Of a stretch of DNA of 64,000 bases, positions 1 to 64,000 are shown piece after piece; the first letter of the stretch is position 1, and each line of letters begins with the position of its first letter. The position numbers were made by a program, and so were the translations under genes. Where the stretch lies: assembly GCA_030141605.1 (NCBI GenBank), contig JAQGDQ010000153.1:257501-321500 (forward strand), given 5' to 3'. The notes under the pieces are model-generated. The model did not search any database and was not told the origin of the DNA. It saw only the letters and a program-made list of their open reading frames with translations. The stretch comes from Tubiluchus corallicola. Its lineage: Eukaryota; Priapulida; Priapulimorpha; Priapulimorphida; Tubiluchidae.

Positions 1-151
1 GTCCGACCTTGGGATAATCCCGATTCCCGAATTCCGAAAGGAGAAGAGAACAGTAAACCCGGACAAAATGTGGCAGGATCACCGCTGGACGCTCTTTTCA
101 AAATGACGAATAAGACCTTTGAAGGATTGGAGCAGCATGGGAAAGGAAAAG
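1..151 (+). CDS. Lbx: Lbx (ladybird homeobox) exon 1, 3' end
   Basis: This is the last part of the upstream coding exon of a ladybird-type homeobox gene; the start codon lies before the window. The frame beginning at base 1 is open to base 151 with no stop. Codons from 79 read SPLDALFKMTNKTFEGLE, matching the conserved block that precedes the homeodomain exon in LBX proteins (vertebrate form: SPLSALEELTSKTF followed by GLE). A donor GTATTG follows at 152. The exon ends in phase 1 with G, and the distant exon at 19657 begins with AC, restoring a GAC codon. The N-terminal Groucho-interaction (EH1-like) region of the family would lie upstream and is not visible. Block similarity plus phase agreement make the call strong, although the block is short. 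Confidence 0.9.
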
Positions 152-184
152 GTATTGTGTTGCGTTCTTAATTACATTTTAAGA

Positions 185-640
185 ATCTAGATTATACAGC
201 AGCCCAGTGATCTTGTTACAGGCAATGTGTAAAATTTAGACAGTTTATAAAATTCCTATGTGTTTCATATAACACCTAAGCATTTCGGGAAAAGTGTGAA
301 ATAAGTCTTTTTGCGGCGATTCTTTCACACTTTGCCTAGACATTTTGTATAATAGCTAGGATTTATATAAAATGTGTAATGTGACTTATTGTAAACTCTC
401 TAACAGTTGCTGCGAGTTGATCTCCTGCGAGTTAATGTCTAGTGTGAACGTCTCGGCAAGTTACTCTCAACACTTCTCGCAGGGAATAGAGAAGAAAGAG
501 TCAGCTCGCGCTTACTTCGGAGACAAGTTCACACCAAGTTTTGTTCTCTAGTCTGAACATGCTTGCGAGTTACTTGACGAGTTTCTTGACGAGTTAACTT
601 GGCGAGAAAACTCGCTAGCTTGAACATGCCGTTAGCTACT
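185..640. repeat. Diverged short repeats with GCGAGTT and CTAGTSTGAAC motifs
   Basis: Bases 400-630 hold several copies of GCGAGTT or its complement, and three copies of a longer motif. Examples are GTCTAGTGTGAACGTCTCGG near 439 and CTCTAGTCTGAACATGCTTG near 545, each followed by an AAGTTACT- or GAGTTACT-like stretch. The arrangement looks like an old tandem or nested repeat. No coding potential is seen. Confidence 0.45.
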
Positions 641-1485
641 ATCTCTGACATGCTGGTCAATCAGGTGGATTACTTTCCATATCTAGGAACCCTGAGGCCG
701 GATTCATTAAAGGTCTTAGGAACATTTTTTTGTAAACTTATTTGTGCCTAGTATTGTTCTTAGCACTATGCACTGATTTACTAAGGCAGTTTTAGTATCA
801 ATGTTATTAAATTTGTTCGGAATTTTACGCAAGGTTTAGAGCAACGTAAATACAATTTTACATATTTTGCACATTTTAAATGGCTATGACTGATGTTGTC
901 ATGGCAAAAGAGGAGGATATGGTTAGTAATAGGAATTCGATGTGCAGAGAACGAATTTTTCACAATAGACTGAAATTAGACCTTTTAGTGAAAGAGATAT
1001 AGTAAAAAAGATTTACAAATTATAGCCGGCATAGCAGACCATAAGGCTTACATCTCTGTCTCTCTGTCTCTCTCTCTCTCTCTCCGTTCGCCCGTCCATC
1101 TACGTTTTTATCTATCTATCTGTCTATCTCTTTATCTATCCAACCGGCTGACTAACTAACCTATCGAATTCAAGTTCACACATTCTCTAAAATAAAATAG
1201 GCATTATATAAACTGCCTAGGAGAATTATATCAGAACGATCGAATATTTGTTTTATTTTTATCTTAAATAAAATTTATTCAGCACTCCATAAAATGACTA
1301 GGAGAAGTATATTCAGATTCTAAGGATTACACACTTTGCCTAGACAAACTTTTGCATTATATATAATGCCTAGGAAAAGCATAGAAGGAATTATTTTAGA
1401 AATTTAAAATTATTTTAGTAGGTACTATATTAAAAGACTAAGCATTCTATGGAATACCGGATTTCACACTTTGCCTGTAACAAAT
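245..1485. repeat. Diverged palindromic repeat family (TTTGCCTAGACA / ATGCCTAGGA)
   Basis: The string CACACTTTGCCTAGACA occurs at about 326 and 1331, and a shortened form ending TTTGCCTGTAAC near 1465. Each is followed or preceded by an AT-rich stretch leading to CCTAGG (near 1216 and 1369), with ACTAGG near 1298 and GCTAGG near 354. The core near 1354 is an almost perfect palindrome around TATATA. At least five degenerate units can be read. They look like decayed copies of one short element. Confidence 0.5.
1052..1141. repeat. (TC)n then (TATC)n microsatellites
   Basis: A TC-dinucleotide run with TGTC interruptions (1052-1084) is followed by CCGTTCGCC spacer and imperfect TATC tetranucleotides to about 1141. 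Confidence 0.85.
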
Positions 1486-2338
1486 CCACTGATGCGATCA
1501 TTGCTGTTTACGCCGAATTACTGCTGATTAGCTGACGTTTATTTCAATGTCGATATTTTGCTACAAGAATCAGTCCATTATATTAAACTACAATCTATTT
1601 TGATTTTATTATGTGACTCTAGCACTGGTTGTGCAGTGTAGCATTAGCAGGACCAGTTTTAATTATAATGTGAAAAGTTATGCTTAGTGAAATCAACATT
1701 AGATACAAAAAATTTAGTCGAAACAATTAAAAATGAAAGTAATGCGCTTGGATTCAGATTTGAAACAAAAACTGTGTAATTTAAGAATAACTGAAATGCC
1801 TCGAGTGAGGGCATTGGGCTAGAAAAGTCGTCTTTTCGGCAAAAAATAAAACAAATAATTGCTTTCTGCCTCGAGGTCTAGTTGTTTGTCCATGAATTTA
1901 ATGTATATACCAGTAGAGAACTCTTTCCTTAACACACTTGCTGCTGCTGGTATAAATTATTGCCATTATTTAAGCTGATTTTAAAATAAACATTGACACA
2001 ATTTTAAAAGTAGCCTATGCGTTGCCAACTCAATGTTGCAGCTGTTATCATTACATAACAGAGATTGTTAATACCGTCCCTTTACCTCGATTAATCCACA
2101 AGAACCAATTGTACAATTGTTCAAAAGTTGTTGGTATGACTCGGGATTTTTATTTATTCGGGATAGGTTGGCAGCAAAATAAACAGAAGCCTTGAGTCCA
2201 CAAGATAATTTTACTTAAATCATAAATGTCTGTGCAGAATTCATGAGATAAAGCCTCATTGCAGATGAATTTGAACAATTTCATTTCTCGTGAATTATGA
2301 TAAGTCAGAAATAATAAACCTAGTGGTTCATATATAAG
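1486..2338. other. Intronic sequence, nothing recognised
   Basis: AT-rich unique-looking sequence with no open frame, splice-bounded exon, tRNA or transposon end that I can support. Confidence 0.6.
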
Positions 2339-2496
2339 TTAATTAAATGAGAAAGGCCCTACAAATTGCGAGTCAACTAAGATTCGAACCTAGAAACTCA
2401 TTCGAGGTATCGGACTTAATACGACGAGGTTCCGGGTTCGAATCCTAAATATTTGACTCACAATTTTTCAGAGCCTTCCACCTTGAATTAATTAGC
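2339..2496. repeat. Foldback element with two head-to-head tRNA-like (B-box) arms
   Basis: The right arm reads GGGTTCGAATCC (2433-2444) then TTGACTCACAATTTTTCAGA and AATTAATTAG. The left arm is the same unit on the other strand: ATTGCGAGTCAAC followed by GATTCGAACC at 2381-2390, with TTAATTAAAT at its outer edge. Each arm is about 60-65 bp around a centre near 2410-2425. The TTCGAAT core fits the RNA polymerase III B-box consensus, but neither arm folds into a full tRNA. It may be a foldback or MITE-type element, or two SINE tails in inverted orientation. Confidence 0.6.
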
Positions 2497-3410
2497 CGTT
2501 AGATTCATTGTCGATTATATATAAACTGTTGGGATTAAACTTATTAATCTGGCTGACGACTGTTCAATATTTAAAAATCTATGGTTGAATTAAAGTTAGC
2601 CAATTTGACTACACTGATTAGTGATTTTTTACTATAAAAAACGAAAACACTGGAAAATGTTAGTTTGTGAATTACTATGTGAAGAAAACTATTTTCAGTT
2701 ATATAAGCATAAATGTAATTCGTACATGATGACTATTGTGACCAATTGTTACAATGCTAATTGTGTAATATATTATATACTTAACTTTGATATTCTAGAA
2801 TGAAAATCATAAATATTATTAAAAAGCATTTGCTTGGCAAATCTCAGTAATGGCAGTTGATCTGAAAAATGCTGCTATATGTTAATGTTTTTAGAAAGCA
2901 AACACCGTTATTATTAATATGTGTAACGCATTTGAACTACTATGTTACATACACATTTGTCCATATATTAGTCTGCTGTTCTTCTTCTTCTTTTTTGTTT
3001 TGTTTGTGTTCCTCTTCTCCTTCTTATTCTTTGCTCTCATCTTCTGTGTCTTTTCCTTCTTTTTTGTTGCAACATTATTAAGATGATCATAGATGTTACA
3101 GAAAATTATATGGTGATGTTTCAAATTCTCGGCCAAGTTGCTAAGACAAGCAAGCAGGCAAACAAACAAACAAACAAATAAATGAAAGGACGTTTAGAAT
3201 TTAGATGGACGGCTCGATAGAAATAGACGAATGAACAAGCAAACAAAAAAGCAAGGCAGCCAAGCAAACAAGCACTCAAGCAAGCGTGCAGCGTAGAATG
3301 ACAAGCAAAGAACTCCCCCTTTCCGCCAGTATCCACTCATTGTTGCGCAGTTTTCATTAGTTTCAACTATTGTTTTACTAGAAAAACCCAATTACAATTA
3401 TGTACAAACA
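2497..3410. other. Intronic sequence with CAAG/CAAA-rich low complexity
   Basis: No gene seen. 2970-3070 is a TTCT-rich pyrimidine stretch. 3140-3290 is rich in CAAG and CAAA units. The reading frames that cross these stretches are low-complexity artefacts. Confidence 0.6.
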
Positions 3411-3457
3411 TGTATACACACACACGCACGCACACGCGCACGCACAACACACACACG
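3411..3457. repeat. (CA)n/(CG CA) microsatellite
   Basis: Imperfect ACACACACGCACGCACACG run. Confidence 0.85.
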
Positions 3458-3944
3458 TATACTATTTATATATTACAATTATTAATCATCTGCTTGCATT
3501 GTTTATTACTCTTGTTTAATTATTTAATTTTTTATTTTGTATTTGGTTTTCCTGTTGCACGTTATTTCCTTTGTATACTGTTTTTGCTATATTTATTTTT
3601 TATTCTTTTATGTTCGGTTTTCTTGTTACGGAGTCTAATACATGGTTTTCATTGCACACTCTTGTCCTTCTACTTTTCTTATCAATATTTTCCTTATACA
3701 TATCGAGTTTTCAGCTCCAGTTATTATATTAGATAAGAAAAGTGTAGTTGACTTGATAACGAATTGGTCTTTCAGTTCCCTTTCTCCTACACCTTCACGA
3801 GACTTTTTTTAAATCATAGATATTTTTTAATTTCTTTCAACTTAAATATTTGAAGCCCTTATTATTTTACAAAGGCACACATTATTTTATACGTGCAAAG
3901 AATTTTTCTTTGTTCTTGTAGTGTATTTAAGTTTAAAAAAATGC

Positions 3945-4190
3945 CCATGTCAGTGTCTTAGCCTATGTCTATATTTATGTCTATGTCTGTGTCTCCGTCT
4001 ATGCCTATGTCTATGTCGAGGTCTATATGTCTGTCTATGTCTCGGTCTGTGTCTGTGCCCGTATCTGTGATCATTTTCTGGTTCGTGTCCATGCTCATGT
4101 CGATGTTCATGTGCATGTCCATGTCCATGTCCATGTCCATGTCTATGTCCATGTCCATGTCTGTATCTATGTTTGTGTACATATATACAT
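3945..4190. repeat. Hexanucleotide array (ATGTCY)n, copy 1
   Basis: About 250 bp of degenerate ATGTCT / ATGTCC units, most regular at 4095-4165. The open frames here spell alternating Met-Ser or Asp-Met and are repeat artefacts. A second array of the same hexamer lies at 24640-24985. Confidence 0.85.
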
Positions 4191-4319
4191 CAACGTTAAT
4201 ATCTAGCAGTAATTGATGATGCGTAGTCAATGTAAACGCTAACTGAATGTACTAGCTGAATTCGCGGCAATTGTCCGTATTCCTCTCACCAAACTTTACA
4301 GATTTAAATTTTGATAAGT

Positions 4320-4460
4320 TTACGTTCAAATTAACGTAATACAATATAAGACAGTATACACAATGAAATACAATACAGTGTAATGCAACGTGATGCGATA
4401 TTATATGACACGACACAACATAACACAGTACAGTATAGTATAGTACAGTATTACGAACTA
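4320..4460. repeat. Degenerate pentanucleotide tract (ATACA/GTACA)
   Basis: Irregular units such as ACAATATAAG, ACAGTATACA, AGTATAGTAT and AGTACAGTAT cover this stretch. The same style returns at 4670-4740 and 5297-5340, on either side of the (TG)n run and the LINE tail. They may be parts of one expanded array. Confidence 0.55.
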
Positions 4461-4468
4461 TGAGGTAT

Positions 4469-4531
4469 GATATATATATGTGTGTGTGTATGTGTGTGTG
4501 TGTGTGTGTGTGCGTGCGTGCGTGCGCGCGC

Positions 4532-4591
<60 letters not shown>
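4469..4591. repeat. (TG)n microsatellite with alternating CG/TG core
   Basis: A TATATA start leads into TG repeats. A GCGTGCGTGCGTGCGCGCGC core at about 4512-4533 lies inside. Alternating purine-pyrimidine sequence of this length favours Z-DNA. Confidence 0.9.
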
Positions 4592-4592
<1 letters not shown>

Positions 4593-4799
4593 TATGTATG
4601 TATAAGTGGGAGGGAGGAAATTAGATTATGCTTATCGTAATCGGTAAATCATTGTATGTTACAATTTTAGAGTACAGTGTAGTACTGCACAGTACATTAC
4701 AATACTATACAGTACGATACGGTAGTAGTAGTAGTAGTAGTCTATTGACATTAGTCCAACAAACACTTCACAACAAAATAATAATAATAACAATAAATA

Positions 4800-5300
4800 T
4801 ACATACATCCTTACGTTTATACTATACAATAATATTCTAGCGAGATTGTCATGGGAATAAATTTAGTATATCTGTAATATATTTTGCACATGTTTCCGAC
4901 TCTAAATTGAACAGTTCGTCTGTATTATTAACAGTCATATTGCATTTTTTCGCACTCCTTCAGTCACTACATCTTGTTACTACGTGTTGCTCATCTTTTA
5001 CTTCATTTTCGCAAATATTACACAGTCCTCTATAGTGCGGTACCGGGGGTCTTACCCACCTCCCTGTTTCAACTTTCAATTGATGTGCAGATAAAACAAA
5101 CCGGCTAAAATTGATACGACGTGAATCAGCCATATTAGTAGTATATACCTGGTGCTGTTTAAGTAATGGATTGAGAGATACATAAGTTTGAAAACGTGTT
5201 TTTGTTAAACTCTTCCTTCTAACCACCTCGCCTAAATCCTTTGGGATATAATTAGAGTAAGACATAAATGCTCTGTAACGACAGGAGTTTATATTTGTTG
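4800..5300 (-). mobile_element. LINE (non-LTR retrotransposon) 3'-terminal fragment
   Basis: On the minus strand an open frame from 5349 to 4960 ends with the C-terminal region of a LINE reverse-transcriptase protein. It has a basic helix block (INFSRFVLSAHQLKVETGRW) followed by a zinc-binding-like C-x2-C-x9-H-x4-C pattern around LCNIC and DEQHVVTRC. Non-LTR elements of the Jockey/CR1-like superfamily commonly end this way. After the stop, a second frame continues with acidic, LINE-tail-like residues to about 4850, suggesting a frameshift. The reverse-transcriptase and endonuclease parts are absent, as expected for 5' truncation. A related tail lies at 40870-41120. Confidence 0.7.
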
Positions 5301-6206
5301 AATACAATGAGATACGATACGATACAATACAATGAAATATAATTATCAAATTATAGGCAAACTGTTTAACGCAATCTTTGTAAAAACCAGCGATAATAAT
5401 TATATAACCTGTACCTACAACGCGCTGTTGACTATCAAATATTTAACAAACATTAATGCAGTGAGGTAGATCTTTTATAGAATTTATATATTTGACTATT
5501 ACAAAATCAATCGAAGTTGTGTATTGGAATACTTTATAAAACGGTTTTGTCATTCAAAATCAGATGTTGGTTCTGTTGCACTGAATTAAGATTATAGAAA
5601 ATTTAAGCAGTAGAAGATGTATGACTGTAACTGTTTCCATCGTGATTAGGGCAAGTTTGCGCAGCAGAGCAGCTAAGTGTTTGGTTAATAATATATGAGC
5701 TATGTGGCCTAAGTGTTTCCGAGCGAAAACTTGGCAGTAGTTAATGTATTTTAAAAATCTTAACATTTCTTAAAGTCCAAGTCACTTCGTGCAATAAATG
5801 CATTAAGAATTCGTTTTTAGGTATATCAATGTTAGGTGTTAATATAATAAACAATGATGGACTTATGTCCCCATGTACATAAGCAATAAGAAAGAGTTGG
5901 ATCATGTTGCTGAAAAAAATTGAGAGGGGTTGTAAAAATATTTAGATATTTGCTTAATTCTTGACAAATAGGCAAACATCCGTATAGAAATTTTCTGTCA
6001 ATTTCAAATTATAAAAAATTAATAGCAATAAGTTATCAGTGATGACAAGTTAACTCATGTCATCATATAATATATAATTAAGGGTACAGTATTAATATGT
6101 AAATTTTGTTTTCTTATTTGGCGGCGTATGCTATGTGGCTGAATGCCATACATCCACCAAAAATGGTCACGTCTATGAGAATTCATAACTGTGGTACACA
6201 ACGTAC
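5301..6206. other. Intronic sequence, nothing recognised
   Basis: Begins with a short ATACG/ATACA tract (to about 5340). The remainder is AT-rich with no supported feature. Confidence 0.55.
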
Positions 6207-6384
6207 GTATATATATATATATATATATATATATAACAACTAGTTATATATGTATAACGTTATAACGTTGTTATAACGTTTAAAACAACTAGTTATCAAA
6301 ACTGCGGTTTATATATATATATATATAAATCGCAGTTTTGATAAATATATAAATCGCAGTTTTGATAACTAGTTGTTTTAAACG
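6207..6384. repeat. (TA)n and long hairpin-forming palindrome
   Basis: After a TA run (6207-6235) the sequence CGTTTAAAACAACTAGTTAT at 6277 continues to CAAAACTGCGGTTT. It is matched by its reverse complement at 6347-6384 with one G:T difference, giving arms of about 38 bp. The middle holds a second partial copy of the right arm (AAATCGCAGTTTTGATAA, near 6328). A sister fragment AACAACTAGTTATA lies at 6235. It could be a short foldback element or cruciform-prone AT palindrome. Confidence 0.75.
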
Positions 6385-6794
6385 CATCATTTTATACTGT
6401 TTTTGCCATTTTATGGCGACAAGTTTTGTGCACATTATGCCACAACAAGATTTTACTGCACTGGTGTCTCCATCCCTAAAAAAGCTGATAATAGAAATTC
6501 GTGCCGCTTTAATATTATAAATTTTAATGACTGATTTGTCAACTTGGTTAAAATGGGAAATTATGGCGTTATTCAACTGTTGTTTGTAAAATTTCATGCG
6601 CGATAATCGCAAAGTTCAAACAATCACAAAATATAGAAAGCATTCTTTTGCGATCGATCATTTTGTAACTAAAGCATGATTACGATTTAATTCTAGTAGA
6701 AATGTAGCCTAAAGCTATTTGTTACATGCATTCAACGCAATGTACGATTACTGAAACGCTTCAATGGATTTTGTAGTAGCTATTTAGGTGGGAT

Positions 6795-7235
6795 ATTAAA
6801 GGGAAGGGGAATTTTAAAGTATGTATATAAAGTATTTAAAGTAATTTTAAAACATAGTTTCCATACATAGTTATATTGTTCAGCATTATGCTTACCTGTT
6901 TGAAAGAATTATGTAAAACAAAATTCCTAACAATTTAAAATGTTCTCGCCAACTGGTAAAACGTCACAGTTTCACTATCCCAATGTGCTCCTACTGGTTC
7001 ACCATCTGGACTCGATGAGGTATCACATAACTAGATATCATTTCTCAAAAATATCTTCCCGTAATATCAATTTAGCGTAAACTTAAAGGGCAAGAAAAGG
7101 GAATTTTAAAGTAAATGCCAAAGAATTTACATACAATTATATTACTCAGTTTTACGCTTACCTGTTTGAAAGACTTAATTAACTGGGAAAGAAAATTCTT
7201 AATAATTTAAAATATTCGCTCACCTAGTAAAAACA
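6795..7235 (+). repeat. Diverged tandem duplication, two units of about 160 bp
   Basis: Unit A (about 6795-6970) and unit B (about 7080-7235) share AAGGG, GGGAATTTTAAAGTA, TTATATT, GCTTACCTGTTTGAAAGA and AATTTAAAAT in the same order. The spacing of the conserved GCTTACCTGTTTGAAAGA is about 269 bp. No third copy is seen nearby. Confidence 0.65.
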
Positions 7236-7984
7236 CATTATTGACAATATAAAGTAATTCAAGCCTTTACTTAATTAGCGAGGAGTATGCTACGAATGCT
7301 CTTATCATTTTTTCAAACGTTGAGCAATGTTCTAAACTTCTTACATTTGACTTAGCGTTAAAATGGCTGGGCATAAAGGTCATCGCAGGAGTTTAAATTT
7401 ACAAGTTTTATACAGTTTTACTGCTAATTCAGGTTTTCTATGCATTAAAAGAGTATGTAATCGATATAAGATTTTGACTAATTTTTAAGCTTTATTCCTG
7501 AAGTGTGTCTTCTTACGTTTTAATATACCATTCGTGAAAGTAATATAGGCCTACGTTCTAAAAGTCAAGCAGCAAACACATTTAATGTGTTAATTTAACA
7601 GCTCTTAAAAATAAAAGATAGTTTAAGCTTCAGTAAAATGTAGTTAGTAACGTCATGTAAATTTATAACTAAAGATTATTTAACAGGCTTACATACAATG
7701 GAAAAATATGGTAAGCAGCGAATATAAATATTTATGCGCGAAACCTCATGCTTATACGTATCTCGTTTGAGTATTTTCAACGTTTGACCCTGCGTAAGGA
7801 AAAATTGTGTGATGAAAGGTACGTATAAAAGCATTGTTTAGATAGACTGCATTGTATAGTACTGAGGTTAAAGGGGCACCAAATCAGAAATTTATAGTTC
7901 TTCCTCTTTCTTGCCAGTGGATGGCGCCACCAAATTTGTAATTTTCATTCGGCTGCACACTTTGTGCCTGCAAAGTTATCACGC

Positions 7985-8080
7985 AGATTCAGTTGCAGCT
8001 GTCTGTAGCACGTGCAGCTTCCAGTAGCAAGTGTAGCTGTCTGTAGGATGATTAGGCATTTGTAGCTACCTGTAACGATT
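7985..8080 (+). repeat. Short tandem repeat, unit about 25-30 bp (AGCTGTCTGTAG)
   Basis: GCAGCTGTCTGTAGCACG, GCAGCTTCCAGTAGCAAG, GTAGCTGTCTGTAGGATG and GTAGCTACCTGTAACG follow one another. This is a small minisatellite of four diverged units. Confidence 0.6.
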
Positions 8081-8130
8081 CCATTGTGGATGGACACTGA
8101 GTAGAACATCAAACAGGGGGTAGAGGACAG

Positions 8131-8140
8131 GAGAGAGAAC

Positions 8141-8230
<90 letters not shown>
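8131..8230. repeat. (GA)n microsatellite
   Basis: A nearly uninterrupted GA run of about 90 bp following GGAGAGAGAACAGG. Confidence 0.95.
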
Positions 8231-8234
<4 letters not shown>

Positions 8235-11200
8235 TTACACATCGTATGGTGACGTAGGTTTTTAATTAATTGCTCAAGATTTAATGATGCATATCATCAC
8301 TAAAATGCATTTATATAACTAGGCTTGTACAGGAGTTACTAGAACATACGCATCTCTATAATTTATAGTATTAGGCATTTATGTCTTGTACCTGCAAAGA
8401 TAGTGAAGTTGAGGTGACATGGAAAAACACATTTTTCATTGAAGAGAATTCTTCCCATAGGCGCTTTTCCTATCATTATATAGACAGGCCGACTTGTTTG
8501 AAATTCTGTCAAATATTACATTATAATATTTATATATCCTTTACTTGTCGCCCCCATCTAACTAACTAGTTCAGCCCTCGAGTGTCACATAGGACATTTG
8601 CCGACAAGAGTTTAATTTGAAATTTCGGCGGCATTCGCTTTTGTTGTTACGTTTTAAATTTATTAAAAAATTCATTGAAAGGTTGAAAGTAGGAACGCCT
8701 TCTTTATGTATTATCCCTGCACAGTACTTGAAAAGAGAAAGAGGGAAGGTGCGAGTCTTCCGGCATGGGCAGTTACAACGTAAAAATGACAATTATTAAT
8801 TCTATATATGAAATGAGGATGTATAAAATTATTTTATTTGTTACAAATAGAAGAAATACATACGTTCTAGTTCTTGGACTTCTACATAAAAAATATTGAC
8901 AGTGACACACAGACAAACATAATCAAGAAATAATGAAAGTAGTTTATACTATCTATCGTTGTTTTTATTTCAAGCAAAGCATGGCACAGATACATATTTT
9001 TACAAATTGGATTTATTTTTTAAACAAGCGTTTTTATCATTTTCATAGAAAATTAAAGAATTCTTTTCACATTCCAGTAATAGTTTGCACTTTTTGGTAT
9101 AATAACTTATCTAACTGTTCAAAACATCAAATATTACGTTTTCTTCTGCAATTATTTATATTGACTGCAACAGCGTATCAGATTATCAAACTAAACAAGT
9201 TTATGTATGTGGAATTTTTATTACGAAGCGGCGTTTAAACCCAGTCAGTCACCTTTCACCGTCGTAGATAAAAGGCAGGCGTTATTATGTCTAAAGACCA
9301 AAGGCAATTTTTATACACCTGTTGTGGGCTCTGTATATAACACACACAATTTTATTTTTTAGACTAGACAACATCTCATCATGAAACCTTTACCTGTAAC
9401 TCTTGCTTGTTTTTGTGTTAGATGTAGTCCAATATAAGTAAATACATGGGTTTGTTTGTTTCAGGTTTATGATTTATACATACACATTTTTGTAAATTTT
9501 TAAGTTCACGAGTAGCAAAGTAGAGTCGTTTTTGAAGAACTTACCTTGAGATTTTATTTCTGTCTTTCAATTTGCTTATGTACACAATGCTTTTGTTTTA
9601 ATATTTACGTTCATATTCAGTTTTTTGCCCGAGCTGTTTGTCAATTGATAATGATACTAATGAATTTACTGTACCAACCAAAAATTACATCAAAAATAGA
9701 ACCAATAAGAACCATACCATTGCTACAGAACATAGCAGTTTCTCTAGTTAAGAAACATTAATTTGTGTGCATTCACCAGTTTAAGGTAGCAAGGATAATG
9801 TATCAGGATAACACGCTAGTAAAAAAATAATTATTTTAATTGTAATTCTTGGGCTTGTTGACTCGTGCATGGTACTGCAGAGTTCGGGTTTCATTTTTGG
9901 CCAAATCGCAGAATACTACAAGCATATTAATAAGTCTCTTTTAAGATGTATAAGCGGTCAAAGAGAAAAATGCGAAAAATCGTTTAACGATATACCGGCA
10001 AATAAGACTGGATGAGTCCCAGCTGAGCAATACGTTCCTCATAAAATCTTTATTTTTTCACTCAGCTATATGTAAAATTTGTTTATTAATATGTGTGAAG
10101 ATCACCATTACTTGTACTTGCATTAGCCATAAGTATATCTTGCTTTTTCGCAGCAAAATATCGTAATTTAAGCAAACATTCTGATTTTATTCAAAGTTGA
10201 GGTTTTGTTTGTTGTTGCAAAGCAATAAATTGAATGCGAAACCTCCGCTTACGTTTAAAGCACTTTGCTGAGTATTTAAAGTTTTACAGCCAACAAGAAG
10301 TGGCATATACATTGTGTTAGACACAGCTTTCTCACGCCTTTTGTAACTTGTGCTGTCACTTCGCATTTGCAGTTGCCGAGGCCGTGCATTCAAGTCCGCA
10401 CTTTTATCTTGTCAGTTTGCTATACGTCTGCTCTTGTTCTTTTGAAGGAGGATCCACCTAGGTACAAGAAACTTGTCGATATTTCGGATTTTTTCAGCAA
10501 AAGCGTGCAAATTTGCGACAAAACCCGCAAGACACCTTTTCCGTTTAGTGAGTTTGCGAAAGGAGAAATATGGTATTTCTACTACTTGAAATGCTCATTT
10601 TCTGGAGGCTTCTGCCCCCTTTTCTTAGCAACTTCGTGTCGCCAGCGCACGCACCGGTAACTTGTGCTCAATTTTGTTAATTTCACGTAAGAGCTGAGGT
10701 AATTTACGTTTTTTATCGCATAATCTGTGCATAATGGCCGGCATTCATTTAGCTGTCAAATGGGCAGATAGCTAAGCATGAACTAGACAGCTCCCTACTG
10801 GGCCAGGAATATACATGTCAGCCCAATTCGGACGCTTAAAATCTGGAGTCTGCCACAACACACCTGTTGCCACTAAGTGAGCAGCAGCCTTAGATAACAA
10901 TAATCGCCATGAATTAGAACAGGAGGCCTAGTTTCAGTGGGAATAAAGCTGAAAGTTACCAATTTGAGTTATTTAGCCTCTTTACGTAAAAAAACGATAA
11001 AAGCCCACACCGGAAAGTTTGTTTAACATTTGGAAAAATGCATACTCGGTTCCATTGAAATAATCTATTTAATCTATTTGTAAATACAAATGTCAGCTAG
11101 ATAAGGCTTTTGGTCAACTATAGGCTTCTTTCGCATTTTCTCAACAAGTCTTTATTTATCCCCTTAGATTATGTATCTATTATTTCTATTGTTTTCATTT

Positions 11201-11501
11201 AATTACTAGTTTGTTTTTTTCGTTTCATTTATCAATTAAAACAAACAACCCCATGCGCAATAAATTAATCAAATTTCTTAGATGGAATTGAAGCAAAAGA
11301 AGTAAAATTTATTCACATTGCAGTAATTAATGCGCAACTAAAACATCTTTATAATTAACCTGAGCCCAAAGGTCATTTTTTTCCTATTTTTTAGTGATTG
11401 TATTGAGTGAGTGCACTGGCTCAGTTCAAGGCTCAGCCTCAGATTCCCGTCGTTTCCACTTCCGTTCTTCTACTTGTTTTGCGTCAAAAATGAACATAGT
11501 C
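8231..11501. other. Intronic sequence; possible regulatory block at 10690-10950
   Basis: No exon or mobile element recognised. The part at about 10690-10950 is richer in GC and in recognisable binding-site words than its surroundings. It holds an E-box-like CACCTG, a GATA-like AGATAA and AGCTGTCAAATGG. This only suggests that it could be a conserved non-coding element of Lbx. Confidence 0.35.
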
Positions 11502-11612
<111 letters not shown>

Positions 11613-12179
11613 TCGTATAGCCAGTAATTAAATTCTCGAATAAATCAATAAATCAATGAATAAAACACAAAATTGGGTTACGCCACAGTGTTTGCACATA
11701 TAGCTGTTGCACATCAAAACCTTGACCATTTTCTTCATGAAAATTCTCACAAATAATCCTCTAATTTGCTTCATCGGTTGAAAATGCAGTACTGACAGCA
11801 AGGCCCAGAGCATAGCGCAAATCTCATTATATCATTTCTAATCATAGCAATAATATTTTTAGAGAAAAATTGGCTGCGAGATAACTGATGCCGCTGGCTT
11901 CAGTGTAATGTATTTCTCACTGTCATTTGTATACTTAGCCTGTCCATCAGAAGCCATTTTCAGTCGGGCGAATGTAAGTCTAGGGGTGCAACATTAGAAT
12001 GTTCGCAGCCACTAAAATCGAAAATTTCTGATTAAATTCCTTCTGTGTGGTAAAACTACATTTGTACGGCATAATATTTTCAATTTTGGTCGCCTACGGT
12101 AAGTTTAGATGCTTCAATCGACTGTGTTTGTAGTCACCCTCTCGCCACGTATCATACAAGTTTAATAGTTAGTAATAGA

Positions 12180-12500
12180 TTTTAATAAACGTAAAAGCAC
12201 TTTGCGCGGCTCCCGGCGGACAGCAAGCATCAGAAGGCTTGTCAGTGCATCCGTCTATAAACACAACGAATGGTGATTAATTTTACATAAGATCTCGCAA
12301 ATTGCTGAATTACGGGCGATCAGCAGACTCGAAGGTAATCCATTGTCAGAGTGAAATCAAATTAGTCGCTGGTGGCTGAATGCAACAACTTAATGAGAGC
12401 AGGGAGGAGTCGTTTAACTGGGAGTTTCATATTATAAGCGGCGGAAGAGGGCAGGCATGGAAGCCAGTAATTTGTTTATAGCCAGTTTAAGCCAGTATAC
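12180..12500. other. Candidate non-coding regulatory block in Lbx intron
   Basis: A stretch free of low-complexity sequence and visibly richer in GC than the flanks. It holds Forkhead-type words (TATAAACA near 12256, TTGTTTATAG near 12472), a homeobox-type TGATTAATTT, and CATTGTCAG. No open frame is maintained. Only comparison with related genomes would show whether it is conserved. Confidence 0.3.
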
Positions 12501-13249
12501 GACGATTCTCTGTTAGCAGGTCTGGAGTTGCAGGTCTAGTACTTAACTTGTACAACTTTATAAGACGAGGGAACTATTTTTCATATTTAGTCTTCTTAAT
12601 GCTCATTGGTGTGCCATAACCTTTTTTTATACAACTGATATGAGGCCGATCATTAATTGGCAATGCAGACTTCATTATGCAGTCTAGGTAACTGACATTA
12701 ATTTTCTTTTTTCTTGAATCACAACTAGTTTTAATTGTTTTTAAAACGTTATATATACGTATAACGTATAACGGATGTTATCTAACTTAATGCAAACTTA
12801 AGTTAAGCTAAAACTTATGCAAACAAGTTTCAACATACCAAAGCAAATGAAACTGACTTTTCAGCTCAATTTTGAACTGAATTGATTCGATGATGGTTGA
12901 AACCCGGCAGAATTTGTACGGCAGTACTGGTACTAGGTCAAAGTGACATTGCCCACAGATGTTTCTAATACTTGTCAAGGAGCCGAAACGAGCAGTTATC
13001 GATATTTGTTGAGGTGTATTCTGTTAGTGTAGAGCTTGTTTGTTAAATTGATTTTTGAGTTAATTCGTAATTAAATAAATAGGTTTTAATATCGAAAAGT
13101 AATGCAGATTAGTAGTCCTACATTTGTGACTGCGTTAGTATTATCAACAAATTAGTCAAATGGATATGATGATATCAATTATGATCAAAATTATTTTCAT
13201 ATTTTTAAGTGATTTTTCTGGAGGTAAGAAATAGCTTTTGCAAAAATAC

Positions 13250-13575
13250 TACGCCAGAACACCTCACCACACCACGTGCTTAGCGTCTGCGCTCGAGACC
13301 TGGATTTGCCCCGATGAGGAGCAACTGGTCTCTTGAGTTGATTAGTGATCGCGATGAGAAGTAGTGGATGGTGATTAATGACCGGCGCGCCTCTGGAGGT
13401 GGGAAACGAAGTGTGGCTTCTTGCCGGATTGACATTTCAGGAGATGTATGGGACGACGCTTCACGAATCGCTGCGCCTCTAATCGCTGTGCAAAACAAAT
13501 GGCGCGCATTTTGTCACATTGCGCGCGAGTAAGCAGAAAGTAATTAAGCCTCCGCAGCGAAACCCAGAAAAAGGC
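13250..13575. other. Candidate non-coding regulatory block in Lbx intron, CpG-containing
   Basis: The most GC- and CpG-rich part of the intron. Visible words are CCACGTGC (palindromic E-box), GTGATTAATGACC (Hox/Pbx-like), GATTAGTGATCGCGATG, GGCGCGCC and two GCGCGC stretches, then AGTAATTAAGCC. No splice-bounded exon could be read on either strand. It could be an enhancer or an alternative promoter. The call rests on composition and motifs only. Confidence 0.3.
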
Positions 13576-14214
13576 ATAAGCAAGGCTGACTTATTTGCGA
13601 GCTTATCTGTTTCACATTGTTTTGACGTCTTTTTTATTTTAGTTATTATTTTAATGAACTTTGCTAATTTACATAAAAGTTTAGTAGAAAGAAAAACTTA
13701 CCAATACCTTACTTTTTGGGATCAGTTTTTACTCTTTTTTTACCCCGTTCATGCTAACTGGCACTGAAAACAATGTAAGACTTTTAAGTTTCAAGTAAAG
13801 TATCCAATATTTTACTACTAGAATGGCTGGCTTTTACTGCGGTTGCTACATTAAGATGCTCTTAAGGTAATTTTTCTCGGAATTAATGTGCTTTTAAGAT
13901 CTTATTTCATTGGTTTTTGAAGGCGGGAGAGTGTTAGTTTTGCCGTTGTCATTCCTAGGAACAGGACAGCCTCTTATAAATCCAGTTTTCCGCTTGGGAC
14001 TCTTATCAGTAGAATTTCTTTATCAAAAAATTTTACTCTGTTTTTCTTACTTTTTTCAAGAGAAGACACTAACAGATCTCTCTTATCAGTTGCAGTTATT
14101 TATAAAAACTCGGTTTGTAGTGGGTACTGTATTTACAGGTTAACTTTCTAACTGTAGCCTTTTGAGTAAAACAGCACAATGGCCAGTGACCACTAGCCTT
14201 TATCAGTTCGATAT

Positions 14215-14262
14215 GTATAAGAAATCACTGATCACTGTTGTACATTACATGATTTCTTACAC
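14215..14262. other. Small hairpin
   Basis: AAGAAATCA and TGATTTCTT form a 9 bp perfect stem with a loop of about 22 bases, and CTGATCA occurs in the loop and again just downstream. Function unknown; it may be chance. Confidence 0.35.
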
Positions 14263-14919
14263 TGATCAGCCATCTTCGAATCAAGCTCTTGTTTTGCGCG
14301 TTAGATTAAGTTAGAGTTTTGCTTTTTAATTTCTAAGACTTCAATTGAGAACATAGTATACTATGGCAATTAGTAAAAGTTTCGCCCACTAATATATTCC
14401 TAATTAGGAGCCTGCAATTTGGCTTTTTTGTTACCACGCACGCATCCTCGGGATCAGCCAGTATTTCTAAACTAATAAAGAAACTAAAGTGCAGCGGGTA
14501 ATAAATAAATATTGAATAGGACATGTGCTTAGTTGACAATTAGGTATAGTTAGCGATAGATTCTGCGTGGGGTGAGTATTTCATTAGTCTACCAGGACTG
14601 ACACTGGCATCAATTTGGTACCATTATTTTATAGTTTCTCTAGATAATTATTCCCAACAACATTATCCTCCGCCGAGTTCTCTGCCATAATTTCATTTCT
14701 GTTCATCTGAATGTTTTATCCCATAAATGCCAAAGTAAAGAGAGAAGGCAACTTTGGGCTGCTTTTTCTATACGGTTGTGAGTGTATTTGTTTTTTCACA
14801 TTTAAATTACTTGAAATTAGGATTTAGATTATTAAATACGAATTCAGAGTATTTAAAATATACGAATAAGGTAAGCAGTTGATGTTTCATCTTATTGAGA
14901 AAACGAGTGAATGTACCTA

Positions 14920-15290
14920 AACTGAACAAACTGATTGCTTAGCCTCCCGTAGAAAATTGACAAAGTTGTTTAAATTGCGCCAGAGAAATGGTTTTCAATT
15001 GAGTAAAATTGAGTACTTGCATATAGAGTGCGTATATATTGGAAAACTAATAAAATTAAACGTCCGCTATTTTACTAATGCAGTCAGCATTTCAGCTGAG
15101 ATCCAAAAAAATTAATGTACTTAGAAAATGATTAAAGTGTACTTGCACTGGAAAACAGACAAAAATGGCGCCCTGCACTAAGAAACTGACTACCACATTA
15201 TATACTTACACTGAGGAGCTGATTAAGTTGAGTACTTACATTGGGAACTTGATCAAACTAAGTACTCAGCTGTGAAACAAATTGAGAATT
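14920..15290 (+). repeat. Cryptic diverged minisatellite, unit about 30 bp
   Basis: Successive segments follow the pattern TGATTAAATTGAGTACTTAC followed by ACTGGGAAAC. Examples are ATTGAGTACTTGCATATAGA (near 15008), GATTAAAGTGTACTTGCACT (near 15130), CTGATTAAGTTGAGTACTTA (near 15220) and TGATCAAACTAAGTACTCAG (near 15251). About eight to ten decayed units are visible. Confidence 0.6.
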
Positions 15291-18200
15291 TATTAAACGG
15301 TTCTTCAACGTAGATTTATTATTGTGCAAATTTTAGGCATTTTAGGCGAGTTTTCAGGATAGACTTTTCCCACCATTTCCCAACAATTAAGACAATGGAT
15401 CAGCCCACGGCTCACTCATCCTTTATTCGCCAGGGGAATTGCTGCACAGTTTGTAGGTAATTGCACTTGGCATATGGACTTCAGCTCATCTGATTATAGT
15501 TAAAACTTGATACGTTTAATAGGGATTAATCGGGGACAGAGCGCTCGCATTAGGCTTAATTAACGGCTCAGTTTCAGCGTCCAAATGGATTGTCGGCTCG
15601 CAGACAGCACTCCAGGTAGCCATGAAGCATTGCATTATGTTTATTACATACAAGTGAAACAGGCAGACATAATTAACTTAGTAAGTATTATATCAGGCAA
15701 GCGCTGCTTAATCAGGCATTATACGTCCAAATTTTACCAGGAAACTTTGCTGAGAATGGAATGGATTTTTAATTTTATAAAGGCGTTATTTGCACTCAGT
15801 GCTTAATCATATTATTTGTTTATGATATGGCAGTATTTTACTAGTTTTATGATTTCCGCATGATGAGCAGAGCTCTCTAGGTCTTAAGTTAAAAACATCG
15901 CATTAAAACGGAGTCCCACTCAATTTCACAACTTGCATACAATTTTGTCGTTAGAAGTCTATCGATTGTCTAAAACGTGCAATGTCTTTTTTTTAGAAAT
16001 ACAACACTTTTATTTATAAATTACTATATACTGAAATACTGAAAGTCTGGAATTATTAAGCATAATGTTTTTGGATTTCATAGGAGTTTAAAATTTAAAG
16101 CACAGATGCGATCCAAAAGACAAGTCACTAATATATTGTTTTTGAAAGTGCAAATACAAATACTTGTACATATGTATTCATGTATTCTAATTTAATTCCT
16201 TATTTGTGGGCGTTATAGGAGGTTTTTTCATCAGTAATTCATTACATATTCTAGAAATTTTGCATTTTCTTTATTCAACTTTATATGTCTGTATTAAATG
16301 CTACTTTGTACCTGAGCCTTTTTACCGAAGTACAAAAACTAATTTTTGTCTTAGAATTTCAAAAATTAAATAGTTTTACACTTTTGAGACAAGTGCTTTA
16401 AGAATAGTTATAGGCTTATGTTTTAAAAAAGCTTTTTGTCCGTCTTTAAGTCGGCCCATCTTCTACATCCATTTAGCTGCATAGTGCCAGTTTTTTTACA
16501 ATCCGAGATGTGGCTGCAAATTACTGAACCATTAACTTAATGTCTTTTAATCTTTAACAACGTGTCCGACATTGTAGGTTGTATATCGCATATTTCTGGC
16601 TCTATCCTATTTACTCAGTTATACCACTTTTACTGTTTATCAGGATGAAAATTAGCGTAAATATGTTTATAATAAATATCAATTTAGTTTATGGTGAAGC
16701 TTTAATTTTAAAATTTTGTATAAATAAATTGTCGCAATTTTCTTACTCCCAAAAACTATGAAAAACAAATATTCACACGGGTTACAGATCTATGATTCTA
16801 CATGTGCTTGTTCATTGAGAAATATTGCACTTCTTTTCGGTTATTATATTTACCACGCACTCATTAGCGTGGTAAATCATGACATTCATGTCATACATAG
16901 AACAATAGACATATATATTTACTGCAGAAAGTATTTATTTCATACAGAAACCACTTGTTTAATGCAAGTTTAAAATAAGTCTATAATTATGATTCATTAT
17001 TTCAATGCTTCTCACTCATTCGAAGGATAAAAGCTTAATTTACTATGCGTTTGTCTCATTATCGACAAATAACAAATACAGGAAAGGAGAAGAGTTACGA
17101 TGTAGATTAAGATCAAATATTTTCTCTACTGTAGATATTAGTTTATTTGACAACAATGGTGAAAAATGTCTTGAGATTCACGCATGCATAACTATGCACT
17201 ATTAGGTGTAAAATAAATGTTGGGCTAATAAATTATTGAAACTCGCCTATTTAAGCCTGTTTAACAAACTTGACACGCACAAGCTTGCATAGTTAGTGCA
17301 CCGCATTGCTGGAGGGCCGGAATGAGTCTTTTTCGGCAGCTCGGATCGGTAATATCGGCTCTTTTGAAGCACAATTAGAGGCGTCCATCGTATGTAACTT
17401 CTACCATCCCGCAAGTGGGTTATAATGGTACATCAACTGCGCCCAACAGCGGCCTGCCCACAGCAGAGTAGTAAAAGTTTGATGGATGACCGTATAAATG
17501 TTGTAATTAGAGGGTGTTGGTACAAAAACGAGCGCTAGTCCGGCTCTAAATCACGCCGTATCTCTAGTTTCTTTTATCCTCTTTCAAAGGCGAGACTATA
17601 TCCGAGGTTGCCCAAGATCAAAACCCATGTTAACCATGGGAAACTTGGAACAGTTCTCTTCTGCAGGTTGGATGATGCCAAACCTGAGTGGAACCGCAAG
17701 GATCAGTTATTTTAACAGCAAGGATATCATAAATCGAAATTCGATTATATAATTTTCTTTATATTGCCGGGAAATAAATAAACGCTGATATCGTCTGATC
17801 TTTCCAAGAGCCGCTCAACTTTGATCAATCACTTTAGTTTAAAGTCACATTTGTGATCCCACTTTTTATAGCCGAACGACATATGGAAAATCGCCTAACC
17901 TATAAAATGAGGCATATTTTCGCTCCTTGTCTAAATAAGGTCCTTTAAGTGTTAGTTGTGTTTACCCCATTTGCAAAACAAGTGTGTCGGCGTGTTTATC
18001 ATTAACGTAATTTAAGAACTTTGAGAAATTATCAGACATTGACGGCTTTTTATATTAAATAGAACAGCGTTGTAAAACCTAACTATTTCTGCGTTGCTGT
18101 GCCACAGTCATCAATGAGATATTGTTTTCATACGAAAGATAGTAGCTAATTCTAGGTGTAAATTTTAATAAGTCGAAATAAAATGTGCTACCCAGTCAGC

Positions 18201-19080
18201 ATTAGTAACTTAAAAAAACTACTAGGCACAAAAATGAGTTATAATGATATAATGTGTTACGATAATTGTAATAATGATTACAACAGAGATAATGACGAGT
18301 GTGATGGCAGTGATGGTGATGGTTACGGCACTGATGTGGGTAATATTAGGCTGGCTGTTGCAGACATTTTATCCACTTTGGTCGATTGTTTGTTGGTACC
18401 GTTTTTGGGATCTGTTTGATTTGGGATCACCTAAGCTGGTGAAGAGACCTGTTTAAAATTTCTCTTTTTAGTTGACCTTACCGATAGATTTTTTAAAGAT
18501 AAATCTTCACGTAGGCGCTCATAATTATTTGTAGACTCCACCCACTTTTTTCGGCAGTCCAAATAAATAAATAAATAGATAGATAAATAAATAAATCCTT
18601 TATTTTACATTACGCAGTCATGCAGACTATTTTTAGAGTTGGATCAAAGTTGAAACTTTTTAATTACGATTTTTCTGTGATCTTTGTTCACCCAGGATGT
18701 TTTATCTTTTCAAACAGACATATAATAATATTTTAAAGCTGATACAATTAGTCTCTGTAACCAAATGTAATAAGTGAAAAAACTGGTCTGTTTGACATTA
18801 AATTTTGGTTTTATTTCTCAACAGAGTACTGCCTGTATGCAAATAAGTTTTGCAAAAAATGGGAATTGTAATTCGGGAGGTTCCCTTCTATGGACATCAT
18901 TACTTCCAACTGCTTCGCCAATTTTTTAACAAATAAAAACGTTACCACAATTTGCAGATTTACCAAAAATGGAATTCTATAAAAAGTGGGATTCGAGTTT
19001 CACATAAGCTCAGACACACAAATTTCACATAAGAGAACTGAAACAGTCGGGAAACAGTTTTTGGTATAGCAAAACAATCT
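15291..19080. other. Intronic sequence with hairpin pair and possible regulatory block
   Basis: No exon recognised. 16848-16877 is a perfect 11 bp stem (ATTTACCACGC and complement) with an 8-base loop, followed at once by a second small palindrome ATGACATTCATGTCAT. 17270-17560 is comparatively GC-rich and non-repetitive, with no open frame; it could be regulatory. 18561-18597 is a short (AAAT)n run. The Asp/Asn-rich frame near 18240-18420 has no splice support. Confidence 0.4.
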
Positions 19081-19541
19081 TAAATAATAATAACAATAAC
19101 AATAACAATAACAGTAACAGTAACAGTAACAGTAACAGTAACAGTAACAGTAACAGTAACAGTAACAGTAACAGTAACAGTAACAGTAACAGTAACAGTA
19201 ACAGTAACAGTAACAGTAACAGTAACAGTAACAGTAACAGTAACAGTAACAGTAACAGTAACAGTAACAGTAACAGTAACAGTAACAGTAACAGTAACAG
19301 TAACAGTAACAGTAACAGTAACAGTAACAGTAACAGTAACAGTAACAGTAACAGTAACAGTAACAGTAACAGTAACAGTAACAGTAACAGTAACAATAAC
19401 AATAACAATAACAATAACAATAACAATAACAATAACAATAACAATAACAATAACAATAACAATAACAATAACAATAACAATAACAATAACTATAACTATA
19501 ACTATAACTATAACTATAACTATAACTATAACTATAACTAT

Positions 19542-19604
<63 letters not shown>

Positions 19605-19645
19605 GACGACGACGACAACAACAACAATAATAATAATTGTACTGT
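19081..19645. repeat. Hexanucleotide satellite (AACAGT, AACAAT, AACTAT, AACGAC) abutting Lbx exon 2
   Basis: About 565 bp of 6 bp units in blocks: AACAAT, then about fifty AACAGT units, then AACAAT (19391-19488), AACTAT (19489-19543) and AACGAC/GAC (19544-19617), ending in AACAAC and AAT. The long frames here (Tyr-Cys, Leu-only) are artefacts. The array ends about 17 bases before the exon 2 acceptor. From 19391 to the acceptor there is no AG dinucleotide, while the AACAGT block is full of them. Confidence 0.95.
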
Positions 19646-19656
19646 ATTTTTTTCAG

Positions 19657-20267
19657 ACGCATTCGGTTTGAGAGATCCCTTACAACTATTCAGCAGTCGT
19701 CAACCACCAAAAAGACGGAGGAAATCTCGAACAGCTTTTACTAATCAACAAATATACGAACTCGAAAAGAGGTTTCTCTACCAGAAGTATCTCTCCCCGG
19801 CGGACAGGGATGAGATTGCGCAGAATCTGGGCCTTACAAACGCGCAGGTAATCACGTGGTTTCAAAACCGACGCGCTAAACTTAAGCGCGACATGGAAGA
19901 GATGAAAAACGACTTGACGGCAACGGAAGCCATAATTAAGAAAGGCTCTCCCACTGGCCGCCTGCCCTCTAACATTACAGCTATTGTCCGCTCCGTGGCA
20001 ATGGATAGTCAGAAAATGTGTAATAATAGTCATTACCACGGACACAATGATCATCTCGATGCGCCGCGAGATTTAGAGATGGTTGACTCTACGAGTGGCG
20101 ACAGTGACAGTGATAATATTGATGTCGAAGGTGTGGAAACAGACGAGGAGAAGGAGACGTCAAATGTTGCAAGCACAGACAATAATAATTGCAGTTTAGA
20201 TGATAAGGAGGACATAAACAAAGGAGAGGAAGAGACGACACAGCAGCCTTCAACACGCGACAACTAA
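19657..20267 (+). CDS. Lbx: Lbx (ladybird) homeodomain transcription factor, terminal exon
   Basis: This exon encodes a homeodomain DNA-binding protein of the ladybird/LBX family, a nuclear regulator of muscle-precursor, heart and interneuron fates in flies and vertebrates. The homeodomain occupies 19716-19895. It begins RRKSRTAFTNQQIYELEK and has YLSPADRDEIA in helix 2. Recognition helix QVITWFQNRRAKLKRDM carries Thr47, Gln50 and Asn51. RFLYQKYLSPADRD and LKRDMEEMK are hallmarks that separate Lbx from Tlx and other NKL genes. Downstream, about 120 residues end in an acidic Ser/Asp/Glu-rich tail (DSDSDNIDVEGVETDEE), resembling the acidic tail of LBX1. The acceptor TTTTTTTCAG precedes 19657; the first AC completes a GAC codon with G151. 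The stop is TAA at 20265. No AATAAA was found close to the stop. Confidence 0.97.
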
Positions 20268-20636
20268 AATCATGCATGCCAAATAGCATACGTATTAATA
20301 ATTTTTAGTCAACAGCTCTTTTGGGATTATTCTAATTTAGTAAAACGTCAACTTTCATTGATGATACCATTCATTGCCAACAAACCAAGTTCTTTACCAA
20401 AGTTTTGGAGTAGACATTTCACACATTTGACGAAAATTAACATAAATGTGTGGGCCATGGGCAAAACAGTTCATGGGTGTCACTTCTATAGGAGGTTTGC
20501 GCACTTAACTACCTTGCAAACATGTTTTCCTAATTTTTCTTGAGATTCGCAACTAACGATCGAGTCGATTTTGTTACCATCACTAACCACAATAGTATTT
20601 TCCTAACCAAGCAACCTACCGCATAAGATCCTCACT
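20268..20636. other. Probable Lbx 3' UTR or downstream sequence
   Basis: AT-rich sequence directly after the Lbx stop codon with no conserved open frame. It probably starts the 3' UTR, but its end cannot be set because no clear polyadenylation signal is near. Confidence 0.4.
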
Positions 20637-21053
20637 CTTTTCTTTCCTTTTCTTTCTTTTCTTGTTCTTTCCTTTCTTTTCTTTTTTGTCTTTTCTTTTC
20701 GTCTCCCTCCCCTCCCCTCCCCTCCCCTCTCTTCTCCTCTCCTCTCCTCTCCTCTCCTCTCCTCTCCTCTCCTCTCCTCTCCTCTCCTCTCTTCTCTTCT
20801 CTTCTCTTCTCTCCTCTCCTCTCCTCTCCTCCTCCTCTGCTCTCTCCTCTCCTCCTCCTCTCTCCTCTCCTCTCCTTCCTCTTCCTTCCTTCCTTTTCCT
20901 TCCTTCTTCTTCTTCCTTCTTCCTTCCTTCCCTCCCTCCCTCCTCCTTCCTTTCCTTTCCTTTCCTTTCCTCCTCTCCTCTCCTCTCTTCTCTTCTCTTC
21001 TCTTCTCTTCTCTTCTCTTCTCTTCTCTTCTCTTCTCTTCTCTTACCTTTTCT
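20637..21053. repeat. Polypyrimidine tract (CTCCT / TTCTC / TTCC units), about 420 bp
   Basis: The + strand is almost pure C/T through 20637-21053. It contains CTCCT pentamers (20700-20870), TTCC tetramers (20880-20960) and TTCTC pentamers (20985-21045). Such mirror-symmetric purine/pyrimidine tracts can form triplex (H-DNA). The open frames are Glu/Arg/Lys or Ser/Leu/Pro artefacts. Confidence 0.95.
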
Positions 21054-21467
21054 TTCATCGCCAGACATCTCTTTTCGTTAATTAATTAATGCTAGTCAAG
21101 TGCAGATTGTATTTTTAATATTTTAACTAAATCATTGTACATAATGAGAATGGGATTTCTTTACGTGTGTTTGAAGTATTAATGATAGATATTATTGTAG
21201 GTCGTCTAAATTATAAGTTAATATGTATTAGCAGCTTAATCGTCCAGTCAGGTCTTTACCATCTTTCTGTTTCTTTATTTGATAAACCGATTAGCATTCT
21301 CTATGTACCGCTGATAATAATAGAATTTCACAATATGAACGTCATACAGTAGATTACCATATTTAGAGCGTATAGTCACTTGTTTGCAGCAGAAAACATT
21401 CTGCAAAAAAACTGTGTCGGTTAATAAAACTACAATAATGCTTAGAACCTGGTGAGCGACTAAATGT
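21054..21467. other. Intergenic, nothing recognised
   Basis: AT-rich sequence between the pyrimidine tract and the hAT-like MITE with no supported feature. Confidence 0.55.
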
Positions 21468-21475
21468 ACTTTAGG

Positions 21476-21983
21476 CAGTGGCGGCTCGTGTATAGGTACT
21501 GTGGTACAGCAGCACCGCCCTTTCACTCATTATTATCGATAATATTCAATTTAATAAGTCTTTTTCTATAGTTCCTTGTTTAAACTTGTACGGAACTGAA
21601 GCATGTGAGGGAAGTACAATTTGTTTCACAGCCCAAGCAGCGTGGTGTTTGGCTATTGTGCGCATGCGGCCATGCGCAGATTTGTGAGGTAAGACGCTGT
21701 ACTTTAGTTAGAATGAGTACGTCGCTCACGCAGTAGTTGTCATGTGTTTAAAAGCCGTGTATCGGCATAATTCTTGAACTGCGGTAATTTAGGTTTTTCC
21801 TAAGAGAACAATATTTTTCGTTTAGGAGTTTTGTCAAGTTTATGTATAAACTAGTTTGTTTGTCTAAAATTACAACATTAAAATTACATATGTTTGTTTC
21901 GTTTTATACAGTATTAAAACAATTGCTATAAAAGTTTAATTTTGCAGAGCACCCCCACTAATCTTAGCTACGAGCCGCCACTG
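21476..21983. mobile_element. Non-autonomous hAT-like element (MITE), 508 bp
   Basis: The left end reads CAGTGGCGGCTCGTGTATAG. The right end is CTACGAGCCGCCACTG, whose reverse complement is CAGTGGCGGCTCGTAG, a 16-base terminal inverted repeat with one difference. The flanks are ACTTTAGG (21468-21475) and ACTCTAGG (21984-21991), an 8 bp target duplication with one mismatch, as hAT transposases generate. The interior has no transposase frame, so the element would have moved in trans. CAGTGGCGG-type ends are usual for hAT families. Confidence 0.85.
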
Positions 21984-21991
21984 ACTCTAGG

Positions 21992-22640
21992 TAAATAAAA
22001 TGTAAGCAGCGTTTTATTAAAAGATTTCTTAGCGATTTGAAATGATTTACAAGTTTTATATTTATACTTATTGACAGACTGCATTGCAATTGAACAGAAA
22101 TACAATCATCATCAAAAAGTGCCTAATCTTTGGCTTACCTTTCGTTAATTATTTGGCTAATTGCCTATCGAATTTTTTGGTTCATAAGGTTGCTACATAA
22201 AAACAGCTGATCTAACCAGGGCTTAGCTACTGCAATCCCAATAAAATTGTACTTCTTTGCCCCCCCCCCCCCCCAAGTGACTAAACTAAAGAAAACGTTA
22301 TTGCAAAGGTGCCTGCATGTCTAAAATGATTTATCTCTGCCACCAGCTATTATATGAGTAATCTAAGCCTAATTAAATGTAAAATTCTTTCTACTGTTTC
22401 GATATGAACGTGTACGTGTACATAAGTCATTTTATTTAATAAATTACAGAAATGTGTTCTGTGCATGGCAGAATTTGTGTAATTATTTATTAATAAAGAA
22501 ATTTATTACCATCATATCGTGATTGTTTTTTCATTAAATACTTCTTGTTGTTAACTATAAAACGTAGCATAGAAATCTAGTTTAAAGTGCAATTTAATTG
22601 ACGACAGGATATCACAAAATTAACAACAATTGTATTTGGT
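21992..22640. other. Intergenic with poly-C run
   Basis: Nothing coding. A homopolymer of 15 C lies at 22260-22274. Confidence 0.6.
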
Positions 22641-22945
22641 ATATACAGGATGGCAGGAAATGATAGCCCTCTATACTTTAAGGCTAGCACGGGTAGATCC
22701 TCTATGCACTTTTAGAATTTTTTATCATTGTGATTTCCCACTTAATCTTACTTACTTCACCGTACTCCTGTGCATTTATGGCATTGAAGCTCATAATAGC
22801 AGTACTCATTATTAAGATAAGTGTTTTAAGAATACTGCTAAGCAAAATTCAATGCTTTTTCTCGTGGTTGCGTCAATTTGTCTATTCCGTTCTGTTTCTT
22901 CTATACAGCGGGGGAAATCATTTCCTGACACCACTCACTTGCAGC
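22641..22945. repeat. Possible MITE with short inverted ends
   Basis: CAGGAAATGATAGCCC at 22654 is matched in inverted form by GGGGGAAATCATTTCCTG at 22910-22927. Both neighbourhoods also contain TATACAG. The spacing (about 300 bp) suits a small non-autonomous DNA transposon, but no target duplication could be fixed. Confidence 0.3.
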
Positions 22946-23325
22946 CGTATTCCTGATTTTTGAAAGTTCGAAACAGTTTTCAAGAGGTAGAAGCACTGCT
23001 TCTTCTTGTGAGAACTTGGATTGATGGTTGCAGTCTACAGGAGAATTAGTGCACCGTATGCATGGCTGCATGGGATTTAGGTTTAAAAATGATATCGAAG
23101 AGGATGGCGAGGACTTGTGAAGGTTTGCATAAAAAACCTGCTGAACGGCACCTTACCCCTTTCAAAAGGTTTTGTTTGATACCGCTTCAAAAAGGTGCCT
23201 ATAAATGTGAAGTTGGAAATTTTGCTCATTATTTTTGTAGTTTGGATTTTTACAATATTTAACTAGCTGAATTCAGTAGCAGCTTTAGCTGCGAAAGAAG
23301 GTCTTTATCATTATCACATTCTCTA

Positions 23326-23525
<200 letters not shown>

Positions 23526-23699
23526 ATATTACCATTATCAGAACAGCCTTATACAGGTGTCACATACTCATTAATATCAATAGTGGTACAATATTAGTTG
23601 CAGATTTATTATACCATAACAATAGGTTACTTAGGTATTCATTCAACAATGTAGTTCTAACTGCTCATCTTAGACAGGTAAACGACATTTAATAAGCCT

Positions 23700-24430
23700 A
23701 ACATATTGCCATACAGGCCAATTTGCGTTCGCTGCCTTTGTAGGTGTCAGATGACCACAGTGACCGGATGCGCAAGGTTTGCTGCATTGGTCATACTCGC
23801 GAAACTCAGAAATTGGCATCATGGGGAGCTAAGCCCAGCGCCGCGCCGGAGAATGGCTCTTAGTTTTAGCGTTTATTGCACAAGTTCAGGATATAACTAG
23901 CGTGATTTATAGCGCCTGCTAGGCCTAAGTAGCGCTATGTCCTTTGATGTTGCGGGTCGGACGAAATTTCGTGCTCACCGCACGCTGTCGGCTGGAATTT
24001 AGTACGCGAGTTTATTGCACCAATAATGGCGCTTGATTTACTACGTGTCAGCTGCTAGAGCATCCGGCCAAAATCCAAACAAAAATTATCCCCCATCTTA
24101 GGGCTCTTGCTGTCTCTCCCGGGTGGTTAATTGCAGTGCTTTAGTTGATTTTGAGAGCAAAAAATCAATGAGCTTCGAGCGCACAAGCACAAAGTGACCA
24201 AGGTTTCTTTATTGCGGAGTTACACGTCTCCGTGGACGGTACGAACGTTTTCATAGGCGGCGCCCCATTTGGGAAGCACCCCGGGGCGGCTAGATCAAGC
24301 ATGACGGCATTAAACGAGGCAGGAATATGAACTCGGATGATTTATACTCAGCAAGAGCTTGTTAAATGCTTCACGGCGATCATCAGAAAGAAAAGAGAGC
24401 TTGGGTGTGCGGCAAAAAGCTAAATCAAAG
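23700..24430. other. Candidate conserved non-coding block 3' of Lbx
   Basis: A 700 bp stretch without low-complexity sequence and richer in GC than either side. It holds CGCCGCGCCGG, GGGTCGGACG and GGCGGCGCCC, with Hox/caudal-like TTTATTGCAC twice (near 23871 and 24011), TTTATAGCGC, and CAGCTG. No long open frame or splice pair could be supported. It might hold regulatory elements or an unrecognised untranslated exon. Confidence 0.3.
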
Positions 24431-24639
24431 AGTTAAACTTACTCGGTCAAATAACAAGTGAAAAAGCATTTAAAATTGTGAATTGACAGCAGGAATATTA
24501 TTTGTTAATTTTTTCATACGTTTATTCATTTATTCATATTATTAAGGCCTAATTTGTTTGTTTATATGGTACGTATTTTTATTAAAAAAGCATAAAATGC
24601 ATATAAAATACGTAACCAAAACATATAACGTCTGTATCT

Positions 24640-24985
24640 ATAGCTGCATGTATATGCGCATCTACATCTACGTCTTCGTCTACATCAACATCTACGTCTA
24701 TATCTGCATTCACATCCGTATTCACATCGCAAAAATCTCAGTCTATGTCTATGTCTGTGTCTACGCTCACGTTTACGTTCATGTCCATGTCCGTTCCATG
24801 TCCATGTCCATATTCATATGCGCATGTCTATGTCCGTGTTCATATCCATGCTGATGTCCATGTCTATGTCTGTGTCTGTGTTTGCGTCTATGACTCTGTC
24901 TATGTCTATGTAAAGTTTATGTTTATGTTTATGTCTATATCTACGTCTGCATCTACATCTACATCTACATCTACATCTATAATCT
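24640..24985. repeat. Hexanucleotide array (ATCTAC / ATGTCY)n, copy 2
   Basis: About 345 bp of degenerate hexamers related to the array at 3945-4190. It grades from CATCTACGTC-type through ATGTCCATGTCC-type to ACATCTACATCT-type units. Confidence 0.85.
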
Positions 24986-25045
24986 AAATCTATTTGTGTA
25001 TAGAACACATGCATTTACTAAAATCAACTCTTTAATTAATTGTTC

Positions 25046-25060
25046 TTTCATTCGTTCGTT

Positions 25061-25091
<31 letters not shown>

Positions 25092-25329
25092 TCCTTCCTT
25101 CCTTCCTTCCTTCCTTCCTTCCTTCCTTCCTTTCTTCGTTCGTTCGTTCGTTCGTTCGTTCGTTCGTTCGTTCGTTCGTTCGTTCGTTCGTTCGTTCGTT
25201 CGTTCGTTCGTTCATTCATTCATTCATTCATTCATTCATTCATTCATTCATTCATTCATTCATTCATTCATTCATTCATTCATTCATTCATTCATTCATT
25301 CATTCATTCATTCATTCATTCATTCATTT
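25046..25329. repeat. Compound tetranucleotide array (TTCG)(TTCC)(TTCG)(TTCA)
   Basis: Four blocks of tetramers: TTCG, TTCC, TTCG again, then TTCA. The long frames alternate Arg-Ser-Phe-Val and His-Ser-Phe-Ile and are artefacts. Blockwise single-base switches show expansion after point mutation. Confidence 0.97.
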
Positions 25330-26293
25330 CTATATTTATTAATTCTGTAAGTTCTTTTTTCAGGTCACTTATGTTTAACATAGTAGATTGTGGTATTTTC
25401 ATACATGGTTATTTATCCCAGTTAATGGTGACGGGAATTCCAGGCCAATTATGAGAAAATTTCAAGAATGTTGAATTGTTGTTCTGATGCGATAGGATCG
25501 TACTAGCAAGTCGGAACTGAAACAGAAGAGGTATACTAGTGTATTTTAAAACAAAAACGCAGATTGACTCTTATTAAAACAAACAATTAAGTAGATCAAA
25601 ATGTCACTAAAAAACAAAAAAGTTTGTTCTATTTAATTCGCCATTGTTATTACTTGTCCGTTACTTCAAAATCACTACATAAGAAAAAACAAATAAACAT
25701 AAATCCGCATTACTGAGTTTTAATTTCTAAATATTTAATCAATTAATCTTTATTTGTATATAATTGCAGTTAGTTATTCATTTATTGGCCCAAATTTATT
25801 TCTCAGTGGCAAGAATAGGCGGTATAACAAAAAGAAAAGCACGGACCCACAGTGGATAAAAGTCACAAGGGAGAAACATAGAAGCATAATGGCCACACAG
25901 TGGCTGTGATTTGTGTTTGTGTTTTTTCGTCTTTTTTGACACCGTCATAAATCAATTAAAACTACCATTTTTACCAACTGCACGATCTGACTGCAATGAT
26001 TTTTCTAAATCTGACCAGAAAATCCTACCCTATTACCGCCATCTAGTGAGCATTTTTCAAAGCTCTGCCGTTTAGCCTGATATGCGCTTACAAAGCCTAC
26101 ACCATGCAATGACTTCAGCTATTAGTATTATGACTTGTTAATCTTTTTTCAGATTCTTGAGTTTAGCTAATATATGCATAGTACTGATGCACGTTAATTC
26201 AAGGTAATATGTTTGTAACATCAGAATGAAATTACAAAAATGGGAATTTTGCACAAATTACTTTACGTATACAACTAGTCGACAAGTCTTTTA
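25330..26293. other. Intergenic, nothing recognised
   Basis: AT-rich with no supported gene or element up to the target duplication at 26294. Confidence 0.55.
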
Positions 26294-26559
26294 CCTGGCA
26301 CCAATGCTGGCAGGACGGTACGAAGCTACGACGGTACGGCACGAAAAAAATCTTAAAAGTACTGCATTTTTTCAACAGTACGGTGCGATACGGAATTTAC
26401 GGTATTTTTTTCGTACTTTTATTGTACCTTTTCTGCATCATTTTTCTCAGTTTCTTGTAACGTTTTCACTGGTCAGCAACTCGGCATGACGCCGTTTTGC
26501 TCATGGATGGACATTTACTGCTCTCGTCTAATTAACATAGAGCACACGCAAATAAAAGG

Positions 26560-26858
26560 CTAGATAGGTTCGTTTTGGGTGCAAAAGCGGCAAGTTTTTG
26601 AGTACTGGATAGTGCTGCCACCTTCAGGTGTTCTTGTTAAAATTGTTAAATCTTTCTCTTCACTGTTTAAATTTTCATTGGCTTCTACAGTCTTTAGGAA
26701 TGCATAATCTCTAAACCTGCTTTCACACCTAAATGATTTCACCTGTAGTTTTGGTCACTTGGTTTTCTGTTTATGACAATACTTCGCTGATTATGCAGAC
26801 ACTTCAGAATAAAATCTTAAAACTAAATTTTAAGTTTTTTGCTTTCTTTAAACCCAAA
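26560..26858 (+). repeat. Probable 5' LTR of the BEL/Pao copy
   Basis: AT-rich sequence directly before a primer-binding-site-like TGGTAGCAGAGAG at 26862. It contains an AATAAA polyadenylation signal near 26809. No second LTR copy exists downstream, so the boundaries are inferred only from position. Confidence 0.4.
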
Positions 26859-26861
26859 GTT

Positions 26862-26875
26862 TGGTAGCAGAGAGT
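26862..26875 (+). promoter_or_regulatory. BEL/Pao primer-binding site
   Basis: TGGTAGCAGAGAG begins with TGG, the complement of a tRNA CCA end, and has the wording seen in BEL elements. It lies 27 bases before the first gag-like ATG (26889). Confidence 0.55.
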
Positions 26876-26888
26876 AGTTTTTGTGACC

Positions 26889-28243
26889 ATGCCTACAATA
26901 GGACAAAAAGGTGTAGTTGATACTTCGTCAAAAGATGGCAAACAAAGCAAAAGCAGTGAAGCAAGTGGAGGACACTCCAGTGAAAGGATTGGTGACCGAG
27001 TCAAAGCCTTGAAAAACGAAAAAATGGCTGCAAAACAACAGTTTACAAAGCAGATCAACAGTTAATAAAACAGCACTTGGAGCAGATGGATCAGATACAA
27101 GTAAGAACTATTGACATTATTAGAGAGTTGCATGAATGTTACTGTACGCTGGATGATGTTGATATGACTGAGAAAATGGAACAAGAAATGGAAATACAGA
27201 AGTTGAAAATGATGAATGGTAATAAAAACAACCAGCGCAATTGCACTCGTCTGCTGTCAGTCAAAAACCGGAGGACCCATCCATTGGTAGGGATATGTGG
27301 AAGCAATTGAAAAGAGTTAGCATTCCAATATTTTCCGGAGATGTGAAAGAATATGAGAACTGGAAAGCTGCGTTCAATGCCTGTGTAAACGATGCACCTG
27401 CAACAAAGGAATACAAATTGCTTCAGCTTGGGCAATATTTATCGGGAGTGGCACTGCAAGAAATTTCTGATCTGGGACAGCTACAACGTATGATGCTGCA
27501 TTACAGCGACTAGAGCGGAAGTTCGGAGGGAAATCGAGACAGATAGCTCTACAATTCCAGGAATTGCGAAGTTTCAAACTTGTGCGAGCCAACAACCCAG
27601 ATGATCTCGGTAAATTTGCTGATTTGCTGGACATTGCATCAAGGAATTTGGACTAGAAAATGAGTAGAATAGCCATATGTTCTACAGCATGCTACTGGAG
27701 AAGTTAACAGAGCAAATGGCGAAGGATTACAAATGGTGGATTTTAGAAAATAAGAAAGAGTGGATTGTGCGAGAAGCAGAATGCAGAACACAGGCTTTTG
27801 AGATTATCCATGGAGTTGGAAGCACAGCACAGAATGAGAAACCGAAATGGAAAAACAAAACATTTTTTGCAAAGCAGGGAGGCACTAATCAATCAAAACA
27901 GCCACATGCAGCGCGAAAGACACTTGGTCGAAGATGTGCATTCTGCACAGAAGATCACCCAATTTGGTTTTGCCAGAAGTTCAAGGATTTGGACATGGAT
28001 GGAAGATGGAATCCTGTCACAAAGCTCAAGCTGTGTTTCCAATGTCTGGGCGATGACCACCAAGCTAGCCGATGTTATAGAATGCGAAGTTGTGGAATAA
28101 ATTCATGCACACAGAATCACAACAGGCATCTTCATCAAACATATCCTAAATCGAGTAGCATGCCAAAAGCTATTGTAGAGCAAAGGATGCAAGAGGGGGA
28201 GACAACATCCACAAGTACTCGAGTGCAGCTGACTACGCCATGA
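26889..28243 (+). pseudogene. BEL/Pao retrotransposon gag, decayed
   Basis: Gag of a BEL/Pao LTR retrotransposon, readable only in pieces. A lysine/serine-rich N-terminus runs from ATG 26889 to a stop at 27063. A coiled, Glu/Met-rich piece follows in another frame (27077-27310). The DUF1759 capsid-like domain sits at 27301-27513, with the signature IPIFSGDVKEYENWKAAF, and continues in a third frame to about 27655. The C-terminal part (27677-28243) has two zinc-knuckle regions, CAFCTEDHPIWFCQ and CFQCLGDDHQASRC. At least four frame changes and several stops show it cannot make a full protein. Its last codons overlap the protease frame by 4 bases (ATGA). Confidence 0.85.
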
Positions 28244-28731
28244 TGACAGTTCCTGTAATCCTGAAAAATGGTACAAGACGTCTCCAGGTTAATGCACTTC
28301 TTGATGATGACAGCACATCAACATTTGTGAATTTATTAGTAGCAGCAGAACTTGGTTTACAAGGGGCAATCGAAGAAATTTCTGTCAGCGTTTTGAATGG
28401 AGATCTGACAACATTCGAGACTATGCCAGTTCACATGAGATTGGAAAATGTAGAGAATACGCTAGACATGATGATAACTGCAAAGGCAGTAGAGAGTGTT
28501 ACTGGAAACCTGAAAGCGTACGACTGGAATCACCATGCTAACCAATGGTTTCACATTAGAAACATTAATCTTCCAAAGCTAAGCCGCCCTTTGAAAGTCG
28601 GTATGCTGATTGGTTTAGACTACCTATTGTTACACAAATCATTAGGAGAAGTGGCTGGAAGATCCAATGAAGAGCCAATTGCACGATTGGCACCACTTGG
28701 TGTACATAATTATACAGCTTTTGTAAACTAA
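28240..28731 (+). pseudogene. BEL/Pao aspartic protease (DUF1758-like), truncated pol
   Basis: An open frame of 163 codons follows gag in the -1 frame. It carries the active-site block NALLDDDSTSTFVN, in which the family's usual Asp-(Asp/Ser)-Gly-Ser is altered by Asp replacing Gly. Hydrophobic strands and GMLIGLDYLL, a DUF1758-type motif, follow. The match stops shortly after RLAPLG, where a BEL protein would continue towards the reverse transcriptase. Reverse transcriptase, RNase H and integrase are absent, so the copy is 3'-truncated. The Gly loss suggests the protease is inactive. Confidence 0.75.
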
Positions 28732-28832
28732 AAAAAATACGGTAGTATTCAAGTTTTAACAGCAGTTCTGTTTTGATGTAGTATGCATAAATTCATAATA
28801 AGAATATTAATAATAATAATAAATCGGATTTA

Positions 28833-29060
28833 CAATTGACGTCAAGCATATTGGTCTGTCGCCCCGCCTCTGTTGTGACGCAACACGCTGATGGGAAATC
28901 GGGGACATCAGCTTGAATCGAACAATAACTCTTATTAAACAACATGACAAGTATTGAACTATAATGTCTAATCAGCAATCTGATAAACTGATTACGCTTT
29001 TCATACACAAAATTTGCAAGGCAGCAATTATTTTACAAGGAATTAATACTTCAAGCAGCC
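28833..29060 (+). repeat. Dispersed repeat, copy 1 (second copy at 59303)
   Basis: It begins CAATTGACGTCAAGCATATT and ends ACTTCAAGCAGCC. It shares ordered blocks TATTGGTCTRTCGC, AAACAACATGACA, TCTAATCAGC, AAACTGATT, TTTTCATA, CACAAATTTGC and TTCAAGYAGCC with 59303-59539 in the same orientation. No coding frame. Here it lies inside the hAT-bounded unit. Confidence 0.8.
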
Positions 29061-29374
29061 AAAAAGCTACTTCCGTACATGCACTTGGTACGGAATTTCG
29101 GCAAGGAATTACGGCACGGTATTTTATCGTACTAGTACGGTACGATTCAATTTTGCAGGTACGTTTTGGAATTATTTTACGGTATTTTTTCAGCTTAGGA
29201 ATCACCGTATTTTTTTCTTACCGTACCGTACAGCCAGCCTTGCCTGGCACCGCCAGATTTGCCTGCCAAACTTGGGCAATCGGAAAGAAAGCATCATGTG
29301 AAGTAAACGCATTGGCCTTAGTAGAATTACTGCCCATTTAGGTACTTTATTTTTTGAAGAACTCTATAGATCAT

Positions 29375-29880
29375 AGTCTGATTATTTTCTGATTTTGTCA
29401 AATAATCTGTCTCTTTTTTAATTTTTTAAACACCCTCCAATCTTTTTCGATTTCTCTAAATAGTTCAATACAACTTTCTGTTTCTTTCAAATTGTCCACA
29501 GCTTTACTGTTTTTTTAATAGCCCGCTTCTTTTCTGTTTATGTAAAGACTACTGCGCGTTTCTGATTCTAATGAATAGTTAAATAGTTTGGTTCCTTTCT
29601 GGTTTTTGAATTTTTAATAATCGCTTTTTCTGACTTTTTTAATGATCCGGCTACTTTTCTGGTTTCGTTAAATAGTTCTGCTCGTTTCTGATTTCTTTTA
29701 AATTGCCATTTCGTTTGCCATTTTTAAATAGTCCTGTTCTTATTCAGTTACATTTAAATAGTACATCTTTCTTCTGATTGTTTTTGACAGCTCCACTTGT
29801 GTTTTTATTGCTTTAAAAATAGACGGGCTCGTTTCTGATTTCTAAAATAGTCAATTTTTTTTAATTTGTCGATGTCACTG
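29375..29880 (+). repeat. Cryptic diverged minisatellite, unit about 30 bp (TTTCTGATTT..AAATAGT)
   Basis: About fifteen successive units follow the pattern CTGCTCGTTTCTGATTTCTT then TTAAATAGTC. Clear ones are near 29552 (GCGTTTCTGATTC), 29653 (TTTTCTGGTTTCGTTAAATA), 29681 (GCTCGTTTCTGATTTCTTTT) and 29826 (GGGCTCGTTTCTGATTTCTA). Divergence is high, so standard repeat maskers might miss it. Confidence 0.65.
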
Positions 29881-32384
29881 ATTTGTAACTAAAAACCGGT
29901 TAAATAGATGTACAAGTAAACCCTTAAAAATGGCCTGTCTTAGTACGTACTATGTTTGTGCTAATAGATACTGGAATCGGTAGAGGAAGCGAAGTACTTC
30001 TTGCTGTCAATTATCACTAACTTCTTTCCCAGTTTGTAATTCAAATCAGAACGTCATCTATTGATAATCCAAAGACAATCGAAAGTGTATATGTAGTTTA
30101 TAAGCCGCCCTGCAATCTCTCATTCAATTAAGAAGCTGTCAAACAGTCAAGCATAGGATCCAATATATCTGACACTGATTTCGTTTGCAACTTGTGCACT
30201 TTAGCGTTCTGAGCGTTTAACTTCATACAGAGCTGCCTTCCAGAAACATAAGATATTTTTCACGGACTCAACTGTTATTACTAGCAATGCCAAAACTATT
30301 GAAACAGATGAAAATAACCATTATAGCATTTTAAGCCTGTAATATACAAACTTAAATATGAACTATATGTAGGATGCAGCAGTTTCTCTAGCTCCTTGAA
30401 GACGCCATTTTAATAAATCAATAGATTAGGCCTATTTGCGCTGCTTGAACCAATATTGGCGGTTCAGTGACAAAATGAATGAGATTAACTGTGTAGAGCG
30501 CAGCAATTCTTGCATGACTGAGAGTAGAGCAATTATATTTGCACACATATGTCTACATCTAAAATATTAATCTGCCTTTTCGGTTAAGTAGTATGTTCTT
30601 AGAATGAGAAACTATGTTAGCAATGTGTTATAATTATTTAACTAAAATTTTTGCCAGTGGGTAATTGCAGCGTTGCTGAGCAACCAGAGGCTGGCTATAA
30701 CGACATCCCCAAATTAACAAGTTCATAATCGGGTACACCAAATACAGGTTCCTTACGTTACACACATTATACGTACACGTTGTACACATTAAAGGTATTA
30801 AAAAATAGATCACATCATTTATTATCATTTACAAGGGGCATATCTGGATGTATCAATACTGTCGTGCAATTCTCTAAGTCTAATGAATAATTGCAATAAC
30901 TATAGACACCTGCACTGAAACACTGATTAAACTTTCTTTGTCGTTGGATCCATGTTTATTAATGAAAACTAATTTAGCGGCAATGCAAACTGTAGGTACG
31001 GTCAGTAGTTACAGTCTCGAGTTCGAGTCCCACCTCTGCAAATGTTACCACATCAAACGCATTATAAAACAGAGGATTTCTTAATGATCAGAACTGGAAC
31101 GATAGATAAAGTTCCTCAGTAAAGAAAAGCGTAAAATCCAGCGTCATTCGTTTTTCGTATGTCCTATCTTCATTTTTATTTCACAAAATTTGACAGTCAC
31201 ACAAAGAAAGCCACCATTCGTGTTGCAATTGATTGTTGCCTTCAATTTGTCTTTGCTATTTTCAAGGACAGCGTTTTGATCCAAACTTATTTACGCCATC
31301 TTTTCCTGAAAAGGCGTGTTTGAATTCACACATCATCCGGGAAATTAGGTTGTTGGAGCGTAGTTTTGTTATGCATAATGCATGAATTTGTTAAACTTCG
31401 ATACTTTATTGGTCACACTAATAGGAATTTCTGACGAAAACCCAATAATAATTCACAAGAAGGTTATAGGGTTCAACAAAAATCGGAAAAACTGAAACGC
31501 TAGAAAATATTTTGTCACCTTAGGGGGTTTCATCGAGCCTCGATGGTCGATGGTCTTAGTGCTGATATGATCTTTTAGTGAGTCCTCAGTGACATCACGT
31601 CCGTGGATGTCTGCGTGCATGAATTTCTGAAAATGAAAAATTTCCGAAAATCCAAGGTAAATCAGTAGCAAAGTAGCAAGATTTTTTTGCCCAATCTAAT
31701 AATGCTGCTATAGCTGAGCCGAGATTTATGCGCAACACACTTCCGGTTGGCAGATTAGATGAATCCTGCAGTTTCCGATAAAGCCATTGACATCAATGCT
31801 CTGCTAATCGCATGTACATTGTGGCTTCACGAGGGATCAGTACTGTCATGAGGCGTAATCTCCTCGTGCCATAAAGAGATTAATTAAAGTCAGAGTCTTA
31901 TTAATATGTTTGCGTTATCGCTTAAGTATGGCATACCTAAAATGAAAATCTGTTGTGAAAGTGACAAGTTCATCCTGTGTTTACATAGTTTCAAGATCAT
32001 CGCAAATCATTTTATATTTCAAAGTTGTTTTTGGAAAATATTTTTGCATTGTTTAACGCACATTTGTTACCCGTGTCTCATTTTTATGCAATAATTTAAA
32101 AATAGCGAAATGATTATTAAATTTATGTAGTTCTACGAAGCAATAGCCTTTGGCCAAGTTCAGTGCTTTTACGAGGTTTTAACGTTTTAAAACCAGACGT
32201 TGTTATTTTTTTACTTACAACCGTAATCAAGCTGTAAACATGCGGCTTTAGCTAGGACCCTGTTATTTTTTTTTATTGGTTTGTGTGTAAAATTTTGTTT
32301 CAGAATGTAAACAAAACTATCCTGATCCGCAAACAAATCCAGCATAGTGCTATTTTCGTTTGGTCTTTCGCTTACAGCAAAACA
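29881..32384. other. Intergenic, nothing recognised
   Basis: No exon, RNA gene or bounded element could be supported. A B-box-like word at about 31017 is discussed among the rejected items. Confidence 0.5.
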
Positions 32385-32413
32385 TCATCATCATCAACAA
32401 CAACAACAATAAT

Positions 32414-32460
<47 letters not shown>

Positions 32461-32490
32461 CCAACAAGAACAACAACAACGACAAGAGCA

Positions 32491-32535
<45 letters not shown>

Positions 32536-32610
32536 CCAACAGCAACAGCAATAGCAAAAACAGCAGCAGAAAATGCAAATGCAATAACAACCACAACTAC
32601 AATAGCAATA
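32385..32610. repeat. (AAC)n and (CAG)n trinucleotide array
   Basis: ATCATCATCAACAACAAC leads into AAC repeats (to 32462), then CAACAACGAC, a CAG block (about 32490-32531) and a degenerate CAACAG/CAATAA tail. The Asn-, Thr- and Gln-rich frames lack splice or start support. Confidence 0.95.
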
Positions 32611-35600
32611 ACAAAAAACTACACTAAATTTTTATTACAGTGAATCGAAGTAACGCTTCATTTGAACTGTTTGGCGTTGAGCTGTTTCAAGCATTTTTGG
32701 TCGATTTTTTTTGAAGAGAGAAGATTTTTTCTTTTCAGGACGCACTAGGAGAGCAAAATAAGTAAAAAACAAGACAAAACAAAAGTGAATTGTGACGCAA
32801 ATTAAACCGAATACATAAATATGCCAACGTACATTGATGTGAAGCCTGAGCTTGAAAATACAAGCAACGATTTTTTTGTAACAAGGTTTCAATTTAAATA
32901 GTGAATGGGAATCCAGGCTTCCCAAGTTGCAACAATGAAATGAAACAGGAAAATCAAGACGGTAACTTGTTTCAGCTGACCGACTCAATTAACGTACTCC
33001 GTGTCTAATCAAAGAACTTCCTTTCGCTAACTAAAGGACCTTGGCTAATTGAATGTCATTTGTAGTGCTTTCTCCCGTAAAGCAATCTAAATGGACAGTT
33101 GCTACAGATATGTGATGGCATCAACGCTATAGATTGTTGGTATGCAATAAAACAGAACGGGCTATCAAAAAGTGAGTAATTTAGTGAGTGAATTTAGGTT
33201 CTGCGAAAGTAAAAAACTGTTGCATATTTTTTATTGCAAAGTGGTTTTAACCACTTAGCGGATACAGAACAATTTCTGTAATGTTGTAATCCATTTTATG
33301 ATAACTGTTTTAGGAACTTAATTTGAAATATTAATCATGCTCAGAAATGTTATTATGTGAACATTTAACGAAAATAAATATTTACCGCTTAATTGTTTAC
33401 TACGAGGATAAAATAGGTCAAGCCACAGAAAGAAGTTAAGCATGTGTAGCGATCGCCCATCATTTTCGCAGGTAAGCTAGTTCACCTATAGCGGAAAATG
33501 ATTCTCATCTATGATTCTTAGTGTAGGAATAACGCAACCGGTTTTCCTGCGAGCGGTTATGGTTCAAGGCTGAGTTAAGAATTAGTATTTCTAGGTGATG
33601 TAGGAGATACGTCTTAGGATGGTTTAGGTATTGACACGGACATGCGCGGTGAACAAAGCAGAATCTCTGTCGCTTGGAGAAGGAGAAAGAAGAGAAACCA
33701 ATGGCTTCTATGAACTGCGGTGCCCGCAGTGCCTACAGTTAAAAATAGTTGCGTAATATGTTCTACAAAAGTGTACAGCAGCTAGCTAAAAAATCTCTTG
33801 GCTAACCAGTGTTGATCATTGTAATAGAAACAGTTATGCTTAATAAGCTTAGTTTGCTTATAATGTATTCGTGCCGATGCCAAACGACGCAGTAAAGTTC
33901 TTTCTTATACATACTAGTGATTAATTGCTTAGAGATATTATAGACTTTAAGAACTAATCCGCACGGTTAAATTCAGAATCCAGCAAGTAGCCCTTTAACG
34001 GATTAATACCGAATTTGGCATGTGTAGTAGCAAAATGTGCCGAACATGATCAATAATATAGACTCGAATTTAATGCGCTAGTATTTTCAGTAGTACTTTA
34101 GTATTTTATCTTAGCACTTTCTGGAGATGGAAACAACAAACGGAATTACATTTTGATGTTTCGGAAACAGGAGTACGACGATTGGTTGAAAATTTTATGA
34201 TGCTCCGTACATTTTTTTGATGGCTCGTAATGGAATTGCCTGAGAGCAAGACATCAGAGATCATCTGAATGTCTCACATAGCAAAACACTGATGCAAGTT
34301 AGTAGGTCATTGAATATGTGAGTGCGCAGTAACTGAAAAACATCAGATGTATGTTTGTCGACGTAGAGCTTCACTCTTTAGCATTGCATTATAAAAACGT
34401 CTGTCATAACCTTAAGTGGGAAAGGGTGATAAATCAGGATGGTTACTGTTCTTAACTTCTTTATTTCTTTATTTTAAAATATGGCGCGCAATATTAAAAT
34501 TTATCTACTGTCCAAAATAAAAATTTCAATTTACTGTCTGCTTATTCATTGACAAGTTGCGTCTGATAGTGAGTCTATGTTACATTGTCATGTCATTAAC
34601 TTTGGAACATGGGCACCGGGAGAAAGCAGGTGCAAAAAACCTTCCTTTTCAGCATTTTACCCGTTTTCTTGTCATTATTTCAGTATTTCTGAGGAACAAG
34701 AAAGCATTCTTGGGATGAGCTGGACACCTCTCAGGCAAATTGTTTTGCAAAGTAAAACCACAAGCTACAAACTCGGCGGTCAGCTATTACACACTAATTA
34801 AGTAATATAAACGGCGATTGGATATCAAGATCACGTGACCACTCGCTACGTTTCCACGCGATAGTACCTCACTAAATAATGCTGAGTGTTGTTGCGGAAA
34901 ATTTATTATTCAGTTAAACGTTTTTCCGAGTATGCTGTTTTAACCGTTTTTTTCGATTTAAACACAAGGCTTATCCCAGACTGTTACGTTTCGCATTTAA
35001 GCCTACAACAAATATTCACAGTTTCGTGAGTTTTTTGTGTTTCATAAAGGTTTTCCATGACGCCATTTAGCCAATACTGCAGTACAATCAATGACATCAA
35101 TTATTTCTCGATTAAATTTTACTGATCATTACAAATTTGCACAATTTTGCACACTCCAACATTAATAGGTATCTACTAACCAGTTTAACCACTAGCTAAA
35201 GAAAACATTTAAAATGTTTGCCGGTATTATTGATGCGTCATTCCGACCATTTCCCTGCTATAGGATTTATAGCATCACATCTAGAACTTGCCACGAGAGG
35301 GAAATAATAAAGGTTTGACAAAAAATATAAAAACTACATTAAAATTTCTACACTATTTATGTAGTTTGTAAAAGTTTTGTGCCACAGAGTATCATTTTCC
35401 ATTGCTGTTGTTTTCTACTGCTTAAATTTCTTAATAACAACTTTATCTGCCAGTGAATTGCATACAGTGTCGGCCATTAAAATCTTGTTAGCCTTACTGT
35501 AATGATCCTGTTTTGGACGGACGGCCATATAAAGGCAGGCTTGCACTGATGCCGAAATCTCTATTGACAACGTCAGCCAAAGAGAGCTGTTCAATTTGCT

Positions 35601-36059
35601 TAAATAAATACCAGCAGAAATGACTTCATACGTAATGCATATAAAGTGTTTTGTATTACCGTGGCACGCAATTGCTTGTAGTTAATGAAGCCTGCGCTGC
35701 TCCTGTGCTGGTACTTATTTTAACAAACACCACGTGGAATGTTCGTGTAATTTTATGACCACTGTAATGTGGTGCGCGCTTTTGATACGGAAAACCCGCT
35801 GGTATTTGTTCTGTTGTAACGGCCTTTCTTCTCACATATGACTTCTATTAAGTTTAATCCGCTTGCAATGCAACAATCTTTTTCTCACTTACTTTTTAAA
35901 ATTGTTTTAATGACTTTGACCTCAAAGCGAAGCTCCGTATTTTACCTGATGATCACGGAAGAAGAATTTATGCCCTGTTCGTGTAAGATGGGATTGTATG
36001 AAGAAAAATTTGCCTGATAATCCCTGAAAGACGTGAGTTTTGAAGCGTTTGAAACTAAA
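32611..36059. other. Intergenic, nothing recognised
   Basis: AT-rich and largely unique-looking. I found no frame with protein-family resemblance on either strand. Confidence 0.5.
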
Positions 36060-36260
36060 CAATTGGGTTAAAATTGAATGTAAACTGCGATGCTAAAAGT
36101 GAATCCAAGTGTTCGAAAAATCGCTGCAAGGATTTGAGGAAGCCTGGTAGTTTCCTGCTTTAACTAGCTATATCCCAAAGGTACCTTAATTTTAATAATA
36201 CAGAATCGTGATGGGGACGACGCTGTGGCATGCGTTAGGGTGTAATGTCGAGTTCTAGCA
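36060..36260 (+). repeat. Duplicated ~190 bp segment, copy 1
   Basis: This stretch shares ordered blocks with 37140-37350: GTAAAC, AAATCGCTG, GGAAGCCT, CTTGCTTTCAAC/CCTGCTTTAACT, AACTAKCTATAT, GGTWCCTTA, CAGAATC and GRCATGCGTTAG. The offset is about 1.1 kb and the orientation is the same. Confidence 0.75.
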
Positions 36261-37139
36261 ACTTGTGCTGTATAGTAAACTGTACTAAACAACGTCGGAT
36301 TTGGCCTCAACGGAGTATATTTACCAAATGAGTGTTTACCAGAAGATGTTTCTGAATGGCCTGGTTGTTTGAGTAGTTTCCATGACTATTTTTCTTTTTC
36401 AGAGACGCTGCGTACTGGATATTCGTCTGAATGTAACCAAGACGCAGGTTCTGCATCTCATCTAACTGAACTGAGATGATTACCTGTAGCCCTACTAATG
36501 ACGTTATGACGTCGGTTTTGCACTTACCTCAATCATCAATACAGTGTATTATAGTAACGCCAACGCGTGCAGTTCTTTACAGTTAGGCCTCAAAGGTGAT
36601 TTCTTGCAATCTTTGCCATACAATAAACTAGAGCAGAGTCGTTTTTATAGGCATTAAATTACGAAAATAATAAATGTGTATTCAAAGCATGCGCATTTTT
36701 ATTTAACTCTCATCAATTTATTTCTTTATTGAGGTTGACAAAATGTATTCAACAAATTAGTCTTGCAACATTAATTTCTTAACTTACGCTTCTACGCTAG
36801 TGACTGCTATAAAGTTAGACATTATTTAGTTAACTTACATAACAAAAACTGTAGTTTTCAATATCAAACACAAGCACCGCAACAGTAAGAAGGGTTCTTT
36901 CCTTTGGGCAACTAAAATATTTAATAGGTTAACGAGAACTTCATAATTTATCGCCTTGTTTGTCGGCATGCACAGAATTCCTCAAGGCTGTGGCCTGTCC
37001 ATTTTATAAAGCTTTTACAAAAAATTTCAGTAACAGAAATATCTACGAAATGCCACATAGAAGTCACAATAAGATAATTATCAGGATAAGATTAAAGCGC
37101 CTAGTTGCGAGTAAAGAACAGAAAAACACGAATTTCCAA

Positions 37140-37350
37140 ACTTTTGAATTAAATGATTCGGTCAAAATTAGATTGTAAACCGTGATACGAGGAAAGCGAA
37201 GCCACGGGGTCCAAAATCGCTGAAAGAATTTAAGGAAGCCTAGCAATATCTTGCTTTCAACTAACTATATTTCAGAGGTTCCTTAGTTTAAAAATCCAGA
37301 ATCCTCTGGAAGGGCTACGGTTTGACATGCGTTAGTGTGAAATTCGAGCG
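37140..37350 (+). repeat. Duplicated ~190 bp segment, copy 2
   Basis: Diverged partner of 36060-36260, ending at GACATGCGTTAGTGTGAAAT. Whether it is a tandem remnant or two insertions of one element is unclear. The intervening 880 bp shows no third copy. Confidence 0.75.
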
Positions 37351-37658
37351 GGATATTGTAATACTTTCTGAAGGGTAAAAAAGGAAGAAACTGAGGGCGG
37401 AAAAAATTGGCAAGAGAAAGAAAAAGAGAGAAAGAGATTTGATTCGACTTAACGCTTTATCGTAAGTCAAGTCCATAGTTAAACACAAATGAAAAAAGCA
37501 TACACCAAAACATACACCAAACAATACACCGTTTATACTATATAAACGATAATAAATTATCTATGATACTCAGTACCAAAATATATCTAATATGACAGCT
37601 GTAACAGTTGGCCTCGTCTAAATATAATTGCTACATACTAATTTGTACCACTCTTCGT

Positions 37659-40865
<3,207 letters not shown>

Positions 40866-40869
40866 TTGA

Positions 40870-41125
40870 GCTAATATATATACATATTTGCAAGGAATGG
40901 TTTTACGTTTGATTTACGAGGAATTTAACCCGGTCTTGAAAACCCCAAACGTACCAGAAAAATACCGCATAGCTTTCTCTCGGTTAAGGCTACAAGCGGA
41001 CACTAAAAAATTGAGACCTGTAAGAGGGTCGATGAAAATAGAAACTTTAGACTATGCACATGCAGAGACGCAAACAGAAAAACATGTATTAACGAACTGC
41101 AGCTTAATTAGTGAAAATTAGAAGA
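40870..41125 (+). mobile_element. LINE 3'-terminal fragment
   Basis: The frame 40888-41118 ends with the same LINE C-terminal architecture as 4960-5290. A basic helix (YRIAFSRLRLQADTKKLRP) is followed by a degenerate metal-binding end, QTEKHVLTNC. The first Cys pair expected upstream is lost (DYAHAE). No upstream reverse transcriptase is present. It is a 5'-truncated LINE copy of the same broad superfamily, not necessarily the same family. Confidence 0.6.
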
Positions 41126-42379
41126 AAATATGCAAGTGTGTACTTTTCTGCACTGTCTACTATTATGGAGAGCAATCATGCATATGAAATTTGCTTTCAA
41201 GTGTTAGAAACTTTTAAAAACTAAGAAGCGTAATTTTCTTAATGTTTGCTGTACACTTAAAATATCAAACTACAATGTATAACCACTTTTTTTTGTATAA
41301 AATTTGTGCAACTATTTTATATTAAATACCGATGTGACCCACTTGAAATAAAGTGTTAACGAAAAGAATAATGGTCTGTAAGTTTTTTTATTTTTCTGCT
41401 AGCCCAGTTTTTGTAACATTCATTGCTTTTATAGCCAATAAACTATACTACTACTATATATTGGGAGGGAGCATATTACTGAAAAGTTGTTTTACTTTTG
41501 CCCATCAAATAGAATGTTGTGCAGAAGCACTGTACTTCAATTTTTGCTTTAGCAAATACATGCCATACACCCATGGAATGTTTGTGCTGTTCAAAATTAC
41601 ATTCATCACTAGTTGGGTTTGCCCGCCATTAATTAAGTTTTTAACCTGTTATTTCATTATCAGAAAATATCGCGTTGGCATTATTATAGGTGTTAAACTG
41701 TATACGTACTGTACTTCAAAATGGCGTAGAATATGAAAAGTCAGTTTGTTTTCCTTTAATTTTTTTCGCATAATTTTTTTCGCGTTAACCAAATTATATA
41801 AATGTACTTGCAACAGAATGCCAAAACGCCATCAGGGCGATACTATTACTATGACTATTTACTACTTTGTTATCATCAAATACCTCAATCATAAGAGGCC
41901 TTGCGATTTTTAATTAGGAGTAAAACCGACTTATTTCAATTTAATTGAGTTTATATTAGAAATACATAAAGAAAAAAGTTCGTGAATATGAAGAAAATAA
42001 AATTAGTTAATTATAAAATAACATTTGGCAGCTGTAATATAAGAACGCTAAATCACAAAAAACATAAACATAAAACATAAGATAAACCAAAGTAGTTAAT
42101 TTCACAAACTCAAATGCAGATGAAGCAAGGCATTTAGCAAAAAATATTTTTATCAAGATCTATCTACTTTTTTAAATGATTGAAAAGAAACGAAAAATAA
42201 AGCTAATACAAATGTAAAGTGGTCAATTGATCACTTGAAAGTTAAGCAAAACTGATAAATTTCTGCTAAATTTTCGGGTCCCCTTTGCAGCATCATGGCT
42301 TACAGAACAGTTTTGTGTAACGTAGCTATATAATTTATGCACTAGATGTCAGGTCAGCACCTGTTAAAAAACAGTGCAC
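41126..42379. other. Intergenic, nothing recognised
   Basis: AT-rich. The 127-codon frame at 41353-41736 is hydrophobic with no family resemblance and begins in sequence without start or splice context. Confidence 0.5.
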
Positions 42380-42471
42380 GCCATTGCACTATTATGTGCC
42401 AATCTTTAATTAAATAGTTTCAAGGTACACCTATCTGCAGCCGAAATATACTTTATAATGGCAGCGGTATA

Positions 42472-43225
42472 GTGATCCAAATCTTAAAACCTCAAGATGC
42501 TTTAGATTTAGTTAATGGCAACGTGTCAGAGAACTGGAAAAGATGGAAGCAACGCTTCGAATTATACCCGGTAGCTATTGGTAAAAGTGAGATGTGTGAA
42601 AAAAGGCCGTGTGCCTTATTCTTACACACAATTGGGCATGGAGCATTGGATGTGTATAACATTATGATTTTTGAGCGTAACCTTGAAGCAAGTTTTCCCG
42701 TGAGACGAAGCAAATAGCAGTTTTTAGTTCGAAGAGTACTGGGCACCTGAAGTACTTTTTTCTGCAGTTCTAAGATTATCTCTAATACATGTTAATTCAG
42801 CGACATTTGTGAGTTCCTCATTAAAGCTCAACTTGTTTTGGATCTGCGCAACGACACTCCGAGATCCGAGATGCAGCCACAGATATGTGCTGGGCTCATG
42901 AAGCATCCATTCACCAAATGAAACGTATAAAAATATTTATATATAAAGCGTTGGTGTAACAGAAAAAGAAAAGCCGTAACATACGAACGTGGGAAAATGC
43001 TGCAGCTAAGCCAAAAAAGTAGACTGCAACAGTGAACATGAAATGCAGTTATGCGATAAGTGTAACAGAAACGCTCGCGAGAAAGGAGAAAAGTGTCCTG
43101 TAAAAACTTCCAAGTTTAAACAGAGCAAGAAACTTCGCACAGAGAAATCCAGTGGTGAAGTTAAAGGAGTGACTGTGGCTAATTCGCTGTTTCTTGGCGA
43201 GGCTTCCATAGGTGAGCTGACTTGA
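42472..43225 (+). pseudogene. Gypsy gag and zinc-knuckle region, broken
   Basis: Gag of the Gypsy copy: NWKRWKQRFELYPVAIGK near 42532-42585 and CALFLHTIGHGALDVYNI after it match the capsid-type domain of metazoan Ty3/Gypsy elements. The frame stops at 42715. Later, at 43043-43100, CDKCNRNAREKGEKCPV resembles a worn nucleocapsid zinc knuckle. The region between is not open. No intact product is possible. Confidence 0.75.
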
Positions 43226-43249
43226 ATTAAGAAAATCAGAATAGTAAGT

Positions 43250-43360
43250 GAACAGTACGATCGAATGTTTGACTTTAAAATCGATACTGGTACTACTGAA
43301 ATTTGGCGTATCAGCACTGTTACCGCAGTTGAAACTACAGGACCTGTGAATACGTAGTCG
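43250..43360 (+). pseudogene. Gypsy aspartic protease remnant
   Basis: FDFKIDTGTTEIW around 43270-43308 preserves the Asp-Thr-Gly catalytic triad at 43282-43290, in the usual place between gag and reverse transcriptase. A stop follows within 75 bases. Confidence 0.65.
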
Positions 43361-43377
43361 GGTGTTTCGATGCTAGA

Positions 43378-44340
43378 TTGTTGTGTGGCAATGAGATAGT
43401 GAATGAGACTGTAATTCGTGATCAAAATGCAGCACTTGTTCAATATGTTTTGGGAGCATGGGGCATAATAGAGGAAGTCACAGAGCCTATGCAATTGGTA
43501 GTTCTGATGGTACCCGCACCTACGAAAGATGGACAAATTCGTATTTGTGCTGATTACATTAAGTTTTGTTAAAGCACTCAGAAGAGATGTTTACCGTATG
43601 GATGTTGCCGAACATAGCTTAGTTCAGTTAAGCAGCATTGATGCACAAGGCATTCGACCAGTTCGCCATGCTACTGAGAGTATTCTGCAACTGCGTGAAA
43701 TTTGTTAAGGGACTACAGGGCTTTTTGGGGGCACCAACTTGCAAATGTTCACCAAAGTCTGCTGAATTGACCAATTCTTTGGGGGTTTTGCTGAAGAAAA
43801 ATAATGAGAGGAGAATGGACCAAGCGCAATAGTAAGCATTTAATGATATTAAGAAGGAACTGTGAAATGGTCAGGTATTAGCTTAGTTTGTTCCCAGTCT
43901 GAAAACTATTATATCTTTGCATTGAAGCGATGTTATGTCAGATACAAAGAGATGGATCTCGCAGGCGAATAGCAGTAGCATCAAGTGCATTAATGGGAGC
44001 TGAGTCTAGATGCATCGAACGTGACTGTTTGGTTATACCCTGAGCAGCTTACCGGCTTACCTGTTTACCCGAAGAAAGATCACAAACCACTGATCCCGAT
44101 TTTGATATCAAAAGATATACTCTTTCACCCAAATTTCAAAGATTGATACTTCGTTTAATGAGATACAGCTATGAAGTTTCACATATGTCTGGCAAAGCCA
44201 GCACTCTGCTTGACTTGATTATAAGAGATCAAAAAGCAGAGGTGAATGAAGTGTGTCACAAAAGTGAAAGAGCGTGTCAAACTTCTCGGCCAAAGTATGT
44301 CAACCAAAATTGGTTGAAGCTGCATTTGTAAGTTCAATGT
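43378..44340 (+). pseudogene. Gypsy reverse transcriptase and RNase H, broken
   Basis: The first reverse-transcriptase block GIIEEVTEPMQLVVLMVP then DGQIRICADY (43456-43560) is recognisable. After frameshifts there follow a connection block FVKGLQGFLG and PKSAELTNSL (43700-43790), an RNase H-side DHKPLIPILISKDI (44081-44122), and LRLMRYSYEVSHMSGKAS (44148-44203), all in Gypsy order. The palm motif with the catalytic Asp pair is missing between about 43640 and 43700, so a deletion has removed the active site. Confidence 0.8.
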
Positions 44341-44559
44341 GAAGTAGCTCTACATGATGGGTTGTTACTGCATGGTAACTGGGTTGTAGTGCTCTCTAAT
44401 AAAAGATTAGTCTTTCTGGCATTTCTAAAATAGAATATTAGTTCTGCTCAGATCAGATAAGGGACCGTAATATTCAGCTAGGGAAATTTCAGTTTTTACA
44501 ATAAATTAGGAGTTTTGCCGTATAACAAATTCCCATCGATCTTTTACAGACTAGTGTGA

Positions 44560-45350
44560 GTTGGAGAAATGTGTCTATACAGTCAAAGCTGTTTTAACAA
44601 GGAATGATGATCCGTATCTGACGATCTTGCTGTATAGAAATACTCCTTTTGCAAATCTATTGTCACCCAGTCGATAGGTCATTGAATAAGTCATTGAATG
44701 CGAATATGCGATCAAATGACTGATTAATTTAAGTTCAAAATATTGTTATAATAGCATAGTCTTACCATATTGTTAGCTGCATTTTGACATAAAGTCACGT
44801 AACTGCGTTTTTGAGTCTGTCGGCAAATAATCTTCGTTCGATGCATAACGGTAGCTATCTTAATAATGTCTTTATCAAGTTCATTTTTAGTCTTAGCAGT
44901 ACGTATTTGATGTTTTCTGTAAAATGTGCATTTTTAATATATAATGACTGTGACTACAGACGTTAATGCTAAATAAAAGACCTTTATAATAATAATAATA
45001 ATTATTATTATTGTCATTATTGTTACTATTATGATGATGATGATGATGACGTCGATGATGATGCCTACAGTGCCAAGTAATCGTATACCTTAATCTCCAG
45101 ATCAAAAAGCTGCGAGAGTGAAAGAAAAAGACTACAATAATAAAATGACCGATGCTCTCGATTATCACCACAGTGCTATGCCTTGTAACCACTTTCTGCA
45201 GGTCAAACTGTGCATATTCGAGACCAGCAGCGTGAAGGTATTGTAGTTGAGGAGCGTGACAGTCAGTCATACATCTTAGATACAGAATGTGAAACTGTAA
45301 GAAAAGAATCGCTACGGCATCATATCAATTATTTTAGACTTCAGGTAAGG
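44560..45350 (+). pseudogene. Gypsy integrase C-terminal half, interrupted
   Basis: VYTVKAVLTRNDDPYLTILL (44571-44630) then YRNTPFANLLSPSR match the integrase region after the catalytic core. After a stop the match is lost until 45110-45195. QTVHIRDQQREGIVVEERDS (45205-45265) and RSKESLRHH-like residues complete the family's C-terminal module. The 44680-45100 gap contains AAT/ATT and GATGAT microsatellites and non-homologous sequence, suggesting an insertion. Confidence 0.75.
44985..45066. repeat. AAT/ATT and (GAT)n microsatellites
   Basis: ATAATAATAATAATTATTAT is palindromic, then ATGATGATGATGATGATGAC. They lie in the sequence that splits the Gypsy integrase. Confidence 0.9.
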
Positions 45351-45617
45351 TGTATAAAGATAGTACTGAAGATAAACCATCATTCGAGTTGTGTCGTGCA
45401 GAATGTGCAGAAAAGAATGCATGGCGAAATTTTGTAATTTGAACTTTGTGAGCATTAAAGGAGCTTTCATAATCGTTCATCAACGGGAATTTGTGAAATT
45501 ACACTTAGTTCACTTTAGTATTTTTCAGTTTCCATATGTATGCCATTGTACTCTTGTGTGCCAATCTTAGATGAAATAGTTTCAAACCAAATCCATCTGA
45601 ATCTGCATCATACTTTA

Positions 45618-46514
45618 CCCTTAAGTTGCGGTCGTTGGGCAACCACACAGTTCACACATCTCTAAGGCCGGCACTAGTGCAATTTACATAATTTTATGAA
45701 TTAGTTTCAATGAACAGTGAACACTATATACTTTATGCCTACTAATTAAATCTGATTGCTACTCAGTTGTGTCCATTTAACGAAGAAATATCGTAATTCA
45801 GGCATAATTAAATATATTTTTGATTTAAAGACGCATAAATTTAATAGCTACCACTGAAAATTCAATTATCGTATTCCAATTTCAGGAAACTGCGCATTGC
45901 TCAATTGTGGACAAATTATTCTAGTAATAACTTTACACATCATTAATTTCACGAGCAAACTGTTGCAGCAATTCAAAATCATTTTTCATTATGAAGTTCT
46001 GTTATTTTCATCACCTAAGTCTAACTCGAGAAAATAATTTTTATCTTTTTTTTAATAAATCAATTCTTTGTAAGCAATTCATTGCGATAGCAGTTGCAGT
46101 TTTCGAAGAATTTTAGAGGTGGGAGAACAATTGAGTGTTCACGACACGACCGAGGTTAAGTAATGAAGAAGCTAATTAATTATTATAATCTTAATATGAG
46201 CATCATCAATGCTCAAGCTGATGAATGGTTTGCGACCGCCTAGGTTCAATAGACGCTCTCTCAGTTTCGTTCGCCTGGTTATTGCATCGAGGATAAGGTA
46301 AGATAAAAATTTATTTAAAGACGATCATTTACATAGATAACATGAGCTGTTAGCTCTTTATCGACTATAAGGGGTAAGGATGTATTCACATCAGTGACTT
46401 AGGTGTGCCTGTATCCAATGATTTAAAGCGAAGAGACCATTGTATTGGAATTTGTACAAAACATAATAGAGGTAATAACATTATTGTCTGCATTTTAGTA
46501 CATGTAACAATTAG
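45618..46514. other. Intergenic, nothing recognised
   Basis: AT-rich, no gene or bounded element seen. Confidence 0.5.
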
Positions 46515-47075
46515 GCACTCCATACAGCCTATAAAGTTTATAAGCTAATCTTAGGGTGTTGTTCGCCGGTATGGAACCAGAGTCAATGCGGTGACATTGA
46601 CACAGTTGAAAAGGTCCAGCGGTATTTTACCCGCAGACTTTTACATATGCAATGTAAATCATGTCAGCTATCTGCAATGACTAAATATTTTAGGACTCTG
46701 GAAAGGCGCCGCCTTGAAGCAGATTTAGTCATGTACTACAAAATTGTTTATAAAGAGCTGTATCTAGATTTCGACAAATTTTTTACTAAAGCAATTGTCA
46801 ACAAAACAAAAAGTAACCATTCGCTCAAACTCGTTGTTAGACGTACTGAGAAAAAAAGCTTTTGGCGACTTCTTACCCGCACAAGTAAATGGATTTCCGC
46901 TTGTAAAACCTTTTAAAACTAGATTAGATGCTGTGGACTTTGCTTTTTAATAGGCGCTTATCAGTAGGTAATTTTGCCTCTGAGCGTCTCCCCCACATCA
47001 TTGTTTGATGATTTTTTATGTAAACATTTGTTTTATATAAACGTTTGCTTTTATTTTTTGTGTGTGACGTGAAAT
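46515..47075 (+). mobile_element. LINE (CR1/Jockey-like) 3'-terminal fragment
   Basis: An open frame from about 46515 to 46914 encodes the reverse-transcriptase thumb/C-terminal region of a non-LTR retrotransposon. It includes ILGCCSPVWNQ (family norm YCSPVW), DIDTVEKVQRYFTRRLL, LERRRLEADLVMYYKI and LYLDFDKFF. It ends with a stop at 46914 and a short AT-rich 3' end that runs straight into the ATTAG pentamer array at 47077. The copy is 5'-truncated, as usual for LINEs, but its reading frame has no stop across about 130 codons, so it is younger than the other LINE pieces in the window. Confidence 0.85.
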
Positions 47076-47076
47076 A

Positions 47077-47398
47077 TATTAAATTAGATTAGATTAGATT
47101 AGATTAGATTAGATTAGATTAGACTAGATTAGACTAGACTAGGCTAGACTAGACTAGACTAGACTAGACTAGACTAGACTAGACTAGACTAGACTAGACT
47201 AGGCTAGGCTAGGCTAGGCTAGGCTAGACTAGACTAGACTAGACTAGACTAGACTAGACTAGACTAGACTAGACTAGACTAGACTAGACTAGACTAGACT
47301 AGACTAGACTAGACTAGACTAGACTAGACTAGACTAGACTAGACTAGACTAGACTAGACTAAACTAAACTAAATTAAATTAAATTAAATTAAATTAAA
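47077..47398. repeat. Pentanucleotide array (TTAGA -> GACTA), about 320 bp
   Basis: Units change blockwise: ATTAG, GACTA with GGCTA islands, long GACTA, then AACTA and AATTA at the end. It begins where the LINE 3' end stops and probably grew from that element's short tail repeat. Confidence 0.95.
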
Positions 47399-49514
47399 CA
47401 TTCATATTCATTTCGTCTCAGGGTGTCTTTGACATTTTATGTAGTTTGCGTGATCTAGCATGGCTGTTGCGGACAGCTCGTTAACAGATAGTCTTAATGT
47501 TTGACAATTCATGTACCGGATAGTTTCTCGGTCTTACAGCATTTGGTTTTGTCTCTTTATTACCCCAGCATTATCAGTCTGGTGGAGCATCCGAAAAAAG
47601 ACCGAACTAATATAAAGTAATGATATTCCAGCAGCCCCTAGATCGCCAGATGTCGCTCGAGAAGTGTTCACGGCACTCCCGAACAATTCTGTTCATTAAT
47701 TTATTTGACAATGTAGGAAGAACCACATTAGCCAGTTTAAAAAATGACGCTTAAGCCAATCTAAACCTAATCTACTATTTCGTACACAGGGAAAAAAATC
47801 TACGAGCCAGAAAAACTAGTATAAGGAAACAGCAGCCAATCTATCTACCAAACAGAATTTTAACTTAGAAAAATAGAAATGATGTAAATAAATAGAGTTC
47901 AGTGAATTGCTAGAGCTCAATAGGAGTTAGGCCTGTTATAAACTTAGGGGTGCAATACATGTCAAAGCCATCTTACTGTCATTGAGTTTGGAGCATTGGA
48001 TATGTCAGGGGAAGTCAGGGATATGAGCAAATCAGATTTATGGGTAGGATGTGCAAAATGGGTACTATTGATCGTTGTACCCTGCCATTCATTTAGAACG
48101 GTAACAAATAGGTAACGGATTATGTTGTTCATGTGATTTACTATGCCGTTTATATGGATTATTATTTATGTGGTGCCACATGGCATACGTGTCATTCATT
48201 TGATTTACTACACCGAAGATCGTTCAAAGCCAAACGATCCAAAGTCGTACGACCCACAAGGTGTGTCACAAATTGACAAAGCATATTAAAAGAGCGATAA
48301 AGATGCTTTTCAAATGACACGGAGATTTTCCTAGTTTGACCCTCCAGGATTTTGCTTTAATGTTTCCCATGCTTTATATTTTTGGCCGTTTAAAGCAAAA
48401 ACGTCATACTGACTAGAAAAGCAAATTTAAGCGGAAACGCCGATAGAAGTTCAACTTCACAGTGATTTCCCTCTGATTGTTATCAGGCTTGATGAAATCA
48501 GATTGGCACTGTTCAGATACTCAGCTAGACTGATGGTCCTCGACAAGAAAAGTGACAGAATAAAAGGCTGTACGCCAGTGACGCAAGGCAAATGAGGTAA
48601 AGCCAATGAAATCTAGTGAAGGAAGGGTTAATATAGACACTATATATTTGTAATAATATATAACAAAGTCTTTGATCTTTGAGATTGTCATGACCTTACA
48701 AGCATGCGTCCAAACACATGGTTTGTCCGAGGTAGATAAGCGTTATTTGAGCCGATTTGACCTCGACTTCTATCTTAAAGGTTGGCATTATCTGACTAGA
48801 TTGCTCCAGAAGTGAGGGCATCGGCGAATCTTTTATCTTGGTGAGTCATAGTCTCTGTGTGAGATGTACTCCTGCATTGCCCGTGTTATATCATCATCAA
48901 GCTGCACTATTTTTGCTTCATGATGTCCCAGAGGAAATTAGTTCGGAACGCTACACTAACCCCAATTTACGATACTAAAGTGTAGTTCATACTCGCATTT
49001 GCATTTAGTCGGTTGCTGTAGATGGTCCTAATGATGCTGCGTGTGAATTATTTAATGGACCGAAAGCTCAAAACAAGCGGAAATAATTTCATTAGAACCT
49101 GTACTTAAGCAAACTTTTCAGCTTGAGTAAACGCTCTCATTATTGGATTTACTTTGTTATTATTAGTATCTTAACACTAAAGCGGATTACTTTGACAGTG
49201 ACACGTAATCCTAATAAATTATGAAACTGTGAAATTACTAATTCTGTTTATTCAAACTGGTTTATAATAATGCTAGCTTCAGATATACCTTAGCAGTTTT
49301 TTAGCAAATTTTGTGTTTAATATGATCAGATTTATCTTTAAAGTGGCAGGACCATTCAAATTCAGTAAAGCCAGTAAATTTAGATAAAATACCAATTTAT
49401 TGAGTTTGGTTAATCGTCTCTTACAAACTGAGTAGAAATTGCTGTGTTTAAGACTTTAACTTACTACACTGCAGTCCTAAATCTTTTACACAACGCATTG
49501 CTCTACCTTTTGGC
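47399..49514. other. Intergenic, nothing recognised
   Basis: No supported gene. Unique-looking sequence of ordinary composition. Confidence 0.5.
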
Positions 49515-49645
49515 AACGAATGTAGGTAAAATGGCACGGCAAAAATGGCACAGGGAAAATGGCACAAGGGGAAAAGTAGGTAGAAATAGCACAGGAAAAA
49601 ATGGCACAGGAAAAATGACACACTTAGTAAAATGGTTCGCTGTGG
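49515..49645 (+). repeat. Short-motif array AAAATGGCACAGG, left block
   Basis: Seven or so units such as AAAATGGCACGGC, AAAATGGCACAGGG, AAAAAATGGCACAGG and AAAAATGACACAC. The inverted counterpart is at 51770-51850. Confidence 0.8.
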
Positions 49646-50149
49646 TGGATAATTATTTTAGTTACTTTTATCTTTTGCCAAGGAACTTATACTTCAGCAC
49701 AGTTTGTTTGGGTGCCCTGTCTGCTATGGCAGTAAGCCTTTTACGCGAAAACTATCTAACATATTTCCAAGAAACTTTATGAAGAAAGGCGGATGCAGGA
49801 TGTCAAATTGGGAATCTTTTTGTCAGTTCTTTTTTCGCAAAATCTGACCCGAAAAAACATTCGCGAAGCACTTCGAGAAGGTCTCAGAGAGAGTGTTTAG
49901 TACTTCTTTTTCTTATCTCCACTTGGACAAACAACCACAAATTAGTTCCAGTTCCATTTCGAGAAATTCTCGTTTGTAAAACTGTGTATCGGTATATATA
50001 ATCTTTACTTATTAATGTGAATAGCCTTATAAGATTACTTGGTACGTATATATTTGTCAGTCTACGACCATTGCCAAAATTAATGGTTAAAAAGGATGAT
50101 AAACATTATGCGAAACATTCGTGCATTATTGATTATAAATCTATTTTTT

Positions 50150-51590
50150 CATTTTGATTTATTATTTTATTTCAAACTTTACAAAGTTCATAAACACATC
50201 ACAAATTAATACAAATAATACAATAAATCATGACACACAACAATAACACAAATAACAATTAACGATATAACAAACTACGCCAATGATGTCTAATTACAGA
50301 AGAAAAGTTTACATCACTGTTTAAAATGCTCTTGCATATAAAATTTTCACTCTTATTCAGCCTCACGTGTAAACTGTATGCACATTTTCTGTGAATCACA
50401 TCAAAATAAATAAGATTGTCTAGTAGAAATATACGTGGCGCTCGTATCATATGAAAAGTTAAACAGCTTCCGTGTTGATACATTATATGCAACCTTGAGT
50501 TTGCTAAAATTATAAGAATAAAAATGTCTCCAAGTGGACATACAATAAAAAGTAGTGCAGTAAGCAGTAAAATATTGTCTCTTCACGTTAACTGAACAGT
50601 GAGTAAATTTCATGAGTAATTTATTTGCTCTACCATAGTAAATTGAACATTGTCGTAATATATCTAAATCATCTCTATTGTCTTCCGATAAAATATGACC
50701 CAGATATTTTTCTTTTTTACTAAGTAAAAAACTTTTACACTGCAAAACAACAGACCCAAAAGTAAACTGCTGCATGTGGGCAGAGCGAAACATGACAAGT
50801 TTAGTCTTATTCACATTTACAAGGATATCATATTCTTTAGCAAATTTGTTAAAAATATCTAGCAATCTCTGCAAAGCCGTCGAGGTTGTTGCTAAAAGAC
50901 ATATGTCATCAGCGTACATCAAGTGAGTGATTAATGCAGGCTTCAGCAATATGACAACCCACACCAGAGCTAGTAAGTGCACCATGAGATTTTTAAAATA
51001 GAAGTTGAATAACAGTGGAGACATTTTTCCACCTTGACGAATTCCGTTACCTACTGCAAAACTATCAGAGTTAAATTTACCCCATTTAACCAACATGGTT
51101 CCGTATAATAAAAAAGCAAAAGTCTAATTAATTCATTTGGTAGGTTAGTATTGATAAGGTTTAGAAACAGTTTGATGCGTCAATAAACAGAATATATACA
51201 ATGTTTTGTCGACTAATGTAATAGTCAAGCACCTCTTTTAAAGTATGGGCGCGTTAAGACCTTTATTGTCAACTGAATTTAACAAATTTTTATAATGATT
51301 ACCCCACATTGCACAAATGTCCTTTTCCCCATTTGACTCACCAGCTTGTGCAGAAAGAGGAAGTTTTGAATTGGTTTCTTTTTCTATAGATGTCCAAAAT
51401 TCATAAGGGTTACAATGCATAAGTTTACAAGCCAAATTGTCAGCAATAATACGTTTCACATTACGTTTGTACTCACGTAATGCGCGTTTAAACAATGCTC
51501 GAGAGCGGCACATTTCATCAGCTAAGTAGCCAATGTCTAATGAACAAATATTTTGTGAGTCTACTGCTAGTCTATATAGTACCAATATAA
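50150..51590 (-). mobile_element. LINE reverse transcriptase, decayed
   Basis: On the minus strand a non-LTR reverse transcriptase can be read. The linker ahead of the polymerase (51585-51238) includes YEFWTSIEKETNSKLP. Motif A follows (YILFIDASN, catalytic Asp at 51181-51179; the usual Phe-Asp end is worn), then GNGIRQGGKMSPLLFNFY (motif B) and motif C YADD at 50916-50905. TKLVMFR and KYLGHIL come after it. The main frame ends at 50401, but the C-terminus continues in another frame to 50259. Frameshifts near 51100-51180 and 50450 and the lost start make it inactive. The endonuclease domain is absent upstream. An A/T-rich 3' UTR extends to about 50150. Confidence 0.85.
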
Positions 51591-51769
51591 GTACACTTTT
51601 GTTTGTTTGTTTGTTTATCTTTGTGTTAAATTTTTTTAATCAAAAGAATCAGACGAATAAGTTTAGGATTGTTAGGCTTTGTAAGAGATCTGCTTCCTAC
51701 TGAGCTCACTCTAAGTTTTATTATAGAAATCAATTGCATCAAAATAATATATGTGGCATTTTTTTCTAC

Positions 51770-51850
51770 TTTTCAATTTGTGCCATTTTTTCTTGTGCCG
51801 TTTTACCGAGCCATTTTTCCTGTGCCATTTTTCCGCGCACCTCTGGCAAC
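51770..51850 (-). repeat. Short-motif array AAAATGGCACAGG, right block (inverted)
   Basis: TTGTGCCATTTTTTCTTGTG, then CCATTTTTCCTGTGCCATTT, i.e. three or four units in inverted orientation to 49515-49645. The two blocks bracket the LINE relic. Confidence 0.8.
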
Positions 51851-54034
51851 AGTTCCGTTGCTGTCAGCGTTACTAGCAACGTTTTTGCAATGCGTCACTG
51901 GAATTATTAGACTTAGCACAAATAGACATCAAAATTTAGTGTAACAAGCAGTTTAGTGAAAATTTTGATAAAAGATAATTAGCGAACTTTCATTTTGGAC
52001 TTCACTCTATTTTAATTACTATTCGAGCGGTAGTGGCTTCCCGCCTTTTCCTTGTAGTAAAAATAAAAATTCAATGATTCATATTAATCAATTTCTGCGC
52101 GCCTTTCCAGGCTTAGCACTTAATTTGTTCCCAGTGTGATAAATGAAGTTATCATGGATTCGAAGCGTTTGTGTTTGGTGGTTGTGTAGTACACTCTTAA
52201 GCTGTTAAATGAACGCGACTTTGACAATGCCATTTGCCATATGTTTAATAAAAGGTACCTACTGTGCCTTATTGGTGACATTTTAAGTCCATTCACGCAA
52301 TTCAGTTGCTATGAAAGATCTTGCTCAATGCACTTGTACATTAAAGTTGTACGTTCTGGCCATGAAACAAAGTAGCAAAAATTGTGTAAAGGAATTAGGT
52401 AATCGCTTTGTCAAGTTGTAGCGATTAGTTGAATTGATTAATTTGTAGAATCTTGATCACATTTCTAATGTGGAAGTACTAAAATGTGCAGACAATATTT
52501 TAAATGTTGAAGCTCTACATTATCTAATAAGCACTTATTTTTGATGGTCGCGTTGTGTGAATGACTGATAATAGAACTGCTAAGCTGTTGTCTATGGCCA
52601 AGTATCAACAAAAGCACGGGGAGTAAAAGTTATGTTCAGGGATGCATTTAAAATCCATGCTAAAGCAGCTGATTTAGACGATTAGCAGTAGGAAAATCAA
52701 AGCAATGGACAGAGAATTGAAGAAAGAATTGCTAATGGCTGTGCTATCAACGTTGAAGCTCGTCGCACATCACACTGTCAATACACATACCAATCATCCA
52801 CTGTCACCCAATTTCACAGATTTCGTGTGTAATACCTACGGTCGCTGTTTTAGAAGACATTTAAGACTTTATTCTCGTAGAAGATAGAAACGTCTATGAG
52901 ATTTTAGAGCGCTCAGAACGTCTTCATTGCATCAATGGACGCCTATATAAGTATAGAAGGGCTTGCATTTATTTCAACCAATTAGCGTCGATGCACCTTA
53001 GTTAGAAAATGTTGCCCTACACAAAGCGCTACGCAAAGCAGTAAAACGTTGATAATTGACATGTAACGTGATTACCAACAAATCATCCTAATTGCTTTTC
53101 ATGTTTTCGAGCTTGGTTGTTATTTTCTAGAGCACTCAAGCGATGAAAAGCACGACCTCTCTGCACTCAGCTTTATAATGGCATTAATGAACGTTCAGCG
53201 TCTAATTTCACCTGCTTAATAAGCTAATTAGGATAGGCAAGAAAATATATCGGCTCTCACTGTATAAATGTGCACCTGTGGCACATGAAAAGACACAGTA
53301 AGGTTCAGATAAAAAAGTATAATTTCAAAGCATTGGTTTAGCGTTCCAAGATGCAATGTTAATGTCATAAGTATCAGAGTAACTGTTGGGCTGGAGGTCT
53401 CTTGTAACTTTGCTCTTTTCGATTTCTGTAAGCTGAGCTCAAGTTTTTGAGCTAGCGACATCCCATTAATGTTATTTTCTGCGATATGGGTATTACAAGG
53501 AATCCATATTTAAGACATTAGCGAACTGTCACTTGAAAATTTGCTAGTTCGTGCTTTTCACGTTAAAGGTTTAAGTCACGCGATTTATTGCCACTGATGT
53601 CACTTATCACTCGTTGGCAGACGTTGGCTTGTGATACGCTGCGTAGATTAATAATTAAAGCAAACTGTTTCCAAGGATGTATGAACGATGAAAACACTTG
53701 TGCTTATTACTTCTGCTAACCTTGACAGGGCAGGAGGCATTATCTGGATCAAGGGATGTCAAAGTGGCTGTGTAAATATGAAAAGTACTTATTACAATAG
53801 ACGTGACACTAGAGTAGGAGAGGACGGGACGGGCGTGGGACATAACGGGACAGAAGAGGAGCGGATCAAATGCAGTGCACAGGGGATATTTAGAAGGGCA
53901 GTATGGTATGGCTAACTTAAGGCAATACATAACAAATCAAGACGATAAATGAAAATTCGCAACTGATCGAAGTCCGCTTTCAGTTGATTATAAAAGAGGT
54001 GTCCTAAAAGGAAGGCTTCATTTTGTCGTTTCAG
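51851..54034. other. Sequence upstream of the membrane-protein exons, no exon firmly found
   Basis: Earlier exons of the gene at 54035 may be here or further away; none could be supported. A weak phase-compatible candidate at 53729-53771 was rejected. No transposon is recognised. Confidence 0.45.
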
Positions 54035-54122
54035 GTCTAACGGAAAGAGAAGTGATAATTCTGGCTTCTGTTCTTGGTGCGTGCGGCGTATTAGTGCTTT
54101 GTATTTCAACGGCATTGTGCAT
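54035..54122 (+). CDS. Single-pass membrane protein, transmembrane exon
   Basis: This 88 bp exon follows acceptor TTTTGTCGTTTCAG and ends at donor GTAAGT (54123). After two bases completing a codon it reads LTEREVIILASVLG then ACGVLVLCISTALCI, an uninterrupted hydrophobic helix of about 22 residues. The next exon opens with FCIRRKLHDRRR, so by the positive-inside rule the C-terminal side is cytoplasmic and earlier exons would encode the outside part. The exon ends in phase 2, with AT plus C of the next exon giving Ile. I do not recognise the family. Confidence 0.7.
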
Positions 54123-54392
54123 GTAAGTAATACTTGGTTTAAACAAAAGTACTGGGTTAACTAATAGTGTCATAGCAATGTAAGTAGCAAATTAATGGGT
54201 ATTGATATATTGATTTTTAGAGGCTTTGAAAACATAATTATTTAAATTAAAAGTGTCTTCAAATTTTTAAATATCGAATTTTGAATAAGCCCAGGAAACT
54301 GTTTGAGCCAAAATGGAGATAATATCATTTTATTGTTGTTAATTTGTGCCGCATAGATTGTTTTTCTGATTGAATTTCTATCCTTTAATCAG

Positions 54393-54495
54393 CTTCTGTA
54401 TACGCCGGAAATTACATGACAGAAGGAGAGCCGGATATGACGTAGTGAGAAAGCAGTCTAATGGGACACAAAGAACTTCTTTAGGACCGACTCTG
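54393..54495 (+). CDS. Membrane protein, juxtamembrane basic exon
   Basis: This 103 bp exon lies between TTTCTATCCTTTAATCAG and GTAAAA. The frame inherited from the transmembrane exon is open: FCIRRKLHDRRRAGYDVV then RKQSNGTQRTSLGPTL. A cluster of Arg/Lys directly after the helix is typical of a cytoplasmic stop-transfer region. It ends in phase 0. The donor is not the strongest consensus, but phase agreement with exons on both sides supports it. Confidence 0.7.
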
Positions 54496-55020
54496 GTAAA
54501 ACTAGGAATTAATTAAATTTATTTTATGTTTCTCAACGAACTGGCGGTGTTAGAATGTGACAGTTAGTTAGTTAATGTATCAGTTGCTAGGGATTTATAC
54601 TCAGTATGTGTAGTAGATGGCGAGTCAAAGAGTTAAATGAAATTTACTTATTATCCAATTTTCTTCCGTAAAGATATTGAAGTGAGATTGACTTCGATGT
54701 CCCATGGTCAAAGAAATCAAAATATGTAATATAGAATGAAATTAAAACACTTATTAAAATAAGAAAGGGAAAAAACTAAGGAGAAACTCCCTGAAGGAAT
54801 CTGCTAATTTAATATGTAATTTACCAGTTGCTAGGCTTTTAGATTGGAGCAGCTAAAGGAAAGAAGCCGGATAAGGGTTTAGTAATTTCGTACATAAACT
54901 AATTTTTCAATCCAAACTTTTCTTTGGCGGAATAATTGTAATAATCTAATATCCTGAAGATATCTCTGTAACTTCTAGTCAGTTCCTTATCTAATGTTTG
55001 GCCTTTTTTGCGTTTTATAG

Positions 55021-55845
55021 GATTTGCTGTCTGCACAGGATGCAAAGCAGATGGTTAACAGAGATGATTCGACAGTTCCTCTTATTGCCGAGACCACCGC
55101 ATCTCCAATATCACCAGAAGGCAGGCTTGATATGTCAGAAATTACTGTAATGGATAAACAGTTTGCTGCTGAACAAACCAAAGTTGACGATTTAACAAAT
55201 AGAAATCTTCGAAATGATGAAAATATTCAACAAAATGCCAGTTACCAAATTCCGCGTGATGCTGAAAATGACGACAGTAAGAACACGAACAATGAAACCA
55301 TGCCACATGATTTTACTGTTACTGTGGGTTTAACGCAATCAGAAACCAGTCTGAACTCTTCGCACCAGCAGTCTTACTGTTACGGCAATCAAACAGAATA
55401 TGGTGAAAATTTATGTTTGTATGGTGGTTACTTTAAATATGTGTGTTCAGATGAGGTCAGAGTTTTAACCAACAAGAAGCTTCCATCTCCAGTAGAAACG
55501 TCGGACTACTTCACTGACGTCAACGACGACACTATATTGCCTCTAGTTTCAGCTGCTAGGCGGAGTTATTCAGTTTGTAGTACCCCATGTACGCCATTGC
55601 ACGAACGTGACAATAACCTTTCTTCTCCCAGAAAGCTAAACAGCACAGTGAACGGTGACGTCATGCGACTGCTATCGCATCGCCATCCTGTGCGTACCGC
55701 GTCATTGCCTTTAGATCTTGGAAGCTTTTCATCAGATATTGTCACGCAAGCTAAATTGACTGCAAAGTCGTTTGTCGGTTCGAGCCCGAAATTTGAAAAA
55801 CTGTATGATGCGGAGGTAATTTCACCGAATGCGGAAATCTCTTAG
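55021..55845 (+). CDS. Membrane protein, cytoplasmic tail exon
   Basis: The acceptor TTTTTTGCGTTTTATAG ends at 55020. The phase-0 frame stays open for 274 codons to TAG at 55843. The tail is polar and rich in Ser, Thr, Asp and Asn, without recognised domain. Two basophilic-kinase/14-3-3-like sites are visible: RRSYSVCSTP (about 55558-55587) and RTASLPLDLG (about 55693-55722). A Gly-Arg-Leu-Asp-Met-Ser-Glu stretch lies near 55123. AATAAA at 55870-55875 would give a very short 3' UTR. However, a GAG/GTAATT at 55815/55816 could also be a donor, in which case more exons follow. Function unknown. Confidence 0.65.
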   Translation, partial: DLLSAQDAKQMVNRDDSTVPLIAETTASPISPEGRLDMSEITVMDKQFAAEQTKVDDLTNRNLRNDENIQQNASYQIPRDAENDDSKNTNNETMPHDFTVTVGLTQSETSLNSSHQQSYCYGNQTEYGENLCLYGGYFKYVCSDEVRVLTNKKLPSPVETSDYFTDVNDDTILPLVSAARRSYSVCSTPCTPLHERDNNLSSPRKLNSTVNGDVMRLLSHRHPVRTASLPLDLGSFSSDIVTQAKLTAKSFVGSSPKFEKLYDAEVISPNAEIS

Positions 55846-55869
55846 GTTGAGACAAGTAGCTATGGTTAT

Positions 55870-55875
55870 AATAAA
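55870..55875 (+). terminator. Possible polyadenylation signal of the membrane-protein gene
   Basis: AATAAA 25 bases after the TAG stop. It supports 55021-55845 being a terminal exon, but AATAAA is common in AT-rich DNA. Confidence 0.35.
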
Positions 55876-58216
55876 TTTCTTCAACGCATTGAATAAGTGT
55901 CTGAATAGAGCCTGGTATATGGTCTCAAACTTAGCTTATAGAATTGAACAGCTGTTTACAACGCCATTCCGCTTCTGGCACTATAATAATACTGCTAAAT
56001 AACTAGGCTACATATTAATACTATTAACTGAATTAACCTGTGAGCAGCTTGCTGCATACATGTAATATATGGTTTTGAATATTTTATGTAAGATATATTT
56101 AATTTATCTTAAAGGAAGACAGGATGATTTTTCACATACTACCCCATTTTCAAGTCCGATAAAAGTATACTACGCAATTAATACTGCAAAACCCTTTTTG
56201 ATAATTGAATAATAGCTTAAAAACTTAATTAACGGCAGGCGAGTCCAACTATTGATGACATCACAAACTAACATAATTTTCAACAGTATTCCATGAGCGT
56301 GTTGCTCGTGTTTGCGAAAGGGAAAATTAAAGTACAGTGCTACTGTAAGGTATTCAGTGTGTTGTACTAAAACTAGCTAAGTTGTAAAGTAAAAATTCAA
56401 ATTTCAAATTTACCGCTGTGCTCATGAATGAGCTGTCGAACGTGTGTAGATGTCACAAATGAACACATCTAAACTGAGAGGTACAACACCTGTTTTTTGT
56501 GCAATGTGTTTCCGAAATGCATGCGCTAGTGCCCGTCTAACTAGCGAATGGCGAAATGCATGTAACAGCGAAAAATTAGTGGCGCGAACGTGAAATCGTG
56601 TTTGTGTGATAATAATTCTTTCACGTAAGTCATTTTTGAAAAAATAGTGTGAACCATTTCAATATTTTAAAGATTAGATTGTTTTGACCTACAGTTTAGG
56701 ATTTGACCCGGTTTTGCTTTAAATTTTACATGAGAGTACCACCGACTATGTAGGTCATGAATCATGAATGATGAGTGTATTATTACTATTACTATTACAA
56801 TTACATTAATACTAGTATTTCACTGGACTGCTTCGGGTTTGAAACTTACTGATACAATTCCTCGAATAAAGGCTTCGGCAAAATAATAAAATGATGATAA
56901 TAATAATAATAAAGCACAGCTGCGCAGACAGTCTTGTTTGTGGACTATCTAATGCTAGCAGGGCATAACATAAAATTTACATTAGCAACATAAGGATTAC
57001 ATTTCCTCGAATGATAAAAGTAGAGAGTTCAGTATCTTTAGTAGCATTGCGTAAACATGACTGTATTGCTTCTCTATATGTGAATAAAACGAATCTATAT
57101 TTGTGTTTAATGTATAGATTCAATTCCGCTTCGCCGTGATGTTATAAACACACGTTCTGGCGACGAAAAACATATTCGGGTTTTAAACCATATTTTGAAT
57201 CGAATTAGTTTTGTTAGCGTCGCGAATAATAAAATTCGCATTAGCTATCAATGTTATGTATGGAGAGGCATGGAAAGCCACGCACATGTTATATTGTTGT
57301 AGGTTGGAACCAATTCAGCGAAAAGCAATGTTATAAGGTTTCCTGCTTTTATTATAATTTCGTTACCTGTACCTTATAAGCAGTAATTGTTTTGGATGGT
57401 TTGGCGAAACGAGTTTGTGAAATAATGTACTTGCAATTTTCGTGGTAAGTTGGTCAGATGTGGTGCAGCAGCGAGACTAACTTTTGCATCATTCTTTCAT
57501 CTTTGGCGAATAGAACAATAAAATCATTTTACGGAATGCGCAAGTAATTTTCAGCCTCGGAGTATTCACTTTTATATTTAAAATCAAATACATGATGTAA
57601 TGATTTGTTTAATCATTTGAGTAGCGAACGATAAATTTCCATGTAAAAGGAAAACTATATGAATATTAAGTTGGTGTACATAGTCTGATCACGTTGGGTT
57701 AACACTCTTCAAAAATGTATTACAATAGTGTGCAAATAATACAATTTTGGCATATTTTACACTTCGCAATTTTGTGTAATTGTAAGTAGGTGCTGCTCGT
57801 TGGCCAATTGAATTGTATGTGTAATAAATTAAATATGCCGATTCTACACTGTATTGGACATGGGACATGTTATGTAAAATAGCTGCTGCAATTATAGCCG
57901 TGCTATTTTGTGTGGTGTACTGCAACGGTTGTCACGTGTTTCATACTTTGTGAACTGTTTGATAATTTAATAACGCGCATCATCTGTGTTGTAAATAATC
58001 ACTGTTAGTCTTTATGTAATTTTTCAAAAACTCACCTCGAGTTTTTAAGATTTTCTACTATTTGCACATATCGGCAACCGCAATGGCAACGGTAGGGAGG
58101 CAGACGTTGGCAAGAAATCACTGCACAATCGAAATAACGCATTGCAACGATGTTTGCCAGCTAATTGTTGTACACTTAATAATGTCAGGATTATTATTAA
58201 TGATGCTACAAACCCA
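55876..58216. other. Intergenic or intronic, nothing recognised
   Basis: AT-rich. No splice-bounded exon, RNA gene or bounded element could be supported. Confidence 0.5.
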
Positions 58217-58632
58217 CAATCAATTAAATTTTTATACCAAACTTAAAAGAAGTCAGGAATTGTGAAAAAGATGGAATGCAGCCTGGATTTTAATCAGGGA
58301 CCTTCTGTTACTGGTTACCGTATTCAAAAGTGGTCAAAGCAGTCCAAAGTTCATCTGTCGCAGTTGGTCGACGAAATTTTAAGCTCAAAATTAATAAAAA
58401 AAAAATTAATCTAATTAGCTAGAATCACTCTAGCTGTGCGAGCGATGTTACACTAGAAATGCTGAATTTAGTTAACCAGCGTTATGCGATAAACTTTGGA
58501 CTGTTCTAATCACGGGGGAAGTGGTGACTTGGTGGTCTAAGGCACTGCAATGTAAACGAAGATCAAATCCAGGCTGCGTTCCAACTTTTTACAATTTGTC
58601 TTTCAAGTTTGGCATCAAAATTTAATTGTATG
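58217..58632. repeat. Inverted pair of tRNA-derived SINE-like units (foldback)
   Basis: The right arm (about 58491-58632, + strand) has an A-box-like TGACTTGGTGGTCTAAGGC and a B-box GATCAAATCC at 58561-58570. A tail follows: AGGCTGCGTTCCAACTTTTT ... CAAGTTTGGCATCAAAATTT. The left arm (58358-58217, minus strand) repeats AACTTTGGACTG, AAATCCAGGCTGCATTCCAT, CTTTTTCACAATT and AAGTTTGGTATAAAAATTTA. Arms are about 140 bp, head to head, with a 130 bp AT-rich centre. The left unit has a degraded A-box. The arrangement is the same as at 2339-2496. Confidence 0.75.
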
Positions 58633-59302
58633 AGGTTGAAGCAACATGGATGTTTGCTAAAACTGGTGTGGTAAACCGACATCTGACTCAGTTGTGTGCA
58701 GTTTAACTGGCTTGGTTTTGCTGCGTTGACTAAATGTAATTACAGTAACGTGGAATGTGCGGTAAGTTAACTTTATAGCCTTTGATGTGAAAAAATGATA
58801 AATAGTAAGGCACACACATTAACGAAAATAATAGGTGATTAATGTGCTACTGCCTATTGACAAAAATAATTCAGTACTCACTGGCTAATAAACTGGTATC
58901 CTTCATATAAATTGGCAATTTCGAATAAGGTTTGCTAAGTGAGTAAAATGGGCGCCCGCTTAATGCAAAAGCCAAGTCCCTCGGGAAGTTGAGCGTATTC
59001 TAATATTTGAGAAAATGTTAGAAAGTTTCGGCAACGAAATTGTGATAAGCGCCTCGTGTAATTGATCAGTTCAATTTCAAATCGCGATCACTTTACGCTT
59101 GGGCGCGCTCATTTTGGTGAAAAATTGCGTCATCTGGTCACCGTGTAATATAAACAGTTATTCTGCGAAGTTCAGCAATCGTTTTTTGACTTGTAGAGCG
59201 AACTCTCTAAACTAAGTAACTCACCCGGTACCTACTGTATGCTCGCAAGTTTACATGTGTATTCGAAGGTCAACGAAAGTCTGTAAATTAATTATATCTA
59301 CG
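58633..59302. other. Intergenic, nothing recognised
   Basis: No supported gene or element. Confidence 0.5.
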
Positions 59303-59539
59303 CAATTGACGTCAAACCTATATTGGTCTATCGCTCCGCCCCCGCTGTAAACACGTTCAGCAGCATTCGGGACAACTGCTCATGCAGGACAACAACTGTC
59401 TAAGCTAAGCTAAACTAAACTAAACAACATGACAGTCACAACTAACATCTAATCAGCTTATAAACTGATTTCAATTTTTCATAAACACAAATTTGCAGAG
59501 CAGCAGCTATTTTACACGAAATTAACACTTCAAGTAGCC
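59303..59539 (+). repeat. Dispersed repeat, copy 2 (first copy at 28833)
   Basis: It begins CAATTGACGTCAAACCTATA and ends ACTTCAAGTAGCC; block order is the same as at 28833-29060. It includes a local expansion AAGCTAAGCTAAACTAAACT absent in copy 1. A word GTTAGACGTCAATT at about 59924-59937 is nearly the inverse of its start and could mark the far end of a ~635 bp element. Confidence 0.8.
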
Positions 59540-60825
59540 AGACATGACTTTTTAATTTAAAGTTAATCAAATTGTTGTTTTACTTGCAAAGCCATAAAAT
59601 AAACTAAACTGCGCCTTTTTTCTTGATTGCAAAATGGTTTAATCGGCAACTCATAGACATAAGCGTTGTGCATTTCTTCCTATAAACGAAGCTAGACTAT
59701 ATATTACCACTAATTCATTTGCAATTTCAATTGACAATAATAAAATCTAGAAACAGGCCAATATTCCTCCGGCTAACTAATGAAAAGTTTAGCATTTTTC
59801 ACAGCAGCATTAGACCCAGCTGTAGCTAAATGTCCCGAACCTATCTGAGTTAATTAAGCTCTGCAAGGGTGTGAAATAACTTGCACGCTGATTGGGCAGT
59901 CAACGAAAATGATTGACATCATGTTAGACGTCAATTAATGTATACTACAATCATATTTTACGGTATAATCATGTTGGTTAAAGCTATGTAACCACTTTAA
60001 TCTTGGTCATAATTGATCAAATGACTCATTTTTACATAAGCACACTTAACTACAACACTAGAATAACAGAACTTCAGAGTGAACTGTAGAAATTTCTCAA
60101 TGCGTACCTTCATCACAGCTTGCCTTCACAGCATCACGCTGCCCAGCAGTCACCTGCTTACGTCATTTTTTTAAATATGCCGGCAGCGACGTTCGTTTGG
60201 CGGGAGACAAAAAATATTTAAATTTATTTGACAATTTTAAGCAAAGCATCCTATGCGCATATCTTGTGTGGTGATTTCATTATTTTTAATTGTATATTAA
60301 AATGCAATAAAAGTTGTTCGAAGGTTGGCTCTTCCTTTAATGAGCCTTTGCCCGCCTACTAGATTGTTCTGAATAAAAGACATACAACAGAGAAATAATA
60401 ATCGATGATCAAACTGAAAAACAAACACGTTTATTATATATGATAATAATAGGTATTTGTACAGCGAGAATTCTAGTAGGGGACCACAGGAGCATAATAT
60501 ATAGTTTATAGTCACTGAAATGCCTTCGCGCAAGCGCAACATATTATGAGTATCCAGACGTAATTAACAGATATTCGAATTTAGATAATGCGTAAGTAAA
60601 AAGTGAGAGCTCAAATAGTAATCAAAACGATTGCATTCAATGTCGGTATTGAATGCAGGCAGTTCAGTTAATTACAATCTGGATACCACACATAAAGATA
60701 CATACATATACAATAATATGATTCTTCCCATTGTTTAAAAATATAAAAAATCGCAAAGATGTTACAGCGATGCGTCTCCACCCCCTCTTTCTCGTCTCCT
60801 CTTAAGTCTTCCTTTCCACTCAGGT
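59540..60825. other. Intergenic; includes the troponin C 3' UTR
   Basis: The part adjoining 60826 should be the troponin C 3' UTR (minus strand). TTTATT at 60430-60435 reads AATAAA on that strand and is a reasonable polyadenylation signal. Nothing else recognised. Confidence 0.45.
60430..60435 (-). terminator. Possible polyadenylation signal of troponin C
   Basis: AATAAA on the minus strand about 390 bases after the troponin C stop codon. Confidence 0.3.
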
Positions 60826-60851
60826 CTAGCCGTTCATCATTTCAAGAAACT
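60826..60851 (-). CDS. TnC: Troponin C, terminal coding exon
   Basis: This 26 bp exon on the minus strand follows an acceptor TCTCGTTGCAG. Its first AG completes a Glu codon with the G left by the exon at 61884, then it reads FLEMMNG and a TAG stop. EFMEMMTG/EFMEVMTG is the standard C-terminal end of invertebrate troponin C, so EFLEMMNG identifies the last exon despite its tiny size. The Glu is position 12 of the fourth calcium loop, so the splice joins the loop's final ligand. Confidence 0.88.
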
Positions 60852-60946
60852 CTGCAACGAGAAAGATTGGGATTATACAATTGAGTTTACTTAAGAATAC
60901 CAATTTGGAGCAAATGAGCTCAGCACAACACATGCTTGGGCATCAC

Positions 60947-61031
60947 AAGTGGGAGAAAAGGGAAAGAGAGAAAGAAGGAATGCGCCTTAGAGAAGAGAGG
61001 GAGGAGGAGAGGGAGAGCGAGCGAGCGATAA
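60947..61031. repeat. Purine-rich GA/GAGC tract inside troponin C intron
   Basis: GGGAGAAAAGGGAAAGAGAG-type sequence grading to GAGCGAGCGAGCG. Confidence 0.7.
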
Positions 61032-61883
61032 TATACAATCTTTTTCAAAATATTAATCTTTTATTTTTGGAAATGCCTTATTATAAGGTATAAGCATTCC
61101 AAACGTTTAAACTCTTGGATGTATTCATGTTTAATGGGTTTGATAGAATCCACTTATATATTAGAGATTTTGAAAAATATTTGAACTCAGCCTTTCGACT
61201 AATTTACGTTTTAATTAGCGTGACGCAACCGGGTAACGTACATACTTACGTTAAACAGGGAGAGTCATCATATGTTTCTGTAAATTTTTAAAAAGCTTCC
61301 AACCTCTCAATTTTGTCGCATTTTGTAAACTTCAATAACTTCTAGTGATTTTAAAGTCAGAAAAGATTTAATATCATGCGAAGGCTACCTAACAAATTAA
61401 GAACCAATAATGCTATTGTCATTGAAGGATTGAAAAGTAACAGCTTCTGTGGCTCTCAAACAGTATTATCAAAGACCAACGGACCAAACAAAGAGCGGAC
61501 GCAATCTGCACATTATGACAAGGCCCAATTAAAGCGCTTGTCCAGGATGCAGATTTACATGTTAATTTTGGCAAGGTAGTCTGATCGATAGTATCTAGCA
61601 AAATTCCGTGACACGGACATATGTACATTTTTAAAGAAGTTTGAATTTTCAAAATGATTTAAAAGAATTGTCTGTAAACTAAATTTGCAATATTGCAAAT
61701 AGAGCCATGTTGCAAATTTAGCTTTGTTAGCGTGGATACAAAGTTAATTTTTTACAGTTAGTCAAGGCACTGAAGCTTAACGACACTGCTCAAATAAATT
61801 GGCACTACAGTGACAAAGTGACACCGATTTACTGCCAGACGTTGACAAAGTGACACCATTAAGCGTCTACCCGGCTGACTTAC

Positions 61884-62019
61884 CATCGAAGTCGACAGTT
61901 CCGCTAGCATCTTGATCAATTTCATTGATCATCCCCGTCAACTCTTCTTCGCTCATTTTATCATCCACAGCTCGCAATATCTCCCGTAAATCGTTTACGT
62001 GGATCCAGCCATTATTTCC
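61884..62019 (-). CDS. TnC: Troponin C, exon with EF-hand loops III (part) and IV
   Basis: This 136 bp exon (minus strand) lies between acceptor CTGGCTTCTAG and donor GTAAGT. It is phase 0 at entry and phase 1 at exit. It encodes [18 protein letters not shown], then [16 protein letters not shown], then [11 protein letters not shown] and G of the next codon. The last stretch is a canonical calcium loop (D-x-D-x-S-G-x-V-D-x-x-E once spliced). Loop III, started by DK in the previous exon, has Gly at position 3 and Asp instead of Glu at 12, so its affinity may be low. The LREILR..DD..EEL pattern is typical of invertebrate troponin C rather than calmodulin. Confidence 0.93.
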
Positions 62020-62449
62020 CTAGAAGCCAGAATTTTACTATCAGTACAGACTATAGGCTTTCAGCACACGTTGCAATTACCATGCAGAACGTGTATGCTG
62101 TATAGGTTTAACAATAAATGAGCAGGTGAATTATTGGCGAGCATGCTATAAGATCATATAATGGTGCCTGATAGAACATGTTAGTAGGCGGTAGGCCTAT
62201 CATGAGCATGAGACTTAAAATTAAGATTGCCGTTTTGCATGTGGCATTCCAGTTATAATTACTAAGTTATCTAATTAACGCAGTTATCTAAAGGATCAGA
62301 TTGAATATGATTAAGTAATAGAGATTAACTACGTTTATATGAAATTTACTTCTATAATACTGCAATGTTAGTATGTAATTCAAACTTAAATTTAACAGTG
62401 AGCATTACTAGTAGCATTTAGCATTTGACATTTGATTAGACGAGCATAC

Positions 62450-62562
62450 CTTGTCGTATAAGCGGAAAGCTTCTCGTAGCTGTTCCGTCATATCCTCATC
62501 TGATTCCAATACAAATTTTACAACAACCATGGCGAAATCCTCAAAGTCCATCTTGCCACTGT
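62450..62562 (-). CDS. TnC: Troponin C, exon linking EF-hands II and III
   Basis: This 113 bp exon (minus strand) lies between acceptor TCTTTTTTGCGCAG and donor GTATGC. The first two bases AC finish a codon begun upstream. It then reads SGKMDFEDFAMVVVKFVL (end of calcium loop II and its following helix), ESDEDMTEQ, and LREAFRLYDK (entering helix of EF-hand III, ending in the first two loop residues). LREAFRLYDK is nearly invariant in arthropod-type troponin C. It splices in phase 0 to GNNGW. The protein is the calcium sensor of thin-filament regulation in muscle. No upstream exon was recognised up to 64000, so EF-hand I and most of II lie more than 1.4 kb away. Confidence 0.93.
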
Positions 62563-63760
62563 CTGCGCAAAAAAGACAATTTCGTTGAAATATGTATGTT
62601 ATATTACAACAAATTCGTGAATTTTTACAGGTTCACAAACTTGGCAAAACCACACTGGATGTAATGTCGAGTTCACATGGGCACGTAATAGATTTTTAAT
62701 AGGACGATGACGTCTGTACTTAAATAGTAAGTAAATGTTGAATTATGGTCCCATGGACAAGCAGAATCAGCCTACATAGAAAAATACAGTTGTTCCGTGC
62801 AACGTTTCATCTTTCAACGTACAGGGTTTCCGAGGACATTTTTATAATATCTGATTTCATAAGAGATTTTCTATTAGCAAAATTCACTTAAGCTAAAACT
62901 TCAGCGAAAAGTACATTTTTCACGTCTTTCTAGTAGTAGTAGCAGCCAAAATGCACTGACACCAAAGATCAAAATCACCGCAAGGTACTTGTGACTTTCA
63001 TGTCCCTTCGCTGCAAACATCCTGTACACAAGTTTTTATGCTGTTTACTTAACAGCATTTCGAAAACTCGTTTCAACTTAAAATGCTTGACTTTCAGCTG
63101 TGAAGAACGTTTTTGTTTTCTCTATCTTGATCCACATCTGTCTTGATGATATTTTACTCATGCTTTTGCTATGGCTATTTTTTATTTTTTTATACTGCTG
63201 TTAATATGGATTTAGTACACGCAATTACAAAATCACAGTGAAAGGTCTACCAAGTCCATGTAGTATAAATTTAGGGACTTTAATGTTTTTATTTGTTGTA
63301 ATAGAAACTATTATTATGCAAGCAATCTAACCTACACCGTTTAGGACTGGAATCCATGCAGTGAAAATGTGATTGCTGCTGCAAGAACTTTAATGTGCTC
63401 AATTCTGTAGTTTGACTGAGACTTTGTTTTTTAATCCAACAATAAATTCCACAAATTAGCTAGTTATTCTGATGGCCACTGATGAGTATAGTTCACCTAA
63501 CAGCATTATAATGCTTACACCTGGAAAGATATCATTATCAACTTTTTTAACCACTATTAACCATTTTAAAAAAAAATTAAAAACATTTAATTTGCAAAAG
63601 GCATCAAATGATAAGATAACAGTTAGGTACTTGCACAAAAGATGTTGGGCTCGTTCTTCCATATACGATTTTACTTCATAAATGGTAGATTACGGATATG
63701 AAGTGAGGCTTGTGTCATTAAATAAGGTCAAAATTAATTAATTAGATGTCATAATTAACC
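62563..63760 (-). other. Troponin C upstream intron, nothing recognised
   Basis: By strand and phase this is intron sequence of the troponin C gene. I looked for the N-terminal EF-hand exons on the minus strand and found none with both splice sites. The 68-69 codon frames near 63456-63681 show no family resemblance. Confidence 0.5.
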
Positions 63761-63990
63761 AGGACATTAATCTGAAGACCGAAAGAGACAACACAACAAA
63801 AGAGGAACACAAAAATTAAAATCAGAAAACCTAGATGGGTAGGATATTTAACGAGATTGCCAGAAACTACACACGTATGATTAAAGAAGGCACTAAAACC
63901 CACTAAAGGGTCCCCAGGCAAACCAAACAGTACATGAATATCAAGTATTAACAAAGACCTACAAAACGCTATAAAATGGAAGCTATTATA
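63760..63990 (+). mobile_element. LINE 3'-terminal fragment, decayed
   Basis: From about 63812 the + frame reads KIKIRKPRWVGYLTRLPE, then after a stop LKKALKPTKGSPGKPNST, another stop, and ISSINKDLQNAIKW. This is the C-terminal signature of a widespread LINE type (norm: RWxGHVxRMP, then GxRxRGRPxxxW and KDL). Two in-frame stops and loss of the usual Trp after the GKP block show it is dead. It lies inside the presumed troponin C intron on the opposite strand. Confidence 0.75.
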
Positions 63991-64000
63991 ATATAATAAT

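Follow-up and report, generated by a model that had tools for sequence, protein, structure and literature searches.

A BEL/Pao retrotransposon piece inside a non-autonomous hAT-like element at one locus of Tubiluchus corallicola

Elements of the hAT superfamily have short terminal inverted repeats (TIRs) with a CA(G)-like beginning and subterminal repeats, and Ds elements of maize make 8-bp target duplications, a length common to hAT, P, Zisupton, and other elements. BEL/Pao retrotransposons are an animal lineage. Some Ds elements are enlarged by LTR-retrotransposon insertions and others carry filler that replaces internal sequence (PMC3260210). Animal Pack-TIRs, such as the frog hAT-N8_XT, hold a foreign insert within a TIR element; multicopy cases number only four (1.4%) in 100 animal genomes, the authors favour gap filling as the origin of the single-copy cases, and the survey gives a median piece length of 224 bp (PMC8277862).

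The locus described here lies in a window of 64,000 nucleotides, the whole stretch of DNA that was analysed. It resembles maize Ds (hAT superfamily) in being non-autonomous, with subterminal repeats and an interior of LTR retrotransposon or filler (PMC3260210), and it resembles Pack-TIRs in holding a foreign insert in a TIR element, Pack-TIRs being mostly single-copy and showing short breakpoint microhomology (PMC8277862). Unlike Ds, whose LTR elements are those of plants, it encloses a BEL/Pao piece, and no autonomous partner is tied to its ends. Pack-TIR cargo is by definition not of transposable-element origin (PMC8277862), whereas the cargo here is a piece of a multicopy retrotransposon, and the locus also differs from a multicopy Pack-TIR in that its junctions were seen at the window locus only (10 of 10 candidates scored for the 3' junction, 40 of 196 for the 5' junction).

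Anatomy of the unit

The unit (26302-29242, 2941 bp) has related inverted ends, CAATGCTGGCAGGACGGTACG on the left and CAAGGCTGGCTGTACGGTACG on the right (minus strand), which on direct reading share 18 of 21 bases; ACGGTACGG motifs lie immediately interior to them, and two exact copies of CCTGGCAC flank the unit (Table 1). Compared at length 8, its flanks match at all eight bases, compared with three at most at lengths 5, 6, 7, 9, and 10, and CCTGGCAC has no further occurrence on either strand of the window. The outer ends carry two and one differences in 20 bases relative to the family form, a divergence compatible with an age similar to that of the BEL piece.

Table 1. Features of the unit and its flanks (positions in the window)
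Feature	Position	Strand	Basis or remark
Left 8-bp target-site duplication, CCTGGCAC	26294..26301	.	Flank comparison
5' end of non-autonomous hAT-like element: TIR and subterminal ACGGTACGG repeats	26302..26594	+	72-85% matches at other loci; aligned with relatives
BEL/Pao LTR without its first ~60-75 bp	26595..26854	+	LTR copies match from 26595 (C112 98%)
Leader, putative primer-binding site, and BEL gag, frame broken	26855..28160	+	DUF1759-like; zinc knuckles by reading
BEL protease region, ending before reverse transcriptase	28161..28700	+	Asp_protease_2; 93-95% to nine other BEL places
3' half of outer element resumes	28701..28837	+	Aligned with L002, L009, L011, L013, L018, L020
Dispersed repeat nested in element	28838..29065	+	Left boundary is the query start, hence not independent
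3' end of hAT-like element with TIR	29066..29242	+	Boundary to dispersed repeat good to a few tens of bases
Right 8-bp target-site duplication	29243..29250	.	Flank comparison

The BEL/Pao stretch (26595-28700) forms a single collinear fragment of a multicopy family. The LTR and leader query (26600-27100) gave at least 53 matches (40 of 204 candidates scored), many of which stop at 26854 among the matches listed, and the protease query matched nine further places (93-95%, with 10 of 10 candidates scored), some of which are mutually identical and may be assembly duplicates; all nine continue beyond the window's fragment, parting from it at 28700 or 28707. The family is BEL/Pao, with a BEL-type gag and a Pao-type pol: one other copy, scanned in separate pieces, matches DUF1759 (E 2.2e-9, above the cut-off), Peptidase_A17 (E 6.4e-35), and RVT_1 (E 1.4e-7). 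The window piece shares with such elements an LTR, a DUF1759 gag, and an aspartic protease, and unlike an intact BEL/Pao element, it is truncated and frame-broken; its DUF1759 (E 0.023) and Asp_protease_2 (E 0.0055) matches are both below the Pfam cut-offs. A Pfam scan of two X-masked stretches of the window returned no match, nor did Rfam at gathering thresholds in the window. Judging from its position, TTTGGTAGCAGAG, which lies behind the LTR here and in relatives, is a putative primer-binding site. Relative to one BEL copy there are 100 substitutions in 1642 bp, and relative to a second there are 53 in 1108 bp; the piece is 4.8-6.1% diverged from other copies, and the window shows deletions of 37, 39, 24, and 34 bp as well as smaller ones (one other copy compared per part).

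In 15 of 19 LTR loci, LTR sequence continues for some 70-86 bp upstream of the 26606 equivalent (in L031 and L032 the upstream part was left out of the comparison, and the last 14 bases there are as in the others). Homology in the window starts at 26595 while these 15 loci reach further upstream, so the window LTR is missing its first ~60-75 bp. The idea of an LTR beginning at 26613, together with a 5-bp duplication (GATAG), was rejected, as the LTR of other copies reaches further upstream. The shared upstream part is absent from L043 and L044, and truncated LTRs are therefore not unique to the window locus; these mutually identical loci (C2344:44.0-44.4k and C2202:109.3-109.7k) have a 79-bp LTR piece, the one without that part, in tandem with a longer LTR.

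The third repeat occurs at 39 or more other places (40 of 348 candidates scored), 27 of which end at query position 228, that is, at 29065, and a second window copy lies at about 59303-59550. An earlier note, made from this DNA alone, had described the exact duplication, the inverted ends with inner subterminal repeats, a BEL gag and protease that stop short of reverse transcriptase, and a dispersed repeat within the unit, all of which our comparisons bear out; the 5' LTR-like region that it recognised is indeed an LTR, although one truncated at its 5' side.

Elsewhere in the window, an open frame with a homeodomain (19008-20267, plus strand), which we take to be Lbx-like, follows immediately on a very long simple repeat readable as poly-Asn/Ser, and an open 240-aa fragment with a YADD motif (50401-51123, minus strand) is presumably a piece of reverse transcriptase.

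The family of the outer element

Searches of the 343.5-Mb assembly (2344 contigs) show that the outer element is a member of a dispersed non-autonomous TIR family with 8-bp target duplications. A 207-bp query from the 5' end gave at least 44 matches, one of them the window's own and the rest at 72-85% (40 of 76 candidates scored), and a 176-bp query from the 3' end gave at least 79, many of them tandem-array units (40 of 91 candidates scored). Allowing up to two mismatches, the end pattern CAAGGCTGGCAGTACGGTAC occurs at 98 + 109 = 207 sites genome-wide, which include tandem-array units and probably also one region assembled repeatedly, compared with 0 for the reversed control. Eight of 23 relatives' loci (L004, L015, L016, L017, L019, L023, L024, and L026), in which two usable ends were not recognised, were excluded from the duplication count; the elements of the other 15 are 0.6 to 2.2 kb long. 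With end pairs picked by eye among motif matches (one end of L014 was placed by eye, and that of L012 was moved by one base), the 8-bp flanks agree at six or more positions in 10 of these 15, which count both L021 and L022, mutually inverted copies on the same contig; among random 8-mers in the same loci, the rate is 0.8%. Agreement is exact in L010 only, 7/8 in L003, L011, and L013 (the last with two possible ends, 6/8 and 7/8), 6/8 in L002, L009, L012, L018, L021, and L025, 5/8 in L014, L020, L022, and L028, and 2/8 in L027. At lengths 5-7 and 9, the relatives' flanks match at four positions at most, and at length 10, L012 reaches 5 and L025 reaches 6.

The likeliest superfamily is hAT, a plausible but unproven placement. 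The hAT label had already been given in the earlier note. It is drawn from the 8-bp duplications (8/8 in the window, at least 6/8 in 10 of 15 relatives) and from ends, CAAGGCTGGCAG with ACGGTACGG repeats, whose form may be that of hAT; no transposase is tied to the ends among the end sites listed. Dimer_Tnp_hAT has at least 114 genome matches (150 of 236 candidates scored), with none found by eye within 5 kb of the listed end sites (part of the 207), the nearest lying at 5.4 kb on C390. The P-type transposase TNP-like_RNaseH_N has 26 matches (34 of 34 candidates scored), none of them, by eye, within 10 kb of an end site among those listed. The KDZ (Zisupton) transposase search yielded 0 candidates in this genome and likewise 0 in the control genomes.

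Several copies carry tandem arrays of the family's end and subterminal unit, with spacings of about 37, 39, 63, and 78 bp (L004; L021/L022; C928:17057-17466; C1672:13926-15116 and 34300-35490; C1233:12102-13371; C1848:33432-34301; C2303:112604-113380), and these look as if the family's terminal repeat seeds minisatellites. On six contigs (C1752, C1831, C1974, C2072, C2074, and C2107), equal-score matches stand at two places about 147 kb apart, which look like one region assembled repeatedly, and copy counts may be inflated accordingly.

Origin of the mosaic

The ends, the BEL piece, and the third repeat belong to three dispersed families found elsewhere. Relatives of the outer element align to about 26594-26604 and resume at about 28701-28709; between these points they have other sequence, about 40 to 1300 bp long. 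The BEL piece is present in 0 of 23 loci of outer-element relatives, and the outer element in 0 of 36 BEL loci, which partly overlap and so represent fewer distinct copies. Neither the 3' nor the 5' junction was found elsewhere among the candidates scored, and a joined-flank query for an empty site returned just the window's own two flanks (2 of 2 candidates). The 591-bp element at L020 lacks an interior segment that nearly coincides with the one whose place BEL takes in the window, and it has no BEL there; a tree joins it with the window element at a support of 0.53. The missing interior of L020 is possibly a weak point of the element.

The chimera was seen at a single locus, so there is no sign that it moved. 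The earlier note had proposed either a transposon that captured BEL or a nested insertion trimmed afterwards, and had named ends always lacking BEL, together with BEL copies ending at different points, as the mark of simple nesting; both were found in the loci compared, which tells against capture as a mobile chimera and, by that test, for nesting, with one-off in-place capture by gap filling a possible other way to the same structure. It is very unlikely that the element acquired BEL at another site and arrived here as a unit of 2.9 kb. Such an insertion may be younger than most, given a duplication that is exact here and in only one of 15 relatives, but exactness is not very unusual, at about 0.12 for the family's average decay (hand arithmetic from the family flank agreement, with L022 and L027 left out), and neither the junctions, found at no second place among the candidates scored, nor the 23 BEL-free loci of relatives accord with it. 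Similarly unlikely is the version in which the element acquired the BEL LTR-gag-protease piece through template switching or capture of cDNA and later moved as a chimera, its sister copies being lost or unassembled. That unrelated repeats merely lie together, the flanking 8-mer and inverted ends being coincidental, is refuted by the family-wide ends and 8-bp duplications and has a negligible probability.

We lean toward reading the locus as a nested insertion that was trimmed afterwards, a mosaic at a single place that has not transposed as a whole. On this view, a hAT-like non-autonomous element about 1 kb long would have inserted with an 8-bp target duplication, as is visible in the anatomy, and a member of the multicopy BEL/Pao family would then have landed in its interior. 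Deletions would account for the ~60-75 bp missing at the start of the LTR, for the loss of all BEL sequence 3' of mid-protease, and for that of up to ~400 bp of the flanking element interior, and a short dispersed repeat would have inserted further 3'; the order of these events is the one we infer. Less likely is gap-filling capture in place, in which a break in the resident element would have been mended with a 2.1-kb BEL stretch taken from a different chromosomal copy or from cDNA of BEL, so that the interior was replaced and a single-copy Pack-TIR-like locus with retrotransposon filler resulted. This account has room because both ends of the BEL fragment are internal to BEL. One collinear fragment would substitute the interior in a single step, T-rich short similarity is seen at the 5' junction and up to 4 bp at the 3' junction (read by eye, and possibly due to chance), and gap filling is, in the survey, the favoured origin of single-copy animal Pack-TIRs (PMC8277862). 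Nesting, by comparison, calls for two or more deletions with their far breakpoints within the outer element, and it shows no BEL target duplication, both ends of BEL being gone. If the ancestor was as short as L020, moreover, the outer element lost little and capture in one step would be the simpler account. Nesting followed by trimming is nevertheless slightly preferred because the BEL fragment starts suspiciously near an LTR edge: a start within ~75 bp would be expected of an insertion nibbled at one end, whereas a piece taken at random from a long element would seldom begin there. Deletion is also the observed mode of decay here, the BEL piece being collinear, 4.8-6.1% diverged, and marked by four deletions of 24-39 bp in 2.1 kb. 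Gap filling also favours nearby donors, and no other BEL lies on the window's contig among the matches listed, while the piece far exceeds the 224-bp median given in the survey (PMC8277862).

Meaning of the mosaic

The locus is an old gene-less DNA transposon copy holding a decayed fragment of an unrelated retrotransposon, and such mosaics are ordinary. Taken alone, the mosaic matters little, as a tidy and well-delimited case of repeats piled into repeats. If the improbable reading of a chimera that captured BEL and then moved were true, it would be an animal hAT-like Pack element with retrovirus-like gag-protease cargo, and if capture were proved, retrotransposon cargo would join what animal TIR elements acquire through gap filling. 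The growth of the family's terminal unit into tandem arrays may deserve attention more than the mosaic itself.
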